DNA of 64,000 bases from Physcomitrium patens. Its lineage: Eukaryota > Streptophyta > Bryopsida > Funariales > Funariaceae. The position numbers and the translations under genes were made by a program. The stretch spans positions 7,988,701-8,052,700 of the forward strand of contig NC_037261.1 of NCBI RefSeq assembly GCF_000002425.4, in the 5' to 3' direction. Below the pieces are notes generated by a model. That model saw nothing but the letters and a program-made list of their open reading frames with translations, had not been told where the DNA came from and did not search any database. Every line of letters begins with the position of its first letter. Position 1 is the stretch's first letter. Below, piece by piece: positions 1-64,000 of the stretch.

Positions 1-400
1 AACACTCTTTACTCAATAGTGCTTTCTTGAGGCAAATTCTCTATACCCAGACAATGGCATATATGGTGGCTGATTGTGATCCTTATCATAAAGATAAGAA
101 TTTGGTCTCTGTTATTCTTTTTTGAGTATTTCTTCCAAATGTGGCGATAAACTCTTTTAAGAATGAGTTCAAATCACAAAGCAATCATGATCTTTTTCCA
201 TAAAAGATGTAAACTAAAAGAGAGCACTTCTTAATAGAAGTGCACATACAAATCCAACTTGAGTAAATCCATTGGAGTATTGAAAAAGATGCAACTTTAG
301 ATAGAGCTTGACTTATTGCAAAAATCCTTGATATTTTGATCTTGTTCCATCAAACTTTTCAAGCATATTAATCCTTGTCCATGTCATACTTGTAGAAGCA
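1..400 (-). pseudogene. Decayed gag fragment of minus-strand element A0
   Basis: Read on the minus strand, this stretch matches the middle of the gag region of the plus-strand relative at about 3230-3480, for example the block containing the complement of gatcacggtcagccaccat. It carries many stops and no open frame. It belongs to a family-A chromovirus whose 5' LTR lies at 2065-2603 and which runs off the left edge of the window. The gag N-terminus of the same element is near 1690-1830, so gag is interrupted by about 1.3 kb of other sequence. The limits are approximate. Confidence 0.6.
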
Positions 401-1690
401 AAACTCTATAAATTTGGTTGTAAGGTCAATTTACTTGCTTCCTTCAATTATAAAACTTTTTGTTACAAACTCTGATTTTCTTCCATAGACATAAGCATAG
501 TACCTCTATGATTCATATTAGAAATACATGAGATTTCTACTTCTGAGTGTAAATTTTTACTCTTTAATCTAAATTATAAGATAGCATCAATTAAGAGTTT
601 CTTGTAATTGGTGGTGTGAAGTAAAGGCAATTAACAAGAATAAAAGAAGAACAACCACAAAAGAATTGAAATAAATGACATGAAGCAATTACTACACCCA
701 AAACTAAGTCACACTTTGTTCATTGTATTTTTATCTAATAAAAAGTAAATGTAAAAAGTATAAAATATGTTTTTAATAGATAATTTTATTATCTTTTTAA
801 TGACATAAGAAATTTGTAAATCCGAGTTATGAGATTTTAAAGATATGAAGTAAATAATTAAAAAATAAAATAAAAATATTTTACCTCAAAGGTAACATGC
901 CTATAGATCAAGGGTTTGAGCCTCACTAAGGCTCACATGTAGTATATAAAGGTATCTAAGAGAGGCCACAAAGCCTTAGTCTTATCCTCCTAACTACCTT
1001 CAAGGTGCTACAACTCATATAGGACTTGTGCACTCTCCTTCCTATAAGGAATACACTAACTGTTCATCTTCATATTTTCTACTAGAAGGACCAATATTTT
1101 TATAATTTTGACCTTACCATGGTGTTTAAAAATATCCAATTAGCCTACGAATCTATTGTGGCCTTTAATTCTTGGTCTATTTCTTCATAAAGGCTCCCAA
1201 AGTGGTAAAACTCATTTTTACCAAGATCTTAAAAATTACTTTTAAAATTCCTAAATAATTCTAAAAACATTCTAAATAAATTCTGAAAAATTCCATAATA
1301 TTTTTATAATACTAACATCCATTTAAGGCTATATTTTTCTACTTTGGTGATTTTTGATAATAATAAAAAAATAATTTAAATCCATTATGAATCTTATTTT
1401 TTTATATCAATAATTAAAATTATATGAGGTTCTTTTTCATGCTTCTTCTAACTACTAACATTTATACTTTTTTTAAGAGTATATATAGATAGAAAACCAA
1501 TATAAATATTGGTCTTAATAAATAATCCTTAATATTCAATAATAAAAAAAATACTAAAGCAACAAGGATAATTGTCTTGAAGACTTACTAAGACTCTATT
1601 TTCACCACTGACATTCTAATTTTCTATTTTTCTAAGGATTTCTATACTATTTACTATATATTATGCTTTAAAGTATTTTAAATGTATATT
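401..1690. repeat. Unidentified AT-rich insertion within the A0 gag
   Basis: This stretch separates two parts of the decayed A0 gag, so it is probably an inserted repeat. It has a TATA-like tatataaagg near 943-952 and a poly-purine/pyrimidine-rich context like an LTR, but I could not find clear TG...CA ends or a target duplication. No coding frame is recognised. Confidence 0.3.
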
Positions 1691-2064
1691 TTTATTCTAA
1701 AACAAAAAATGAGTCAATTTGATGATTCATACCACTTTTAGAGTATTGACAAGCTTATGAAGATCTGCAATAGATGCAAATCTATTTAAACTTATGTTGA
1801 GAGTTACATTCATATTTTTTCTTTCCATAAATAAATTCAAAAAATTCAAAAAGTTAAATTAAAAGAGGGTAATCTGTAACTTGTAATGAAAATTTTCATA
1901 AAGAAGGATAATCCACTCTCTTTAAGAAAAAGATCAATGTTAAAAAATAAGTTTTTTATTTAAAAGTGGATAGTCCTCAACCTTCAAAATACAACAATAG
2001 AAGTAGAGTAATCTACTCACTTCTCAAACAAGAAAGAAACAATACATTAGTACTCTTGTCTAAT
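1691..2064 (-). pseudogene. A0 untranslated leader and gag N-terminus (decayed)
   Basis: On the minus strand this matches the leader and gag start of element A5 (about 26038-26400), including the conserved leader block before gag and a candidate gag start near 1825. Just inside the LTR (minus strand) it reads attagacaagagtac, a one-base variant of the self-primer binding site seen in the intact element. Stops interrupt the reading frame. A0 and A5 share a leader and gag N-terminus that differ from those of the young element, so they form a subfamily. Confidence 0.55.
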
Positions 2065-2603
2065 TGTCAAAGATATGAATCTTAAAGAAAAAAATCCTCC
2101 ATACTCTCTTGCATCATTAAAAGAAATTAAAAAGTCACTCAAAGATGATATATCATTGAACTAGAATGGCTATTGCTAAAAACAAGTAAACTAGAAAGTC
2201 TTGAAATAAGACTAAAAATTAGAAAGGTATTAACAAGAGTGAAGAAGGCTTTACTCTTACCTCCATATATACTCTTAACTAAGAGCTATGTAGGGATGTT
2301 CTATAGGATCTTAAAAATATGTTGATTTTGCAAGATACATATCTTAACTTACAAGATAAGTTTTCTATATGTGCACCACATAATTATCTTATTTTGCAAG
2401 CTATCAATATGTGGTTAATTTGTTAACCTAGTTTCTAACCTATCAATGAATTACAAATACATTTAAAGTCAAGCAACATCTATGAAGCTTCTAGGAAGCT
2501 TTTCTAAAAGGTCTTATGAAATTAACCTATTTTTATTTATTTTTATCAATTCCTACCTAATCATATAAGAATTTACGAGAATACCTATGTATGTCCATGA
2601 TAG
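2065..2603 (-). repeat. 5' LTR of A0, minus orientation
   Basis: Reverse-complement match to the family-A LTR: starts (minus strand) as a decayed version of tgtcacggacatac at 2603 and ends tttgaca at 2065, about 539 bp against 530 bp in the intact copy. It abuts a truncated plus-strand LTR at 2604, which suggests that A0 inserted into the 5' LTR of A1. Confidence 0.75.
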
Positions 2604-2953
2604 TTGGTAGCTTGTGGTTTAAACTAATCGTGTGGCTCAAGTATAAAAAACTTACCTTGCAAATTAACACAAATGTTTCACAAATTGGATACATGTCAAA
2701 GGTCCTATAGAACATTGTCATATAGTTGTTAATTAGGTAGTATATATGAGAACAATAGTGAAGTATTCTTTACTTTTATCAATTCCTTTTTTGCCTCTAA
2801 TTTAGTTTTAAGAATCTATAGTTTTCTTGTCTTTTGGAAAAAGCCGTTCTAATTTCTTTGAATATACATACTTTCTTATTTCTATTTGTCATTTTAAAAA
2901 AAAAAAAAAATTATACTCATTTATTTTCTTTCATCAAGTTCTTATCTTTAATA
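2604..2953 (+). repeat. Truncated 5' LTR of A1
   Basis: Matches the 3' two thirds of the family-A LTR, beginning at the segment equivalent to gttggaagcttaaagaac and ending in a decayed tgtccctgaca. The TATA box region and the putative transcript start are recognisable (near 2740-2785). Two bases after the end it reads ttgacaagaat, a one-base variant of the self-primer binding site. Confidence 0.75.
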
Positions 2954-3163
2954 AATTGACAAGAATATACTTATAATATTAAAGTTTTTTCTTTTCTTAA
3001 TTAAGAATAGATTATTCTTTTTTTTAATAAAAAATAAGCATATTAGAAGTTAAGGATCACCCTCTTTTAAATTGATATTATCTTTAAGAATTTCTTTTTT
3101 TTCAAGTCTTTTCTTCTACTTATTTTTAGTGATATAATTCATCTTTTTTATTCTAGTGTTATT

Positions 3164-3910
3164 ATGGCAAAGATTATTAAAATAAAGAATGCAAAAAGAA
3201 TTGAAATTTAAAATCCGTTTATAATATTTGGATGGATTTACTCAAGTCAAATTTATATGCATATTTCTATTGAGAAGTGCACTTTCTTGATATGCATATT
3301 TAATAGAAAAAGCTTTAAAATTCATTAATGATTTAAATTTATTCTTAGAAGTATTTATATCTACATTTAGAAAAATTAATCAAAAAAGAGTAGCAGAGAC
3401 TAAGCTCATATCTTTATGACAAAGATCACGGTCAGCCACCATATATGTTGTTGAATTTTAAAACTTTGTTTGCGACATTGACTGGAATGACAAAGCCCTT
3501 ATTAATCAATTTTGGTATGGATTGAAGGATAATGTTAAAGATTTATTATTGAGAATGTCAAAGGCAAAATCTTTGAAATAATTTATTACTCAAGCCATGG
3601 CATGTAATAATCAATTATGTAAAAGATGCTAAGAATAAAGACTTGGCTTGAGAAGAACAAATCAAATAATTATTGTAGCTCCCAAGTTTTTAAAAACTTA
3701 TCTATTAAGACCAAAATCAATGCAAATTGATATGGTATGTTTTAAACCTCTCACAAAGTAAGAAAAGACTTAACGACGTCAAGAAGGTTTATGCTTATAT
3801 TGTGGAGAAGCTAAACTTACTATTCAACATTGTTCAAAGAAACAACACAAATACAAAATGAGAAGCATGGTTTCCAAAGATAACAATATGTTGAAAAACG
3901 ATTTTTTTTA
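3164..3910 (+). pseudogene. Decayed gag of A1
   Basis: Starts as atggcaaagattattaaaat, aligned with the gag start of the young element, and ends in the CCHC zinc-knuckle region (about 3790-3840, readable as CLYCGE...IQHC) and a tag stop equivalent to the intact gag stop. It is shorter than the 1008-nt intact gag and so has internal deletions as well as stops. Confidence 0.65.
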
Positions 3911-5611
3911 GCTATAATAGGGACCATGCAATTGAAATCTTATGTAACTCCTAATAAAGGTCATATTTTTTATTTAGATACCTTACCTTGTTTTACAATT
4001 AAAATTTATTAAGGACAAAAAAATCACAAAGTCTTAGCTTTATTAGATTCAAGAGCCTCAACTTGATTTATAGATGAAGATTTTATCCAAAAATAAGAGA
4101 TATCATTAATAAAATAAAATAAAATAAATAAAAAAATAAAAAAACTAAACTTGTACATGTACAAGTTATAGATGGTCATTTGCTATCTTTTGGAGATATT
4201 ATACATGAGATATAGCAATTAAATATTATAATAATAAAATAACATTTAACATAATAAGATCTCCATCTAATCCAATTATTTTAGAATTATCTTAGTTAAA
4301 AAACTATAATCCTCAAAATAGATTGGAGTTCTGGTAATTTCAATTTTTTTTATAGTTTAATCTAAAATTCCATTAATCAAGTAAAAATACATAAGTCTAA
4401 TACATCCAAATCTATACTAATAGGTACAAGTGCTTTTATATATGCCACCAAAGAAAAGTTACCTTTTGCTTTATATGCCACGTCCATTTTTGATGAAAAG
4501 AAGACATCAAGTTGTATTCTTAATTAGTATGAAGATTTCTAAGATAATTTTGAAAAAAAATGCAGATATTCTTTTAAAGCATCGACCTTATGATTTTTTC
4601 ATTGATCTTCATGAAGGAGCTCAACAATAATTTGGACCAATTTATAGCCTATCAAAAAACAAGTTGTTTACACTCAAAGAATATATTGATAAGAAATTGG
4701 CTATGAATTTTGTATGACAATATAAATCTCCAATTGGGGCTCCTATCTTATTTGTAAAGAAAAAATATGGATCTTTGTAGATGTGTTTGGATTATTGAAA
4801 ACTCAACAAGATTACTATCAAGAATATGTATCTTCTATCTTTAATTTCAAGAATTTTTGATAAATTAAATTAAACAAAGATCTATACAAAAATAGATCTA
4901 CAAGAAACATATAATTAGATACACATTAAAGAAGGAATTGAATGAAAAATTGTATTTTGAACTAAGTATAGATATTTTGAATATCAAATTCATGTTTGTT
5001 GTCTGTTACAAAAACTTAGAGATATAAGATTATATACAAAGTTAAAAAAGTGTGTATTCCACATTACTCAAGTTGATTTCCTAGGATATATCATATCTAA
5101 TGAAGGGCTTATGATGGATCCAAAGAAGATCCACACTATTATAGATTACAAGATTCTAAGAATAATAAAGGATGTACAATGCTTTCTAGGCTTTGTCAAT
5201 TACTATCGAATCTTCATCAAGAATTTTTCTCAAGTTGCAACTCTACTTACATGTTTGATTTTTTAAAATATACTTGAGTAGAATAGAGAAGCCAAAGTAT
5301 CATTTGATGTTTTAAAAAAGAGTTTATTTTTGCACCAATCTTATATTGTATTGACTTCTCAAAGGTATTTTTCATAGAAGCAGATACATTAGACTTTGCC
5401 CTAGATGCAATATTATCACAAATGGGAGCAGATGACAAATTCCATTTAATAGCTTTTTATTCTAAAAACTTTTTAATAGTCGAGATTGATTATGAGTTCC
5501 ATAAAAAAGAACTCTATGTAATTATACATTCATTTCAAGAATAGTATCATTATTTAGAAGGTACTTTGAATCTAATTATTTTATATACAAATTATAAGAA
5601 TCTTAAGTATT
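3911..5611 (+). pseudogene. Decayed protease-RT-RNase H part of A1 pol
   Basis: Protease region near 4020-4300 with the active-site triplet read as D-S-R-A (Arg codon at the usual Gly). The RT region runs 4560-5250, and RNase H runs to the equivalent of the TDHKNL motif. About 250 nt of the RT segment including the YLDD motif is missing between about 4990 and 5000. The sequence stops at the GTATT duplication before the young element and resumes at 11950. Confidence 0.75.
5607..5611. repeat. Target-site duplication GTATT, left copy
   Basis: Identical to 11945-11949. It lies in the sequence coding for the RNase H tail of A1 (equivalent to the intact copy near 9178). Confidence 0.95.
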
Positions 5612-5691
5612 TGTCACGGACATACATATAATTACCTATATGAATAGATAAAAGTATGTAAAAGTAGGTTAATTGTGTAATATCTTCTAGA

Positions 5692-5710
5692 GAAGCTTCT
5701 TAGAAGCTTC
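5692..5710 (+). promoter_or_regulatory. Tandem GAAGCTTC, heat-shock-element-like
   Basis: Two copies of gaagcttc separated by 3 bp. Each is a perfect GAAnnTTC half of a heat-shock element; the ideal spacing would be 2 bp, so this is a gapped element. It lies about 225 bp before the TATA box and is recognisable in decayed family-A LTRs. Confidence 0.4.
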
Positions 5711-5933
5711 ATCGACGCTGCTTTGACTTTATAGGAGTCTATAGTTGACTTTTAGGTTAGAAACTTGGTCAACAAGCTAGCCATGTGCCACGCATGTTGG
5801 AAGCTTAAAGAACAAGCTAACTACGTGGTCCATCCATAGAAAACTTGCCTTGCAAGCAAAGGCATGTGGCCTAGAAAGTCAACATATATTGGAGGTCTTA
5901 TAGAACATCGCCACGTGGCTTCTAGTTAGATAG

Positions 5934-5945
5934 TATATATAGAGG
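5934..5945 (+). promoter_or_regulatory. TATA box of the 5' LTR
   Basis: tatatatagagg, 31 bp upstream of the predicted start at 5965. It is conserved in the other family-A LTRs in the window (for example agtatatatggagg near 25830) and in family B at the same distance. Confidence 0.8.
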
Positions 5946-5971
5946 CAAGAGTGAAGCCCTCTTCACTCTTG
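5946..5971 (+). promoter_or_regulatory. Perfect 11-bp palindrome across the U3/R boundary
   Basis: Arms caagagtgaag and cttcactcttg with a 4-base loop. The predicted transcript start (5965) falls 4 bases into the right arm. Only RNA from the 3' LTR would contain both arms. Confidence 0.8.
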
Positions 5972-5975
5972 TCAA
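5965..5975 (+). promoter_or_regulatory. Predicted self-primer: transcript 5' end complementary to the primer site
   Basis: ACTCTTGTCAA is exactly complementary to TTGACAAGAGT at 6144-6154. It starts 31 bp after the start of the TATA box, where plant transcription normally begins. In Tf1 and sushi-like elements the first 11 bases of the mRNA pair with the primer site and are cut to prime reverse transcription. The start site itself is predicted, not measured. Confidence 0.75.
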
Positions 5976-6143
5976 CTCCTTTCTTGCTTCTAGTCTAGTT
6001 TCAAGGGTCTCTAGTTTTCTTGTATTTTGGCAATAGCCATTCCAGTTTCTTTCTTAATATACATATTTCTATTTTGTCCTATTTCTTTTTGAGAAAAGTC
6101 TCACTTACTCTTTAGCTTTCATCGAGTTCTTGTCCCTGACAGA

Positions 6144-6154
6144 TTGACAAGAGT
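6144..6154 (+). other. Self-primer binding site
   Basis: TTGACAAGAGT begins 2 nt after the LTR end. Pairing with 5965-5975 is 11 of 11 bases and does not extend on either side. The same 2-nt spacing occurs in family B with a different but again matching 11-mer (28359-28369). Confidence 0.8.
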
Positions 6155-6353
6155 ACACTTACAATATCAGAGCTTTGTCTTTTCTTGATTAAGAGTGGAT
6201 TACCCCTTTTTCTTGATAAGACATAAGCGCATTAGAAGTTGCGGATTACCCTCTTTTAAACTGATATTGTTCTTAGTATTTTCTTTGTTATCAATTCCTC
6301 TCTTCTATTTGTTTTGAGCGTTGTTAGACATCTTCTCTTTTCTAAGTGCTACT

Positions 6354-7361
6354 ATGGCAGAGCTTGTTGAAATGAAGAGTGCAATGGCACAGATGCAAGA
6401 ACAATTGAGGGAGTTAATGCTTGCGATGCATCAACTCAATTTACCACCACAAGGAGCAACAAGAATGGTAGGAAGTGAAGATATAGAGATGATTGGGGCT
6501 GCTTCAACATCTGCACCAAACCATGTCCCTTCTCCCAGAATGGAACACCCTTCGAGTGTTAGAGAATCGAGAGTTGCCTTGCCCGAGAAGTTTGATGGTA
6601 CCAGATCCAAGTTTCGAGGATTCATCAATCAGGTCCAACTAGTGATTGAACTTCAATCCCAGAGCTATCCAACTCCAGGGTCACAAGTAAGATTCATTGG
6701 TACACTTCTTTCAGGTTCAGCATTGTCATGGTTTTCATCTTTTCTTGAACGACGAGATCCAATATTGGATAATCTGGAGGCTTTTTTGGCGGAGTTTCGA
6801 TCCATGTTTGGAGAACATGATGCAATTCGTGTTGCAACCAACAAGATCCGTATTTTGCGACAAGGCGATCGATCAGTAACATTATATGCTTCGCAATTTC
6901 GACAACTTGCAACTGATATCAAGTGGGATGATGCCGCACTTGTGAGTCAATTTCTCTACGGATTACAATATGAGGTAAAGAAATTGATGCTTAATTTACC
7001 TGATCCTCAAACATTGAGTCAAGCAATTGACTTTGCTGTGAAGTGCGACAATCGACTTTTTGAATTTCGATCCGAGAGTCGCACAAGTAGGCCTCAACGT
7101 TACTACAATTCAATGGCAACACCGACGTCTCCTCAACACATACCTTCGGAAGTAGAGGATATGCAAATTGATGCGGTACGTTTCAAACCTCTTACTGAGC
7201 AAGAAAAGTCTCGTCGTCGACAAGAAGGATTGTGCTTATATTGTGGAGAACTTAAGCACACTGCTCAACATTGTCCAAAGAAGCGACGTAACTACAAAAT
7301 GAGGAGTACGGCTGTCAAAGAAGACAGTATGTCAGAAAACGAGTACGTCCAGCTACAATAG
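6354..7361 (+). CDS. gag: Gag polyprotein of the young element
   Basis: 335 codons from the ATG in actatggcag. A slightly longer open frame starts at 6321, but 6354 is preferred because the decayed copies (3164, 14858) begin at the equivalent MA-LVEMKSA position. The product would form the virus-like particle and package element RNA. It has a helical N-terminus rich in M, Q and E, a Ty3/gypsy capsid region (about residues 70-235), a linker and a CCHC zinc knuckle CLYCGELKHTAQHC (C-x2-C-x4-H-x4-C) near residues 299-312, followed by a basic tail. It ends at TAG 7359-7361. The pol frame overlaps it in -1 from 7292. Confidence 0.92.
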   Translation: MAELVEMKSAMAQMQEQLRELMLAMHQLNLPPQGATRMVGSEDIEMIGAASTSAPNHVPSPRMEHPSSVRESRVALPEKFDGTRSKFRGFINQVQLVIELQSQSYPTPGSQVRFIGTLLSGSALSWFSSFLERRDPILDNLEAFLAEFRSMFGEHDAIRVATNKIRILRQGDRSVTLYASQFRQLATDIKWDDAALVSQFLYGLQYEVKKLMLNLPDPQTLSQAIDFAVKCDNRLFEFRSESRTSRPQRYYNSMATPTSPQHIPSEVEDMQIDAVRFKPLTEQEKSRRRQEGLCLYCGELKHTAQHCPKKRRNYKMRSTAVKEDSMSENEYVQLQ

Positions 7362-10300
7362 GGACCGTGCGGCTGGAATCTTGTACAACTTCTAATAAAG
7401 GTCCTATCCTCTCCTCAAAACCATCTCCTTGTTTTATAATAGATGTGCGTTTAGGACCTAATAATTACAAAGCCTCTGCCTTGGTAGATTCATGAGCCTC
7501 ATCTTGTTTTTTAGATGAAGAATTTGCTAGATGTCATAGAATATCATTAATACAAAAAACTAAACCTGTACACGTAGAAGTCATAGATGGTCGTCCGTTG
7601 TCTTCTGGAGATGTAACTCACGAAACACTTCCTGTAGATGTAGTAATAAATGGTCATAGTAGTTGCGTAATTTTTAATATAATTAGATCTCCCTCTAATC
7701 CAGTAATTTTAGGCTTATCATGGTTAGAAAAGTATAATCCTCGAATAGATTGGATTTCTCGTAAACTTGATTTTCCTCAGAGCATTAGTAACAGTTCTAT
7801 TAACCAAGTAAAAAACCATGAGTCTAGTATAGTAAAACTCGCACCTATAGGTGCAAAAGCATTTATACACACAGCAAAAGAAAGATCAACTTTTGCTATT
7901 TATGCTGCACCTATTTCTGAAAGCGTAAAGACTTCAAGTGGCATTCCAAGTCAATATCAGGATTATCAAGACGTTTTTGAGAAAAAGAATGCAGATATTC
8001 TTCCTGAGCATCGCCCATACGATTGTTCAATCGATCTCAAGGAAGGAACTCAGCCACCATTTGGACCAATTTACAGTTTATCGCAAGATGAGTTGGCTGA
8101 ACTCAAGACATATATTGACGAGAATTTAGCGAAGAATTTCATACGCCATTCAAAATCTCCAGCAGGAGCTCCAATTTTATTCGTAAAGAAAAAAGATGGA
8201 TCTTTACGAATGTGTGTTGACTATCGAGGACTCAACAAGATCACAATCAAGAACAGGTATCCATTACCTTTGATATCAGGACTCCTTGACCAGTTAAATC
8301 AAGCTAAAATCTATACAAAAATGGATCTAAGAGGAGCATATAATCTAGTACGGATCAAAGAAGGAGATGAATGGAAGACTGCGTTTCGAACCAGGTACGG
8401 GCATTTTGAATATAATGTCATGCCTTTTGGACTCACGAATGCACCAGCTGCTTTTCAACATCTCATGAATGATGTATTTTGTGAATTCTTAGACAATTTT
8501 GTCGTCTGCTACCTAGACGATATCTTGATTTATTCTAAGAATGTTGAAGAACATGAAATACATGTTCGTCAAGTATTACAAAAACTCAGAGATGCAGGAT
8601 TGTATGCCAAGATGGAAAAGTGTGTATTTCACACTACTCAAGTTGACTTTTTAGGATACATCATTTCAAATGATGGTCTTATGATGGATTCTAAGAAAGT
8701 CCAAACAATCATGGATTGGAAGATTCCAAAGACTGTAAGAGATGTCCAATGTTTCTTGGGATTTGCCAATTACTATCGGATCTTCATCAAAGACTTCTCA
8801 CGAGTTGCAGCTCCACTTACACGCTTGACTAGTAAAGATAAATTCCAATGGAATCAAGAAGCGGAAGCAGCATTTGAAGCCTTGAAGACATCGTTTGTCT
8901 CTGCACCAGTCTTATATCGTGTTGATTTTTCCAAGGCATTTTTTATGGAAACAGACGCATCGGATTTTGCCTTGGGTGCAGTTTCATCACAAATGGGATC
9001 AGATGACAAACTTCATCCGATAGCTTTTCATTCAAGAAAATTCTCAGCAGCCGAGATCAATTATGAGATCCACGATAAAGAACTTCTTGCAATCGTGGAT
9101 TCTTTTCAAGAATGGCGTCATTATCTAGAAGGTGCTTCTAGTCCAGTCACTGTGTATACAGATCACAAGAACCTCGAGTATTTCATGTCAGCACGCGTGT
9201 TGAATCGTCGTCAAGCTCGTTGGAGTATGTCTTTGTCAAGATTCGACTTCATTATCACTTATCGGCCAGGAAAACAACAAGGTTTGTCCGATGCCCTGTC
9301 TAGACGTTCTTATTTTGTACCAAAAGAAGGAGATGCAGCTTTTGAGCAACAAAGAACGGTCCTCTTGAAACCGGAGCAATTTCATCTCCGAGCAGTGAAA
9401 TCAACATTGACTGTTGATTCAACTTTTCTCAAGCAAATCCAGTCCAGTATGTCCTCAGACCCTCTTGTTCATGATATCGAGAATAATTCTTCCAAGTCTC
9501 ATGATTCTTCTGAGTTCGAGTTCAAGAATAATCTATTATATTTTGAAGGACGCCTATATGTTCCAGAAGGAAAAGCACGTTTGCGTGTTCTTCAAGCACG
9601 TCATGACTTTCCAGCAGCAGGTCACTTTGGATATAATAAGACTCTAGAACTCATATCAAGAGATTTTTGGTGGCCACAAATGTGGAAATCAGTCAAAGAC
9701 TTTGTACAATCATGTGATATTTGTTCAAGATCAAAAATTCCTCGACATCGACCTTATGGACTTCTTCAGCCATTACCTATACCAGAACAACCATGGTCTT
9801 CTGTTTCTATGGATTTCATCACAGATCTTCCAAACTCAAGATCTTATGATTCTATATTTGTGATAGTAGATCGTTTCACCAAGATGGCACATTTTATGCC
9901 ATGTACAAAATCTATCACAGGTGAAGAAACAGCTAAGCTTTTCATTGATAATATCTATCGCTATTATGGATTACCTAAAGATATCATATCGGATAGGGGA
10001 ACTCAATTTGTGTCGAGATTCTGGAGGACTCTTTTTAAGATTTTAAAAGTGGACATAAAGCTATCTTCAGCTTTCCATCCTCAAACTGATGGACAAACAG
10101 AGCGCGTAAACCAAGTCTTGGAACAGTATTTAAGGTGTACCATCAACTACCAACAAGATGATTGGACAAACCTTCTGCCATTGGCAGAGTTTGCTTATAA
10201 TAATACGGTACATTCCTCCACGCAACAAACACCTTTCTTTGCCAATTATGGCTATCATCCACGACTTGATACTTTTGATTTTTCAAAAGTTGATAATCCT

Positions 10301-10855
10301 GCAGCAGAAGATATGGCAAATCGGTTGTCAGAGTTACATGCAATAATGAAGGCGCAGTTGAAGAAAGCTCAAGAACGACAAAAGATAAATGCAGATGTAT
10401 ATCGTAAAGAGCAACCACAACTCAACGTGGGTGATAAGGTATGGCTACTTCGTCGCAATATCAAGACCACTCGACCTTGTGACAAATTGGACTATCGTAG
10501 GCTTGGCCCCTTTTCTGTTTCTGAACAGATCAACCCAGTTGCATATCGGTTACATCTACCGGAGTCAATGAAGATCCATCCTGTATTCCACATGTCTCTT
10601 CTTGAACCATATAAGACAGTGGATATACAAGGAAGAAGACAAATGCCACCGCCTCCTATAGAAGTAGATAATAATGAAGAATTTGAGGTGGAAGAGATAT
10701 TAGACTCAAGGCGGCGCCGAAATAAGCTGGAATATCTTGTTCATTGGTGCGGATATGATATTAGTGAGCGCACATGGGAGCCATCCAGGAATCTAGCAAA
10801 TGCATCAGCTAAAGTCAAAGTTTTTCATCAACGACATCTATCAAAACCAAGATGA
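7292..10855 (+). CDS. pol: Pol polyprotein (protease-RT-RNase H-integrase-chromodomain), one in-frame stop
   Basis: Lies in the -1 frame relative to gag; the frame opens at 7292, so a 70-nt overlap allows -1 frameshifting. A TGA at 7493-7495 replaces the glycine codon of the protease D-S-G motif; after it the frame is open to TGA 10853-10855 (1085 codons from the ATG at 7598). Visible landmarks: RT YLDD (8510-8521); RNase H TDAS with its Asp at 8954; integrase zinc-binding HHCC (about 9599-9726); integrase D at 9812, D at 9992 and E at 10100 (35 residues between the last two, DD35E); chromodomain at about 10681-10845 (VEEILDSR, YLVHWCGY, TWEP). It should supply replication and integration functions. 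Autonomy is doubtful because of the protease stop. Confidence 0.93.
7493..7495 (+). other. In-frame TGA at the protease catalytic glycine
   Basis: The frame reads ALVDS-stop-ASSCFLDEEF. Aspartic proteases of this class have D-[ST]-G. Three of the four other copies here read AGA (Arg) at this codon (4050, 15998 and 29810 regions), and A5 (27470 region) reads TGA. No copy in the window keeps glycine. Confidence 0.85.
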
Positions 10856-10950
10856 AAACCTCTCTTATAAAAGAGACAAGATTGAGGCAAGATAACATTC
10901 AATTTTCTATCCTTATTTGTAACTTCTTTGCATTTTGTGACGCTAATTAG

Positions 10951-11373
10951 ATGGAGAGCCAACAACCAGCGGATTCAACTCAAGAACCTTCGTTTGCTGA
11001 CTTACCGGATGAGACATTACGATTGTCACAACCTTCAAGACGACGCAACCGAAATGAAGACCCTCAAGAACGACATGTTCTTCCTCGAATAGATGGTGAG
11101 ATACAACGCGTTTGGTATCACGACCTTGGAAGAGATTCTCGATGTTTGGTGATATTATTGGAGATAGGAACGACTCCTGATGGTGTTTCAAATGTATTAT
11201 TTGAAGGAAGTTATGAAGGCCTCAACAGTGATCAAATAACAGGGTGGTCTTCTCGCCCTGGAATGGGACACTATCGATGGCTAAGAAGACCCATCAACTA
11301 TCTTCGAAGAGAACAAAGATCAGAGTATGTAGCAAATACAATTCGCCGCATATTAGATTTTCTCAATATATAA
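10951..11373 (+). CDS. ORF3, conserved protein of unknown function downstream of pol
   Basis: 140 codons, starting 95 bp after the pol stop and ending 41 bp before the 3' LTR, on the same strand. The product is hydrophilic with an Arg/Gln/Glu-rich N-terminal 50 residues, a middle stretch with SRCLVILLEIG, and a C-terminal block GMGHYRWLRRPINYL followed by charged helices ending ILDFLNI. I recognise no known domain. It is not host flanking DNA: decayed versions occur at the same place in A1 (13715), A3 (23449) and the divergent family B (33159-33512), where the C-terminal block is clearly homologous. How it is expressed (subgenomic RNA, reinitiation) is not visible. An envelope is unlikely, as there is no signal peptide or membrane segment. 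Confidence 0.8.
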   Translation: MESQQPADSTQEPSFADLPDETLRLSQPSRRRNRNEDPQERHVLPRIDGEIQRVWYHDLGRDSRCLVILLEIGTTPDGVSNVLFEGSYEGLNSDQITGWSSRPGMGHYRWLRRPINYLRREQRSEYVANTIRRILDFLNI

Positions 11374-11400
11374 TCACCGCTCCTCGTGGAACTCGTCCCT

Positions 11401-11414
11401 AGAAGGGAGGGTAA
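11401..11414 (+). other. Polypurine tract of the young element
   Basis: agaagggagggtaa directly precedes the 3' LTR. It is the expected primer for plus-strand DNA synthesis. Decayed equivalents occur before the A3 3' LTR (aaagatagagtaa) and the B 3' LTR (aaaagaggatgtga). Confidence 0.85.
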
Positions 11415-11944
11415 TGTCACGGACATACATATAATTACCTATATGAATAGATAAAAGTATGTAAAAGTAGGTTAATTGTGTAATATCTTCTAGAGAAGCT
11501 TCTTAGAAGCTTCATCGACGCTGCTTTGACTTTATAGGAGTCTATAGTTGACTTTTAGGTTAGAAACTTGGTCAACAAGTTAGCCATGTGCCACGCATGT
11601 TGGAAGCTTAAAGAACAAGCTAACTACGTGGTCCATCCATAGAAAACTTGCCTTGCAAGCAAAGGCATGTGGCCTAGAAAGTCAACATATATTGGAGGTC
11701 TTATAGAACATCGCCACGTGGCTTCTAGTTAGATAGTATATATAGAGGCAAGAGTGAAGCCCTCTTCACTCTTGTCAACTCCTTTCTTGCTTCTAGTCTA
11801 GTTTCAAGGGTCTCTAGTTTTCTTGTATTTTGGCAATAGCCATTCCAGTTTCTTTCTTAATATACATATTTCTATTTTGTCCTATTTCTTTTTGAGAAAA
11901 GTCTCACTTACTCTTTAGCTTTCATCGAGTTCTTGTCCCTGACA
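11415..11944 (+). repeat. 3' LTR of the young element
   Basis: 530 bp, one difference from the 5' LTR. Followed by GTATT (11945-11949), the right target duplication. Confidence 0.97.
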
Positions 11945-13613
11945 GTATTTCATATCTTCATGTATTTTAAATTAGAACATGTCTTTATCAAGATTAGATT
12001 TCAAGTTCACTTATCAACTTAGAAAAATAAGAAGATTTGTCAAATGCTCTTTCTAAATGTTCTTATCTTATACCAAAATAAGAAGATGCATCTTTTGATC
12101 AATAAAGAATGATTTCTTTGAAGTCAGAGCATTTTCACCTTTGAGCAATAAAATCAACATTGACTTTTGATTCAACATTTGTCAAGCAAATTCACTCAAG
12201 TATGTCTTTTGATCTTCTTATCCATGATATCAAGAATAATTCTTATAACTCTCATGATACTTTCAAGTTTAAGTTTAAGAACAACCTACTATATTTTGAT
12301 GGAAGATTATATACTCTAAAAGGTAAGATACAATTACGTGTTCTTCAAACTTGTCATGACTTTTTAGCAGCCAAAAATTTTGGATACAACAAGATTTTAG
12401 AGCTAATATCAAGAGATTTTTCCTGGCTTCAAATGTGGAAGGAAGTAAAAAACTTTGTACAAACATGTGATATTTTTTCAAGTTCGAAGTTTCTTTAGCA
12501 TTGACCTTAAGAACTTCTGCAACCATTTCCTATTCCAGAACAATTATGGCCTTCTGTTTCTATAGATTTTATCATAAATCTACCAATTTTAGGTTCATAT
12601 GATTCTATATTCGTAGTAATAGATCATTTATTAAGATAAAAAAATTTTGTACTACGTACAAAATCTATCAAAAGTGAAGAAACGGCTAAGCTTTTTCTTA
12701 ATAATATCTATTGCTATTACGGAGAGCCTAAAGATATGATATTAGATAGGGGGACTCAATTTATATCAAGATTTTAGAATATCCTTTTTAAGATTATAAA
12801 GGTAGACATAAAGTTCTTTTTGCCTTTTCATCTTCAAATTAATGGACAAATAGAACAAGTAAATGAAATTTTAGAGTAGTACTTGAGGTATAACATCAAC
12901 TATCTTCAAGATGATTGGACAATTCTTTAACCATTGCCAAAGTTTACATATAAAAATTCAATATATTCTTCCACTTAATATTTTTTTCTTTTTTTTTTAT
13001 CAATTACGGTTATCATCTATGACTTGATACTTTTGACTTTTCAAAAGTTGATAATCCTATGGCAAAAGATTAAGCAAATCATTTGTCTAAACTACATGAA
13101 AGAATGAAGGCACAGTTAAAGGGAGCTCAAGAACAACAAAAGATTAATACGAATGCTTATCGCAAAAAACAATCAAAATTCAATGTAAGTAAAATGATAT
13201 AGTTACTTTGTCGTAATATCAAGACTACTCATCTTTGTGATAAGTTAATCTATCATAGGCTTGAACCTTTTTCTATTAGTGAATAAGTTAATTATATTGT
13301 TTTATGATCATATCTACTGAAATCTATGAAGATCTATCTTATATTTCATGTATCTCTTCTTAAGCTATATAAGATAATGAATATCTTGAAAAGAAGACAA
13401 ATGCCACCTCTTCCTATAGAAGTTAATAATAATCAAGATTTTGCTGTGGAAGAAGTCTTAAAGTTAAGGTGGTACTAAAATAGATTGAAATATCTTGACT
13501 TTTGGCATGGATATGATATTAGTGAAATTACATAGAAGCTAACAAAGAATCTTATAAATGTAGCAAAGAGAGTTGAGAATTTTTATCAACAACATACATC
13601 AAAATTAAGATAA
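11945..13613 (+). pseudogene. Decayed RNase H tail-integrase-chromodomain part of A1 pol
   Basis: Resumes A1 pol exactly where it broke at 5611. Integrase HHCC region about 12340-12480, DDE core about 12560-12860, chromodomain about 13440-13600, and a taa at 13611-13613 where the intact copy has tga. The longest remaining open part is 12160-12498. Glutamine codons have become stops, for example caacag read as caatag-type changes. Confidence 0.8.
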
Positions 13614-13714
13614 AAATAAAAAATCTTTGCTATAAAAGAAACAAGTTTAAAAAAAGATAACAATCTACTTTCTATCTTTTTTTATAGATTTTGTATATTT
13701 GTGATGCTAAAGAG

Positions 13715-13872
13715 ATGAAAAACAAACAACTAGTAGATTCAACTTAAGAACTTTGATTTGCGGACTTATCAAACAAGACATTGCAATTGTCACAACCTTC
13801 AAGACAATAAAATCAAAATGAAGATCCAAAAGAAAGACATGTCTTTCCTCAAATAAATGGCGAGATATAATG
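13715..13872 (+). pseudogene. A1 ORF3 remnant, truncated
   Basis: Begins atgaaaaacaaacaactag, aligned with the ORF3 start of the young element, and is recognisable to the equivalent of the DGEIQ residues. It is then cut by an inverted LTR fragment. An internal taa follows the ST dipeptide. Confidence 0.65.
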
Positions 13873-14090
13873 TTATTGTATTATGTGAAGTATTACTTGA
13901 GAATGCACTTCGCACTTGATTATAGAAGATAGAATAGAAATTATAATAAAAAAATTATTTTTTTAATAAAGTACTAAATAAATTCTAATTAAATCTTAAC
14001 ATTGTTAAATAAGCTTTAATCAATTACAAAAGAAACTTTAAAGAAATTACAAAAGAAATAATAAGAAATCTTTAAAAAGTTGAAAAATAA
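13873..14090 (-). repeat. Inverted 3'-terminal fragment of the 17947-19524 LTR family
   Basis: The reverse complement matches the last 200 bp of the insertion at 17947-19524, for example caagtgc...gcattctcaa and agatttcttatt. It starts tgttatt, a decayed TGTCAT end, and is truncated at the A2 LTR. Confidence 0.65.
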
Positions 14091-14093
14091 TCC

Positions 14094-14651
14094 TATCATA
14101 GATATATACATGTTAGCCAATAATTACCTATATAAATAGATAAAAGTAGATATAATTAAATAAAAATCTATTAATTCTATAATATCTTCTAAAGAAGCTT
14201 CTTAAAAGCTTTATAGATGTTTTTTTGACTTTATAGGTATCCATTGTTGATTTTTAAGTTAAAAACTTGGTTAATAAGTTAACCATGTGCTATACATGTT
14301 GGTAGCTTAAAGAGCAAGTTAACTATATGGTACACATATAGAAAAACTTGTCTTGTAAGTCAAAGCATTTGTCTTATAAAGTCAACATATATTCAAGGTC
14401 TTATAGAACATCGCCACATAACTTCTAATTAGATAATATGTATAAAGACAAGAGTGAAGCTCTCTTCATTTTTGTCAATTCCTTTTTTTTATTTCTAGTC
14501 TAATTTCAAGAGTTTCAAGTTTTCTTGTCTTTTGGTAATAAGCCAATCCAGTTTCTTTTTAATATATGTACTTTCTTATTTCTATTTTGTTACTTTTTTT
14601 TATAAGGATTTCATTAGTTTATGCATCATCTTATAATTCATGTTTCTAATA
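14094..14651 (+). repeat. 5' LTR of A2
   Basis: Family-A LTR, about 558 bp, from tatcatagatata (decayed TGTCACGGACATA) to tttctaata (decayed TCCCTGACA). Two bases later it reads ttgataagagt, the self-primer binding site with one C-to-T change. Confidence 0.8.
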
Positions 14652-14857
14652 GATTGATAAGAGTATACTTATAATATCATAGCTTTGTCTTGTGTTGATT
14701 AAGAGTAGATTACTCCTTTCTCATGATAAGACATAAGCATATTAGAAGCTGTGGATTATCCTCTTCTAAATTGATATTATTCTTAGTATTTTCTTTGTCC
14801 TTAAGTCCTTTCTTTTACTTATCTTTAGTGATATTAGATATTTCTTTGAGTATTATT

Positions 14858-15860
14858 ATGGCAAAGCTTGTTGAAATGAAGAGTGCAATAGTACAAATGT
14901 AAGAGCAATTGAAGGAGTTGATGCTTGTGATGCATCAACTTATCTTTCCATCATAAGGATCAACAAGAATGGTAGAAAGTGAGGATATAAAGATGATTAG
15001 AGCTGCTTCAATATGTGCACTAAATCATGTCCCTTCACCCATGGTAGAACATCCTTTAAGTGTTAAAGAACCAAGAGTTGCCCTACCCCAGAAGTTTGAT
15101 GGTACAAGATCTAAATTTTGAGGATTTATCAATCAAGTACAACTTGTGATTGAACTTCAACGTCAAAACTATCCAACTCTAAGATCACAAGTTAGATTCA
15201 TTGATACACTTTTTTTCAAGTTTACTACTATCACAATTTTCATCTTTTTTTGAATGACAAGATCCAATATTGGATAATTTAGAGGTATTTTTGGAAGAAT
15301 TTTGGTCCATGTATAGAGAATATAATGCAACTCATGTTGTAATGAATAAGATCTATATTTTGTAATAAGGCAATCAATCTGTAATATTATATGCTTCCAT
15401 GTTTTGACAACTTATAACTTATATCAAGTAGAATAATGCTGTATTTTTTAGCCAATTTTTCTATGGATTATAATATGAAGTAAAGAAATTGATGCTCAAC
15501 TTACTTGATTCTGAAACATTGAATCAAGCAATTGACTTTGCTATAAAGTGTAACAATGAACTTTATGAATTTTGATCTAAGAATCTTACCATTGGGCTTC
15601 AACATTACTATAATTCAATGGCAATATTATCATCTCTTCAACATACATTTAGAAGTAGAAGATATACAAATTGATGCAATGCATTTTAAACCTATTATTG
15701 AGGAAGAAAAGACTTGTCACCATCAAAAAATATTTTACTTATATTGTGGAGAACCTAAATACATTGCTTAACATTGTCTAAAGAAGTGACAAAACCACAA
15801 AGAAGATACAGTTATCAAAAAAGACAATGTGTCAAAAAATGAATTATCTAGCTACAATAG
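14858..15860 (+). pseudogene. Decayed gag of A2
   Basis: Collinear with the intact gag over its whole length, starting MAKLVEMKSA and ending at the equivalent tag. The zinc knuckle reads YLYCGEPKYIA then a stop in place of a glutamine codon (caa to taa). Many stops arise from tgg, cga and caa codons. Confidence 0.8.
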
Positions 15861-17946
15861 AGATTGTGCGGCTAGAATCTTGTACAATTTGTAATGAAGG
15901 TCCTATCCTCTCCTCAAAATCCTCTCCTTATTTTATAATAGATGTGCATTTATGACCTAATAATCATAAAGCCTCTGCTTTGATAGATTCAAGAGCCTCG
16001 GCTTGTTTCTTAGATGTAGAATTTATTAAAAATCATAAAATATCATTATTATAAAAAACTAAACCTATTTATGTAGAAATCATAGATGGTCGTCTGTTAT
16101 CTACTAGAGATATTACTCATGAAACACTTCCTATGGATGTAGCAATAAATGGTCATAGTAGTTGCGTAATCTTTAATATAATTAGATTTCTCTCTAATCC
16201 AGTCATTTTAGATTTATCATGGTTAAAAAAATATAATCCTTGCATAGATTGGATTTTTTAAACTCTTGACTTCTCTAAAATTATAACTAAGAGTGAAATC
16301 AATCTAGTAAAAAGTCATAAGTCTAGCACAATAAAACTTATGTTTGTAGGTACAAGAGTTTTTTTGCATATTACCAAAGAATGATCACTTTGTTTCATTT
16401 ACACTACACTTATTTCTAATAATGCAAAGTCTTCAAGTCGCATTCGAAGCCAATATCAAGAGTTTCAAGATGTATTCAAGAAAAAGAATGTAGATACTCT
16501 TCTAGAACATCGTCCCTATAACTGCTCAATCGACCTTAAAGAAGGAGCACAACTTCCATTTGGACCAAGCTATAGTTTATCACAAAATAAATTAACTGAA
16601 TTCAAAGAATATATTGAAGAAAATCTGGCCAAGAATTTTATACACCATTTGAAATCTCCAATAAGAGCTCTAATCTTATTTATAAAAAAAAAAGATGGAT
16701 CATTATGGATGTGTGTTGATTATCAAGGACTCAAGAAGATCACCATCAAGAATATGTATCCTCTACCTTTGATATCTGGACTTCTCAAATAATTGAATCA
16801 AGCTAAGATCTATACAAAAATAGATCTACATCATTATCTTAATAATATTCTATCTTGGGATAGAGTCCTACATCTCTTAATTTTTGTAACATATGACAAA
16901 CATGAAGTTCATGTTCATCTGTGTTTTTAAAATAGATCAAGATGTTATTCAAATAATATACAATGAAATTGTCAAAAAATACTCAAAATACACCATTTAT
17001 TAGATGTTGAAAAGCTATCAATGCATTTGTAAGTCCAAATGTATTAGACTTTACCTATCTTATTTGTGAAGAAATAAGATGGATCTTTACAAATATGTAT
17101 GACTATTGAGGATTCAACAAGATCACGATCAATAATAAGTATCCTTTATCTTTGATTTTAGAACTTCTTGATCAATTAAATAAAACAAAGATCTATGTAA
17201 AAATAGATCTACAAGGAGCATATAATCAAATATGCATTAAGAAAAGAGATGATTGAAAAATTATATTTCAAACTACGTATGGGTATTTCAAATATAATAT
17301 CATGCCTTTTGGACTCACGAATATATGAGCTATTTTGCAACATTTAATGAATGATGTCTTTTGTAAGTTTTTTTTAATGATTTTGCCATATATTTTTGGA
17401 CGATATCTTAATCTATACTAAAAACACAAAAGAGCATGAAATTCATGTTTGTTGACTATTACAAAAACTCAGAGATACAAGATTATATGATAAGTTAAAA
17501 AAGTGTGTATTCTATATTATTTAAGTTGACTTCTTAGGATATTTCATTTCCAACAAAGAGCTAATGATGGATTCGAAGAAAATCCAAACTATCATGTATT
17601 GAATGATTCAAAAAATAATAAGAGATGTGCAATGCTTTTTGAGCTTTGTCAATTACTATCGGATCTTCATTTCTGAATCAAGAATTTGATGCTGTATAAA
17701 GGAGTTTATTTTTGCACCAATCTTATATCATGTTGACTTTTCAACGGTATTTTTTATGGAAGCAAATGCATTAGACTTTGCCTTCAATGCAGTATTATTA
17801 CAAATAGGAGTAGATGACAAAATCCATCTAATAGCTTTTTATTCTAAAAACTTTTCAACAACCAAGATTGATTATGAGATCCACAATAAGAAGCTTTTTG
17901 CAATCATGGATTTATTTCAAGAATGGCATCATTATTTGGAAGGTAT
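15861..17946 (+). pseudogene. Decayed, rearranged pol of A2 (protease to RNase H)
   Basis: Protease with D-S-R-A near 15988-16002, then RT up to the KIYTKIDL motif at about 16825. Here a reversed RT fragment intervenes (16829-17042), after which RT begins again from the equivalent of PILFVKKK (about 17050) and continues to RNase H (TDAS equivalent near 17760). The RNase H sequence is cut at 17946 by the LTR insertion. The double start shows that two pol copies were joined. Confidence 0.75.
16829..17042 (-). pseudogene. Inverted RT fragment
   Basis: On the minus strand it reads GLTNA.IAFQHLI, then a YLNNILIYFKN version of the YLDD motif, then LQKLRDVGLYPK, so it is the palm region of RT in reverse orientation within the plus-strand A2 pol. 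Confidence 0.75.
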
Positions 17947-19524
17947 TGTCATGTTGTAACATGACTATATAGTAAAAGATGATAATATGGATCTTATTAT
18001 AGAAGAGCCAAGTTAAAAGATAAAGTAAAAAAACATAGATGAAAGATAATTAGATAGTAAAAATTTTAATAGTAGTACTATCTTTTTAAAAAAGTAACTT
18101 CTACTTACTTTATAGGGCCATAAATAAGGTAAAATAAGATAGATTGGAAAAATAAATGATGTAAGTATCTTTAAGAAAAATTTAAGATTAAATTCTATCA
18201 AAAGTTACTTAGAAAAGCTAAATATTGATATCCAAAGAAGGCCGGTTATGAACTAAGATTGAAATCAGATCCCAAGGCACTAAACCAAGCCTCGACAATG
18301 ATTCTAGGACTCTTTTGTTGATTGCAAAGTAAGATTTGATAGCAGACTAGATAAGATTTCTATGAGCATTGATTTTGTGTGATTTTTATTTTTAATGACT
18401 TAATAAAGGCTTAACAAAGTCAAGTTTGTTTCAAATGACTTAGATTTTTGTGAAATAAAAATAAGGTTGATATTTTGGAGAATTTTGTAATAACTTTGTA
18501 AGAGATCTACAAGTAAAATTTTGTGTATTAATGGTTATGGTTGTGATAAATACGTAATGTGAATTTTACCTTGATCTAATCATTGAATTGAGGGTTATTG
18601 AGGTTTAAGTGGATTAAGGTCTCAAAAAGTAGAATTTTAGGTCCAATAAGGATTTTTAAGGTTTCTTGCAATCTATTAGTTGGATTAAAGTAAAATTTAT
18701 AAATAAGGATAGTAGACTTTTTTTTCTATATATACAAGAATTTTGAAATCAATCAAATGAAAAAAAAAAAAAAGGAATATTGGCTCTAAGAGATTGGCAT
18801 CAAGATTGAAGAAGGAAGATGGCTAATACTTGAGCAAGTTTTTGAGGTTATCGTCTATTTGATAATTTCGATCCTTTTCATATTTTTTGTACTTGTTGTC
18901 AATTTAATTATTAAAAATTATGTAAATTTTGAGTTAAGATCAACGGTTCATTCATTAGTTATTGACGTTTAAATCTATTATAGGAATTATTAGGATTTAG
19001 TTTAGGATTTAGGATTTGATTAAGGATTAGAGTTTGGTTAGGATTTGATTTAGGATTAGGATTTGGTTAAGATTTGATTTAAGATTTTGAATTTGGTTAG
19101 GGTTTAATTTAGGATTAAGATTTGATTAGGAGTTGATTTAGAATTTAAGATTTGAGTAGGATTTAATTTAGGATTTAAGATTTTATTAAGATTTATTTAG
19201 GATTTAAGATTTAGTTAGTTTATAGCCTAAAATTTGAATTAAGTCCAATAGGATTTTAACTAGGATTAAATTAAGATTGAATTAAGATGTATTTAAAATA
19301 TATTTGTAATCAATTTAATATTTTTTTAAGATTTCTTATTGTTTCTTTGTAATTCTTTTGAGGTTTCTTTGGATCTGATTAAAGCTTACTTAATATTATT
19401 ATGGTCTTATTAGAGTTTAGTTAGTTTTCTATTAGAGTTAGGATTTTGTTGTTGCAATTTCCATTCTACCTTCCATAGCCAAGTGCTCGGAGCATTCTCA
19501 AACAAGACTTCATGTATTATGATA
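17947..19524 (+). mobile_element. Solo-LTR-like insertion (family C) in A2 RNase H
   Basis: About 1.58 kb beginning TGTCATG and ending ATGATA (decayed TGACA-type end). The RNase H sequence continues on both sides. The flanks gtat (17943-17946) and gcac (19525-19528) are compatible with a 4-5 bp duplication of GCAC after C-to-T decay. No protein-coding content is seen. It includes a run of variant GGATTTAG/GGATTTG repeats near 18985-19215. A reversed fragment of the same family is at 13873-14090. Confidence 0.65.
18985..19215 (+). repeat. Degenerate short tandem repeat
   Basis: Many variant copies of an approximately 7-13 bp unit around ggatttag / ggatttggtta, lying inside the family-C insertion. 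Confidence 0.75.
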
Positions 19525-21245
19525 GCACCTTGAGTTTAGTCACTATGTATACGGATTACAAGAAACTCAAGTATTTTATGTCAACATGTGTTTTAAAACA
19601 TTTAATGAATGATTTTTTTTGTGAGTTTCTTAATAATTTTGCCATATGTTATTTAGATAATATCTTAATCTATTCTAGAAATACAAAAGAGCATCAAATT
19701 CATATTTGTTATATATTACAAAAACTTAGAGATATAGGATTATATACTAAGTTAAAAAAGTGTGTATTCTATACAATTTAAGTTGACTTCTTAGGATATT
19801 TTATTTCCAACAAAGGGCTAATGATGGATCCGAAGAAAATCCAAACTATCATATATTAAATGATTCAAAAAATAGTAAGAGATGTATAATGTTTTTTAGG
19901 CTTTGTTAATTACTATTGGATCTTCATTAAGAATTTTTCTCAAGTTAAAATTCTACTTACATATTTGACTTATAAAAATAAACTTGAGTGGAATAAAGAA
20001 GCCAAAGTATCATCCAATGCTTTAAAAAAGATTTTACTTTTGTATTAATTTTATATCTTCTTGACTTCTCAAAGGTATTTTTCATAGAAGCAAATATATT
20101 AGACTTTGCCTTGGATGCAGTAATATCACAAATGGGAGCAAATGACAAATTCCATCTAGTAGCTTTTTATTCTAAAATATTTTTATCACTCGAGATTGAT
20201 TATGAGATCCACAACAAAGAGTTCATTGCAATTTTAGATTCATTTCAAGAATGGAGTTGTTATTTAGAAGGCACTTGGAGCCCAATCTTTATGTATATAA
20301 ATCATAAGAATTTCAAGTATTTCATATCAATACATATTTTAAATTATTGCCAAACTCATTAGAACATGTTCTTATCAAGATTAGATTTCAAGATCATTTA
20401 TCGACTTGAAAAAATAAGATGGTTTGTTAGTTGCTCTTTCTAGACATTCTTATCTTATATCAAAAGAAGGAGATGCATCTTTTGATCAATAAAGAATGAT
20501 TTTCTTGAAGTCAAAGTATTTTCACCTTCAAGCAACATAATCAATATTGACTATTGATTCAATACGTATCAAACAAATTCAATCAAATATGTCCTCTAAT
20601 ACTCTTATCCATGATATCAAGAATAATTTTTATAAGCCTTATGATACTTCTAAGTTCAAGTTTAAGAACAACCTACTCTATTTTAAGGCATGATTATATA
20701 TTCTAAAAAGTAAAGCATGATTACGTATTCTTCAAACTTGTCATAACTTTCTAATTGCCAGACATTCTGGATACACTAAGATTTTGGAACTAATATCAAG
20801 AGATTTTTGATGGCTTCAAATGTAGAAGGCGGTTAAAGACTTTGTACAATCATGTGATATTTGTTCAAGATCCAAGACTACTTAGCATTGAACTTAAGGA
20901 CTTCTTCAACCATTATCTATTTCTAAACAACCATGGTCTTTTATTTTTATGGATTTTATCACAAAACCTCTAATCTTAGATTTTTATGATTCTAACTTCA
21001 TGATAGTAGATCATTTTATCAAGATGGCACATTTTTTACCATATACAAAATCTATTACATGTGAAGAAATGACTAAGTTTTTTCTTAATAACATCTATCG
21101 CTATCACGAATTGCTTAAAGATATTATATTAGATAGGGGGACTTAATTTATATCATGATTTTAGATAATCTTTTTTCAGATTTTAAAGGTAGATATAAAG
21201 CTTTCTTTGGCTTTTCATCCTCAAATTGATGAATAAATGAAATAA
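19525..21245 (+). pseudogene. Chimeric pol: RNase H tail of A2 fused to RT-onward of A3
   Basis: The first 70 bp continue A2 RNase H (VTMYTDYKKLKYFMSTCVL). At about 19597 the sequence jumps back to RT (KHLMNDFFCEFL, then CYLDNILIYSRN, a YLDN version of the YLDD motif) without a break in the open frame, then runs through RNase H (20040-20350) into integrase (HHCC about 20720-20880, first D about 20953). The jump is in a gttttaaaacattt tract. It ends at an insertion at 21246. Confidence 0.75.
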
Positions 21246-22594
21246 TGTCATGTAGCGTGATTTATAATTTGAAAATACACAAAATATCTAGTTGTAGAAA
21301 ATTTAGTTTTAATTTATTGGCTAATCTCCAGTAAGTGATTTATTCTCCGTTTAACTTATATACAAAGTCTTGGCTTCTAAAATCTCTTCACTTTATATAA
21401 AATATCCAAAATATAGCAAAATCTCTCAGAACATATTTTTAATGTAAAAGATTTCTTTTTTCCAAACTTTAGAAATACATATCACTTGATCCAACCATTT
21501 AGTTTCTCTTAAATTCTTATATGATGTAACTATTATCCTTAAGATTTATTACAAAAAAATGAACCATAAAATTACTACTAATCTTTGTGCATCTTAGAAA
21601 TCCTAGCTTACAAGCCTCCAAGTACTATTTTCTTCATATTTCAAAATTCCAAAATTTAAATGCCACAAAATTTATGCAAAAAGTTTATTTATATGTTTAT
21701 ACATATTTTTTTAAAATTTGAGCTAAAATATTATCAAATTACTCAAGCTATAGTTCAAAACAAAACCACTAGTAAATCGAGTTACTTACTACCTTTAGAT
21801 TACAAGTGCTGACTTAAACCTCCAATATCTCCTTTATTCCAACTTAGAATTCATCAAATAATATACCAAAAGTATAGTCGAGAAAATGCTCTTTCTAATC
21901 TTGGTTGCCAAACTTATATTGCTTTATGTATGCATGTGTAATATCTAAAAGAGTGACAGTAGATACAAAATCAATATCTTAACTTTGAGTGCTTCTATTT
22001 CTTACATAAAAACTCCAAATCACATAAAATTTTTACCAAAAAAATAGCCAAAAATCTAAAAAGACTCACTTTAGTCCTTGAAATTCAAACGCCCTCGAAC
22101 GAATAATCCTAATTCCTAATAAGGCTTCGAGCAACTTCTTTAAAGCCCATTGGACATGATTTTTGGCCAATAGGAATAGAGATTTTTATTACCCATCTCC
22201 ATTCATCCTTATAGATACCTTTACTTCTCTTTGTGCTATCAAGGCCCCTCTCCAATCTTTTTTCTAATAAGAATTATATAATATATGTCCTAAATATCAA
22301 ATAAAAAAAATAAAATAAGAATTCAAGAATCACCAATGTCTAATAAAAGTGACTTTAAATATATAAAAGTTACTATCAACCAAAATTAATCATAAAAATC
22401 ACTATTAAAAAAAATAAAATTATATAAATTCTAATAGTAGTTCTTTTAAATAACTTCTTTTCAAAGTAGTAATTTAATTATATTCTACAATCAATTAAAA
22501 TCAACTAATATGGCTCTTATCATATTATTTAATAAGTTTTATGTCAAACATATAAACTCAATATTTTTACATGGTAGCTAAATCACAACACAAT
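21246..22594. mobile_element. Solo-LTR-like insertion (family D) in A3 integrase
   Basis: About 1.35 kb beginning TGTCATGTAGCG and ending near ATCACAACA(caat); A3 integrase sequence continues at about 22600. The flanks aataa (21241-21245) and aatag (22595-22599) could be a decayed duplication. No coding frame is recognised. The exact right end and the orientation are uncertain. Confidence 0.5.
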
Positions 22595-23344
22595 AATAGA
22601 TGCATGAAATTTTAGAGCAGTACTTGAGATGTGCCATCAACTATCATCAAGATGATTGGACAATTCTTTTATCATTGCCAAAGTTTACATATAATAATTT
22701 GGTATATTCTTCTACTTAATAAACATATTTTTTTATCAATTATAGTTATCATCTATGACTTGATACTTTTGACTTTTCAAAAGTTGATAATCTTATGGCA
22801 AAAGATTAGGCAAATCATTTGTCTAAGCTATATGGAAGAATGAAGGCACAGTTAAAGAGAGCTCAAGAATAACAAAAGATCAATACAAATGCTTATTGCA
22901 AAGAACAACCACAATTCAATATAAGTGAGATGGTATAGTTACTTCATTACAATATCAAGACTATTCATCATTGTGATAAGTTGGTCTATCGTAGGCTTGA
23001 ACCTTTTTCTATTACTGAATAAGTCAATCATGTTGCTTTTTGATTATATCTACTAGAGTCTATGAAGATCTACTCTATATTTTATGTGTCTTTTCTTAAG
23101 CTATATAAGATAGTGAATATCATGAGAAGAAGATAAATGCCACCTCTTCTTATAGAAGTCTAATAATCAAGAGTTTGAGATAGAAGAAGTCTTAGAATTA
23201 AGGCAGCACTAAAATAGATTGGAATATCTTGACTTTTGGCATAGATATGATATTAGTGAAATTACATGGAAGCCAACAAAGAATCTTACAAATACAACAA
23301 AGAGAGTTGAGGCTTTTTATCAATAACATCCATCAAAATTAAGA
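22595..23344 (+). pseudogene. Decayed integrase C-terminus and chromodomain of A3
   Basis: Continues integrase after the insertion (equivalent of QYLRCTINYQQDDW onward) through the GPY-like region (about 22940-23060) to the chromodomain (about 23170-23340). Stops replace several Q, W and R codons. Confidence 0.75.
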
Positions 23345-23448
23345 TAAAAATAGAAAATCTTTGCTATAAAAGAAATAAGATCAAAGAAAGATAACACTCT
23401 ACTTTCTATCTTTTTTTATAGATTTTTTATATTTATGAAGCTAAAGAG

Positions 23449-23872
23449 ATAGAAAATCAACAACTAGTAGATTCAACTTAAGAACTTTGATTTGTGGACT
23501 TATCAAACAAGACATTGTAATTGTCACAACCTTCAAGACAACAAAATCAAAATGAAGAACCAAAAGAAAGACATGTCTTTCCTCAAATAAATGGTGAGAT
23601 ACAACGTGTTTGGTATCACCACCTTAGAAGAGACTCTCATTATTTGGTGATTTTATTAGAGATAGAAACACTTCCTTATAATATTCTAAATATTTAATTT
23701 GAAAGAAGTTAGAAAGGCCTCAATAACAATCAAAGAACATGGTGGTCTACTTATCATAGTCTAGAACAGTATTGATGGCTAAAAAAGACCTATCAACCAT
23801 CTTCAAAGAGAACAAAGATCAAAGTATCTGGAAAATCTAATTTGCCATATTTTAAATTTTTTTAATATATGA
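23449..23872 (+). pseudogene. A3 ORF3 remnant
   Basis: Aligned end to end with ORF3 of the young element. The start codon is ata instead of atg, there is a net frameshift, and several stops are present, but the YRWL block and the final FLNI-stop are recognisable. It is followed by a decayed polypurine tract and the 3' LTR. Confidence 0.7.
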
Positions 23873-23913
23873 AGATCACTCTTCACGAAATTCATTTCTA
23901 AAAGATAGAGTAA

Positions 23914-24452
23914 TATCATAGATATACATATGTACTTTATTAAATATCTATATGATTAAGTAGAAGTAAGCAAAAATAGATAAAAATAAGCTAATTTCAT
24001 AATACCTTCTAAAAGAACTTCCTAGAAACTTCATAGATGTTTTTTTTACTTAATATATATTTGTAATTGATTAGTAGGCCAGAAACTTGGTCAACAAGTT
24101 AACTATGTGTTGATAGCTTGTATAATAAGCTAACTATATAGTACACATATAGAAAACTTGCCTTACAAATTAAGATACATGTCTTGCAAAGTCAACATGT
24201 TTTGGAGGTCTTATAAGATATTGCCACATTGCTCCTAGTTAAGAGTATATATAAAAACAAGAGTGAAGCCTTCTTTACTCTTGTCAATGTTTTTTTAGCC
24301 CTTAGTCTTATTTCAAGACTTTCTAGTTTCTTTGTTTTTGGTAATAGCCATTTTAATTCAATAATATATAATTATTAAGTGGCTTTCTAGTTCTTTTCAG
24401 TATTACAAGAGTATATTAAGGATTTCTTTCTTCAAGATTCATGTCTTGGATA
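23914..24452 (+). repeat. 3' LTR of A3
   Basis: Family-A LTR of about 539 bp from tatcatagata to tcttggata. It keeps a TATA box (near 24246) and an intact ACTCTTGTCAA (near 24279). Confidence 0.8.
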
Positions 24453-24539
24453 CTATACTCCATTACAACTATAATACATATCAATATTTATAAATATATT
24501 ATATATTTTAATTAATTTTTATATATTATAAATAATTAT

Positions 24540-25509
24540 TATATGATAGAAGCTCTTCTTATAGGTCTAATATGTAAAGACAAATTTGAGTGGAGCAAAG
24601 AAGTTGAAGCATCTTTTGAAACTCTAAAGACATCATTTATTTTTGTACCAATTTTGTATTGTATTTTTTATTTTAAGGTATTTTCTATAAAAACAAATAC
24701 ACCAAATTTTGCTATAAGTATCATTTTGTCATAATTAGAAGCAGATAATAAGCTCTATACTATAACTTTTCATTTCAAAAAATTTTAGCAAGTGAGATCA
24801 ATTATGAGATCCATGACAAAGAGCTTCTTAAAATTATGGATTTGATTCAAGAATGGTATCATTATCTAAATGGTATTTAGTTATTATGTATATGGATCTT
24901 AAGAATCTTAAGTATTTTATATCAACACATATTTTTAATCATTTCCAAGCTTGTTGAAGTATGTCTTTATCAAGATTTGATTTTAAGATCACTTATAGAA
25001 TTAGAAAACAACAAGGTTTGTTAAATGTCCTTTTTGAACATTCTTATCTTTAATCAAAAGAAACAAATCTAGCTTTTGATTAAAAAAGAATAATTTTCTT
25101 AAAGCCAAAGAATTTTCATCTTTAAGCAATAAATCAACATTGACTATTGATTCAATCTTTGATAAGAAAATTCAATCAAGTATATCTTCTAATCTTTTTA
25201 TTCATAATATCAAGAATAATTCTTATAAGTCTCATAATATTTTTAAGTTTGAGTTCAAAAATAATCTATTTTATTTTAAGTGATAATTATATATTTTAGA
25301 AGGCAAAGCAAAATTATGTATTCTTCAAGTTCATCATGGCTTTCCAACAGCTAGATATTTTGGATAAAATAAGACTTTGATACTGATATCGAGAGATTTT
25401 TGGTGACTTCAAATATGAAAGGCAATTAAAGACTTTGTACAATCACGTAATATTTGTTTAAGATTAAAAATTCTTCATCATCAATCTTATAGATTTCTTT
25501 AGGCATTAC
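24540..25509 (+). pseudogene. A4: decayed RNase H-integrase fragment
   Basis: Starts at the equivalent of APLTRLTSKDKFQW and runs through RNase H to the integrase HHCC domain (about 25340-25470), then is cut by the A5 LTR at 25510. Its 5' boundary is an AT-rich stretch; its 3' continuation is not found in this window. Confidence 0.7.
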
Positions 25510-26037
25510 TGTTATGGACATATATATTTACTTTAATATTTACCTATATGATTAATTAGAAATAGATAAAAATAAATTTATTTCATAATATTTTCTAGAG
25601 ATGCTTCTTAGAAGCGCCATAGACACTACTTTGACTTTATATGTATTTGTAGTTGATTAGTAGGCAAGAAACTTAGTGAATAAATTAATCACATATTACT
25701 GGCTTAAGAAACAAGCTAATTATATGGTGCACATAAAAAAACTTGTCTTATAAGTTAAAATATATATCTTGTAAAATCAACGCATTTCAAATGTCTTATA
25801 GGACATTGCTACATAGCTCTTAATTAAAAGTATATATGGAGGCAAGAGTGAAGTCTTTTATACTCTTGTCAATACTTTTTTAGTCTTTAGTCTTCTTTTA
25901 AGACTTTCTAGGCTTCTTGACTTTGAAATTAGTAATTTTAGTTTAATACTGTATTATCTTTGTATGATTTTTTAGTCTTTTTGAATGATATAGGAATGTA
26001 TTCAAGATTTCTTTCTTTGAGATTTGTGTCATTGATA
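25510..26037 (+). repeat. 5' LTR of A5
   Basis: 528 bp, tgttatggacatata... to ...cattgata. TATA box near 25830 and ACTCTTGTCAA near 25861 are retained. The primer site after the LTR (gtttaagaag) has decayed. Confidence 0.8.
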
Positions 26038-26286
26038 GTTTAAGAAGAATATTAAATTATTATTCTTATTTTATTTTAGAAGTGAGTGGATTATTTCATT
26101 TTTATTATTATATTTTGAAGGTTGCAGACTATTACCTTTAAATAAATAATATTATTTTTTAATATTATTTTTTTTAAAATAGAATTTTTTTTTATAGAAT
26201 ATTTTATTTAATATTAGAAGCTACATATTATCTTCTTCTAATTTAACTTTTTGAATTTTTTTAAATTTTCTATAGAAGGAATAATC

Positions 26287-27369
26287 ATGGATGCTATTCT
26301 CAAGAGAAGTAAAAATAGATTTGTAATTATTACACATATTCATGAACTTATCAATATCTTAAGAGTGTAAATCTCTCGTATTTTTAATATGAATCAAAAA
26401 AGTACTATTCCTATATCCATAGAAGAAGTCAACAATGAAGTTTAAAATTTAAGTTAAGATATTGTATAATTAAGAAAAGCAAACAAATCAAGTTTACAAT
26501 TGAATTTTAAGAGTCTTACTACTAGAAGTATGAAAGAGGCAAGAATAAGTATGCAAGAAATGTTTGATGGAATAAGATCAAAATTTCAAAGATTTATATA
26601 ATAAATAAAGCTCTATCTAAGGTGCCATTTTTTTTAATATCATAATGGATTTACTCAAGTTAGATTTAATAGAGCACTTTTCTTTGGAAGTATTCTTTTT
26701 TATTTGTAGTTTTAATAGAAAAATATTTAAGACTATATTATGATTTGAATTCATTTTTGGAAGTTTTTGTGGATATATTGAAGAAAGTAATCAAGAAAGG
26801 ATAGCTAAGACAAAGCTTATATTTCCACAATAATGATCATAGTAAGCTACTACATATGTTGGTGAATTCCAAAATCTTGCTTGAAATATAGAATGGGATG
26901 ACAAATTCCTTATCAATCAATTTTAATATAGGCTAAAAGACAATATCAAAGATTTATTGTTGACAATGCTAAATAATAGATTCATTAAAGTAATTTATTA
27001 CTGAAGTTATTATATGTAATAATTGATTCTTTGAAAGATACCAAAAATAAAATTTTAATTGAAGAAATATAAATTAAGCCATAGTGACACCTTTTAAGAT
27101 TTTGGAAGCTTACTTGTCTATGCCAAAGCCTATCCAAATTAACATGATCTGTTTTAAATTTCTTATTAAGCAAGAAAAGACTTGTCATTATCAAAAAGAT
27201 TTATGCCTATATTATGGAGAATCCAAGCATATTGCTCAACATTACCTAAAAAAACAACATAATTATAAAATGAAGAATCTCGTTGCCAAAAAAAATGATA
27301 TATCCAAAAACAAGTTTCTCCAATTACAACAGAGACCATGCAGCTGGAATCTTATGAAATATCTAGTAT
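26287..27369 (+). pseudogene. Decayed gag of A5
   Basis: Starts MDAILKRSKN, unlike the MAELVEMK start of the young element but like A0. Capsid region recognisable (FDGIRSKFQ), zinc knuckle LYYGESKHIAQHY with both outer cysteines changed to tyrosine (tgt to tat, a G-to-A change). Where the young gag has TAG this copy has CAG, and the frame runs 19 codons further. Confidence 0.65.
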
Positions 27370-27915
27370 AGGTCCTAATGTTTCTTCAGATTCTTTATCT
27401 TATTTTATAATAAAATTTTATTTAAAACCAAAAAATTATGAAGTCTTAACCTAATTAAATTCATGAATCTTAGTCTGTTTTACAGATAAAGACTTTGTCT
27501 AAAAATAAGATATATCTTTAATTAAAAAAACTAAATTTATATACATAGAAGTAATAGATCTTCATTTATTATCTTTTAGAGATGTTATACATGAAATTGA
27601 TCCTTTAGATATAATAACTAATAGTTATAATAATTTAGTAATATTTAACATAAATAGATTTTCTTCTAATTTAATTATTTTAAGATTATTATAGTTAAAA
27701 AAGTATAATCTTTAAATAGATTAGATTTCTTGTAACTTTAATTATTTTTATTATTTAATTCAAGATTTTACTAAGTGAATAGAATTCATAAGATTAATAC
27801 ATCCAAACCATAAGTAAAAGGTACAAGATACAAAAAAAGAGTAGAATTTTGCTATATATGTGATATCTAATATTAATAAAAAAAAAGAATTCAAGTGGAA
27901 TCTTAAGCCAATACT
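27370..27915 (+). pseudogene. Decayed protease and pol start of A5
   Basis: Protease D-S-G position reads N-S-stop (aattcatga, 27463-27472). Downstream the GLSWLEKYNP-like block is recognisable near 27690-27710. It ends with ATACT (27911-27915), the left duplication of element B. Confidence 0.65.
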
Positions 27916-27956
27916 TATCATAGACATATAATTCAAAAAAATTCCAGAAGATTTTA

Positions 27957-28035
27957 GAAGGTTCTAGAAGATTCCAAAAGGTACTAGTAGATTTTAAGAA
28001 GGCTCTTAAAAGTTTTAAGAGATTCTAGAAGGTTC
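27957..28035 (+). promoter_or_regulatory. Heat-shock-element arrays in the B LTR
   Basis: GAAGGTTCTAGAAGATTC (27957-27974) is a perfect run of four alternating nGAAn/nTTCn units, and TTCTAGAAGGTTC (28023-28035) a perfect run of three. More imperfect units follow to 28110. The 3' LTR keeps GAAAGTTCTAGAA at 33706-33718. All lie upstream of the TATA box. Confidence 0.6.
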
Positions 28036-28198
28036 CAAAAGATTCCAATAGATTCTAAGAAAGTTCTAAAAGGTCATAGAAGGTCCTAGAAGGTTCTTAA
28101 AGGCTTCAAATGATTTAGGAGGTTGCTAAAGAAAGAACTTAGGCTTACTTTGTTTTCAAGCCTCATAAAAACTTCTTAAGAAGCTTCTTAGGACCTAG

Positions 28199-28241
28199 TA
28201 TATATAAGAGTCAAGGCTGAGAGGATCCTTAGTCTCGACAA
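28199..28241 (+). promoter_or_regulatory. TATA box and predicted self-primer of B
   Basis: TATATATAAG at 28199; 32 bp later AGTCTCGACAA (28231-28241). The 3' LTR has AGTCTTGACAA at 33878-33888, which is fully complementary to the site after the 5' LTR; the 5' LTR copy has one mismatch. Confidence 0.7.
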
Positions 28242-28358
28242 CTCACTTCTTATGGTTTAGCCAGGACCTTCTTGCCTAATATTTAAATTTTGTTTTAATG
28301 TCGAATTAATTCTATTTCTTGGTCTTGAATCCTTGTCTTGTATATGGTCCCTAACAAT

Positions 28359-28369
28359 TTGTCAAGACT
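28359..28369 (+). other. Self-primer binding site of B
   Basis: TTGTCAAGACT starts 2 nt after the LTR end at 28356, the same spacing as in family A. It is the reverse complement of AGTCTTGACAA in the B 3' LTR and differs from the family-A site at two positions that are both compensated in the LTR. Confidence 0.75.
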
Positions 28370-28604
28370 GTCATAAAATAATATAAGGAGCTTGGACTTT
28401 CTTGACAAAGAGTGGATTATCCTTCTTCTTAAAAATACTATAGCATTCTAAAGGTTGTGGATTACCCTCCCTTAGACTAATATTGTTCTTTTCTTAATAT
28501 TCTTTTGGTTTTTTTTTTTTTTATATATATATATCATAGATCATTTTTTTTTTTGAAGCCATATATTTCTCTCATTTTCTATAGCAAAAGGTAGAAAAGT
28601 TAAT

Positions 28605-29640
28605 ATGACAAAATCTAAAGAGATCAAGTTAGATTCTATTATTAATGCTCTTGAAGCATTGAGGATTAAGACAAAGACTTTTTCAAAGCAGAATAAAGAG
28701 CTATATATGACCATACATAATTGTCAAGGAGTTGGAGTGCATCAACTACCACATCAAATCGCAATAGAGGCTTCAAATTCTCAAATAACTATGTCTACTT
28801 CATACGTGGAAGGTACATCCACACAAGGCAATGATTTGACAACAATAATAATAAAGAATCAAGGATCAATCTTTCAAAAAAAATTGATGGCACCCACTCA
28901 AAATTTTATGGCTTTGCAAACCAAGTGCAATTAATCACCTTCCTTCAACCTCAACAATATTCCACTGAAGCATCTTGTGTTGGTTTGGTTGAAACCTTCC
29001 TCTTGGATCAAGCTTTATCCTGATTTGCTCTATTATTTGAAAAGAATTCTCCTATATTGCATAATTTTGAAGTATATTTGGCAACATTTGTAGAAGCATT
29101 TAGTGAACATGATAAGGTTCTTTCTTCAATAATTAAAATTTAAATTCTTTGACAAAGAACACACTCTATATCAATGCATGCCTCATATTTTTGATAATTA
29201 GCATGTGATATAAATTGGAGAGAAGATGCATTGATGAACCAATTTTATTGAGGATTAAGACACAATATCAAGGACTTATTGTTGTCTATGCTAGATCCTC
29301 TAATACTCAATGAAGCCATTAATCAAGTTGTGAAGTACAATAACCATTTATATCAATGACCATAAAATAAACATTCTTTAATTATGTCACATGCATACAC
29401 CAATTATTCTGTAGCTTCTTCAATATCCAATTCTAATGAGCAGTTGGAAGATAAAGATATACAAATTTGATGCAGTTCGCTTCAAACCTCTTTCTAAATA
29501 AGAAAAAAAAGCATTGAAAGAAACTTGGCTTATGCTTATATTACAAAAAATATAATCACAAGATTATTAATTGTTTAAAGAAATATCAACATACATATAA
29601 AATGAAGAGTGCGGCCATATCATCAAAAGTGTTACAAAAA
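28605..29640 (+). pseudogene. Decayed gag of B
   Basis: Open for 109 codons from MTKSKEIKLDSIINAL, then shifted by a frame change near 28890, after which FYGFANQVQLITFLQPQQYS, matching the FRGFINQVQLVIELQSQSYP region of family A, continues with stops. The zinc-knuckle region near 29530-29580 is degraded. The N-terminus is unrelated in sequence to that of family A gag. Confidence 0.7.
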
Positions 29641-32600
29641 AATGATGGTATTTAGCCACAGTAAGGACTATGCAGCTAGATTCTTCACTATCACAAATCA
29701 AAAAAGATCATGTACTCTCTGTCAATCCTTCTCATTTTTTTACTATACCTATATGATTAGAAGTCACAAAACTAGATTTTTATGTATTCCTTGACTTGAG
29801 AGCCTCCGCATATTTTATTGATAAAAAATTTTTTAGATCACACAAAATTTGTACGGTCAAAAAATCCAAAGCTATATATATAGAAGTAATAGATGATCGA
29901 TCTCTATCCTCTAGAGATGTCACTCATGAAATAATTCAATTAGAAATAATCTTTGACAATCATAGCAGCCAAGTAGTATTCAACTTCATAAGATCACCAT
30001 TAAGTCTAATTATTTTAGGACTCTCATGGCTTGAAAAATATAATCTATGGATAGATTGGATATCATGAAAGTTAAAATTTCTTCTAATAGATTATAGAAC
30101 CCCTAGATCTATGAGAAACCTTCTAACACCCGACAAGCCAAAACTTAAAAAATATTTATTTATTATACTTAGAGTATTTGTGAGGGTGGCCAAACAAAGT
30201 ACTACATTTTTTATCTATATAAATCAACAATCAAAACGTGTGGTGGCTACAACAATAATTCCAAATGCATATAAGAATTTTATAAATATATTTTAAAAGA
30301 AAAATATGGATATCTTAGTAAAGTATTATCCTTATAATTGTGTAATTAACCTTCAAGAAGGTGCTCAATCACCTTTTGGATCCATCTATAATTTATTCTA
30401 GAATGAACTTGCAACCTTAAAAGAGTACATTGAAGAAAATCTAATTAAGAATTTTATTCGACATTCGAAGTCACCAATTGGTGCTTTGATATTATTTGTA
30501 AAGAAGAAAGATGGATCTTTATGAATGTATATCAATTATTTTGGTCTTAATAAAATCATGATAAAGAATCGATATCTATTACTATTGATATTTAGACTTC
30601 TTCATCAACTTAAGTAAGCAAAGATCTTTACGGAGATTGATCTAAGAGGCACATATAACTTGGTATGCATTAAGGAGGGAGATGAATGGAAGTCAACATT
30701 TTATATCAGGTATAGATACTTTAAATATAATGTCATGTCTTTTGGACTTATTAATGCTCTAGCCATATTCCAACACTTAATGAATGGCATATTTTACGAA
30801 TATCTCCACGACTTTGTTGTGATCTATTTGGATGATATTCTGATATTTTCCAAGAATCTAGAAGACCACAAAAAACATATCCGCCATATATTGGAAAAGC
30901 TACAAAGTGCTTAGCTATATGCAAAACTACAAAAGTATATATTTCATGCACCTCAAGTTAAATTTATTGAATATATTATTTCCAACAAAGGCTTTTCATA
31001 GATCCAAAGAAGGTACAAGCAATCATTGATTGGATAAAGCCAAAAATTGTACGTGATGTCCAATGCTTTCTTGAATTTGTAAACTTCTATAAGATTTTTA
31101 TTAAGAATTACTCTAAGATTGCTGCTCCACATATGCAATTGAAATGCAAGGATAAATTAGACTGGGGCCCCAAAATAGAGAAAGCTTTTCAAAGTTTAAA
31201 AGATGATATTTGCTATCATAGATTTTTTTCTAAGAATGATGCCACTTTCTTGAAGGTTCATCTCATCAAGTGATTGTATATACAGATCATAAGAATCTTA
31301 AATTTTTCATGTCAACCTGAGTATTAAACTGTTGCCAAACACGTTGAAATATATTTTTATTACAATTTGACTTTTGCATCGCATATCGACTCAAGAGCTA
31401 GCAAAGATTATCAGATGCATTATTAAGATATTCCTACCTTGAACCAAAGAAGATAAGGTAGCATATGATCAACAACAAAAAAAATCTTCTTAAAGCTTGA
31501 GCAATTTCATCTTTGAGTAACCAATGTATCAACGCTTGTAGATTTATCATTTTTTGATCAGATTCGTAAAGCCTCAAATATGGACCCTCTTGTTTGTAAT
31601 ATCAAATGTCTTGCTAACAATCTTCCTAAAGAGTCTTCTAAATTCAAGTATAAAGACAATCTCTTATTCTTTAAAGAACGTTTATTCATTCCAAAAGAAC
31701 CAACTTGCTTATGCATTCTTCAAACATGCCATGACTTCTCTCCAACCAGACATTTTGGATTCAACAAGACCTTGGAACTTCTGTTTAAAGACTTTTGGTG
31801 GCCTAAAATAATGAAGAACATTAAAAAATTTGTACTATCATGTGATACTTGTTCAACGTCAAAAAATCCTTGACATCTGTCAAAGGACTTTTTCAACCCC
31901 TTCTTATTTCAAGACAACCATAGCATCTATTTCTATGGATTTTATTACAAATCTTCCACTATCAAACTCATTTGATACTATGTTCATATTTTTTGATTGA
32001 TTGACTAAGATTGTAAGAAGTCAATTACTAGTGAAGAGATGGTAAGATTCTTTATTGAAAATGTCTATTGTTACCATAGCTTGCTAGACAACATTGTATC
32101 AGATTATGGGCCATAATTTGTATCAAGGTTTTAGAAGGTACTTTTCAAGATTCTTAAGATTGACATCAACCTTTCCTCTGCCTTCCACCCTCAAGCTGAT
32201 GGCCAAACGAAACAGGTCAATCAAATCCTTAAGCAATATTTGAGGTGTACCATCAATTATTAATAAAAAGATTAGACTTCCTACTTGTCGTTGGTAAAGT
32301 TTACAAATAACAATATAATCCATGCATCTACACAACAAACACCATTCTACTCAAACTATGGACATCATCCAAAATTGGATATGATAGAGCCTTCAAAGTT
32401 GGCAAATCTAGCAACAGAGGAATTTGCTACAAAGATGGCTAAACTTCAAGCAACCATGAAGACTCATCTAGAAAAGGCTCAACAACATTATAAATTATTT
32501 GTGGATGAATTGAGGAAGGAACATCCTCCATTCCAAGTTGGTGACATAGTATGGCTTCTTTGGCATAATATAAAAACCAATAAGCCATATAATAAGTTGG

Positions 32601-32983
32601 ACTATTGAAGGCTGGGACCATTTGTGATTCAAAAATAAATTAATTACATAACTTATCACTTAGAGTTATCTTCATCCCTGAAGATTCATCCAATCTTTTA
32701 TGTTTCACTCTTGGAAAGGTATAAAGAATCGAACGTACCAAGTCGAAGACAATTACCACCTTCTATGATTGAAATCAATGATCATATTGAATTTGAGGTA
32801 GAAGAGATATTAGATTCAAGGATAAGACATAAAAGACTTAAATATCTCGTCAATTGGCGTGGATACGATATCAACAATCATACATGGAAATCAGTTGCCA
32901 ACCTTATAAATATGTAAATGAAGGTTCGAAGGTTCCATCAACGATATCCATCTAAACCAAAAGCGACAAATGAAGAACAATAG
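29641..32983 (+). pseudogene. Decayed pol of B with chromodomain
   Basis: Protease D-L-R-A near 29802-29815 and the GLSWLEKYN block near 30020-30045; RT from about 30320, with YLDDILIFSKN at 30826-30860; RNase H partly deleted near 31190-31260 (the TDAS region is missing); integrase HHCC 31720-31860 (HDFSPTRHFGFNKT, CDTCSTSK) and core to about 32230; chromodomain 32790-32920 (FEVEEILDSRIRHKRLKYL, NWRGYD). It ends at tag 32981-32983. Open blocks remain (30660-30914, 31580-31873, 32285-32608), showing moderate decay. Confidence 0.8.
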
Positions 32984-33158
32984 TTTAATAAGATAGCTTT
33001 ACCATGAAGATTTTTAGTTCTTGGCTTCATAAAGAAGGAGAGGAGGCAACCTTTGAAGAGGCAGTTGTTGTCAAATAATTAGAATAGTATAAGTCAATAG
33101 TTTGAGTTTACGACCATAGCATGTTTATATTCTTTTGATCCTGTCTACTTTCTATGAT

Positions 33159-33512
33159 ATGGATAGTCAAGAAATAGATGCCTTGTCGATCATACCATTT
33201 CAATTAAGTAGCTTGCGGAGACGACTCCAAGATGAAGAGTTGTTCAAATCATAAAGACATCGAAGGATACCTAATAATAGGTCACTAGTAATCATATTTG
33301 AGGTAAAACTTGCCTATGAAGGATGTCCAAAAGAAGTGTTTGCAGGACAATTTCATAATAAAGATATCAAAGTTCATGTTTGGTCACAAGTAAAAGGCTT
33401 GGGATACTATCGATGGCTACAAGGGCCTATAAACCATTTACTTCACAAAAAACAACTCGAATATATAATGGACACCATGCGTCAGATCTTCAACTTCTTG
33501 CACATATACTAG
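33159..33512 (+). pseudogene. ORF3 homologue in B, one in-frame stop
   Basis: 118 codons from ATG to TAG, single TAA at codon 33 and otherwise open. MDSQE matches the MESQQ start of the family-A ORF3. The second half reads SLVIIFEV..., then GLGYYRWLQGPINHLL, QLEY, TMRQIFNFLHIY-stop, clearly homologous to GMGHYRWLRRPINYL, RSEY, TIRRILDFLNI-stop. It sits in the same place, between pol and the 3' LTR. Confidence 0.8.
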
Positions 33513-33562
33513 CTTATTGCAATATTACTTCTCAGACATCTTGAAGCTAAAAGAGGATGTGA

Positions 33563-34003
33563 TGTCACTGATATACAACTAAAGAAGGTTTTAGAACGTT
33601 CTAAAAGATTTCAAAATATTTTAGAAGATATCAATAGATTCTAAGAAGGCTCTTAAAGGTTCTAGGAAGTTCTAAAAGATTTTGAAAGGTTCTAATAGAT
33701 TCTAAGAAAGTTCTAGAAGGTCAGAGGAGATTTTAGAAGGTTCTAAGAGGTGGTAGATGATTTAGGAAGGTGATGAAGAAGGATCTTAGGCTTACTTTGT
33801 TTTCAAGCCTCATAAAAACTTTTTAAGAAGTTTCTTGGGACTTAGTATATATAGGAGTCGAGGCTAAGGGGATCCTTAGTCTTGACAATTTATTTCTTGT
33901 CGTTTAGTTAGGACCTTGTTACATTATATCTAATTATTGTTTTAATATTAAGTTAACTCCATTCTTTAGTTTTGCATCCTTGTCTTGTATATAGTTCCTA
34001 ACA
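33563..34003 (+). repeat. 3' LTR of B
   Basis: 441 bp, tgtcactgatata to tcctaaca, less decayed at its 5' end than the 5' LTR. TATA box 33846-33855, palindrome ctaagg-ggat-ccttag at 33864-33879, predicted R start at 33878. Preceded by aaaagaggatgtga (polypurine tract) and followed by ATACT. Confidence 0.88.
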
Positions 34004-35434
34004 ATACTAAAATTATCAAGATATTTTTTTAAAAAAAGAATATAAATATTCTTTTAGAACATTGTTTTTATGATTGTTCTATCAATCTTCAAGAAAGAGC
34101 TCAACCACCATTTGGACCAATTTAAAGCTTATTACAAAATAAATTGATTGCATTCAAAAAAAATATTAATAAAAATTTGGCTAAAAACTTCATATGCGAT
34201 TTTAAATCTCTAACCACGACTTCTATCTTATTTGTGAAGAAAAAAGATAAATCTCTACGGATGTGTGTAAACTATTGATGACGAACAAGATCACCATCAA
34301 GAATAGATATCATGTGCATTTTATTTTATGACTTTTTGATCAACTAAATCAAGAAAAAATCTATATAAAAATAGATTTATAAAGAGCATATAATTTGGTA
34401 TATATTAAAAAAAGAGACAAATAAAAAATTATATTTCAAATCAAGTATGGGCATTTCAAATGTAATGTCATACCTTTTGAACTTATAAATGCATCAGCAA
34501 TTTTTTAGCATCTAATAAAAGATGTCTTTTGTGAGTTTCTCGATTATTTTATTATCTATCATTTAGATAATATTCTAATCTATTCAATGAATATAAAAGA
34601 ATATGAATTTCATGTTTATAATGTGTTACAAAAGTGAAAAGATACAAAATTATATACTAAGATGGAAAAGTATATATTTCATAATATTCAAGTTGACTTT
34701 TTAAGAAACATCATTTCAAACAATGGCCTTATAATGGATCCTATGAAAGTCTAAATTATCATAGATTGAAAGATTCCAAAAATAATTAGAGATATTTAAT
34801 ATTTTTTAGGATTTGTCAATTATTACTAGATCTTTATCAAGAATGTTTTTCAAATTACGGCTCATCTTATATACATAATATATAAAGTCAAACTTGAATC
34901 AAATAAAAAAGTTGTAGCATCTTTTGAAGCCTTAAAGATAGCATTTATCTCTACACCAATCTTGTATCACGTTGACTTTTTGAAGGCATTCTTTATGGAA
35001 ACAAATGCATCAAATTTTGCCATGAATGTTGTTTTTTTACGAATAGGAGCAAATGACAAGCTTTGCCTTGTAGATTTTTATTCCAAAAATATTTAGCAAT
35101 CAAGATTAACTATGAGATTTATGACAAAGAATTTCTTACAATTGTAGAGTCATTTCAAGAATAGTGTCATTATCTAGAAGATACTTCTAATATAGTTATT
35201 GCATATACATATTACAATAACCTTAAGTACTTTATATTAGCACATGTTTTGAATAGTCGCCAAGCCTATTGAAGCATATTTTTATCAAGATTTGATTTTA
35301 AGTTTACTTATAAATCTAATATATAATAAGATTTAATAGAATTTCTTTCTAGATGTTCTTATCTTGCATTAAAAGAAGGAAATGCAGCTTTTAATCAATA
35401 AATAATGATTTTCTTGAAGTCGGAGTCTTATTAG
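34004..35434 (+). pseudogene. Decayed RT-RNase H part of A5 pol
   Basis: Resumes after the right ATACT with the equivalent of QDYQDVFEKKNADIL and continues through RT (YHLDNILIYS region near 34555-34585) and RNase H (TNAS near 34999) to the equivalent of TVLLKPEQ. Similarity ends at about 35434. Confidence 0.75.
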
Positions 35435-37031
35435 AAGAAATCTCTAATGTTAATATTTTTATAACTAAATTAATTAAGAATTATTAGAAGAATTTATACT
35501 TACTTCCATTATATTTGAAATAATAAAACTTCTTAGATTCAATTGTGAAGTTGACTTACTTATTTTTTTCAACTGCATAATTTTTTGGCATAGACTTTAA
35601 ACTTCATTTTTTATTTTTTTAATTAAAATTATATTAATATATAATAACCTAAAAATTTAATCCAATAGTTTTTATTTGAATTTTAATTTATTAAATAATA
35701 CAATTCTATCTTTAATTATTTTATAATTAAAAGTCTAATAATATTTTTTAATCATAATTGATAAAAAAAATTAATATTAAATTTATAGTTTTTTATTAAT
35801 AACTCAAAGAGAAGTATTAAGATTATTTAATATATTATTAAAATATTTATAAATAAAATAAAAAATAATCCATTATTAGATTTATGGATGTCCAAAAATA
35901 ATATGAATATTATTAAAAGTATTTTATAAATAAATATAAATTCTAATATATTAAATTAAAGATCAAAAGGTTTAAAAATATTTATAAAATATTAATAATT
36001 ATGCTTTTGTATATGTTCATAAAAAAGACTTCTAAAGTTGTCTTAAATATTTTATGTAATTTTGAAGCTTTATTGATCTTTTTTAAAATGCCTTTAAAAA
36101 CATAAAATTTAATCATTTGAAAGTTTTTAGAATATCTCATAAAAGCTCCTATTTCACTAAATTAATATTTCTTAAATTATAGTAAAAAAATAAAAAAATA
36201 ACTTAATATTATTAACAAAAGAATAAAAAAATTAAATCTTATCTTTATTTTAATTTTATATTTAGTGTTATATTTTAATTTATTATTTTTTGATGATATG
36301 AATTTAGACAGAAATTCAAAAAGATAATATATGAATTTATCATAATGAAAGAAAAAAATTGAACAAAAATAAGATAAATATAAGACAAAAAAGAATTAAA
36401 ATAAAAAATAATAATTATACAAGAATTAAATAGATTTGAGCTAAGATAAAAATTAAAAAAAATAATAAAAAAATAGAACAATAACATCAAGAATACTAAA
36501 GAGGACTTTAATCTTGTCTCTACATATATTAGCTACCAAAAAAATCTTGTGAAAGTTTTTTATGAACAATGAAGAATGTCGTCTAAGGGACACTTTGCAC
36601 TTTGGCCAATTGTCAAGTAAACAAAGGACTTGAGCAATATAATTAGTGGATAAAAAACAATTGATTGCTAAGTCTTCACATTAGAAGTAAATTAAACAAA
36701 TTGAGTTGGAAAATTTTTTAACTAGATAAGTTATTCTATTATATTTTGATAAATTTTTAGATTGGTCTTTTGTCTAATTTCAAGTTGAGTTGTCAAAGTT
36801 GTCAAATGAGTATTGTATAAAGTGTCTCCAAGTGTCCAAATTGTACATTCTTTCTAACATGGCTTTGATAAAGTAAGAAATTCTTAATTTTATTTTTTAA
36901 TAGCCATATGACATAGTTAAAAGAATCTAAAGATACAATCTGTGTTTAAAAAACTTCTTTAATTTTATTTAATAAAGATATTATATCTAATATATTTCTA
37001 CCTATTTTTTTTATAAATTTTAAAATATGAG

Positions 37032-37063
<32 letters not shown>

Positions 37064-37850
37064 TATTCACATCAAATATCTTTGTGTAATTAATTTTTTA
37101 TCTTTAAAATAAGAATAAAAACAAAAATTGTTAATTAAGCATTTTTTTTAAAGTTATTTAAGGCATGTATACTATTTTTTTATAACATCAATATTCTTTT
37201 TTAAATAATAAAAGAATCATTAAATTAAAACTATTGAAAAAAAGTTAATTATATTATATATTATATAATACTTAGGTATTAAATTTTTTTAAAATATATG
37301 AGTTAAATTTGATTATATATATTTACAAATATATGAGTTAAATTTGATTAAATATATTCTTAAATAATATTTTTTTTATATTTGTTATTATACATTAACA
37401 TGTCTAAAAAGTCTTTGTATTGATTTAATAAGAGAGTTAAACTGAATCCATATTTGTGCTTGATATTTTATAAATTGACTCTATTTTCTTAAATGACGGA
37501 TTTTATTTGTTTGTTTTGAAATTAATAAATCAATAAATTAATTTAAGAATAATTTTGTATTTTATGAATTCATCCCTATTAAATGGTTTTTATTTCTTTA
37601 TATATTGCACTCTGTTATTTTTATTTGAAAATATCATTACGTAGGATTATAAAGTTGTCTTGTATTTAGAGGAAGAAAAACCCATTTATTTTAAGATTGA
37701 CGTGCATGGAGAGTACTCTAGAAGTTGATGAACTAATATCACATTCCATCAAGTCAAAGATTATTACTTAGAACTCGGTGTAGAGTGACATTATCATTTA
37801 TTACACATGCATAATGTTGTAAGTCTTAGAATTTTCTATTTTACTGGACT
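35435..37850. other. AT-rich spacer without recognised genes
   Basis: Very AT-rich, no coding frame supported; the reading frame at 36275-36490 (minus) is low-complexity F/Y/I/N and looks spurious. A dinucleotide (AT)n run is at about 37040-37066. It is probably decayed repeat DNA, but I could not align it to the elements above. The composition shifts toward higher GC near 37850. Confidence 0.6.
37040..37066. repeat. (AT)n microsatellite
   Basis: About 13 AT units. Confidence 0.95.
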
Positions 37851-38690
37851 GCTTCACATTTCCATAAGTTCTGTTTTATTTTCCTAGAGAGCAGATCTAC
37901 TCAGGGTTTACCCTACAGCGAAAATTACTGTTACCCGTCTGACCGAGCAACTCTTATAATGCAATGGTCTGTTACAGTATTTTGACTCGTAAATGCGCAA
38001 TGATTTTATCGAATACGAGGAAGTGTGAACGCGACAGCCTCATTTGGAACTGTACACTCGTATACCACTCAATGATATACGCCGTGTTTTGGAATGCACA
38101 TACTATGCACGGATCCCATCGGTCCGGGTCTGCCCAAGTTTCACGGTCAATGCCCGATCAGGGGAATGTTGGGACGCCATAGCCAAAGCGGAACGAGGAG
38201 GACAAGCTATGGCTATGGCGATTTTGTTGCTGCATTAGGCCGCACTCTTGGCGGCATTTTGCAGCGTCGATCTCTGCCAAGGTCCTCGACTGCTTCGCAA
38301 TCTCGCCAGCATGTGTCGTGGTATATTTGTTTAATTCTTTTATCTGTTCAGCCGGTGGAGAAACTGGTGGGAAAAGGTTTTTTTTCAGATGGATGCGGGT
38401 GTATTATCGACGTGGAAGAGAGGTCGCGACTTGTAGATCGGGGTTGAGGAGAGCGTGCTCTTGCGATGGATGGTGTAGTTCAGTTAATTGTGGCTGGATT
38501 GAAGGTGTTGAAGGTTTGAGCTAGTTCTGGGGGTTGTTATTGGAGCTGGATGAAGTTAGGGTACCAGCTTAGGGCCATTTCCAGGAGTTAGAGGGCTCGA
38601 TTTATTTGGGATCGGAAGTGTGGTGCTGGAGGTTTGAAGGGGATGTGAAAGTGCATGGCTTTGAGGGACTTTTGAGAAATTGATGCGTCA
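37851..38690 (+). promoter_or_regulatory. Upstream/5' UTR region of GNOM
   Basis: GC content rises sharply here compared with the flank. Several short overlapping open frames (37964-38524) have no family match and look like leader sequence. No TATA box or splice sites could be assigned with confidence. An in-frame stop at 38673 lies just before the chosen GNOM start. Confidence 0.4.
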
Positions 38691-41600
38691 ATGAGTCGAT
38701 CTGTTGGAACCCCGAGAGCAGAGATGGAAGGCGGGTGGAGGGATAAAGCTAGGAGAAGCAAGGGAACTTTGGCGTGTATGGTGAATTCTGAGGTCAGTGC
38801 CGTACTAGCCGTGATGCGTCGTAATGCACGATGGGCGGGTCGGTATTCTGCAAGCGATGACCAGCTGGAGCATCCCCTCATCAGGTCCTTGAAGGGACTT
38901 CGACGACTCGTTTTTACTTGGCAGCAACCATGGCCATCTATCGACCCTTGCCTGTATCTCTCCCCCTTCTTAGATGTAATACGGTCAGATGAGACCGGTG
39001 CGCAGATTACGGGTGTGGCACTCTCTGCAGTGTACAAGATGGTTCAATTAGAAATCTTTGACGTACAGACCGCTAACGTGGACATTGCAATGCACAAAAT
39101 TGTGGATTCTGTGACGAGTTGTCGTTTTGAAGTTACCGATCCAGCGTCAGAGGAGGTCGTGTTAATGAAGATTTTGCAGGTATGTGTGTTTCTAAAGTCG
39201 AGTCATTTTTCCTTTTTGACCCAGAGAGGGTCGAGTTGATTTCTAAACACAGCCTTTACCACAACTTATGAGAACCTCGTGACGATTCGTAGTAGTTGGC
39301 CCTACATTATGATGTAATCCTCCGAAACATTCGATCTAATATGGATGAAGACACTTCCGCAATATACGTTTCTTAAATTCATGAAGATTTGTTCAGGAAT
39401 CCTTGAATTACTAGGCCCCAAATTTGGACAAAATGAGCTTGCTTTTTGGCTTGATATTATTGCACTTTACTTTGACATTGACATGAATTGTGGTGGTTTT
39501 ATTAGTGGTGGATAACCCGTTCTCAATGTTAGATTCTTTAATTCAGCTTTCTCCTTCATTATACTTCTCTGAATTCCCTATGTCTTCCCTAGGTTGCTAT
39601 CAACTAATGAGGTAAATCCTTTGATTTTTAGGTGCTGTTAGTCTCCTTAAAAAGTGGAGTTGGGGCAGTATTGAGTGATCGAGATGTTTGCAACATCGTG
39701 AACACCACTTTTCGAGTGGTTCATCAAGCTGGTAGCAAGGGGGAGCTCTTGCAGCGTACAGCTCGCTACACAATGCATGAGCTTGTCCGAGCTGTCTTCT
39801 CTCATCTACCTTCCCTGAAGCCAACATCTCTGGCGATCGAGATTGCTCCACACAACACAGAAAGCAGTTCCAGTGCTGGGAAGGATCTTGTATGTCTCTT
39901 TGTGTTGGATATTTTCTTTAAAAATCTGTTGCTATTATCCACACACAAATGAAACGAAACATTGTGCATGCAGATTTTGAATGCCTATATAGGCTGACAT
40001 GCTGATTAAGATTTTCGCACAGGCTTGGTAAAGGTTGACAATGTGGGCTGAAATACATCCTGCTAAAATGCCGGCTATTCTGAACTTTTGATGTATTCTG
40101 AACTCTTGATAATTTATAAGGTATTGAATGGTAATATATTACTTTCTGTGCCTCTTGTATACTGATCATTGAGGAGCTCACCTTTTTATTGCTTGGTTCT
40201 GGCAGAATAAGTCTGGATCAGAGGAGGCAAATGAGCTCAGTGGTCTCGTAAACACAAGTAGTATCTCTTCTGCTGATGGTAGCTCGGACTTAGCAGAAGC
40301 TGAACAACCTGTGCTTGTTAGTGATGAGCCCTCTGAAAAGGATGCCGTTGCACATCTCCTGAACGGAAGCGATGGAAGTCAAAATGCTGCCATTGAGACC
40401 GTTGGTAGTGCAGAGGATTCGATTGTTGCGGCTTACGGTGTACCATGCATGGTCGAAATTTTCAGTTTCTTATGTTCCCTTCTGAATATCGCGGACCTCC
40501 TAAGCCCTGGCCAGCTTGTATTGGCCAGTGACGAAGATTCGCCACAATTCGCCCTGATGCTGATTAATTCTGCACTTGAGCTGGGAGGTGATGCCTTCAA
40601 AAAGCATCCTAAACTATTAGATCTTATCCAAGATACGCTCTTCAGAAATCTGATGGTGATTGGACTTTCGCAGAACCCAATAGTTCTATCATTAGTATTT
40701 GGAATTGTTTTAAATCTGTACCATCATCTTCGGGGACTAGTCAAGCTTCAGTTGGAGGCTTTCTTTTCCTTTGTCTTGATCCGTCTTGCATCCGGCAAGC
40801 ACGGGGCCACATACCAGCAGCAAGAAGTTGCTCTGGAAGCGCTTGTTGACTTTTGCCGTCAGCCTACATTCATGCCTGAAATGTATGCAAATTTTGATTG
40901 TGATACCACACTAAGCAACACTTTTGAGGATCTAGGAAATCTGCTCTCTAAGAGTGCTTTTCCGGTCAACTGCCCGTTATCAGCTATGCATGTACTAGCA
41001 TTAGAAGGATTGCTTGCTGTGGTACGAAGTATGGCAGACAGAATTGATACTGGAATTCTAGTTCTTGCATCAAGTAATCTGGGAGCTGGCAACCAGGAAT
41101 ACATTCCATTTTGGACATTGAAGTGTGAACATTATGATGATCCTTCGAGCTGGGTTCAATTTGTAAAACATCAGAAGTACATCAAGTGCCGACTCATGAT
41201 AGGAGCTGATCACTTCAATCGGGACCCCAAGAAAGGTCTCGAGTTTCTACAAGGGATGCGGTTGCTTCCTTCCGAATTAGATCCTAAAAGCGTGGCTTGT
41301 TTTATCAGGTATTTAACCGGCGATGACTAAATAATCTTTTTAATATTGGCAGTGGTCAATGTCCATGCGCTTTCTTTTTATAGTTAGTCTTACATATATG
41401 GTTGTCGAGTTCTATGCATTTATGTTATTAGCAGCCTTGTAGCTTAAACTGGACATCGGAAGCATTTCTTTCCTGTTAGGTCGTGAACAATACTTCCGAT
41501 GTCCAATGTTTAAGCTAGAAATGTCGTGAACAGAACTTTTTTTTTTTTTTTTTTTTTCCCCTCTGTGGAGGAAAGACACCGTAAAAACGAATAGTTTTTT

Positions 41601-44600
41601 GTTTTATTTTGGAAGGTGGATACGTCCGCTCTTCCAAATTTACTAGATCTATATATTAGGCACTCTTTGTAAATATTCAATCAAAACAGAATCGCATGTG
41701 TAAGTAGTTCTTAGTTTGGACCAGTTATTTCGATATTGCAATTTTGGTCTTGTGATGAGTATCAGTCTTCACTGCAGGTATTCAACAGGATTAAACAAGA
41801 CCGTTATTGGAGATTACCTTGGAGACCCTGATGAGTTTTGTCTTCGAGTGTTGGATGAGTTTGCCCAAACTTTTGATTTTAGCAATATGAGGATAGATTC
41901 GGCGTTGCGTCTTTTCTTGGAGAGTTTTCGATTGCCTGGGGAAGCACAAAAGATTCATAGAGTTGTGGAGGCTTTTGCCGATAGGTACTATCAACAATCG
42001 AAAGGTATCCTTGCCAGCAAAGACGTGGCTTTTGTTCTGTCGTACTCGGTCATTATGTTGAATACCGATCAACATAACAAGCAGGTTTGTCACGTTCTGG
42101 CGCAAGTGCTTTCATCCATCTCCATCTTGTGTACACTGGATGAATTGTTCTCGATCTAGATTTATATTGATGTGTGTCAGTGTATGAAGCTCGTGTAGTA
42201 AATCTGTTGAGAAAGAGTTAATATTTACTTCTGAAGAAATCTTTGTTTGTTTAAAAGATACATGAGGCTCGAGGTGCATTTACTCTCGATTGCGACTGCT
42301 GAGTGAATGTTTTAATTCTCGTAACTACCTTCAGAATCATGTTAGACGCTCCTTTCAGATTGTCTAGCAGCATCAAGAATAACTTTTCCCTTGTGATCAT
42401 TACTTGACCCTTTTTTTGTTTTGTTTTTGTTCTCTTTGTTTTTGGGTTTTCGTCTTTAAATTTTTTGGCAAATCTGGGGAAGCAGTTGACGTTGTTTCTG
42501 GGATTCAGGTGCGAAACAAGATGACAGAGGATGACTTCATTAGGAATTTGCGAAAGATCAATGATGGGCAAGACTTGCCACGACAGATGTTGGCTGAACT
42601 GTACCACTCAATTGTGCATAATGAAATCCGCATTTCATATGTTAGTGAGGCTGGCGTTGCGAACATGACTCACAGTCGGTGGATCGATGTGATGCGTCGA
42701 TCAGTGTCTACTACACCGTACATAAACTGTGATGAGCGGCCTCTTTTAGACCATGACATGTTTCCCATCATATCGGGTCCTTCCATTGCTGCCTTATCGG
42801 TCGTGTTTGACCATGCAGAGGATGAAGAGGTATGTGAATAAGTTGATGCAATATTTATTGTGGTGCTTGTTATTTCGCACGCAGGCACTCGAGTATACAA
42901 GCAGACTTTAATCAGCAATCTTACAAATATGTGTAGGTTCTGCAACTATGCATCGACGGATTTCTCGCAGTGGCCAAATTATCTGCCAGCCACCGTCTGG
43001 AGGATGTGTTGGATGACCTTGTGGTTTCTCTCTGCAAATTTACAACATTACTTAACCCTTTTCCTCTTGAAGAGGAACCTGTTATCGCATTTGGAGGTGA
43101 TACGAAAGCACGGATGGCAACAGTCGCAGTGTTCAACATTGCAAACAAATATGGAGATTTCATCAGGACTGGTTGGCGAAATATCTTAGATTGCATTTTA
43201 CGGCTGCAGAAGGTTGGGCTCTTGCCTGCTCAAGTTGCCAACGAATCAGTAGAGAAAACTAATACAACAGGTGAGAATGGATTCTTGTGGAACACATATT
43301 TGACTTGTAAGATGCTGCTCTTGTTTGTAAGTGTGTGTACTATTTGTCATGGGTTCGGTAAGTGCGACTTAGGAGGCATATGGGATTTGCATAGTAGTTT
43401 AAAATTCGTTTATTTACCTTGACACTTCTTATCGATTGTATTGGCTAATGAACAAGCATGATCACCGATCATGTTATGCTGGGAGCTTTGCAGGCGACTC
43501 AGCACATAGTAAACTTGCAGGATCGTCGTCGACAAGGATTCAAATGCCTGAACGTGTTCGACATCGGCGTCGTAATACAGGCTTGATGTCGAGGTTCAGT
43601 CAGCTGCTGTCTTTGGAGTCTGATGAGCCACCCGCAGTCCCTACAGAGGAAGAACTAGCTGCTCAGCAGCGAGCACTTAGAACCATTGAATCTTGTCACA
43701 TACACCAGATATTTACTGATAGCAAATTCTTGCAAGCTGAGTCACTGTTACAATTAGCGAGAGCACTTGTATGGTCCGCGGGCAGGCCTCACAAGAGTGG
43801 GGGCTCAGCAGAGGATGAGGATACAGCAGTCTTGTGCTTAGAACTCCTCATTACAATCACCCTCAACAACCGGGACCGCATCATGCTTCTGTGGCAAGGG
43901 GTTTATGAACACATGGCTGGAATTATTCAGACGTCTGTCTTCCCAGGGTTGCTGGTTGAGAAGGCTGTCTTTGGGTTATTGAGGGTTTGTCAACGTCTAC
44001 TTCCTTATAAGGAAGATCTGGCGGAAGAGCTCCTTAGATCATTGCAACTCGTTTTGAGGCTTGATCCCCGAGTGGCAGACGCATTTTGTGAGCGAATAAC
44101 GCAGGAAGTAATGGTCTTAGTACGGACAAATGCAGCACATATCAAGTCACCGATGGGCTGGCGAACCGTGACATCGCTTTTGACCGTAACAGCCCGACAC
44201 CCACGGGCCTCTGAGCCAGGATTTGAGGCTCTTATGTATATTATGCAAGCCGGAGCTCATTTGACTCCTGCAAATTATGTTCTCTGTGTAGATGCAGCTC
44301 GAGCATTTGTAGAAGCTCGAGTTGGGGGACCGGGACGGTCTGTGCGTGCATTGGATCTACTTTTGGATTCAGTGGGACGTCTTACATTATGGTCAAAAGT
44401 TCACTCCGAGGGTGCAGATGCCTCTGGTACTGACAGCGTGGAAGGACTCTCCAGACATTCTCAGGAGTTAACTGAGATGTGGGTGCGTCTGGCGCAGTTA
44501 TTGATGAAATTATGCTTGGAACAAAGAGAACTAGTGCGAGATCACGCTATTCTTTGTTTGCAAGGCTGCCTTTCTGCAGCAGAAATGATCAGTTTGACTC

Positions 44601-45746
44601 CAGCATTATTGGCTCAATCTCTTGAACAGGTGTGTTCCCCAGATGCCCAATTATGGAGGTCTGATTTGGTCAGATGTCTAGAAGGGCCAATCTATTGTTG
44701 TGGCTTTAATACTTTGATTAGTCTGTCAAATTTTTGGATCGTTATTAAAAAGGGCAGCATGCTGAAAGCTCAGATGCATTTTCGCACATCGATATCCTTA
44801 GCATGGAGGTTAGGTGAGGATGCTTCATTGGGTATTGCTTGAATGTGTTATATGTCGATTTAGTTTCCTTGTTTTTTTTTTTTTTTTTTTTTTTTGGTTT
44901 TTTTTTTGGTTTGTTTTGTTTTTTGTTTTTTGTTTTTTGTTTTTTTTTTTTACCCGGGTTTTCTCTATTTCTTTAATGTTTCCTCGCGTTTTTCTCAATT
45001 GTTTCTTCAGGTGGTTTTAAAGCTATTGGATGAGCTACTGGATCTTGCTGTTAGGCACCCAAAAGAATATCAAGGCATGGAGGATACTCTTTTTTTGTCA
45101 ACCAAGTTTCTCGCAAAGTCTTACTTACAGTTTCTGCCTCAGCTTGTTACCTTACCTACTTTTCAGTCATTGTGGCTCCAAGTTTTGAAACGTATGGAAA
45201 TGTTCATAAACGCCAAATTTCGCGGCAAACGCAGTGAAAAACTGCAGGAGCTTATACCTGAGCTTCTTCGAAATATTTTGCAGGTGATTGAGTCTTCTGC
45301 CTAGCCTCGTCTGTTTTCATGTTAGTAATGAGTACCATTCTATGAAGCGTTTCATACGTACTCTACTTTCTTGTCTGGTCTAAATTCTGTTTGTCTTTGG
45401 ATTTCTATGACTGAAAGTATGTACATCTCATGGTTTAGTAGTGATATACACAACCTCTCTCCGCTTATAGAATTTGGTTTTGCAGGTAATGCATTCTCAA
45501 GGGATCCTGGTGCAACTAACTAAACCAAGCCAGGACAACATGTGGGACATGACCTGGAAACACGTGGGTGACATAGTTCCTACTCTAACACCAGACATAA
45601 TCAAGGAAAGCAGTCCGGAGGTGAAGGATGGAGGTTTTGCAGTAGTAGGAGAACAAATGTCCCCTGCATCAGTTCCATCTGATGTGGAATCCGAATACAC
45701 GATTGTTGAGAAGGTGGACAGCATAAGCCTGGGAGATCAAGGATAA
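38691..45746 (+). CDS. GNOM: GNOM-type large ARF guanine-nucleotide exchange factor
   Basis: Nine coding exons: 38691-39179, 39632-39889, 40206-41308, 41778-42084, 42509-42829, 42937-43270, 43494-44629, 45011-45283, 45486-45746. All junctions are GT-AG and phase-consistent, giving 1493 residues (Arabidopsis GNOM is 1451). It activates ARF GTPases in Golgi/endosomal vesicle trafficking; in flowering plants GNOM directs polar recycling of auxin carriers. Seen here: DCB domain (residues 1-240, with the TLACMVNSEV start), HUS box YANFDCD (about 476-482), Sec7 domain (about 570-760) with the glutamic finger FRLPGE (Glu 672), and C-terminal HDS repeats. SVIMLNTDQHN keeps Met (residue 710) at the position of Arabidopsis Met696, so brefeldin A sensitivity is expected. 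ATG 38691 is the first in frame after a stop at 38673; Met12 (38724) is an alternative. Confidence 0.95.
41441..41516. other. Near-perfect inverted repeat in GNOM intron 3
   Basis: Arms 41441-41462 (agcttaaactggacatcgga then ag) and 41493-41516 pair at 22 positions with one 2-nt bulge; the loop is 30 nt. A 10-bp direct repeat gtcgtgaaca lies in the loop (41480-41489) and just outside (41523-41532). It could be a small foldback element or a miRNA-like hairpin. There is no evidence of expression. Confidence 0.8.
44871..44955 (+). repeat. Long T/G homopolymer tract in GNOM intron 7
   Basis: Runs of T broken by G (tttttggtttt, ttttgttttttg) between the donor at 44630 and the acceptor at 45010. 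It may serve as an extended polypyrimidine region, but is also a likely spot for assembly error. Confidence 0.9.
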
Positions 45747-48700
45747 TTGTGAGAACCATTCGTTTACGCTGGTCTATTTTTGTTATAATGTTGCTTATCT
45801 ATGTTCAAAGCCAGATCATGTTTGTAATTTTTTCATTCCATGTACTGAATCTAACAACACACGTTATCCTGGCTTTGAAGTCTCTTTTGTGATATGATTG
45901 GTTTGTTTTCTTTGTTCGGTTTTTGGTATAGTATTACTGACACATTGTTCGTTTGTAAACAGGATTTAATCACCACATTTCAATGTTTTAGATTGCTGAT
46001 ATGAGTATTGGCTCAATCAATATTTTAGGAGTCCTGAAAATTGCTTCCAATGAATTAAAATTTAACCATAGATAACTATGGAGAGAAGACTATGTGTGCT
46101 AGCTTCGAATGGTGGCATTCATTACAGCAGCGGATTTGCCTTGCATCTACAGTTCTGAGTATTCTTTTTAGGTAAGTCTTAAGGATTTCACCTGCTTACT
46201 AGTGTTCTAGTATCGTACTTTATACTCGTGCAGATGCAATGGAGTTGGACACTGTGTGTTGTGCACTTCTGTCCAGTAATTTGGAATTCAGTTTTGAATT
46301 TGGAGAAACCTCTTCATCAGTGTACATATCTGTGATCTTTGTGGATTTTTAACTTTGGTCAGTAGGTTAATACTTTCTGTGGTTTTTCCATTTAATAAGT
46401 GGCTGAACACTGCAAATGCTTTACAGCTGCATCCCCTCTTCTCTTCCCTTTGGTTCTTAAAATATCATTTGTTTACTTGAAAGTATTCGTGAACATCTCA
46501 AATGCAAAGCGGTCATTGACATGTGATCCGTGTGCAGGCTTTTCCAAGTTATGCACACACATCTACTATTCTTATTGCGGGGAGGCCTGCGCTGCAGTAC
46601 GAATGAGGGTTTGAATCAGGAAATTTGTAGTTGTACATTTGCCTCTTTAGAATTTCTATTCAAAATGATATGATTCTTTTTCTTTTTTTCTTTAGAGAAT
46701 AACTTCATCCTCATTTTTCCTTTGCTCAACTACCTTCTGCAGCTTTATTATAGATTATATACTGCAAGACCTTGGTCAAACTTTTAACGCTTTTAGAGAA
46801 CATCAAGTTCTCCAGGATTGAAACTTTTGGTCAATGTCTTTTTACATATATTCTAAACAGGACTTATTTATTTTTGTTATTCCAAATCAACAGGGTAGCA
46901 TTTAGTCCACCAAATCATGGTCCAGCATAGATGTCTGTGATTAGTACTGAAGCGCGAACAGAGAGAAGACTTTTTTTCTCATTCGGATGTGATTTTGGCT
47001 TCCAATAAAACTGTTTTACCTCTGGTGTGGGCCCGACAAGCCGGACCTGCTTCTTTAGCCAACCAGCCACTGTTCCTTTAAGATATTTGTCTGCTGTCAC
47101 AACTGCAACATGAATTTTCCTGAATGTTTTCTCTTGTTTCACACCTTGGTTACTTGACAACATGGAACGTTTTATCCCAAACGATCCAACTACCCGATTG
47201 TGACTCACCTAATGTCAACCAAGAGTTTCTGGAAAAGACAGTCGTTGCGTGACTAACCACTTCAAGAAATCATCATACGTATCGACGGCAAATGCGGACA
47301 TTTGCAATCGTGTGGAACCAGCTGCCCATGACAAAGGTAGAGCTCCCTTGTTATGGAAGTAGAGTCATCAACCTTCTGTGTTTACCGATCAAGTCAGGAC
47401 CGTCATGGTGTATCCTCATTACCCTTTTGAAATAATTCTGAAAAAGCAGCCTATCTTTAAATATCTGCATGACCATGAGCTACCCACCGCGTTCTGCTTT
47501 AATAAGGTACATTACGGCCTAGAAACCTCCAAACGTGGCCTACCATTTACTTTAACACTCCTATAGATCCTGCTAAATTGAGCTTCGTAGGCTTTATCAT
47601 TTAAACTCGAGGTAACCACGTTTGTATGGAGTGAGGCTAGTCAAGATTACAGTCGATTCGCTCCACACAAGTCAGAGCCCTTCACTTTCTTGAGGAATTG
47701 CAGGCACATTATTGGACCTTCGATTGAAACTTAAAACAGGTTAACTTCTAGTTCTTAAATGGTGCCTGCCCCACAAATTCAATCGAAGCCTCTACATGGG
47801 TGTCTAGGGTGACCGAATGGCTTTCCTTTTCTCAAAGCTCATAACATGCGCACATTTTCTCTTACCAATCTGGTAAATTATCATGTAAATTTCATGATGG
47901 GCATACGCAGCTTATAGAAGGGCATCCATTCACATGATATTGGACAGTCAGTCAGGGTGATGTCTCACCACTACAATAGTGTGGACAACAAGCAAACTTT
48001 AGGTTCAACTACTGTAGTCAACCCATTCTTAATCACCTCCCATTTCTGACCTATAGGTTGGTGTATTTCCAATTAACTTGACATGATAATAATGATTATT
48101 TTTGACACCTTATAGTTTCACATTTTGCCTCAATTCCATAGTGCCATTGGATAAGGAATTAAAAAAAACTATGACAATTCAAAAAAATTGGCTAGAATCA
48201 AGCATTCTTGATTTTGTGACCAGCCACTTGTTGAAATTAGGTTGATCTATATGTCAGATTTGTATCAAATCAAATCTTGAGATAAAACATTAATAGTAAT
48301 TATGTTTTTGCACAAAATGATTTGAAAACACCTAGAATCCTCCTGATTTTTTATTTCTCTACATAGAATTTTATTTTTATTTTTTATACACATATTGAAA
48401 ATATATCAAAATGCTTAAATTATTGGAAATGGTTTGGCTACCTTAAGTAAAACATATGTATTTTTTTCCTAACTCATTTGTCTCTTCACATCTCTTTGGA
48501 TGCTCACCTTCTCTTCTATATCACATGATATGGCATCAAGTGCCAAATCTAGTCAAATGTATGTGGTATAGTGGTTTTTTCATCCATTTAGTTTTTTCCA
48601 TTAGTCGACTTTGTTAACATCAACTAGGGTTTGAATACTTAGGCAAAAAAATCCCTTCATTTAACATTATTATTAAGTCAAGTCTTATGAGTGATTTTTG

Positions 48701-49740
48701 AGAGAAAAAAGCTTATTGTAAGGATTTTGCTTGGCTATGGTAATTAGCTATTTAGTAAAGCTTTAGGATTTCTTTTCTACTCTCACTTGCACTCTTGGAT
48801 CCTCTCTTTGTGGTGTTGGAGATAGTTTGACTTATTTGTATGAAGATTCTTATTCTTTTACTAAGAGGGTATTAGTTGTGCATTTAATTTAGATTACATA
48901 CTTTATAATTGATTTGAAGTACTCAATGTGTTGTGTGTAACAATCTTTGTTTATACAACATCTATTTTTTTCTTTTCCATTCCCATCCTCTTCTTTATTG
49001 AAGTTGTAAAACTCTCTTTGTATACTACCACCTCCCATTTGTTGTTATAACAAGCCTTGGTATTGCTTGCCTTCATCCCATTTTGTCATTCCTTATTTGT
49101 CATTAATTTTCATTCAATGAATATTATTGCAATGCATCTTGCAGTACTGCTACTAACTACCTTTTTATTAGATTAGATTTTGATATTGGAAGCATGCAAA
49201 TCTTTTATGTATTTCATAAAAATCAATCATTGCAGTGTAATTTTGTGTTGGTTTGAACTACATTAATCAATCTTACATACTGAAAATGATATTAGTAAAA
49301 ATAGTGAAATGTAGGTCAAACATGGAGTTGGCACATGCAGCCAAGTGATTCTAACTGTGTTTTTAGCAACAAATCAACAGTCCAAACTAACCACAAATGT
49401 TTCAATCGACAATCAATCATCATCTCCTGGTCAAAATTGGCAGGGAAGAATTTCAGTGGTCACAAAGAACCTAGAACAACAAACCTTAAACCTTCACACA
49501 AACACAAGAAAATTAAATATAAACACTGAATAAAATGAACTAAAATCCACGCAGCCTCTCAAAATCCACGCAGACAAGAAGAGCATTAAGAAAAACGAAC
49601 TAACGAATGATCAAGTGAAGGGGATGGGGGGGCAATAATCGCACAACATTCATGCATTGTTTCGTTCGTTCGTTCATCACCACGACATCTCATCGACTGA
49701 CCATTAACGACCCGTCAGAGAAGTAGGAAGAAGGGAAACA
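45747..49740. other. Intergenic region after GNOM
   Basis: The first few hundred bases are presumably the GNOM 3' UTR. Two short frames were noted, 46915-47208 (minus, 97 codons) and 47378-47566 (plus, 62 codons). Neither shows a known motif and both lie in a stretch of mixed composition that may be an old repeat. 48000-49300 is AT-rich with no recognised content. Confidence 0.5.
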
Positions 49741-49766
49741 GCGATGGCGTTGAAGGAGGATGCGCA

Positions 49767-49946
49767 ATGGCACCAGTTCCCCCGAGACTTGGGTACAGAT
49801 CATGCAAGAAGCCGGAGGACCCCAAGTACAAGTACCGCTTGTGGCGATGGCGCGGCAGCAGCAGCAATTGGCAACACAGGCGTTACAAAGCGGCAGATCG
49901 GCGGCAGCAGCAGCAACAACAGGCACCCTTCGCGGCGGGTGATTGA
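49767..49946 (+). CDS. Small basic ORF with CAG run, unrecognised
   Basis: 59 codons from MAPVPPRLGYRSCKK to FAAGD, with YKYRLWRWRG in the middle and a glutamine run encoded by (CAG/CAA)n. Three frames plus the opposite strand are open across this GC-rich stretch, so composition alone could explain it. It ends about 110 bp before the TATA box of the next gene. It may be a spurious frame or a remnant of an exon. Confidence 0.2.
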   Translation: MAPVPPRLGYRSCKKPEDPKYKYRLWRWRGSSSNWQHRRYKAADRRQQQQQQAPFAAGD

Positions 49947-50054
49947 CAGGGAGTATCCTGGCCCCCAGTTGCTGCGCCATTGACACCAAACGGTTGACCC
50001 AGCTGGACACGACGGAACTGCTATTAAAACCCGACCGTGACTGGTGCTCCGTTC

Positions 50055-50063
50055 TATATATAA
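50055..50063 (+). promoter_or_regulatory. TATA box of the pseudokinase gene
   Basis: tatatataa in a GC-rich context, about 900 bp before the ATG. Start expected near 50087. Confidence 0.55.
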
Positions 50064-50086
50064 GCTCTCACGAATATGGCGTGACG

Positions 50087-50964
50087 AGCTGCTATCATGC
50101 CTGCACTGCTCCCGTCGAAATCCCCCCCTAAGCGCCCCCCCCAGACTCTGGGCTAGCTCCTAAATTCGGTGGAGCCTTTCTCGCTCTTGCCTCTCCCGTC
50201 ACCTGGATCTTTCGCTCCCATACTTGCAGTTTGTCGTCACCAGGAGCGATTCTAGTTTTAGGGCTGAAAGGTGATGGATTGAATCAGTCTTGGTTGATTG
50301 ATGCGGGGGAGCTGGGCGTGGAGCGGGAAGAATTGATCTGCCGTATGGTTGGTTGGCTGGGTGCACTACGACATTCCATCCCCGCTCGGAGCCTTCTCGT
50401 GAGAACTCGGTCAACTGGTCCTTGATTCCTTCAGATGGTCTTGGCGGCCGCTTCCTCGGGAGTCGCTCCTTGAGTCGGTTTGTCGTCATATATCCTTCTT
50501 GGAGTAAATACCGTGATGGCCTTGTGTATGTGAGGGGCTGCATTAGGCGGTGTCCACGCAAGTTTTTGCGTTCGAGGAGATGCAGTGGTGTGAACCTTCA
50601 TGTACCTCACATTGCAACTCAAGATCTGTCTGATATCCGCCAATTCGAGATCGATTGCTTGTGGTGAGATTCTCTCTCGCGACTCGTTCTAGTGCTGCAC
50701 ATTTGGACTGTTCGTAGCATGATCTAGTTCACACGGCCTCGATATTGCTAACTGGTGCAGTGTCAGTCCGCAGGGACAGTTCGACGTTCTGATCAATGCT
50801 GCAATTTACTAGCTGTATCTGAATTATGAAGTGTGTACTTGCGTTTTGCAGATGCTTCGCCACTCTCTGTGTCAGCTATCAATGTAACCGCTGCAGCCAG
50901 GTGGAACTAATCCCTGGAGACTCATTCCTGGATTGCGCCGCTAAGAATTTGATTCGTAGCCAAC
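50087..50964 (+). other. Likely long 5' UTR of the pseudokinase gene
   Basis: No family match in any frame. It contains several upstream ATGs, for example at 50231 and 50353 (frames of 64 and 104 codons), which would repress translation if present in the mature mRNA. A leader intron is possible but its sites cannot be assigned. Confidence 0.35.
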
Positions 50965-53132
50965 ATGCCAAGTAGTTTGATGATGGAGGAATCACCGAAA
51001 CAGTCCAAATTTCCATCGCGGAAATCGGTGACAGAGTTTGGACTGCTCGGGTGCTTCACATGCTCCATGATCGTGTTACACAAGCGCGAGGTGGCCAGCT
51101 CCTCATCCAGCTCCTCTTCCAAGGGCGAATTCTTCAGCAACGACGATCCAGATGTGGAGCTTTTCACCACTGACAGCTCTTCTGTCTTGGACATGAAGAA
51201 AATATCCACAATAAGGTTTGGAAAGTCTCTTACTGACCACAAATTGACTGCATTGTCCGTCCAAGCCGCGGCGCCGATTATGAATACTGACACTGAAGCC
51301 ACGGAAGAATCCTTCGTGTTTTCTCCTCCTGCTTTAGCCGACAGTGTTGCGGAATCTCCGTCGTTCAGAACCCTCTCAGATCCTCTTCTCAGCACGTTCT
51401 CATACGATTGTGCCTCGGGGGCGGAGACTCTGGCGAGAATCAGCGTCAGTAGAACAGCTGGAAATCAAAGCTTTGGAGGGCGTCCGCAACCTCTTCCACC
51501 CGTGGTCTTGAATACGAAAGTCGCCCCAAGTGGTGCCAAGCCTGTTTGGCTGCCTTTACCGGAGCCGAAGGATGATCAGTGCGGGAATGGTTCCTCATTG
51601 TCGACCTCAGAGCTGCGGTTCAACTCGGGCGGCAGCTATGAAGTCTCCACTCCGTCCAGCCAGCTATCGTCATTAACTTCTTTGGTTCGGAGCGAGATTG
51701 GATCATGGAGTGCTCGGCGAGCGAAAAAATCCTCTACTCGAGGTTTGCCTCTTCCGCCGCCGTCTGTGGCGACCAAATTGTTGCCTGGTCTTGAATCTTA
51801 CGAATTCAAGGAGCTTATGGATGCCACACAAGACTTTGCACCGGGATGCTGTATGGAGAAAGGGGAGTTTGGCGCCGTATATCGGGCGAGTATGAAGAAC
51901 AGGGCTGCTGAGCACACAATGAAAGAAATGGCGGTGGTTCGGCTTGCCGCCATCGATAGTCAGGTGGAGTTTTCGTTTCTTGTGGGTGGAAACGAAGCCA
52001 TTGGTATTCTTGAGAGTGCTCGTCTCAACAATCCTGACAGTGTTCTCTTGCGTGGTTGATATGCAGACTTTGAAGGACTGGAAAGCGGATGTTCAATTGA
52101 TGGCGCAGTTGCCAGACACCGACATATGCCTGGTCAAAGGTTACTGTTCGCACGAGGACGTGAAATTAGACTACGCGAAGATTGTAGAGCGTCTGCTTGT
52201 ATTCGAGCTATCTCCTAATGGCAACCTTCACGACTATCTTAGCGGAACTCGTTCCAAAATCCAGTTGGATTGGTCTGCGCGAATCAGCATTGTCCTCGGC
52301 GCGGCTCGTGGTCTCTTGTACCTTCACGACCGAGCTCCTGTGCAAGTTTTGTACCGAGAATTCAAATCCTCCTGCGTACTTTTGGACAAGGATTACACGC
52401 CTAGGTTGGCTGGCTATGGCTTGACAGTGACGAATTCGCCTGCTGACAAGAAATTTCTGTTCACAACGGTGATCCTCTAATCCCTCATCAAAGCGCATCC
52501 ATCTGTTGAGAGTAATTCTTTTCTTTCTTTTTCTTTTGTCTTAAAGAACCATAACCACGTCAAAACCAGTTTTATTAACCATTGCTCCGATAATCTTCTG
52601 TGTTCAGGCGATGAAGATAAGCCAGACTCATGCTAAGAGCAACGTACGCAGCTTCGGCATCGTCTTGCTTGAGCTTCTAACTGGTAAGTACAGCCGCGAC
52701 TCATTCTTCATGTGCGACGAGAAGAACTTCGTGCAATGGGCAACTCCTTTTCTTAAAGATGAATCCAAGCTGCAACTCATCTTAGACCCGCGCATCAAAG
52801 GAAATTGCCCGATGAAGGGAGCTTTGAAGCTCGCTGAGTTAGCTCTCTGGTGCTTGAAGAGGAAGGAAGCTCAAAGACCCAGCATGTCGAGGGTGGTTGA
52901 CACCCTCAAAACTATCAAAGACAACTATCACAACTTTGATCACAGCTTCAAGGGGCAAGAAAAGCTGCGCGCTACTTTTGGAGGCATTTCTTTCAACGAT
53001 CTACGGCACAGGTCCCAAGTTGTGAGTCAATATTTGTCCATGGAATGTGCGTCGTCCATCTCGGATTCTTCTGGAGAAGATGACTCAAAAACTTCTGCTT
53101 CTGTTTCAAGCTCACTAGCCTACACGCTGTAG
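50965..53132 (+). CDS. Receptor-like cytoplasmic kinase, predicted pseudokinase
   Basis: Three exons (50965-51963, 52067-52468, 52608-53132), GT-AG, in phase, 641 residues. Residues 1-270 are Ser/Pro-rich and unrecognised, with a possible palmitoylated LLGCFTC. Then comes an RLCK VII-like kinase fold: YEFKELMDATQDF, glycine loop KGEFGAVYRA (about 298-307), hinge LLVFELSPNGNLHDYL, YREFKSSCVLLD (about 429-440), and RSFGIVLLELLTGK. Key residues are changed: the lysine of AVK is missing (AVVRL), the HRD-type catalytic Asp is Glu (YREFKSSC), the following Asn is Cys, DFG reads GYG (LAGYGLT), the APE motif is absent across exons 2-3, and SDV is SNV. The frame is otherwise intact, so a non-catalytic scaffold role is more likely than recent decay. 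It has no signal peptide or membrane segment. Confidence 0.85.
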
Positions 53133-53875
53133 ACTGGGAAATTCCTATGATGAGTAATTCTCTGTCGCCTGAGTAAGTTTGTGATAGCATTATTATCATG
53201 TAGAGACTGGACATGCCTCAGTAGTGAGCAGTGCTCTTGGAGCGCATGTAGGGCACAGTTTTGTGCCAATTTGTACATTAGAGCAGAATTGGTAGCGAAT
53301 CCTAGTTGCGTCAGCTCTGAATGCCCCAGAAATTAAAACCCGAGAGCCGAGTAGACCAAGAGATTAATTACTGCTACGACAAAATACTGCACAGCTAGTT
53401 TTAACAGGCACGAGCATTAAATACTTTTAACAATTGAACGAAATGAAAGTTGTCAATTCGTCGTATGAAAGTTGTATACTCAATAGTTTCTTTTCACTTC
53501 GTTGACTATGTAGCATTGAGCATGTAAACAATGTGAAATAACTAATCACTGGAAGAAAAGTAGATAAACCTCATTTAAGATCTTTTACGATGTCTGTCGT
53601 TAACGCACATGTACATGCCCATTCCAATTTGTGTTCACGTTTTGACGATAAGACAATGTGCAGCAACAAACCATGCACGAACCACTGACCAGTAACATAT
53701 TTGCTGACGACATATTACATTGTATAAGTGCAATAACTACCTGAATGGCATCTACTTGTGGACAATTACCAAAGGACATGCTCCATGTAATAATATCATT
53801 TATTTTCTCTACAACCCATGTCATACGAAAATTTTGCAGATAGTAAAGTACGAAGATGATACAGGCGTTGTTCTT
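53133..53875. other. Convergent intergenic region
   Basis: Contains the 3' ends of the pseudokinase gene (+) and the RING gene (-). No gene or repeat is recognised; the short frames are not supported. Confidence 0.6.
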
Positions 53876-56800
53876 TCATAGCCCTGCTTCAGATATGAAA
53901 GATTCCTGCAGTCTTGCAGCTAGTGCTGCATCTTCCGCCTCCTGCCTACTCCTATATGAAGGGGTTGATCTTCTACCCAAAAGCTGTTGATATCCGTCCA
54001 CTCTTAAACTGGAAGGATTTGGGTAGTCGGCAGTCGATTGTCCCGACTCGAGTACTTCCGACGCTCTTCGGAACGATGTCAGATTATTAGCCGTGAGCCG
54101 CAACCGCTCTGGCCTTGCAAATGTTAGACTTCCTGCATTAGGCCGCAATCGTTCCGTACCTCTTGAAGATCTACTCAGTTCTCGCCAAGGAGTGGGACGA
54201 CTGATCCTTCGAATTACCCCAGGGCGCACTTGAGACTCAGTACTCACTGGGGCACCTTCGGGTTTGTTATTTTTCCCTGGGCAATTCTCCTTTTGATCTT
54301 TCAATCGGGCAGCAGCTTCTTGGGGAAATAACAACTGAATCGTATTCCACAAAACTGTATTGATTGGGCAATCAAATTTACTGGTTGCTCTGTAACACGA
54401 AAATTTAGCCTTAGACGACGGATGACACGGTGACTCTACAATACTTGTCTCATTTGCTACGAGCATGTCAATACTGCAATTCACCTAGCACCAATTGTTT
54501 TCTACAATGGCGATGATATAACTTGCCACTGGAAGCGCTTCTATCGAGCATTTCATTGTCTGTAGTCTACCTTGGTCTGCTTTGAATACTGCAAAATTTT
54601 TCCTTGGTTGAATTTACAAGTTTCCTTGATTTCAGAAGACGTGCAAATTTTCATGGTTGGCGCGGTTTCCAAAAACTGAATTTAAGTGTCAGCTAGAACT
54701 ATGTCGGAGAGAGTTCTTCAACTATAATTTAAAAAATTGTAGACGATATTAGTAAGATATTCCTAGACAAATGAAGGCAAGAAAAACACACCTCAACTGC
54801 TGTCTACATTTTGGACAGCGCATTCCACATTTTTGGTACACAGATTGCAAGCAGCCACTGCAGAAGCTGAAACAGTTCAGGCTCTTGTCAGTATGATCAG
54901 CGACGTCTTCGACTCCAGAAGATACATGATGTATCAGCTGGGTATGGTAACAGAGAAGTTGAAGTGACATGAAATCATGAAAGCTAAAAGTATTAGGACC
55001 CCGCAGAGGATATTAGCAAATGATGGGTACACAAACAAAGAGAAAATGAAAAAGAAAAAAGAAAAAAGAAAAACCTGTTTGGGCTTAAAATCGGTTACCT
55101 GTGACCGCAGATTGTGGTGGAGGGTTCAAAGCATATATCCAAGCAGATCTGCATTCCAACAAAATCTCAAATTACAAGTTCTTATGAAATCAGGTAGTCA
55201 CATTAGAGGTCTCCTTAACTGATCGCAGTGAGTTAGGGAGCAGCACAAAACTACTCAAGTTAGGTAATAATAAGAGTCTAATCAGATACTCCCTAACACC
55301 AGATAAATAATCTTGTCCAAAGCTGAAAAGTTTTATCCAACCGATAAGCTGGCTCAAACTATCAGTGAAAATTTTACTTGGAAAAAGAGCGGTATGTTCC
55401 AAATGAGAGGAGATACTGTTACAAAGGTGAGGATTGGTTCTGTGCATTAACATTTGGAGCAGAACGAAAAATCCATGCACGAGAAACTTCCTTGAGCCTT
55501 TCCATCGATGGAAGTATGTCAATAATGTGAAAACAGGTATCAGTATTTGGAAAATGCTTACCACGCAAGTGAGTTCCTCTCTTAATTTCTCCAGCTGAAG
55601 TGCATTGTTATAGGACACGTTGGCCACTGCAGGTTCTTCTCTGCCTCTCAAGCTAGTTATGTTGGCACAAGGTTGGGGATTCTTGTTCTCTTTATCTTTA
55701 GAAGGATGCTGCTGCAAACTACCTACGGGCACAAGAAGGATATAGATCACTATGAGGCAGTTTGAAAATTAACAGATATCTCGAATGCTCAATGTACTTG
55801 TGAGCAAGGAGTTTGAGAGTACTACTCATGCTTCATCTTCACATCCATCTCAATAAATACAGTATACCTAGTTGATAAATCAATGAAATTGAGTACCAAC
55901 CCGCACCTTCAGTTTTCATTGTTGGAGCTCCACACTTATCAATTTCGTCGTTCAATACGGCCATTGGAATAGGAATTATGGGTTCTTCGTTTGAAGAGAC
56001 CCGGCGTAATCTCCTGGGTCTACAGAATGGCACGTCGAGGAGATAACTGAGACTCCTTCTGCTCTGGAATTGTTAAAGCTTTACGCTGCCGCTGGAGCAC
56101 TACCATGGAGATACTGAAATGGAATCCTCGTGCAGAGAAAAATAAAAAAGAAAAAAGAAAGGCGTGGATTACCTTCGTGCTGCACTAAGTGGGGTAGCGG
56201 CTTGCCCAGGTGTGCGAATCCCTCTTTTCCGATCACGACATTCAAGGCAGCCCCTACAGGTAGCTGAACAATTTGAGGCACGAGAGGGACCCTCGGGTGT
56301 ACTTCCCTCCACTGCTGGGTTCAACCTATTCAGCGCTGGTGAATCCACAGCAAGCATAAGCAAAGTCTCATCATCCCACCCAGCCATTGCTGCTGCAGAA
56401 CGGAAGTTGGGAGTCAAGTCCGCGGGATTCTCTATCCGCACAGGACGTCTCCCTCTCGGCGTATGGGGCAAAAACACTTGTTGGACTGTGTTCGATCCCC
56501 CCGCCTCATCTCCCCGCTGTTTCGTTCCAAAATCAAGACCTACATAAATCAATTACAGGTCAAACTTGTGTATATCCTAATATTGACCTATTCTCTATGT
56601 CCCAATCTCGCAATTCAGCCTACAGACATTAACACCTCCACATGCCATATGGCTATCCTGTCGATATTCGCGATGCAAATTCGTGTTGCCCCAACACAGA
56701 TTGGCAAATATAACAGCTCTTCTCTATTCCGGTACTCAGCACGGTGAACTTCTCAGAACTACAGGGTACACAAAATGTATAGAACAGCGCCGATCAGCGT

Positions 56801-57114
56801 TCTGACATTGAAATCCTTAGTCTTAATGCCAATCCTTGTGCGTAGCTGAGAAAGTCAAAATTTCCTCACCCACCTGAATTCCCGCCCGATCCTTCATCAT
56901 CGGAAGAAGTGAGATTTATAACTTCAGCCTCACAAACTCCATCGCCGCCGCTGGCAACCATTCCTTTCTCTCCCCCACTCGGAGTCTCCGATCTCGCGTC
57001 TAGAGTCGCTGTTCTCCTCACACCTGCTACCTCTTGTCTTCTCACACCACTCCGTTCCCCAGATTCACCGCCGCTCTTCATATCAACTGAAAACTTGTCG
57101 ACCACCTCACCCAA
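53876..57114 (-). CDS. SIM- and RING-finger protein, probable E3 ubiquitin ligase
   Basis: Seven exons on the minus strand: 57114-56874, 56539-56173, 56061-55907, 55722-55562, 55148-55099, 54866-54792, 54389-53876. All are GT-AG and phases add up to 520 residues. Residues about 65-75 read EVINLTSSDDE, a SUMO-interacting-motif pattern (VINL followed by Ser/acidic). A Cys cluster CSATCRGCLEC lies near 183-193. A C3HC4 RING (about 307-345: CVIC, CGHSFCSGC, CPKC) is split over four exons and continues into INTVLWNTIQLLFPQE, reminiscent of the segment after the RING in RNF168-type ligases. The C-terminus has EAEDAALAARLQESF, a ubiquitin-binding-like helix. A SUMO-directed or DNA-damage ubiquitin ligase is inferred; the ligase activity is expected from the RING, the specific role is not proven. 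Confidence 0.85.
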
Positions 57115-58082
57115 AATTCAAAGGCTTTTTTAAACAGCACTCACTCCCACTCGATACCTTGAGAAACATAACTGAGGCAACAACAACCGCAGGAACAACT
57201 AATTTCACCATGCACCCAACACCTTGCGTTGATGAAACTGCCGACTGGTTGAAGGGCTATCGGCTAGAGACTGTAGGGGTGGGATCACCAAGGATTTAAG
57301 GCACCACAGTGTACTTTGGATTTGTGAGTCTTCACGCTGAAGCCAGGAATCGTAAGCACGAACTATTCGAAACGGAGATTGATAGGATTGAATCGGTGGC
57401 TTGAACAATGTTGCGAGATAGAATTCAGTCAGGCAGGCGAGCAGGCGATGGTGGAGCTGACGAGGCGGTGGGTCGGGGATATTCAAACCAAGTAGCCGTT
57501 GGATCCAGAGTGCCGCTTCATATGGAAAGCACAAGTATGTACGTATATATATACATATTCTTACATACACACATTATAACACAATTTTTTATTTAATTAT
57601 ATTCTTGAGTAGTATGTAATTAGCTGTATAAAATTATTTTCTAAAAAAATCATTGTATTTTTAATGTGAAAAGTATTTGGTTTTTTTTTTTGTTTTTTTT
57701 ATTTTTTATTTGAAGATTAATTTCAAATTTATTTCAAAGATATTTCAAAGTGAAAAATTTTATATTAATTATCCGTTTTTAATGTAATTTTAAATTGATT
57801 AATTATTTTTAATATAATTTTTTTCTTGATATATGTACATTATATTTTATTATGACAACCAAACAATTCAACTTCAAATGTTAAACACTTTATTGCTTGT
57901 TTTGTTATATTATTAGTAATATTATTAAAAGAGAATTATATTTTAGTTCCAATGAATTGATTTTTTTTGTAAATTATATTTAGTACGGTTATTTCAAAAG
58001 AAATCTTAGAAATTCAATTAAATATGAAAAAATTGCATAGATTTTTAATAAATACATTTGGCAATCTTTTATTATTGATTTA
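57115..58082. other. Upstream of the RING gene and AT-rich transition
   Basis: 57115-57560 is moderately GC-rich and probably holds the RING gene 5' UTR and promoter (minus strand); the open frame 57205-57570 has no match. From about 57560 the sequence becomes very AT-rich with nothing recognised. Confidence 0.4.
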
Positions 58083-58276
58083 GGGAAATGTTAAATAAAC
58101 CCAAGCTTTTACTGAATAGACCCACCCATTATGAAAAGAAAACAAATGACACTATATTCATTTTTCTACTATTGGATCCAAAATCCATAAAAACCTACAA
58201 CATTCTTCATCATTACCATATTCTTCATCATAAGTAGGTCAATTTAGTAAAAAACTATGTCTATTTAACATTCCTC
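58083..58276. mobile_element. MITE with about 40-bp terminal inverted repeats
   Basis: 194 bp. The left end gggaaatgttaaataaaccc and the reverse complement of the right end gaggaatgttaaatagacat agree over about 40 bp at roughly 80%. It is flanked by a perfect 8-bp duplication TTGATTTA (58075-58082 and 58277-58284). No coding capacity. The duplication length fits hAT-like (8) or, with one mismatch, Mutator-like (9) elements. Confidence 0.78.
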
Positions 58277-59100
58277 TTGATTTAAGGTCTTTCTTGCTAA
58301 ATGTTGTTTTTTGTACATGTTTAGTATTTTAATATATTTATTTAATAAAGTATAAAACTAACTTGATAAAATATTTGTATTATGATAATTTATATTTAAT
58401 TTGATATCAGAATGAAAATATCATAAAAATAGTATAAAATTTATTTGATAAAAGTCTAATTTTAGTTTTAAAAAGATATGTGTTTTTACAATAATATTAT
58501 TCAAAGTTTATCAATATTAATGAGTATTTTGTATTGAAAATTAAGATTTATGTAAAATAAAGATTTTAAAGGTTTAAAATTCTAAAAATAAAAACCAAGA
58601 ATTCTAATTTTATTAACTTTATTATAGGTATTAATCAAATTGTAACTTTAAATATCTTTTGATTTTTTTTATAAATCCAATTACTATTGTATAAACAAAG
58701 TTACAAGACAATAAGTACCTCAATCTTATAAATATAAATTTTTGAACAAACGAAGTATTTTTTTTATTCCTAGTCTTGTATTTAATTTTGATATATTCTA
58801 ATGTCTTTTTTTACTTGCAATTTTTAATCTCTTTTGTGATAGGTAATTTAAAAATTATTAATTCATATTTAATCTTTAGACTTTAAAAAAAATAAATTGA
58901 TCACTTTGCATCCTTAAGAATCTTATTTGAGTTTAAAATAAAAAATATAATTTGATATTAATCTTTAATATGTTGACAAGTGTCCTCTAGAACCTTGACA
59001 TATAATAAAGTCCTTAATCAAATAAAATATCTCTTGGAAGTCTTTAATATTAATGAATATTATTAAAAAAAATGTTTCTTGATTAATCTAGATTTTTGTA
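58277..59100. other. AT-rich spacer
   Basis: No gene, repeat end or pol similarity recognised. Confidence 0.5.
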
Positions 59101-59662
59101 CAAGATATAAATGTGTCATTTTGATTTAAAAAATCCAATATAACAAAAAAAAAAAAAAAAAAAATTGTAAAATTTTTAAATAGAAATATTTGTAAAAAAG
59201 TCCATTGAAACAAATGACTAAGATTGCTTTGGTATAGGTAGAAGTTAAAGAAATCTATAAACTTAATAACACAGAGTCTTGGCTTGAGAGTAATTATTAT
59301 AAGATTAATCAAATGCTTTAATAACTTTTCATAACTAAGGCTATCAAAAATTTCTTAAAATAATCTCTAAATTTTTATTATATCTAAAATGTCTTGCTAT
59401 TAAGAAGTCATGTTGTGCTTAAAATATACATAAAAGTGATTGATATTTAAAAATACATAATTGTCCTTATAATAAAGAAGGTTGCATTTAAAATAAAAAT
59501 TACTGAAATTATTATAAATATTATTTCTAAAATCTAAAAATAAGTTTTTACTTCAATTAACTTCATTTATATAAAGAGTATAAATTAAGATAGTTAAATT
59601 AATAATTCAAAGATGTAGTTGCTATAGATTTAAAAACATTATTGGATGTTAATCATATGAAA

Positions 59663-59682
59663 TCTCTCTCTCTCTCTCTCTT
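59663..59682. repeat. (CT)n microsatellite
   Basis: Ten CT units. Confidence 0.95.
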
Positions 59683-59719
59683 CATATAAGATAAGAATAC
59701 CTAAACAAAGCATATTATA

Positions 59720-59720
<1 letters not shown>

Positions 59721-59759
<39 letters not shown>
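59721..59759. repeat. (ATT)n microsatellite
   Basis: About 13 ATT units, inside the decayed integrase/RNase H region. Confidence 0.95.
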
Positions 59760-60109
59760 TTCAAATAGATATAAAATAAAATAAAAATTATGACAAAGAT
59801 ATATTCCTATGGACTTAGCAACAAATTAAGTCATGTATTAACATGGGATATTCAAGGTTCTTGTGATTAATATAAAGTATAATTGGATTAAAATCATACT
59901 TTAGATATTCTTGTAGTTTTTAGGGTTAATCTATAATTATAAAAAAATTATGTTTTGGATCTCATATTTTTGAGAATCTTCTTAAATAAAATAATATAAA
60001 ATAACATATGATAAAGTCTATCATATATATCTATTTATAATAAAATTTAATATAATATAAAATTTGATTCATTTGTTTTGTAAACTTTGAAAACTTTAGA
60101 TGAAAAAAA

Positions 60110-60454
60110 TGCGGAGCTAAAATAAAATTTATTTTTTGAAGCTACCAAAAATCTCTTGAAAAAGGCTCCATTATTTTGTCGTATCCAAAATATCCTATTG
60201 CAAGAAAGTCATATTTTGCTTAAAATATACAAAGTTGTGCCAAACCTTTTAGAATATCCATAATATAAAAATCATCTTTGAAATAAAACTGAATAGATTA
60301 ATTATAATTTTTTTTTAACATTAAAATAATTAATTTATCAATGTACTTAAATAGATTTTGTTAAAAAATATTATAAGAACTAAAATTATTGAATTTAAGG
60401 CTCAAAGATATAATTTTTGCAGTTTTATAAAAATAATTTATTTTTATTCATATG

Positions 60455-60498
<44 letters not shown>

Positions 60499-61000
60499 TG
60501 AAAAAAGACAAGAATCTCTATATAAGTCGTCTAAAAATTATTTTTTTATTTGAAAGAAAAAAATATAAAACTATATACAAATTATAATAAAAACATGCTC
60601 TAACACGTTTGACAATAATTTAAGATTTATATTGACATTAAGTGCTCAAGGTTTTTATAATTGATATAAACTTTTTTTGAATTAGAATTCTATTTCAGAT
60701 AATAATCCTAATTTTTTTAATAAATCTATATTATCCAAGAACTCTTTGTTGCAAATTTTATAACTAATTTTAATTTATTAAAACTTTCTTAGATAAAAGG
60801 CAATAGAATCATATCTATTATCTAAATCTATTTTTAATAAAATAATTATTATAGAAAATTTTGATGAATATATTTCTATAAATAAAATGGCTTAAAAATT
60901 AAGAACAAAAAATTAGTAGAGTTAAAGTAATTTTTTTTTTTTTAAACTTTAAAATTCCACTTTTATATCTTTTTTCTATTTTTCAATTGTCTATTGAAGT
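60110..61000 (-). pseudogene. Minus-strand decayed pol segment 2 (RNase H-integrase HHCC)
   Basis: The reverse complement matches the SRDFWWPQ region (gctaccaaaaatctcttg at about 60140) and the HDFP region (about 60205-60220), with the RNase H tail near 60600-60670. It is a second copy of the same part of pol as segment 1, on the same strand. Confidence 0.55.
60459..60492. repeat. (AT)n microsatellite
   Basis: About 17 AT units. Confidence 0.95.
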
Positions 61001-61199
61001 TAATTGTATGAATTAAGCAATAATTTGAAAGAAGCTCTTTATAATTATCCAATATTAACTTAATATTTTTTTAAATCATGAGACTTTATATATAATTTAT
61101 TAAATCATATGATCTATAATATTATATATTCTTTTAGAATCTATTTATAAATTTCTATTTGAAAGAATATATTCCAAAACTTTACCTTATATTTTGTGA

Positions 61200-63030
61200 A
61201 ATATATATTTATAAGTTTTTTAATACAAAATAAAAATATTTTTTATATTTATTTAATTTTTTAAAATAGATAAGAATTATTTTAAAATAATACACAAAAA
61301 AATTATCCAAGATAGTACTAGATGTTGTCAAGAAAATAATTAGTTGTTTCCTCATTTGTAGTAGTTTTTTTATATGGTAAAGATTACATAAATTTAATGA
61401 AATATTATTGAATCTATTACAAATATAGAGCCAAGAAAACTTAATGTGAGAAGATTCATGATAAAATCCATAGAAGTAGATGATCATGGTTGTTTTGGTA
61501 TAGATAGTAGTTGAATAAATTCATAAGGTCTTTAATGACGAGTTTTTGATCTTGAACAAATATCAAATAATTATACAAAGTCTTTAATTGTCGTCTACAT
61601 TTGAAACTACTAAATATATCTTATAATTAATTATAAGGTCTTGTTGTATTCATAATATCTTGCAATTAGAAAATTATGAAATTTTTTAAGAACTAGTAAT
61701 TGTACTTTATCTTTTGAGATATACAAGAACCTCTCAAAATATAATAGACTATTCTAAAATTCAAATTTAGAAGTATTATAAAAATTTTAAAAATAATTTT
61801 TGATATAATAAATAAGCAGATTTAATGACATACTTAATTGAATTTCATTAAAAAATATCGAATTAATAATTAATGATGATTTTATTTTTCAAAAATAAAG
61901 TTGTTTTGGCTTCAAAAGAATTTTTTTTTATTCATTAGAAGCTCTGGTCTTTCTTTTAATGCAAAACAAAAACATCTAGACAAAGTATTTAACAAACATT
62001 GTTATTTTTTTAGATGATAAGTGATATTAAATACAAATTTTGATAATGACATGCTCTAATAGTCTTAGCAATAATTTAAAATATATGTTGGTATAAAATA
62101 CTTAAGATTCTTGTGATTTGTATAAGTAGTTACTAGACTAAAAATGCCTTCAACATAATAGTGCAATTCTTGAAATAAATTCATAATTAGAAGAAGTTTT
62201 TAAAAATAGATCTTATAAATTATCTTGGCTATTAAAAATATTCTTAAATAAAAAACTATAAGGTGAAGTTTGTCATTTGCTTCCATTTATAAATAAACTA
62301 CATTTAAGGTAATATTTGATTTATTTTTTTCTATAAAAAAAAATCTTAAAAAAATTAATGCAATACAAGATTGGTACAAAAGTGAAATTTATCTTTAAAG
62401 CTTCAAATATTTCTTTAGTTTCTTTATTCTACTTAATTTTTTTTTATAAATTAAATATATAATTAAAATTATATCTTGAAAAAATTTCTTGATAAAGATT
62501 TAATAATAATTTATAAATCCTAAAAAATATTAGATATTTTTTATTATTATTGAAATATTCTAATGCATGATAGTTTGATTTTTTTTGTGAGCTACCATAA
62601 GTCTATCCTTTGAATTGATATATTAAAAGAAAATAACTTAAGTTGTATAAAAGATAGACTTTTTTTTATCTTAGCATATAATCTTGCATCTCTAAGTTTT
62701 TTCAACATATAAAAAATATAAAAATTTATTCTCTTTTCTATTCTTACAATAGATTAGAATGTTATCTAAATAGTGAACAAGAAAATCATCTAAAAACTTT
62801 TAAAAAAACATCATTTATTAGATATTGGAAAATAATTAATATACTTATAAGCCAAAAAGATATGACATAATATTCAAAATTTCTAGATCTGATTTAAAAT
62901 TATTTTTTTTATTTGTTTCATTCTTTAATGCATACCAAATAATATATTCTTTGTAGATATATTTAGGTATAGAACTTTATTTGATTCAATCAATAAAGAA
63001 ATGATGATATTAAAGATAAAAGATATCTAT
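61200..63030 (-). pseudogene. Minus-strand decayed pol segment 3 (RT-RNase H-integrase)
   Basis: The reverse complement shows RT near 62670-62880 (YLDNILIY-like, then LKKLRDARLYAK), RNase H near 62040-62340, integrase HHCC near 61590-61680, the equivalent of the LQPLPIP stretch at 61500-61560 and the SMDFI core at about 61440-61470. It is the most complete of the three minus-strand segments. No LTR was found for it. Confidence 0.65.
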
Positions 63031-63214
63031 TTTTGACAGTAATCTTATTGAACCTTTAATAATCTATACACATTTGTAATAATTTTTTTTTTTCAAAAAA
63101 AAAAAAAAATGTTAAAAATTTTAAATGGTGCATGAAATCTTTGCTAAGCTTTTATTAATGTATTCTTTGAATGCAACCAATTTTTTCTATAATAAGCTAT
63201 TATATATATATATT

Positions 63215-63357
63215 TACTTTTTTACTTTTGTTAATACTTTTGTAGTTCTTATTCTTGTTTCAAGATTTTCTATACTACTTATCTTTGACGATAGTCATTC
63301 TAGTTTAATGTTATATCATCTTTGAATAATTATTTAGTCGTTATAAGTGACATAAGA
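63215..63357 (+). repeat. Fragment of a family-A LTR (U5 end), plus strand
   Basis: Matches the 3' part of the A5 LTR (about 25865-25995): ttgttaatacttttgtag..., tagtcattctagtttaatg, ttatatcatctttgaata. It is cut by the next LTR at 63358. Confidence 0.6.
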
Positions 63358-64000
63358 TGTAACAGGGTATGAATAAGATAATTATATAGATAATTAAAAC
63401 CATGGAAGTTTCTAGAATTGGGATTAGGTTAGTGGACCAAATAGGATCCACCATAGAACCTTCTAGAAAAGGCTTAAGGCGGTTATTTAAATGGGATCCA
63501 CCATTGAACCTTCTAAAAAAGAGTTTAATGCAATTATCTAGGTGGAGGTCTATCATATAGGAATATTTTAGAAAATCTAAGGTAATAGGATAAGATATAA
63601 ATAGGATTGGCAATGGCCTTTTAAGGCATTTGGTCAAATATGGCTTCAAACCCTTTCTCTTAGTAAAGTTTGGTTCTACATCTTTCTATTCAGTTTTGTT
63701 CTGTTCTGTTTCTATTTGCTCAGTTTTTTCTTTTACGTCCTATTTTATTTAGTTTTATTTAATTTTATTCTGATCTATTTTGTCCTAATTTGTAATAAAG
63801 TCTTATGTTGTTAATTGGAAGGATCTTGGATTTTTGAAATAATCTAATTTTGTTTCATTGACATTAGAAAAAGTGTTAGATTGTTTATTTTTTGTAGCAT
63901 GTCAATAATTATTATTTAATTTAAGGTCAGTCGTTGTGGTTACACTTGGAATTGTATTGAAGATACTATGGATTATTCTTAAAAAATCAATCGAGAGGTG
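63358..64000 (+). repeat. Start of another LTR element (family E), runs off the window
   Basis: Begins tgtaacaggg directly after the LTR fragment. It has two 50-bp-spaced direct repeats (from ggatccacca at 63444 and 63494), perfect GAAnnTTCnnGAA elements at 63405-63417 and 63456-63468, and a TATA box tataaata at 63596-63603. No coding frame is supported. Solo LTR versus full element cannot be decided from this window. Confidence 0.5.

Follow-up and report, generated by a model that had tools for sequence, protein, structure and literature searches.

The 64,000-nucleotide stretch of Physcomitrium patens DNA analysed here (the window) contains a Ty3/gypsy chromovirus, element A, which very probably uses the first 11 nucleotides (nt) of its own mRNA as the primer of reverse transcription, judging from its sequence and from a predicted transcript start. 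In element A and most of the relatives compared with it, the same primer also forms part of a hairpin across the U3/R boundary, and this covarying hairpin may be the part of the system that is new: none was found in the titles or abstract beginnings on the topic, a coverage that leaves the founding Tf1 papers outside, and an earlier description is possible. Self-priming in plants, by contrast, is not the novelty that the earlier note suggested and was rejected as such, because the available text of Neumann et al. 2019 (PMC6317226) already predicts it for most Tcn1 elements (from mosses and club mosses). The same text predicts it also for the TAR lineage (Houba, Osr-1), which resembles element A as a plant case of predicted self-priming and differs from it in belonging to the Ty1/copia superfamily.

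Element A is 6.3 kb long and lies on the + strand, as do all features below unless otherwise stated. Its 5' LTR (5612-6141, with TG...CA ends) and 3' LTR (11415-11944) are identical at 529 of 530 positions, and a 5-bp target duplication, GTATT, flanks the element (5607-5611 and 11945-11949); the insertion is recent. It was made into an older relative, since the sequence on either side, up to 5612 and then from 11979 onward, matches the interior of element A. A gag reading frame (6321-7361; 346 aa, first ATG at 6354; Retrotrans_gag, 1.5e-15), for which Pfam lists no zinc knuckle at E 0.001, is followed by a pol reading frame (7598-10855, open from 7496) that encodes reverse transcriptase (RT), RNase H, integrase, SH3_Tf2-1 and a chromodomain. 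Between the end of gag and the opening of the pol frame (7361-7496) there are stops in all three frames.

The predicted mRNA 5' end, and thus the putative self-primer, is formed by the first 11 nt of R, ACTCTTGTCAA at 5965-5975, and its exact reverse complement, TTGACAAGAGT, occupies the primer binding site (PBS) at 6144-6154. The LTR ends at 6141 and the PBS begins after a spacer of two nt (6142-6143), while the predicted start lies 31 nt downstream of the start of the TATA box (TATATATA, 5934-5941). Pairing ends sharply on both sides, with C/A and C/A mismatches flanking the 11 bp. On all of these points (the complementarity, its limits, the place of the PBS and the distance from the TATA box) the sequence confirms what the earlier note had claimed. 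The PBS sequence is found once on the + strand of the window (6144) and the primer sequence four times (5965, 11768, 24277 and 25862), each time within an LTR of the A kind. When a 530-nt LTR was compared with a site starting 0-10 nt past its end, 9 of 4000 simulations under a first-order Markov model gave a match of at least 11 nt, as did 20 of 1393 pseudo-LTR ends drawn, with overlap, from the AT-rich, repetitive window. Complementarity in a single copy is therefore a 0.2-1.4% event, only modestly unusual, so that relatives are needed; the observation is secure because of the TATA spacing and because the pairing recurs with different sequences in those relatives.

Relatives were obtained by an RT-alignment scan of genome contigs, which yielded 13 loci in bacterial and archaeal metagenome-assembled genomes (MAGs), all presumably eukaryotic contamination. 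An LTR-PBS junction could be read in eight of them (L001, L002, L004, L005, L007, L008, L012 and L013); the other five (L003, L006, L009, L010 and L011) have no readable 5' LTR-PBS region and stand outside the counts. Together with element A and element B, the latter representing a second family in the window (28199-28369), these eight make up a set of ten, in which L005 is represented by its 5' LTR; tables of nine elements leave out this LTR, which is counted as a miss among the ten, and three decayed copies in the window that retain both sites are kept apart. A single Trichormus MAG contributes seven of the eight relatives and another contributes L001 alone, giving three sources when the window is included. 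The LTR-PBS junction of L012 lies downstream of its RT stretch and so is part of another element of the same contig. The Trichormus MAG (a cyanobacterium by name) holds nine of the 13 loci (L002-L008, L012 and L013), all with Tcn1-like RT. Trichormus includes the symbiont of the fern Azolla, and if these contigs come from the fern, the Tcn1 clade extends past mosses and club mosses. The remaining loci, L001, L009, L010 and L011, lie in MAGs named Synechococcales, Erythrobacter, Methanosphaera and Deltaproteobacteria, on contigs with eukaryotic-type retrotransposons that are again presumably contamination. Viral contigs gave no relative, none of 5 and 369 pattern matches being confirmed.

A perfect primer:PBS match of 11-12 nt is present in eight of the ten elements, and five distinct primers are involved (ACTCTTGTCAA, AGTCTCGACAA, AAGGCGAACAA, AAGGTGAACAA and ACTCTTGATCAA), four of which occur with the hairpin. 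Past the 11-mer, Watson-Crick pairing goes on for a single pair in L001 only, while the match of L002 has 12 pairs. The distance from TATA to the start of R is 31-33 nt in all nine scored elements, and in all nine the spacer measures two nt after CA, taking as the LTR end the CA found in the loci. The pairing survives imperfectly elsewhere: element B (primer 28231-28241, PBS 28359-28369) retains 10 of 11 pairs, and the L005 5' LTR, in an alignment made by eye at a shared GAACAA end, 7 of 11; at TATA+31-33 the latter offers 6-7 pairs, none of these two nt after the LTR. The three decayed copies likewise fall short: copy A2 (PBS 14654-14664, primer at 14468) has 8 Watson-Crick and 3 G-U pairs, an LTR copy with its primer region at 2772-2782 and PBS at 2956-2966 has 8 and 1 (hairpin 10 of 13), and another on the - strand (primer region 2230-2240, PBS 2052-2062) has 9 and 1 (hairpin 12 of 13). 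Among the eight hairpin-bearing elements, two-sided changes are seen at 7 of the 11 primer:PBS positions, and when partners are swapped between the groups A, B/L001 and L004/L007/L008/L012/L013 the pairing drops from 10-11 to 4-9 of 11, with G-U counted.

We hypothesize that transcription of element A would start at A5965, and that the 5' end of the mRNA would fold back onto its PBS (6144-6154). If the analogy with Tf1 holds, RNase H would then separate nt 11 from nt 12, and the resulting 11-mer would be extended. The position of the cut in element A, after nt 11, is one that we infer from that analogy. In retroviruses, the new PBS is made during plus-strand synthesis by copying of the primer. 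If the same holds here, each cycle would rewrite the PBS from the primer, and such recopying, reasoned from retroviral replication, would account for both the covariation and the sharp limits at 11 nt; primer:PBS covariation then speaks for self-priming and not for separate selection. The covariation between families is in this respect added evidence for self-priming in elements of plant type, beyond the complementarity within any single element. The self-priming proposed in the earlier note is accordingly supported by the covariation, the near-constant TATA spacing, the 2-nt spacer, the absence of TGG and a phylogenetic position on the Tf1/Sushi side. Priming by a tRNA or a tRNA fragment, with a coincidental 11-nt match, could appeal to the chance level of the single-copy complementarity and to the fact that the tRNA test was TGG absence only, with internal tRNA fragments outside the comparison. 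We nevertheless regard it as very improbable, since TGG is absent within about 25 nt past the LTR in nine of nine scored elements, which extends to the relatives the earlier remark that no tRNA-type match starts next to the LTR, and since primer and PBS change together. ARAGORN predicted no tRNA in the window, and an Rfam scan of 5500-6700 found nothing.

In a tree of 126 RT regions (FastTree, midpoint root), element A groups with L001-L008 and with elements of Tremellales, basidiomycetes, frog and fish; L009, L011 and a Planoprotostelium element are more basal than this group, and elements of Tanacetum and Closterium together with L010 lie across the midpoint root. In this tree the seed-plant side consists of Tanacetum only, L012 and L013 stand outside, and no REXdb or Physcomitrella reference is included. 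A Tremellales protein is 63% identical to element A over the RT region. The chromodomain (Chromo, 1.8e-14) contains EEFEVE...HWCGY, which by eye places F, W and Y at the cage positions; the aromatic cage of Group I chromodomains is described, in the available part of the source, as Y24, W45 and Y48 (PMC3350952), so that element A differs in having F rather than Y as the first cage residue. By RT and chromodomain, element A fits the Tcn1 clade. The suggestion of the earlier note that a fungal-like Tcn1 origin would explain the self-primer agrees with this placement, and a moss host is plausible; a GNOM-like gene in the window makes a land-plant host probable.

Several known systems bear comparison, each as far as the accessible text of the cited source goes. 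The plant Tcn1 clade (PMC6317226) shares with element A an RT on the Tf1/Sushi side, a chromodomain that retains aromatic residues, predicted self-priming and the lack of a tRNA PBS, whereas a U3/R hairpin is not described in that text. SM-Tcn1 of Selaginella is a Tcn1-like plant element with a chromodomain and a 5-bp target duplication like that of element A, and its available description reports that no PBS was found (Novikova et al. 2010, PMC2864245). Self-priming, as in element A, has been proposed for Tcn1 of Cryptococcus neoformans (PMC7175516), which differs from element A in its fungal host; the sequence comparison on this side is with the Tremellales protein named above. In the Tf1/Sushi group the first 11 nt of the mRNA pair with the PBS, and for Tf1 of fission yeast the 11-nt primer and its PBS are part of a pretzel-like RNA (PMC7175516, PMC10085805); the accessible text of these two sources makes no mention for Tf1 of a U3/R hairpin such as most of the elements studied here possess. 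Pairing of the LTR end with the part of R just past the primer was seen by eye in six of nine predicted folds (A, L002, L004, L007, L008 and L013), examples being GTTACGG/CCGTGAC, GTTGCGGG/CCCGTGAC and GTTGTGAAC/GTTCATGAC, and a third pretzel duplex was recognised in none of the nine.

The hairpin, which goes beyond what the earlier note described, was recovered by an inverted-repeat scan of element A at 5944-5973. Its 13-bp stem ends two nt short of the primer end and is made of an arm in U3 (5944-5956), a 4-nt loop (5957-5960) and a right arm (5961-5973) comprising the final 4 nt of U3 and the initial 9 nt of R; all 13 pairs form, one of them G-U, at -19.7 kcal/mol. The copy in the 3' LTR (11747-11776) falls at the 3' end of the genomic RNA. 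Hairpins with arms of 12-13 bp and a 4-nt loop are present in eight of the ten elements, complete in A, L001, L004, L007, L012 and L013, with one mismatch in L008, and with two broken pairs (11 of 13) in B, whose U3 arm at 28210-28222 and right arm at 28227-28239 lie, with the primer, within 28210-28241. L002 shows the features of self-priming without a hairpin, which is thus not obligatory. The L005 5' LTR pairs at 4 of 12 positions, and the hairpin is complete in the other LTR of L005, at 5117. Nine LTR copies in the window keep 10-13 of the 13 pairs: these include the decayed copy A2 (hairpin and primer region 14447-14478; 13 of 13, 11 of them Watson-Crick), a B-type LTR copy (33857-33888; 13 of 13, inner stem AAGG/CCTT), and two diverged A-type LTRs (24256-24287 and 25841-25872; 12 of 13 each) in which the same 11-mer, ACTCTTGTCAA, is kept.

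Shuffles of the segment around the hairpin reached the observed pairing in the same geometry in none of 3000 trials for seven of the eight elements (B, 3 of 3000). With any geometry overlapping the start the count was again zero of 3000 in six of eight, with 8 in L008 and 146 in B, so that B alone is unconvincing. A hairpin accompanies 14 of the 434 TATAWA sites in the window, 13 of these within eight LTR copies and the remaining one within a simple repeat, and 9 of the 62 in the 13 loci, eight of these in LTRs. Across the relatives the hairpin arm covaries with the primer. This raises the question of whether the left arm is a functionless by-product, in that template switching during reverse transcription corrects quasi-palindromes toward perfection: in all eight of these elements the left arm and the PBS agree at 8-9 of 9 positions, and copying would already couple PBS and primer. 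The stem, however, runs 3-4 bp into U3 past both primer and PBS, and changes there are compensated (GGT/ACC in L004, GGT/ATC with G-U in L007 and L012, GAT/ATC in L008 and L013; GAAG/CTTC in A and L001, AAGG/CCTT at 33857); with these G-U intermediates and the 4-nt loop, the by-product account strikes us as doubtful.

Predicted folding suggests what such a hairpin could do. In RNA that starts at R, the primer:PBS duplex has a probability of 0.92-0.96 in eight of nine elements (0.00 in B), and the whole duplex appears in eight of nine unconstrained predicted folds of R-U5 with the primer site, in agreement with the fold-back proposed for element A. Adding 30 nt of U3 lowers the probability from 0.92-0.95 to 0.00-0.28 in the seven elements that have both a hairpin and a perfect PBS (0.00 in A, L001, L004 and L013; 0.20-0.28 in L007, L008 and L012); in the hairpin-less L002 it is 0.98 with the same addition, and B gives 0.00 whether U3 is present or not. 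With the first 22 nt shuffled, the seven recover to a mean probability of 0.57-0.96. Element A recovers least, its shuffled left arm giving just 0.57, and in it the value drops to 0.35-0.51 with as little as 5 or 10 nt of U3. The hairpin is predicted to be stabler than the primer:PBS duplex in eight of eight elements, by a margin of only 0.4 kcal/mol in L008. The fold of 5965-6190 has no extra stability over shuffles (z -0.36), and the case therefore rests on specific pairing and not on total energy.

We propose that the U3 arm may guard the primer, acting across the U3/R boundary as a dedicated RNA switch through which only a correctly started 5' end would prime; based on the predicted folding of short RNAs, we give this proposal an even chance of being right. 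The repeat of R gives the genomic RNA another primer copy at the 3' end, and plus-strand strong-stop DNA would hold a primer copy beside its own PBS copy. The difficulty is peculiar to self-primed elements, as the repeated primer copy could pair with the PBS or snap back during strand transfer, and we know of no described answer to it. Only three molecules have U3 in front of R, namely the genomic RNA (at its 3' end), read-through RNA and strong-stop DNA, so that the arm would hide the primer just where priming must be avoided: in each of these the arm at 5944-5956 would lock it in the 13-bp hairpin, while the correctly started 5' end alone, being without U3, could pair with the PBS. A guard hairpin, if true, would be a concrete and testable answer, and would provide a sequence signature for finding self-primed elements.

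The inverted repeat might instead act in DNA, as a promoter element (a palindrome bound by a factor, or a positioner of the start site) with no RNA structure. Its fixed place past the TATA box in eight of ten elements fits this account, as does the fact that 13 of the 14 hairpin-bearing TATAWA sites among the 434 in the window belong to LTRs of this kind. A sequence-specific factor would be expected to keep the letters, whereas the arm sequences differ between families and what is kept is their complementarity; moreover, the lone non-Watson-Crick pair in A, L001, L007 and L012 is a G-U on the sense strand, as expected for a sense RNA. The A-A mismatch of L008 and the A-C of the decayed B weaken this last argument, and on balance we consider a promoter element unlikely.

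Positions 2000-36000 of the window, among which element A lies, are densely packed with nested Tcn1-like copies that differ in age. Compared with the young LTR of element A, five older LTR copies show C-to-T or G-to-A changes in 51 of 76, 25 of 40, 51 of 91, 52 of 95 and 60 of 111 substitutions, as expected from the decay of methylated DNA. Elsewhere in the window, a GNOM-like Sec7/HUS fragment is found at 40311-41330, and its named relatives are nearly all from land plants.
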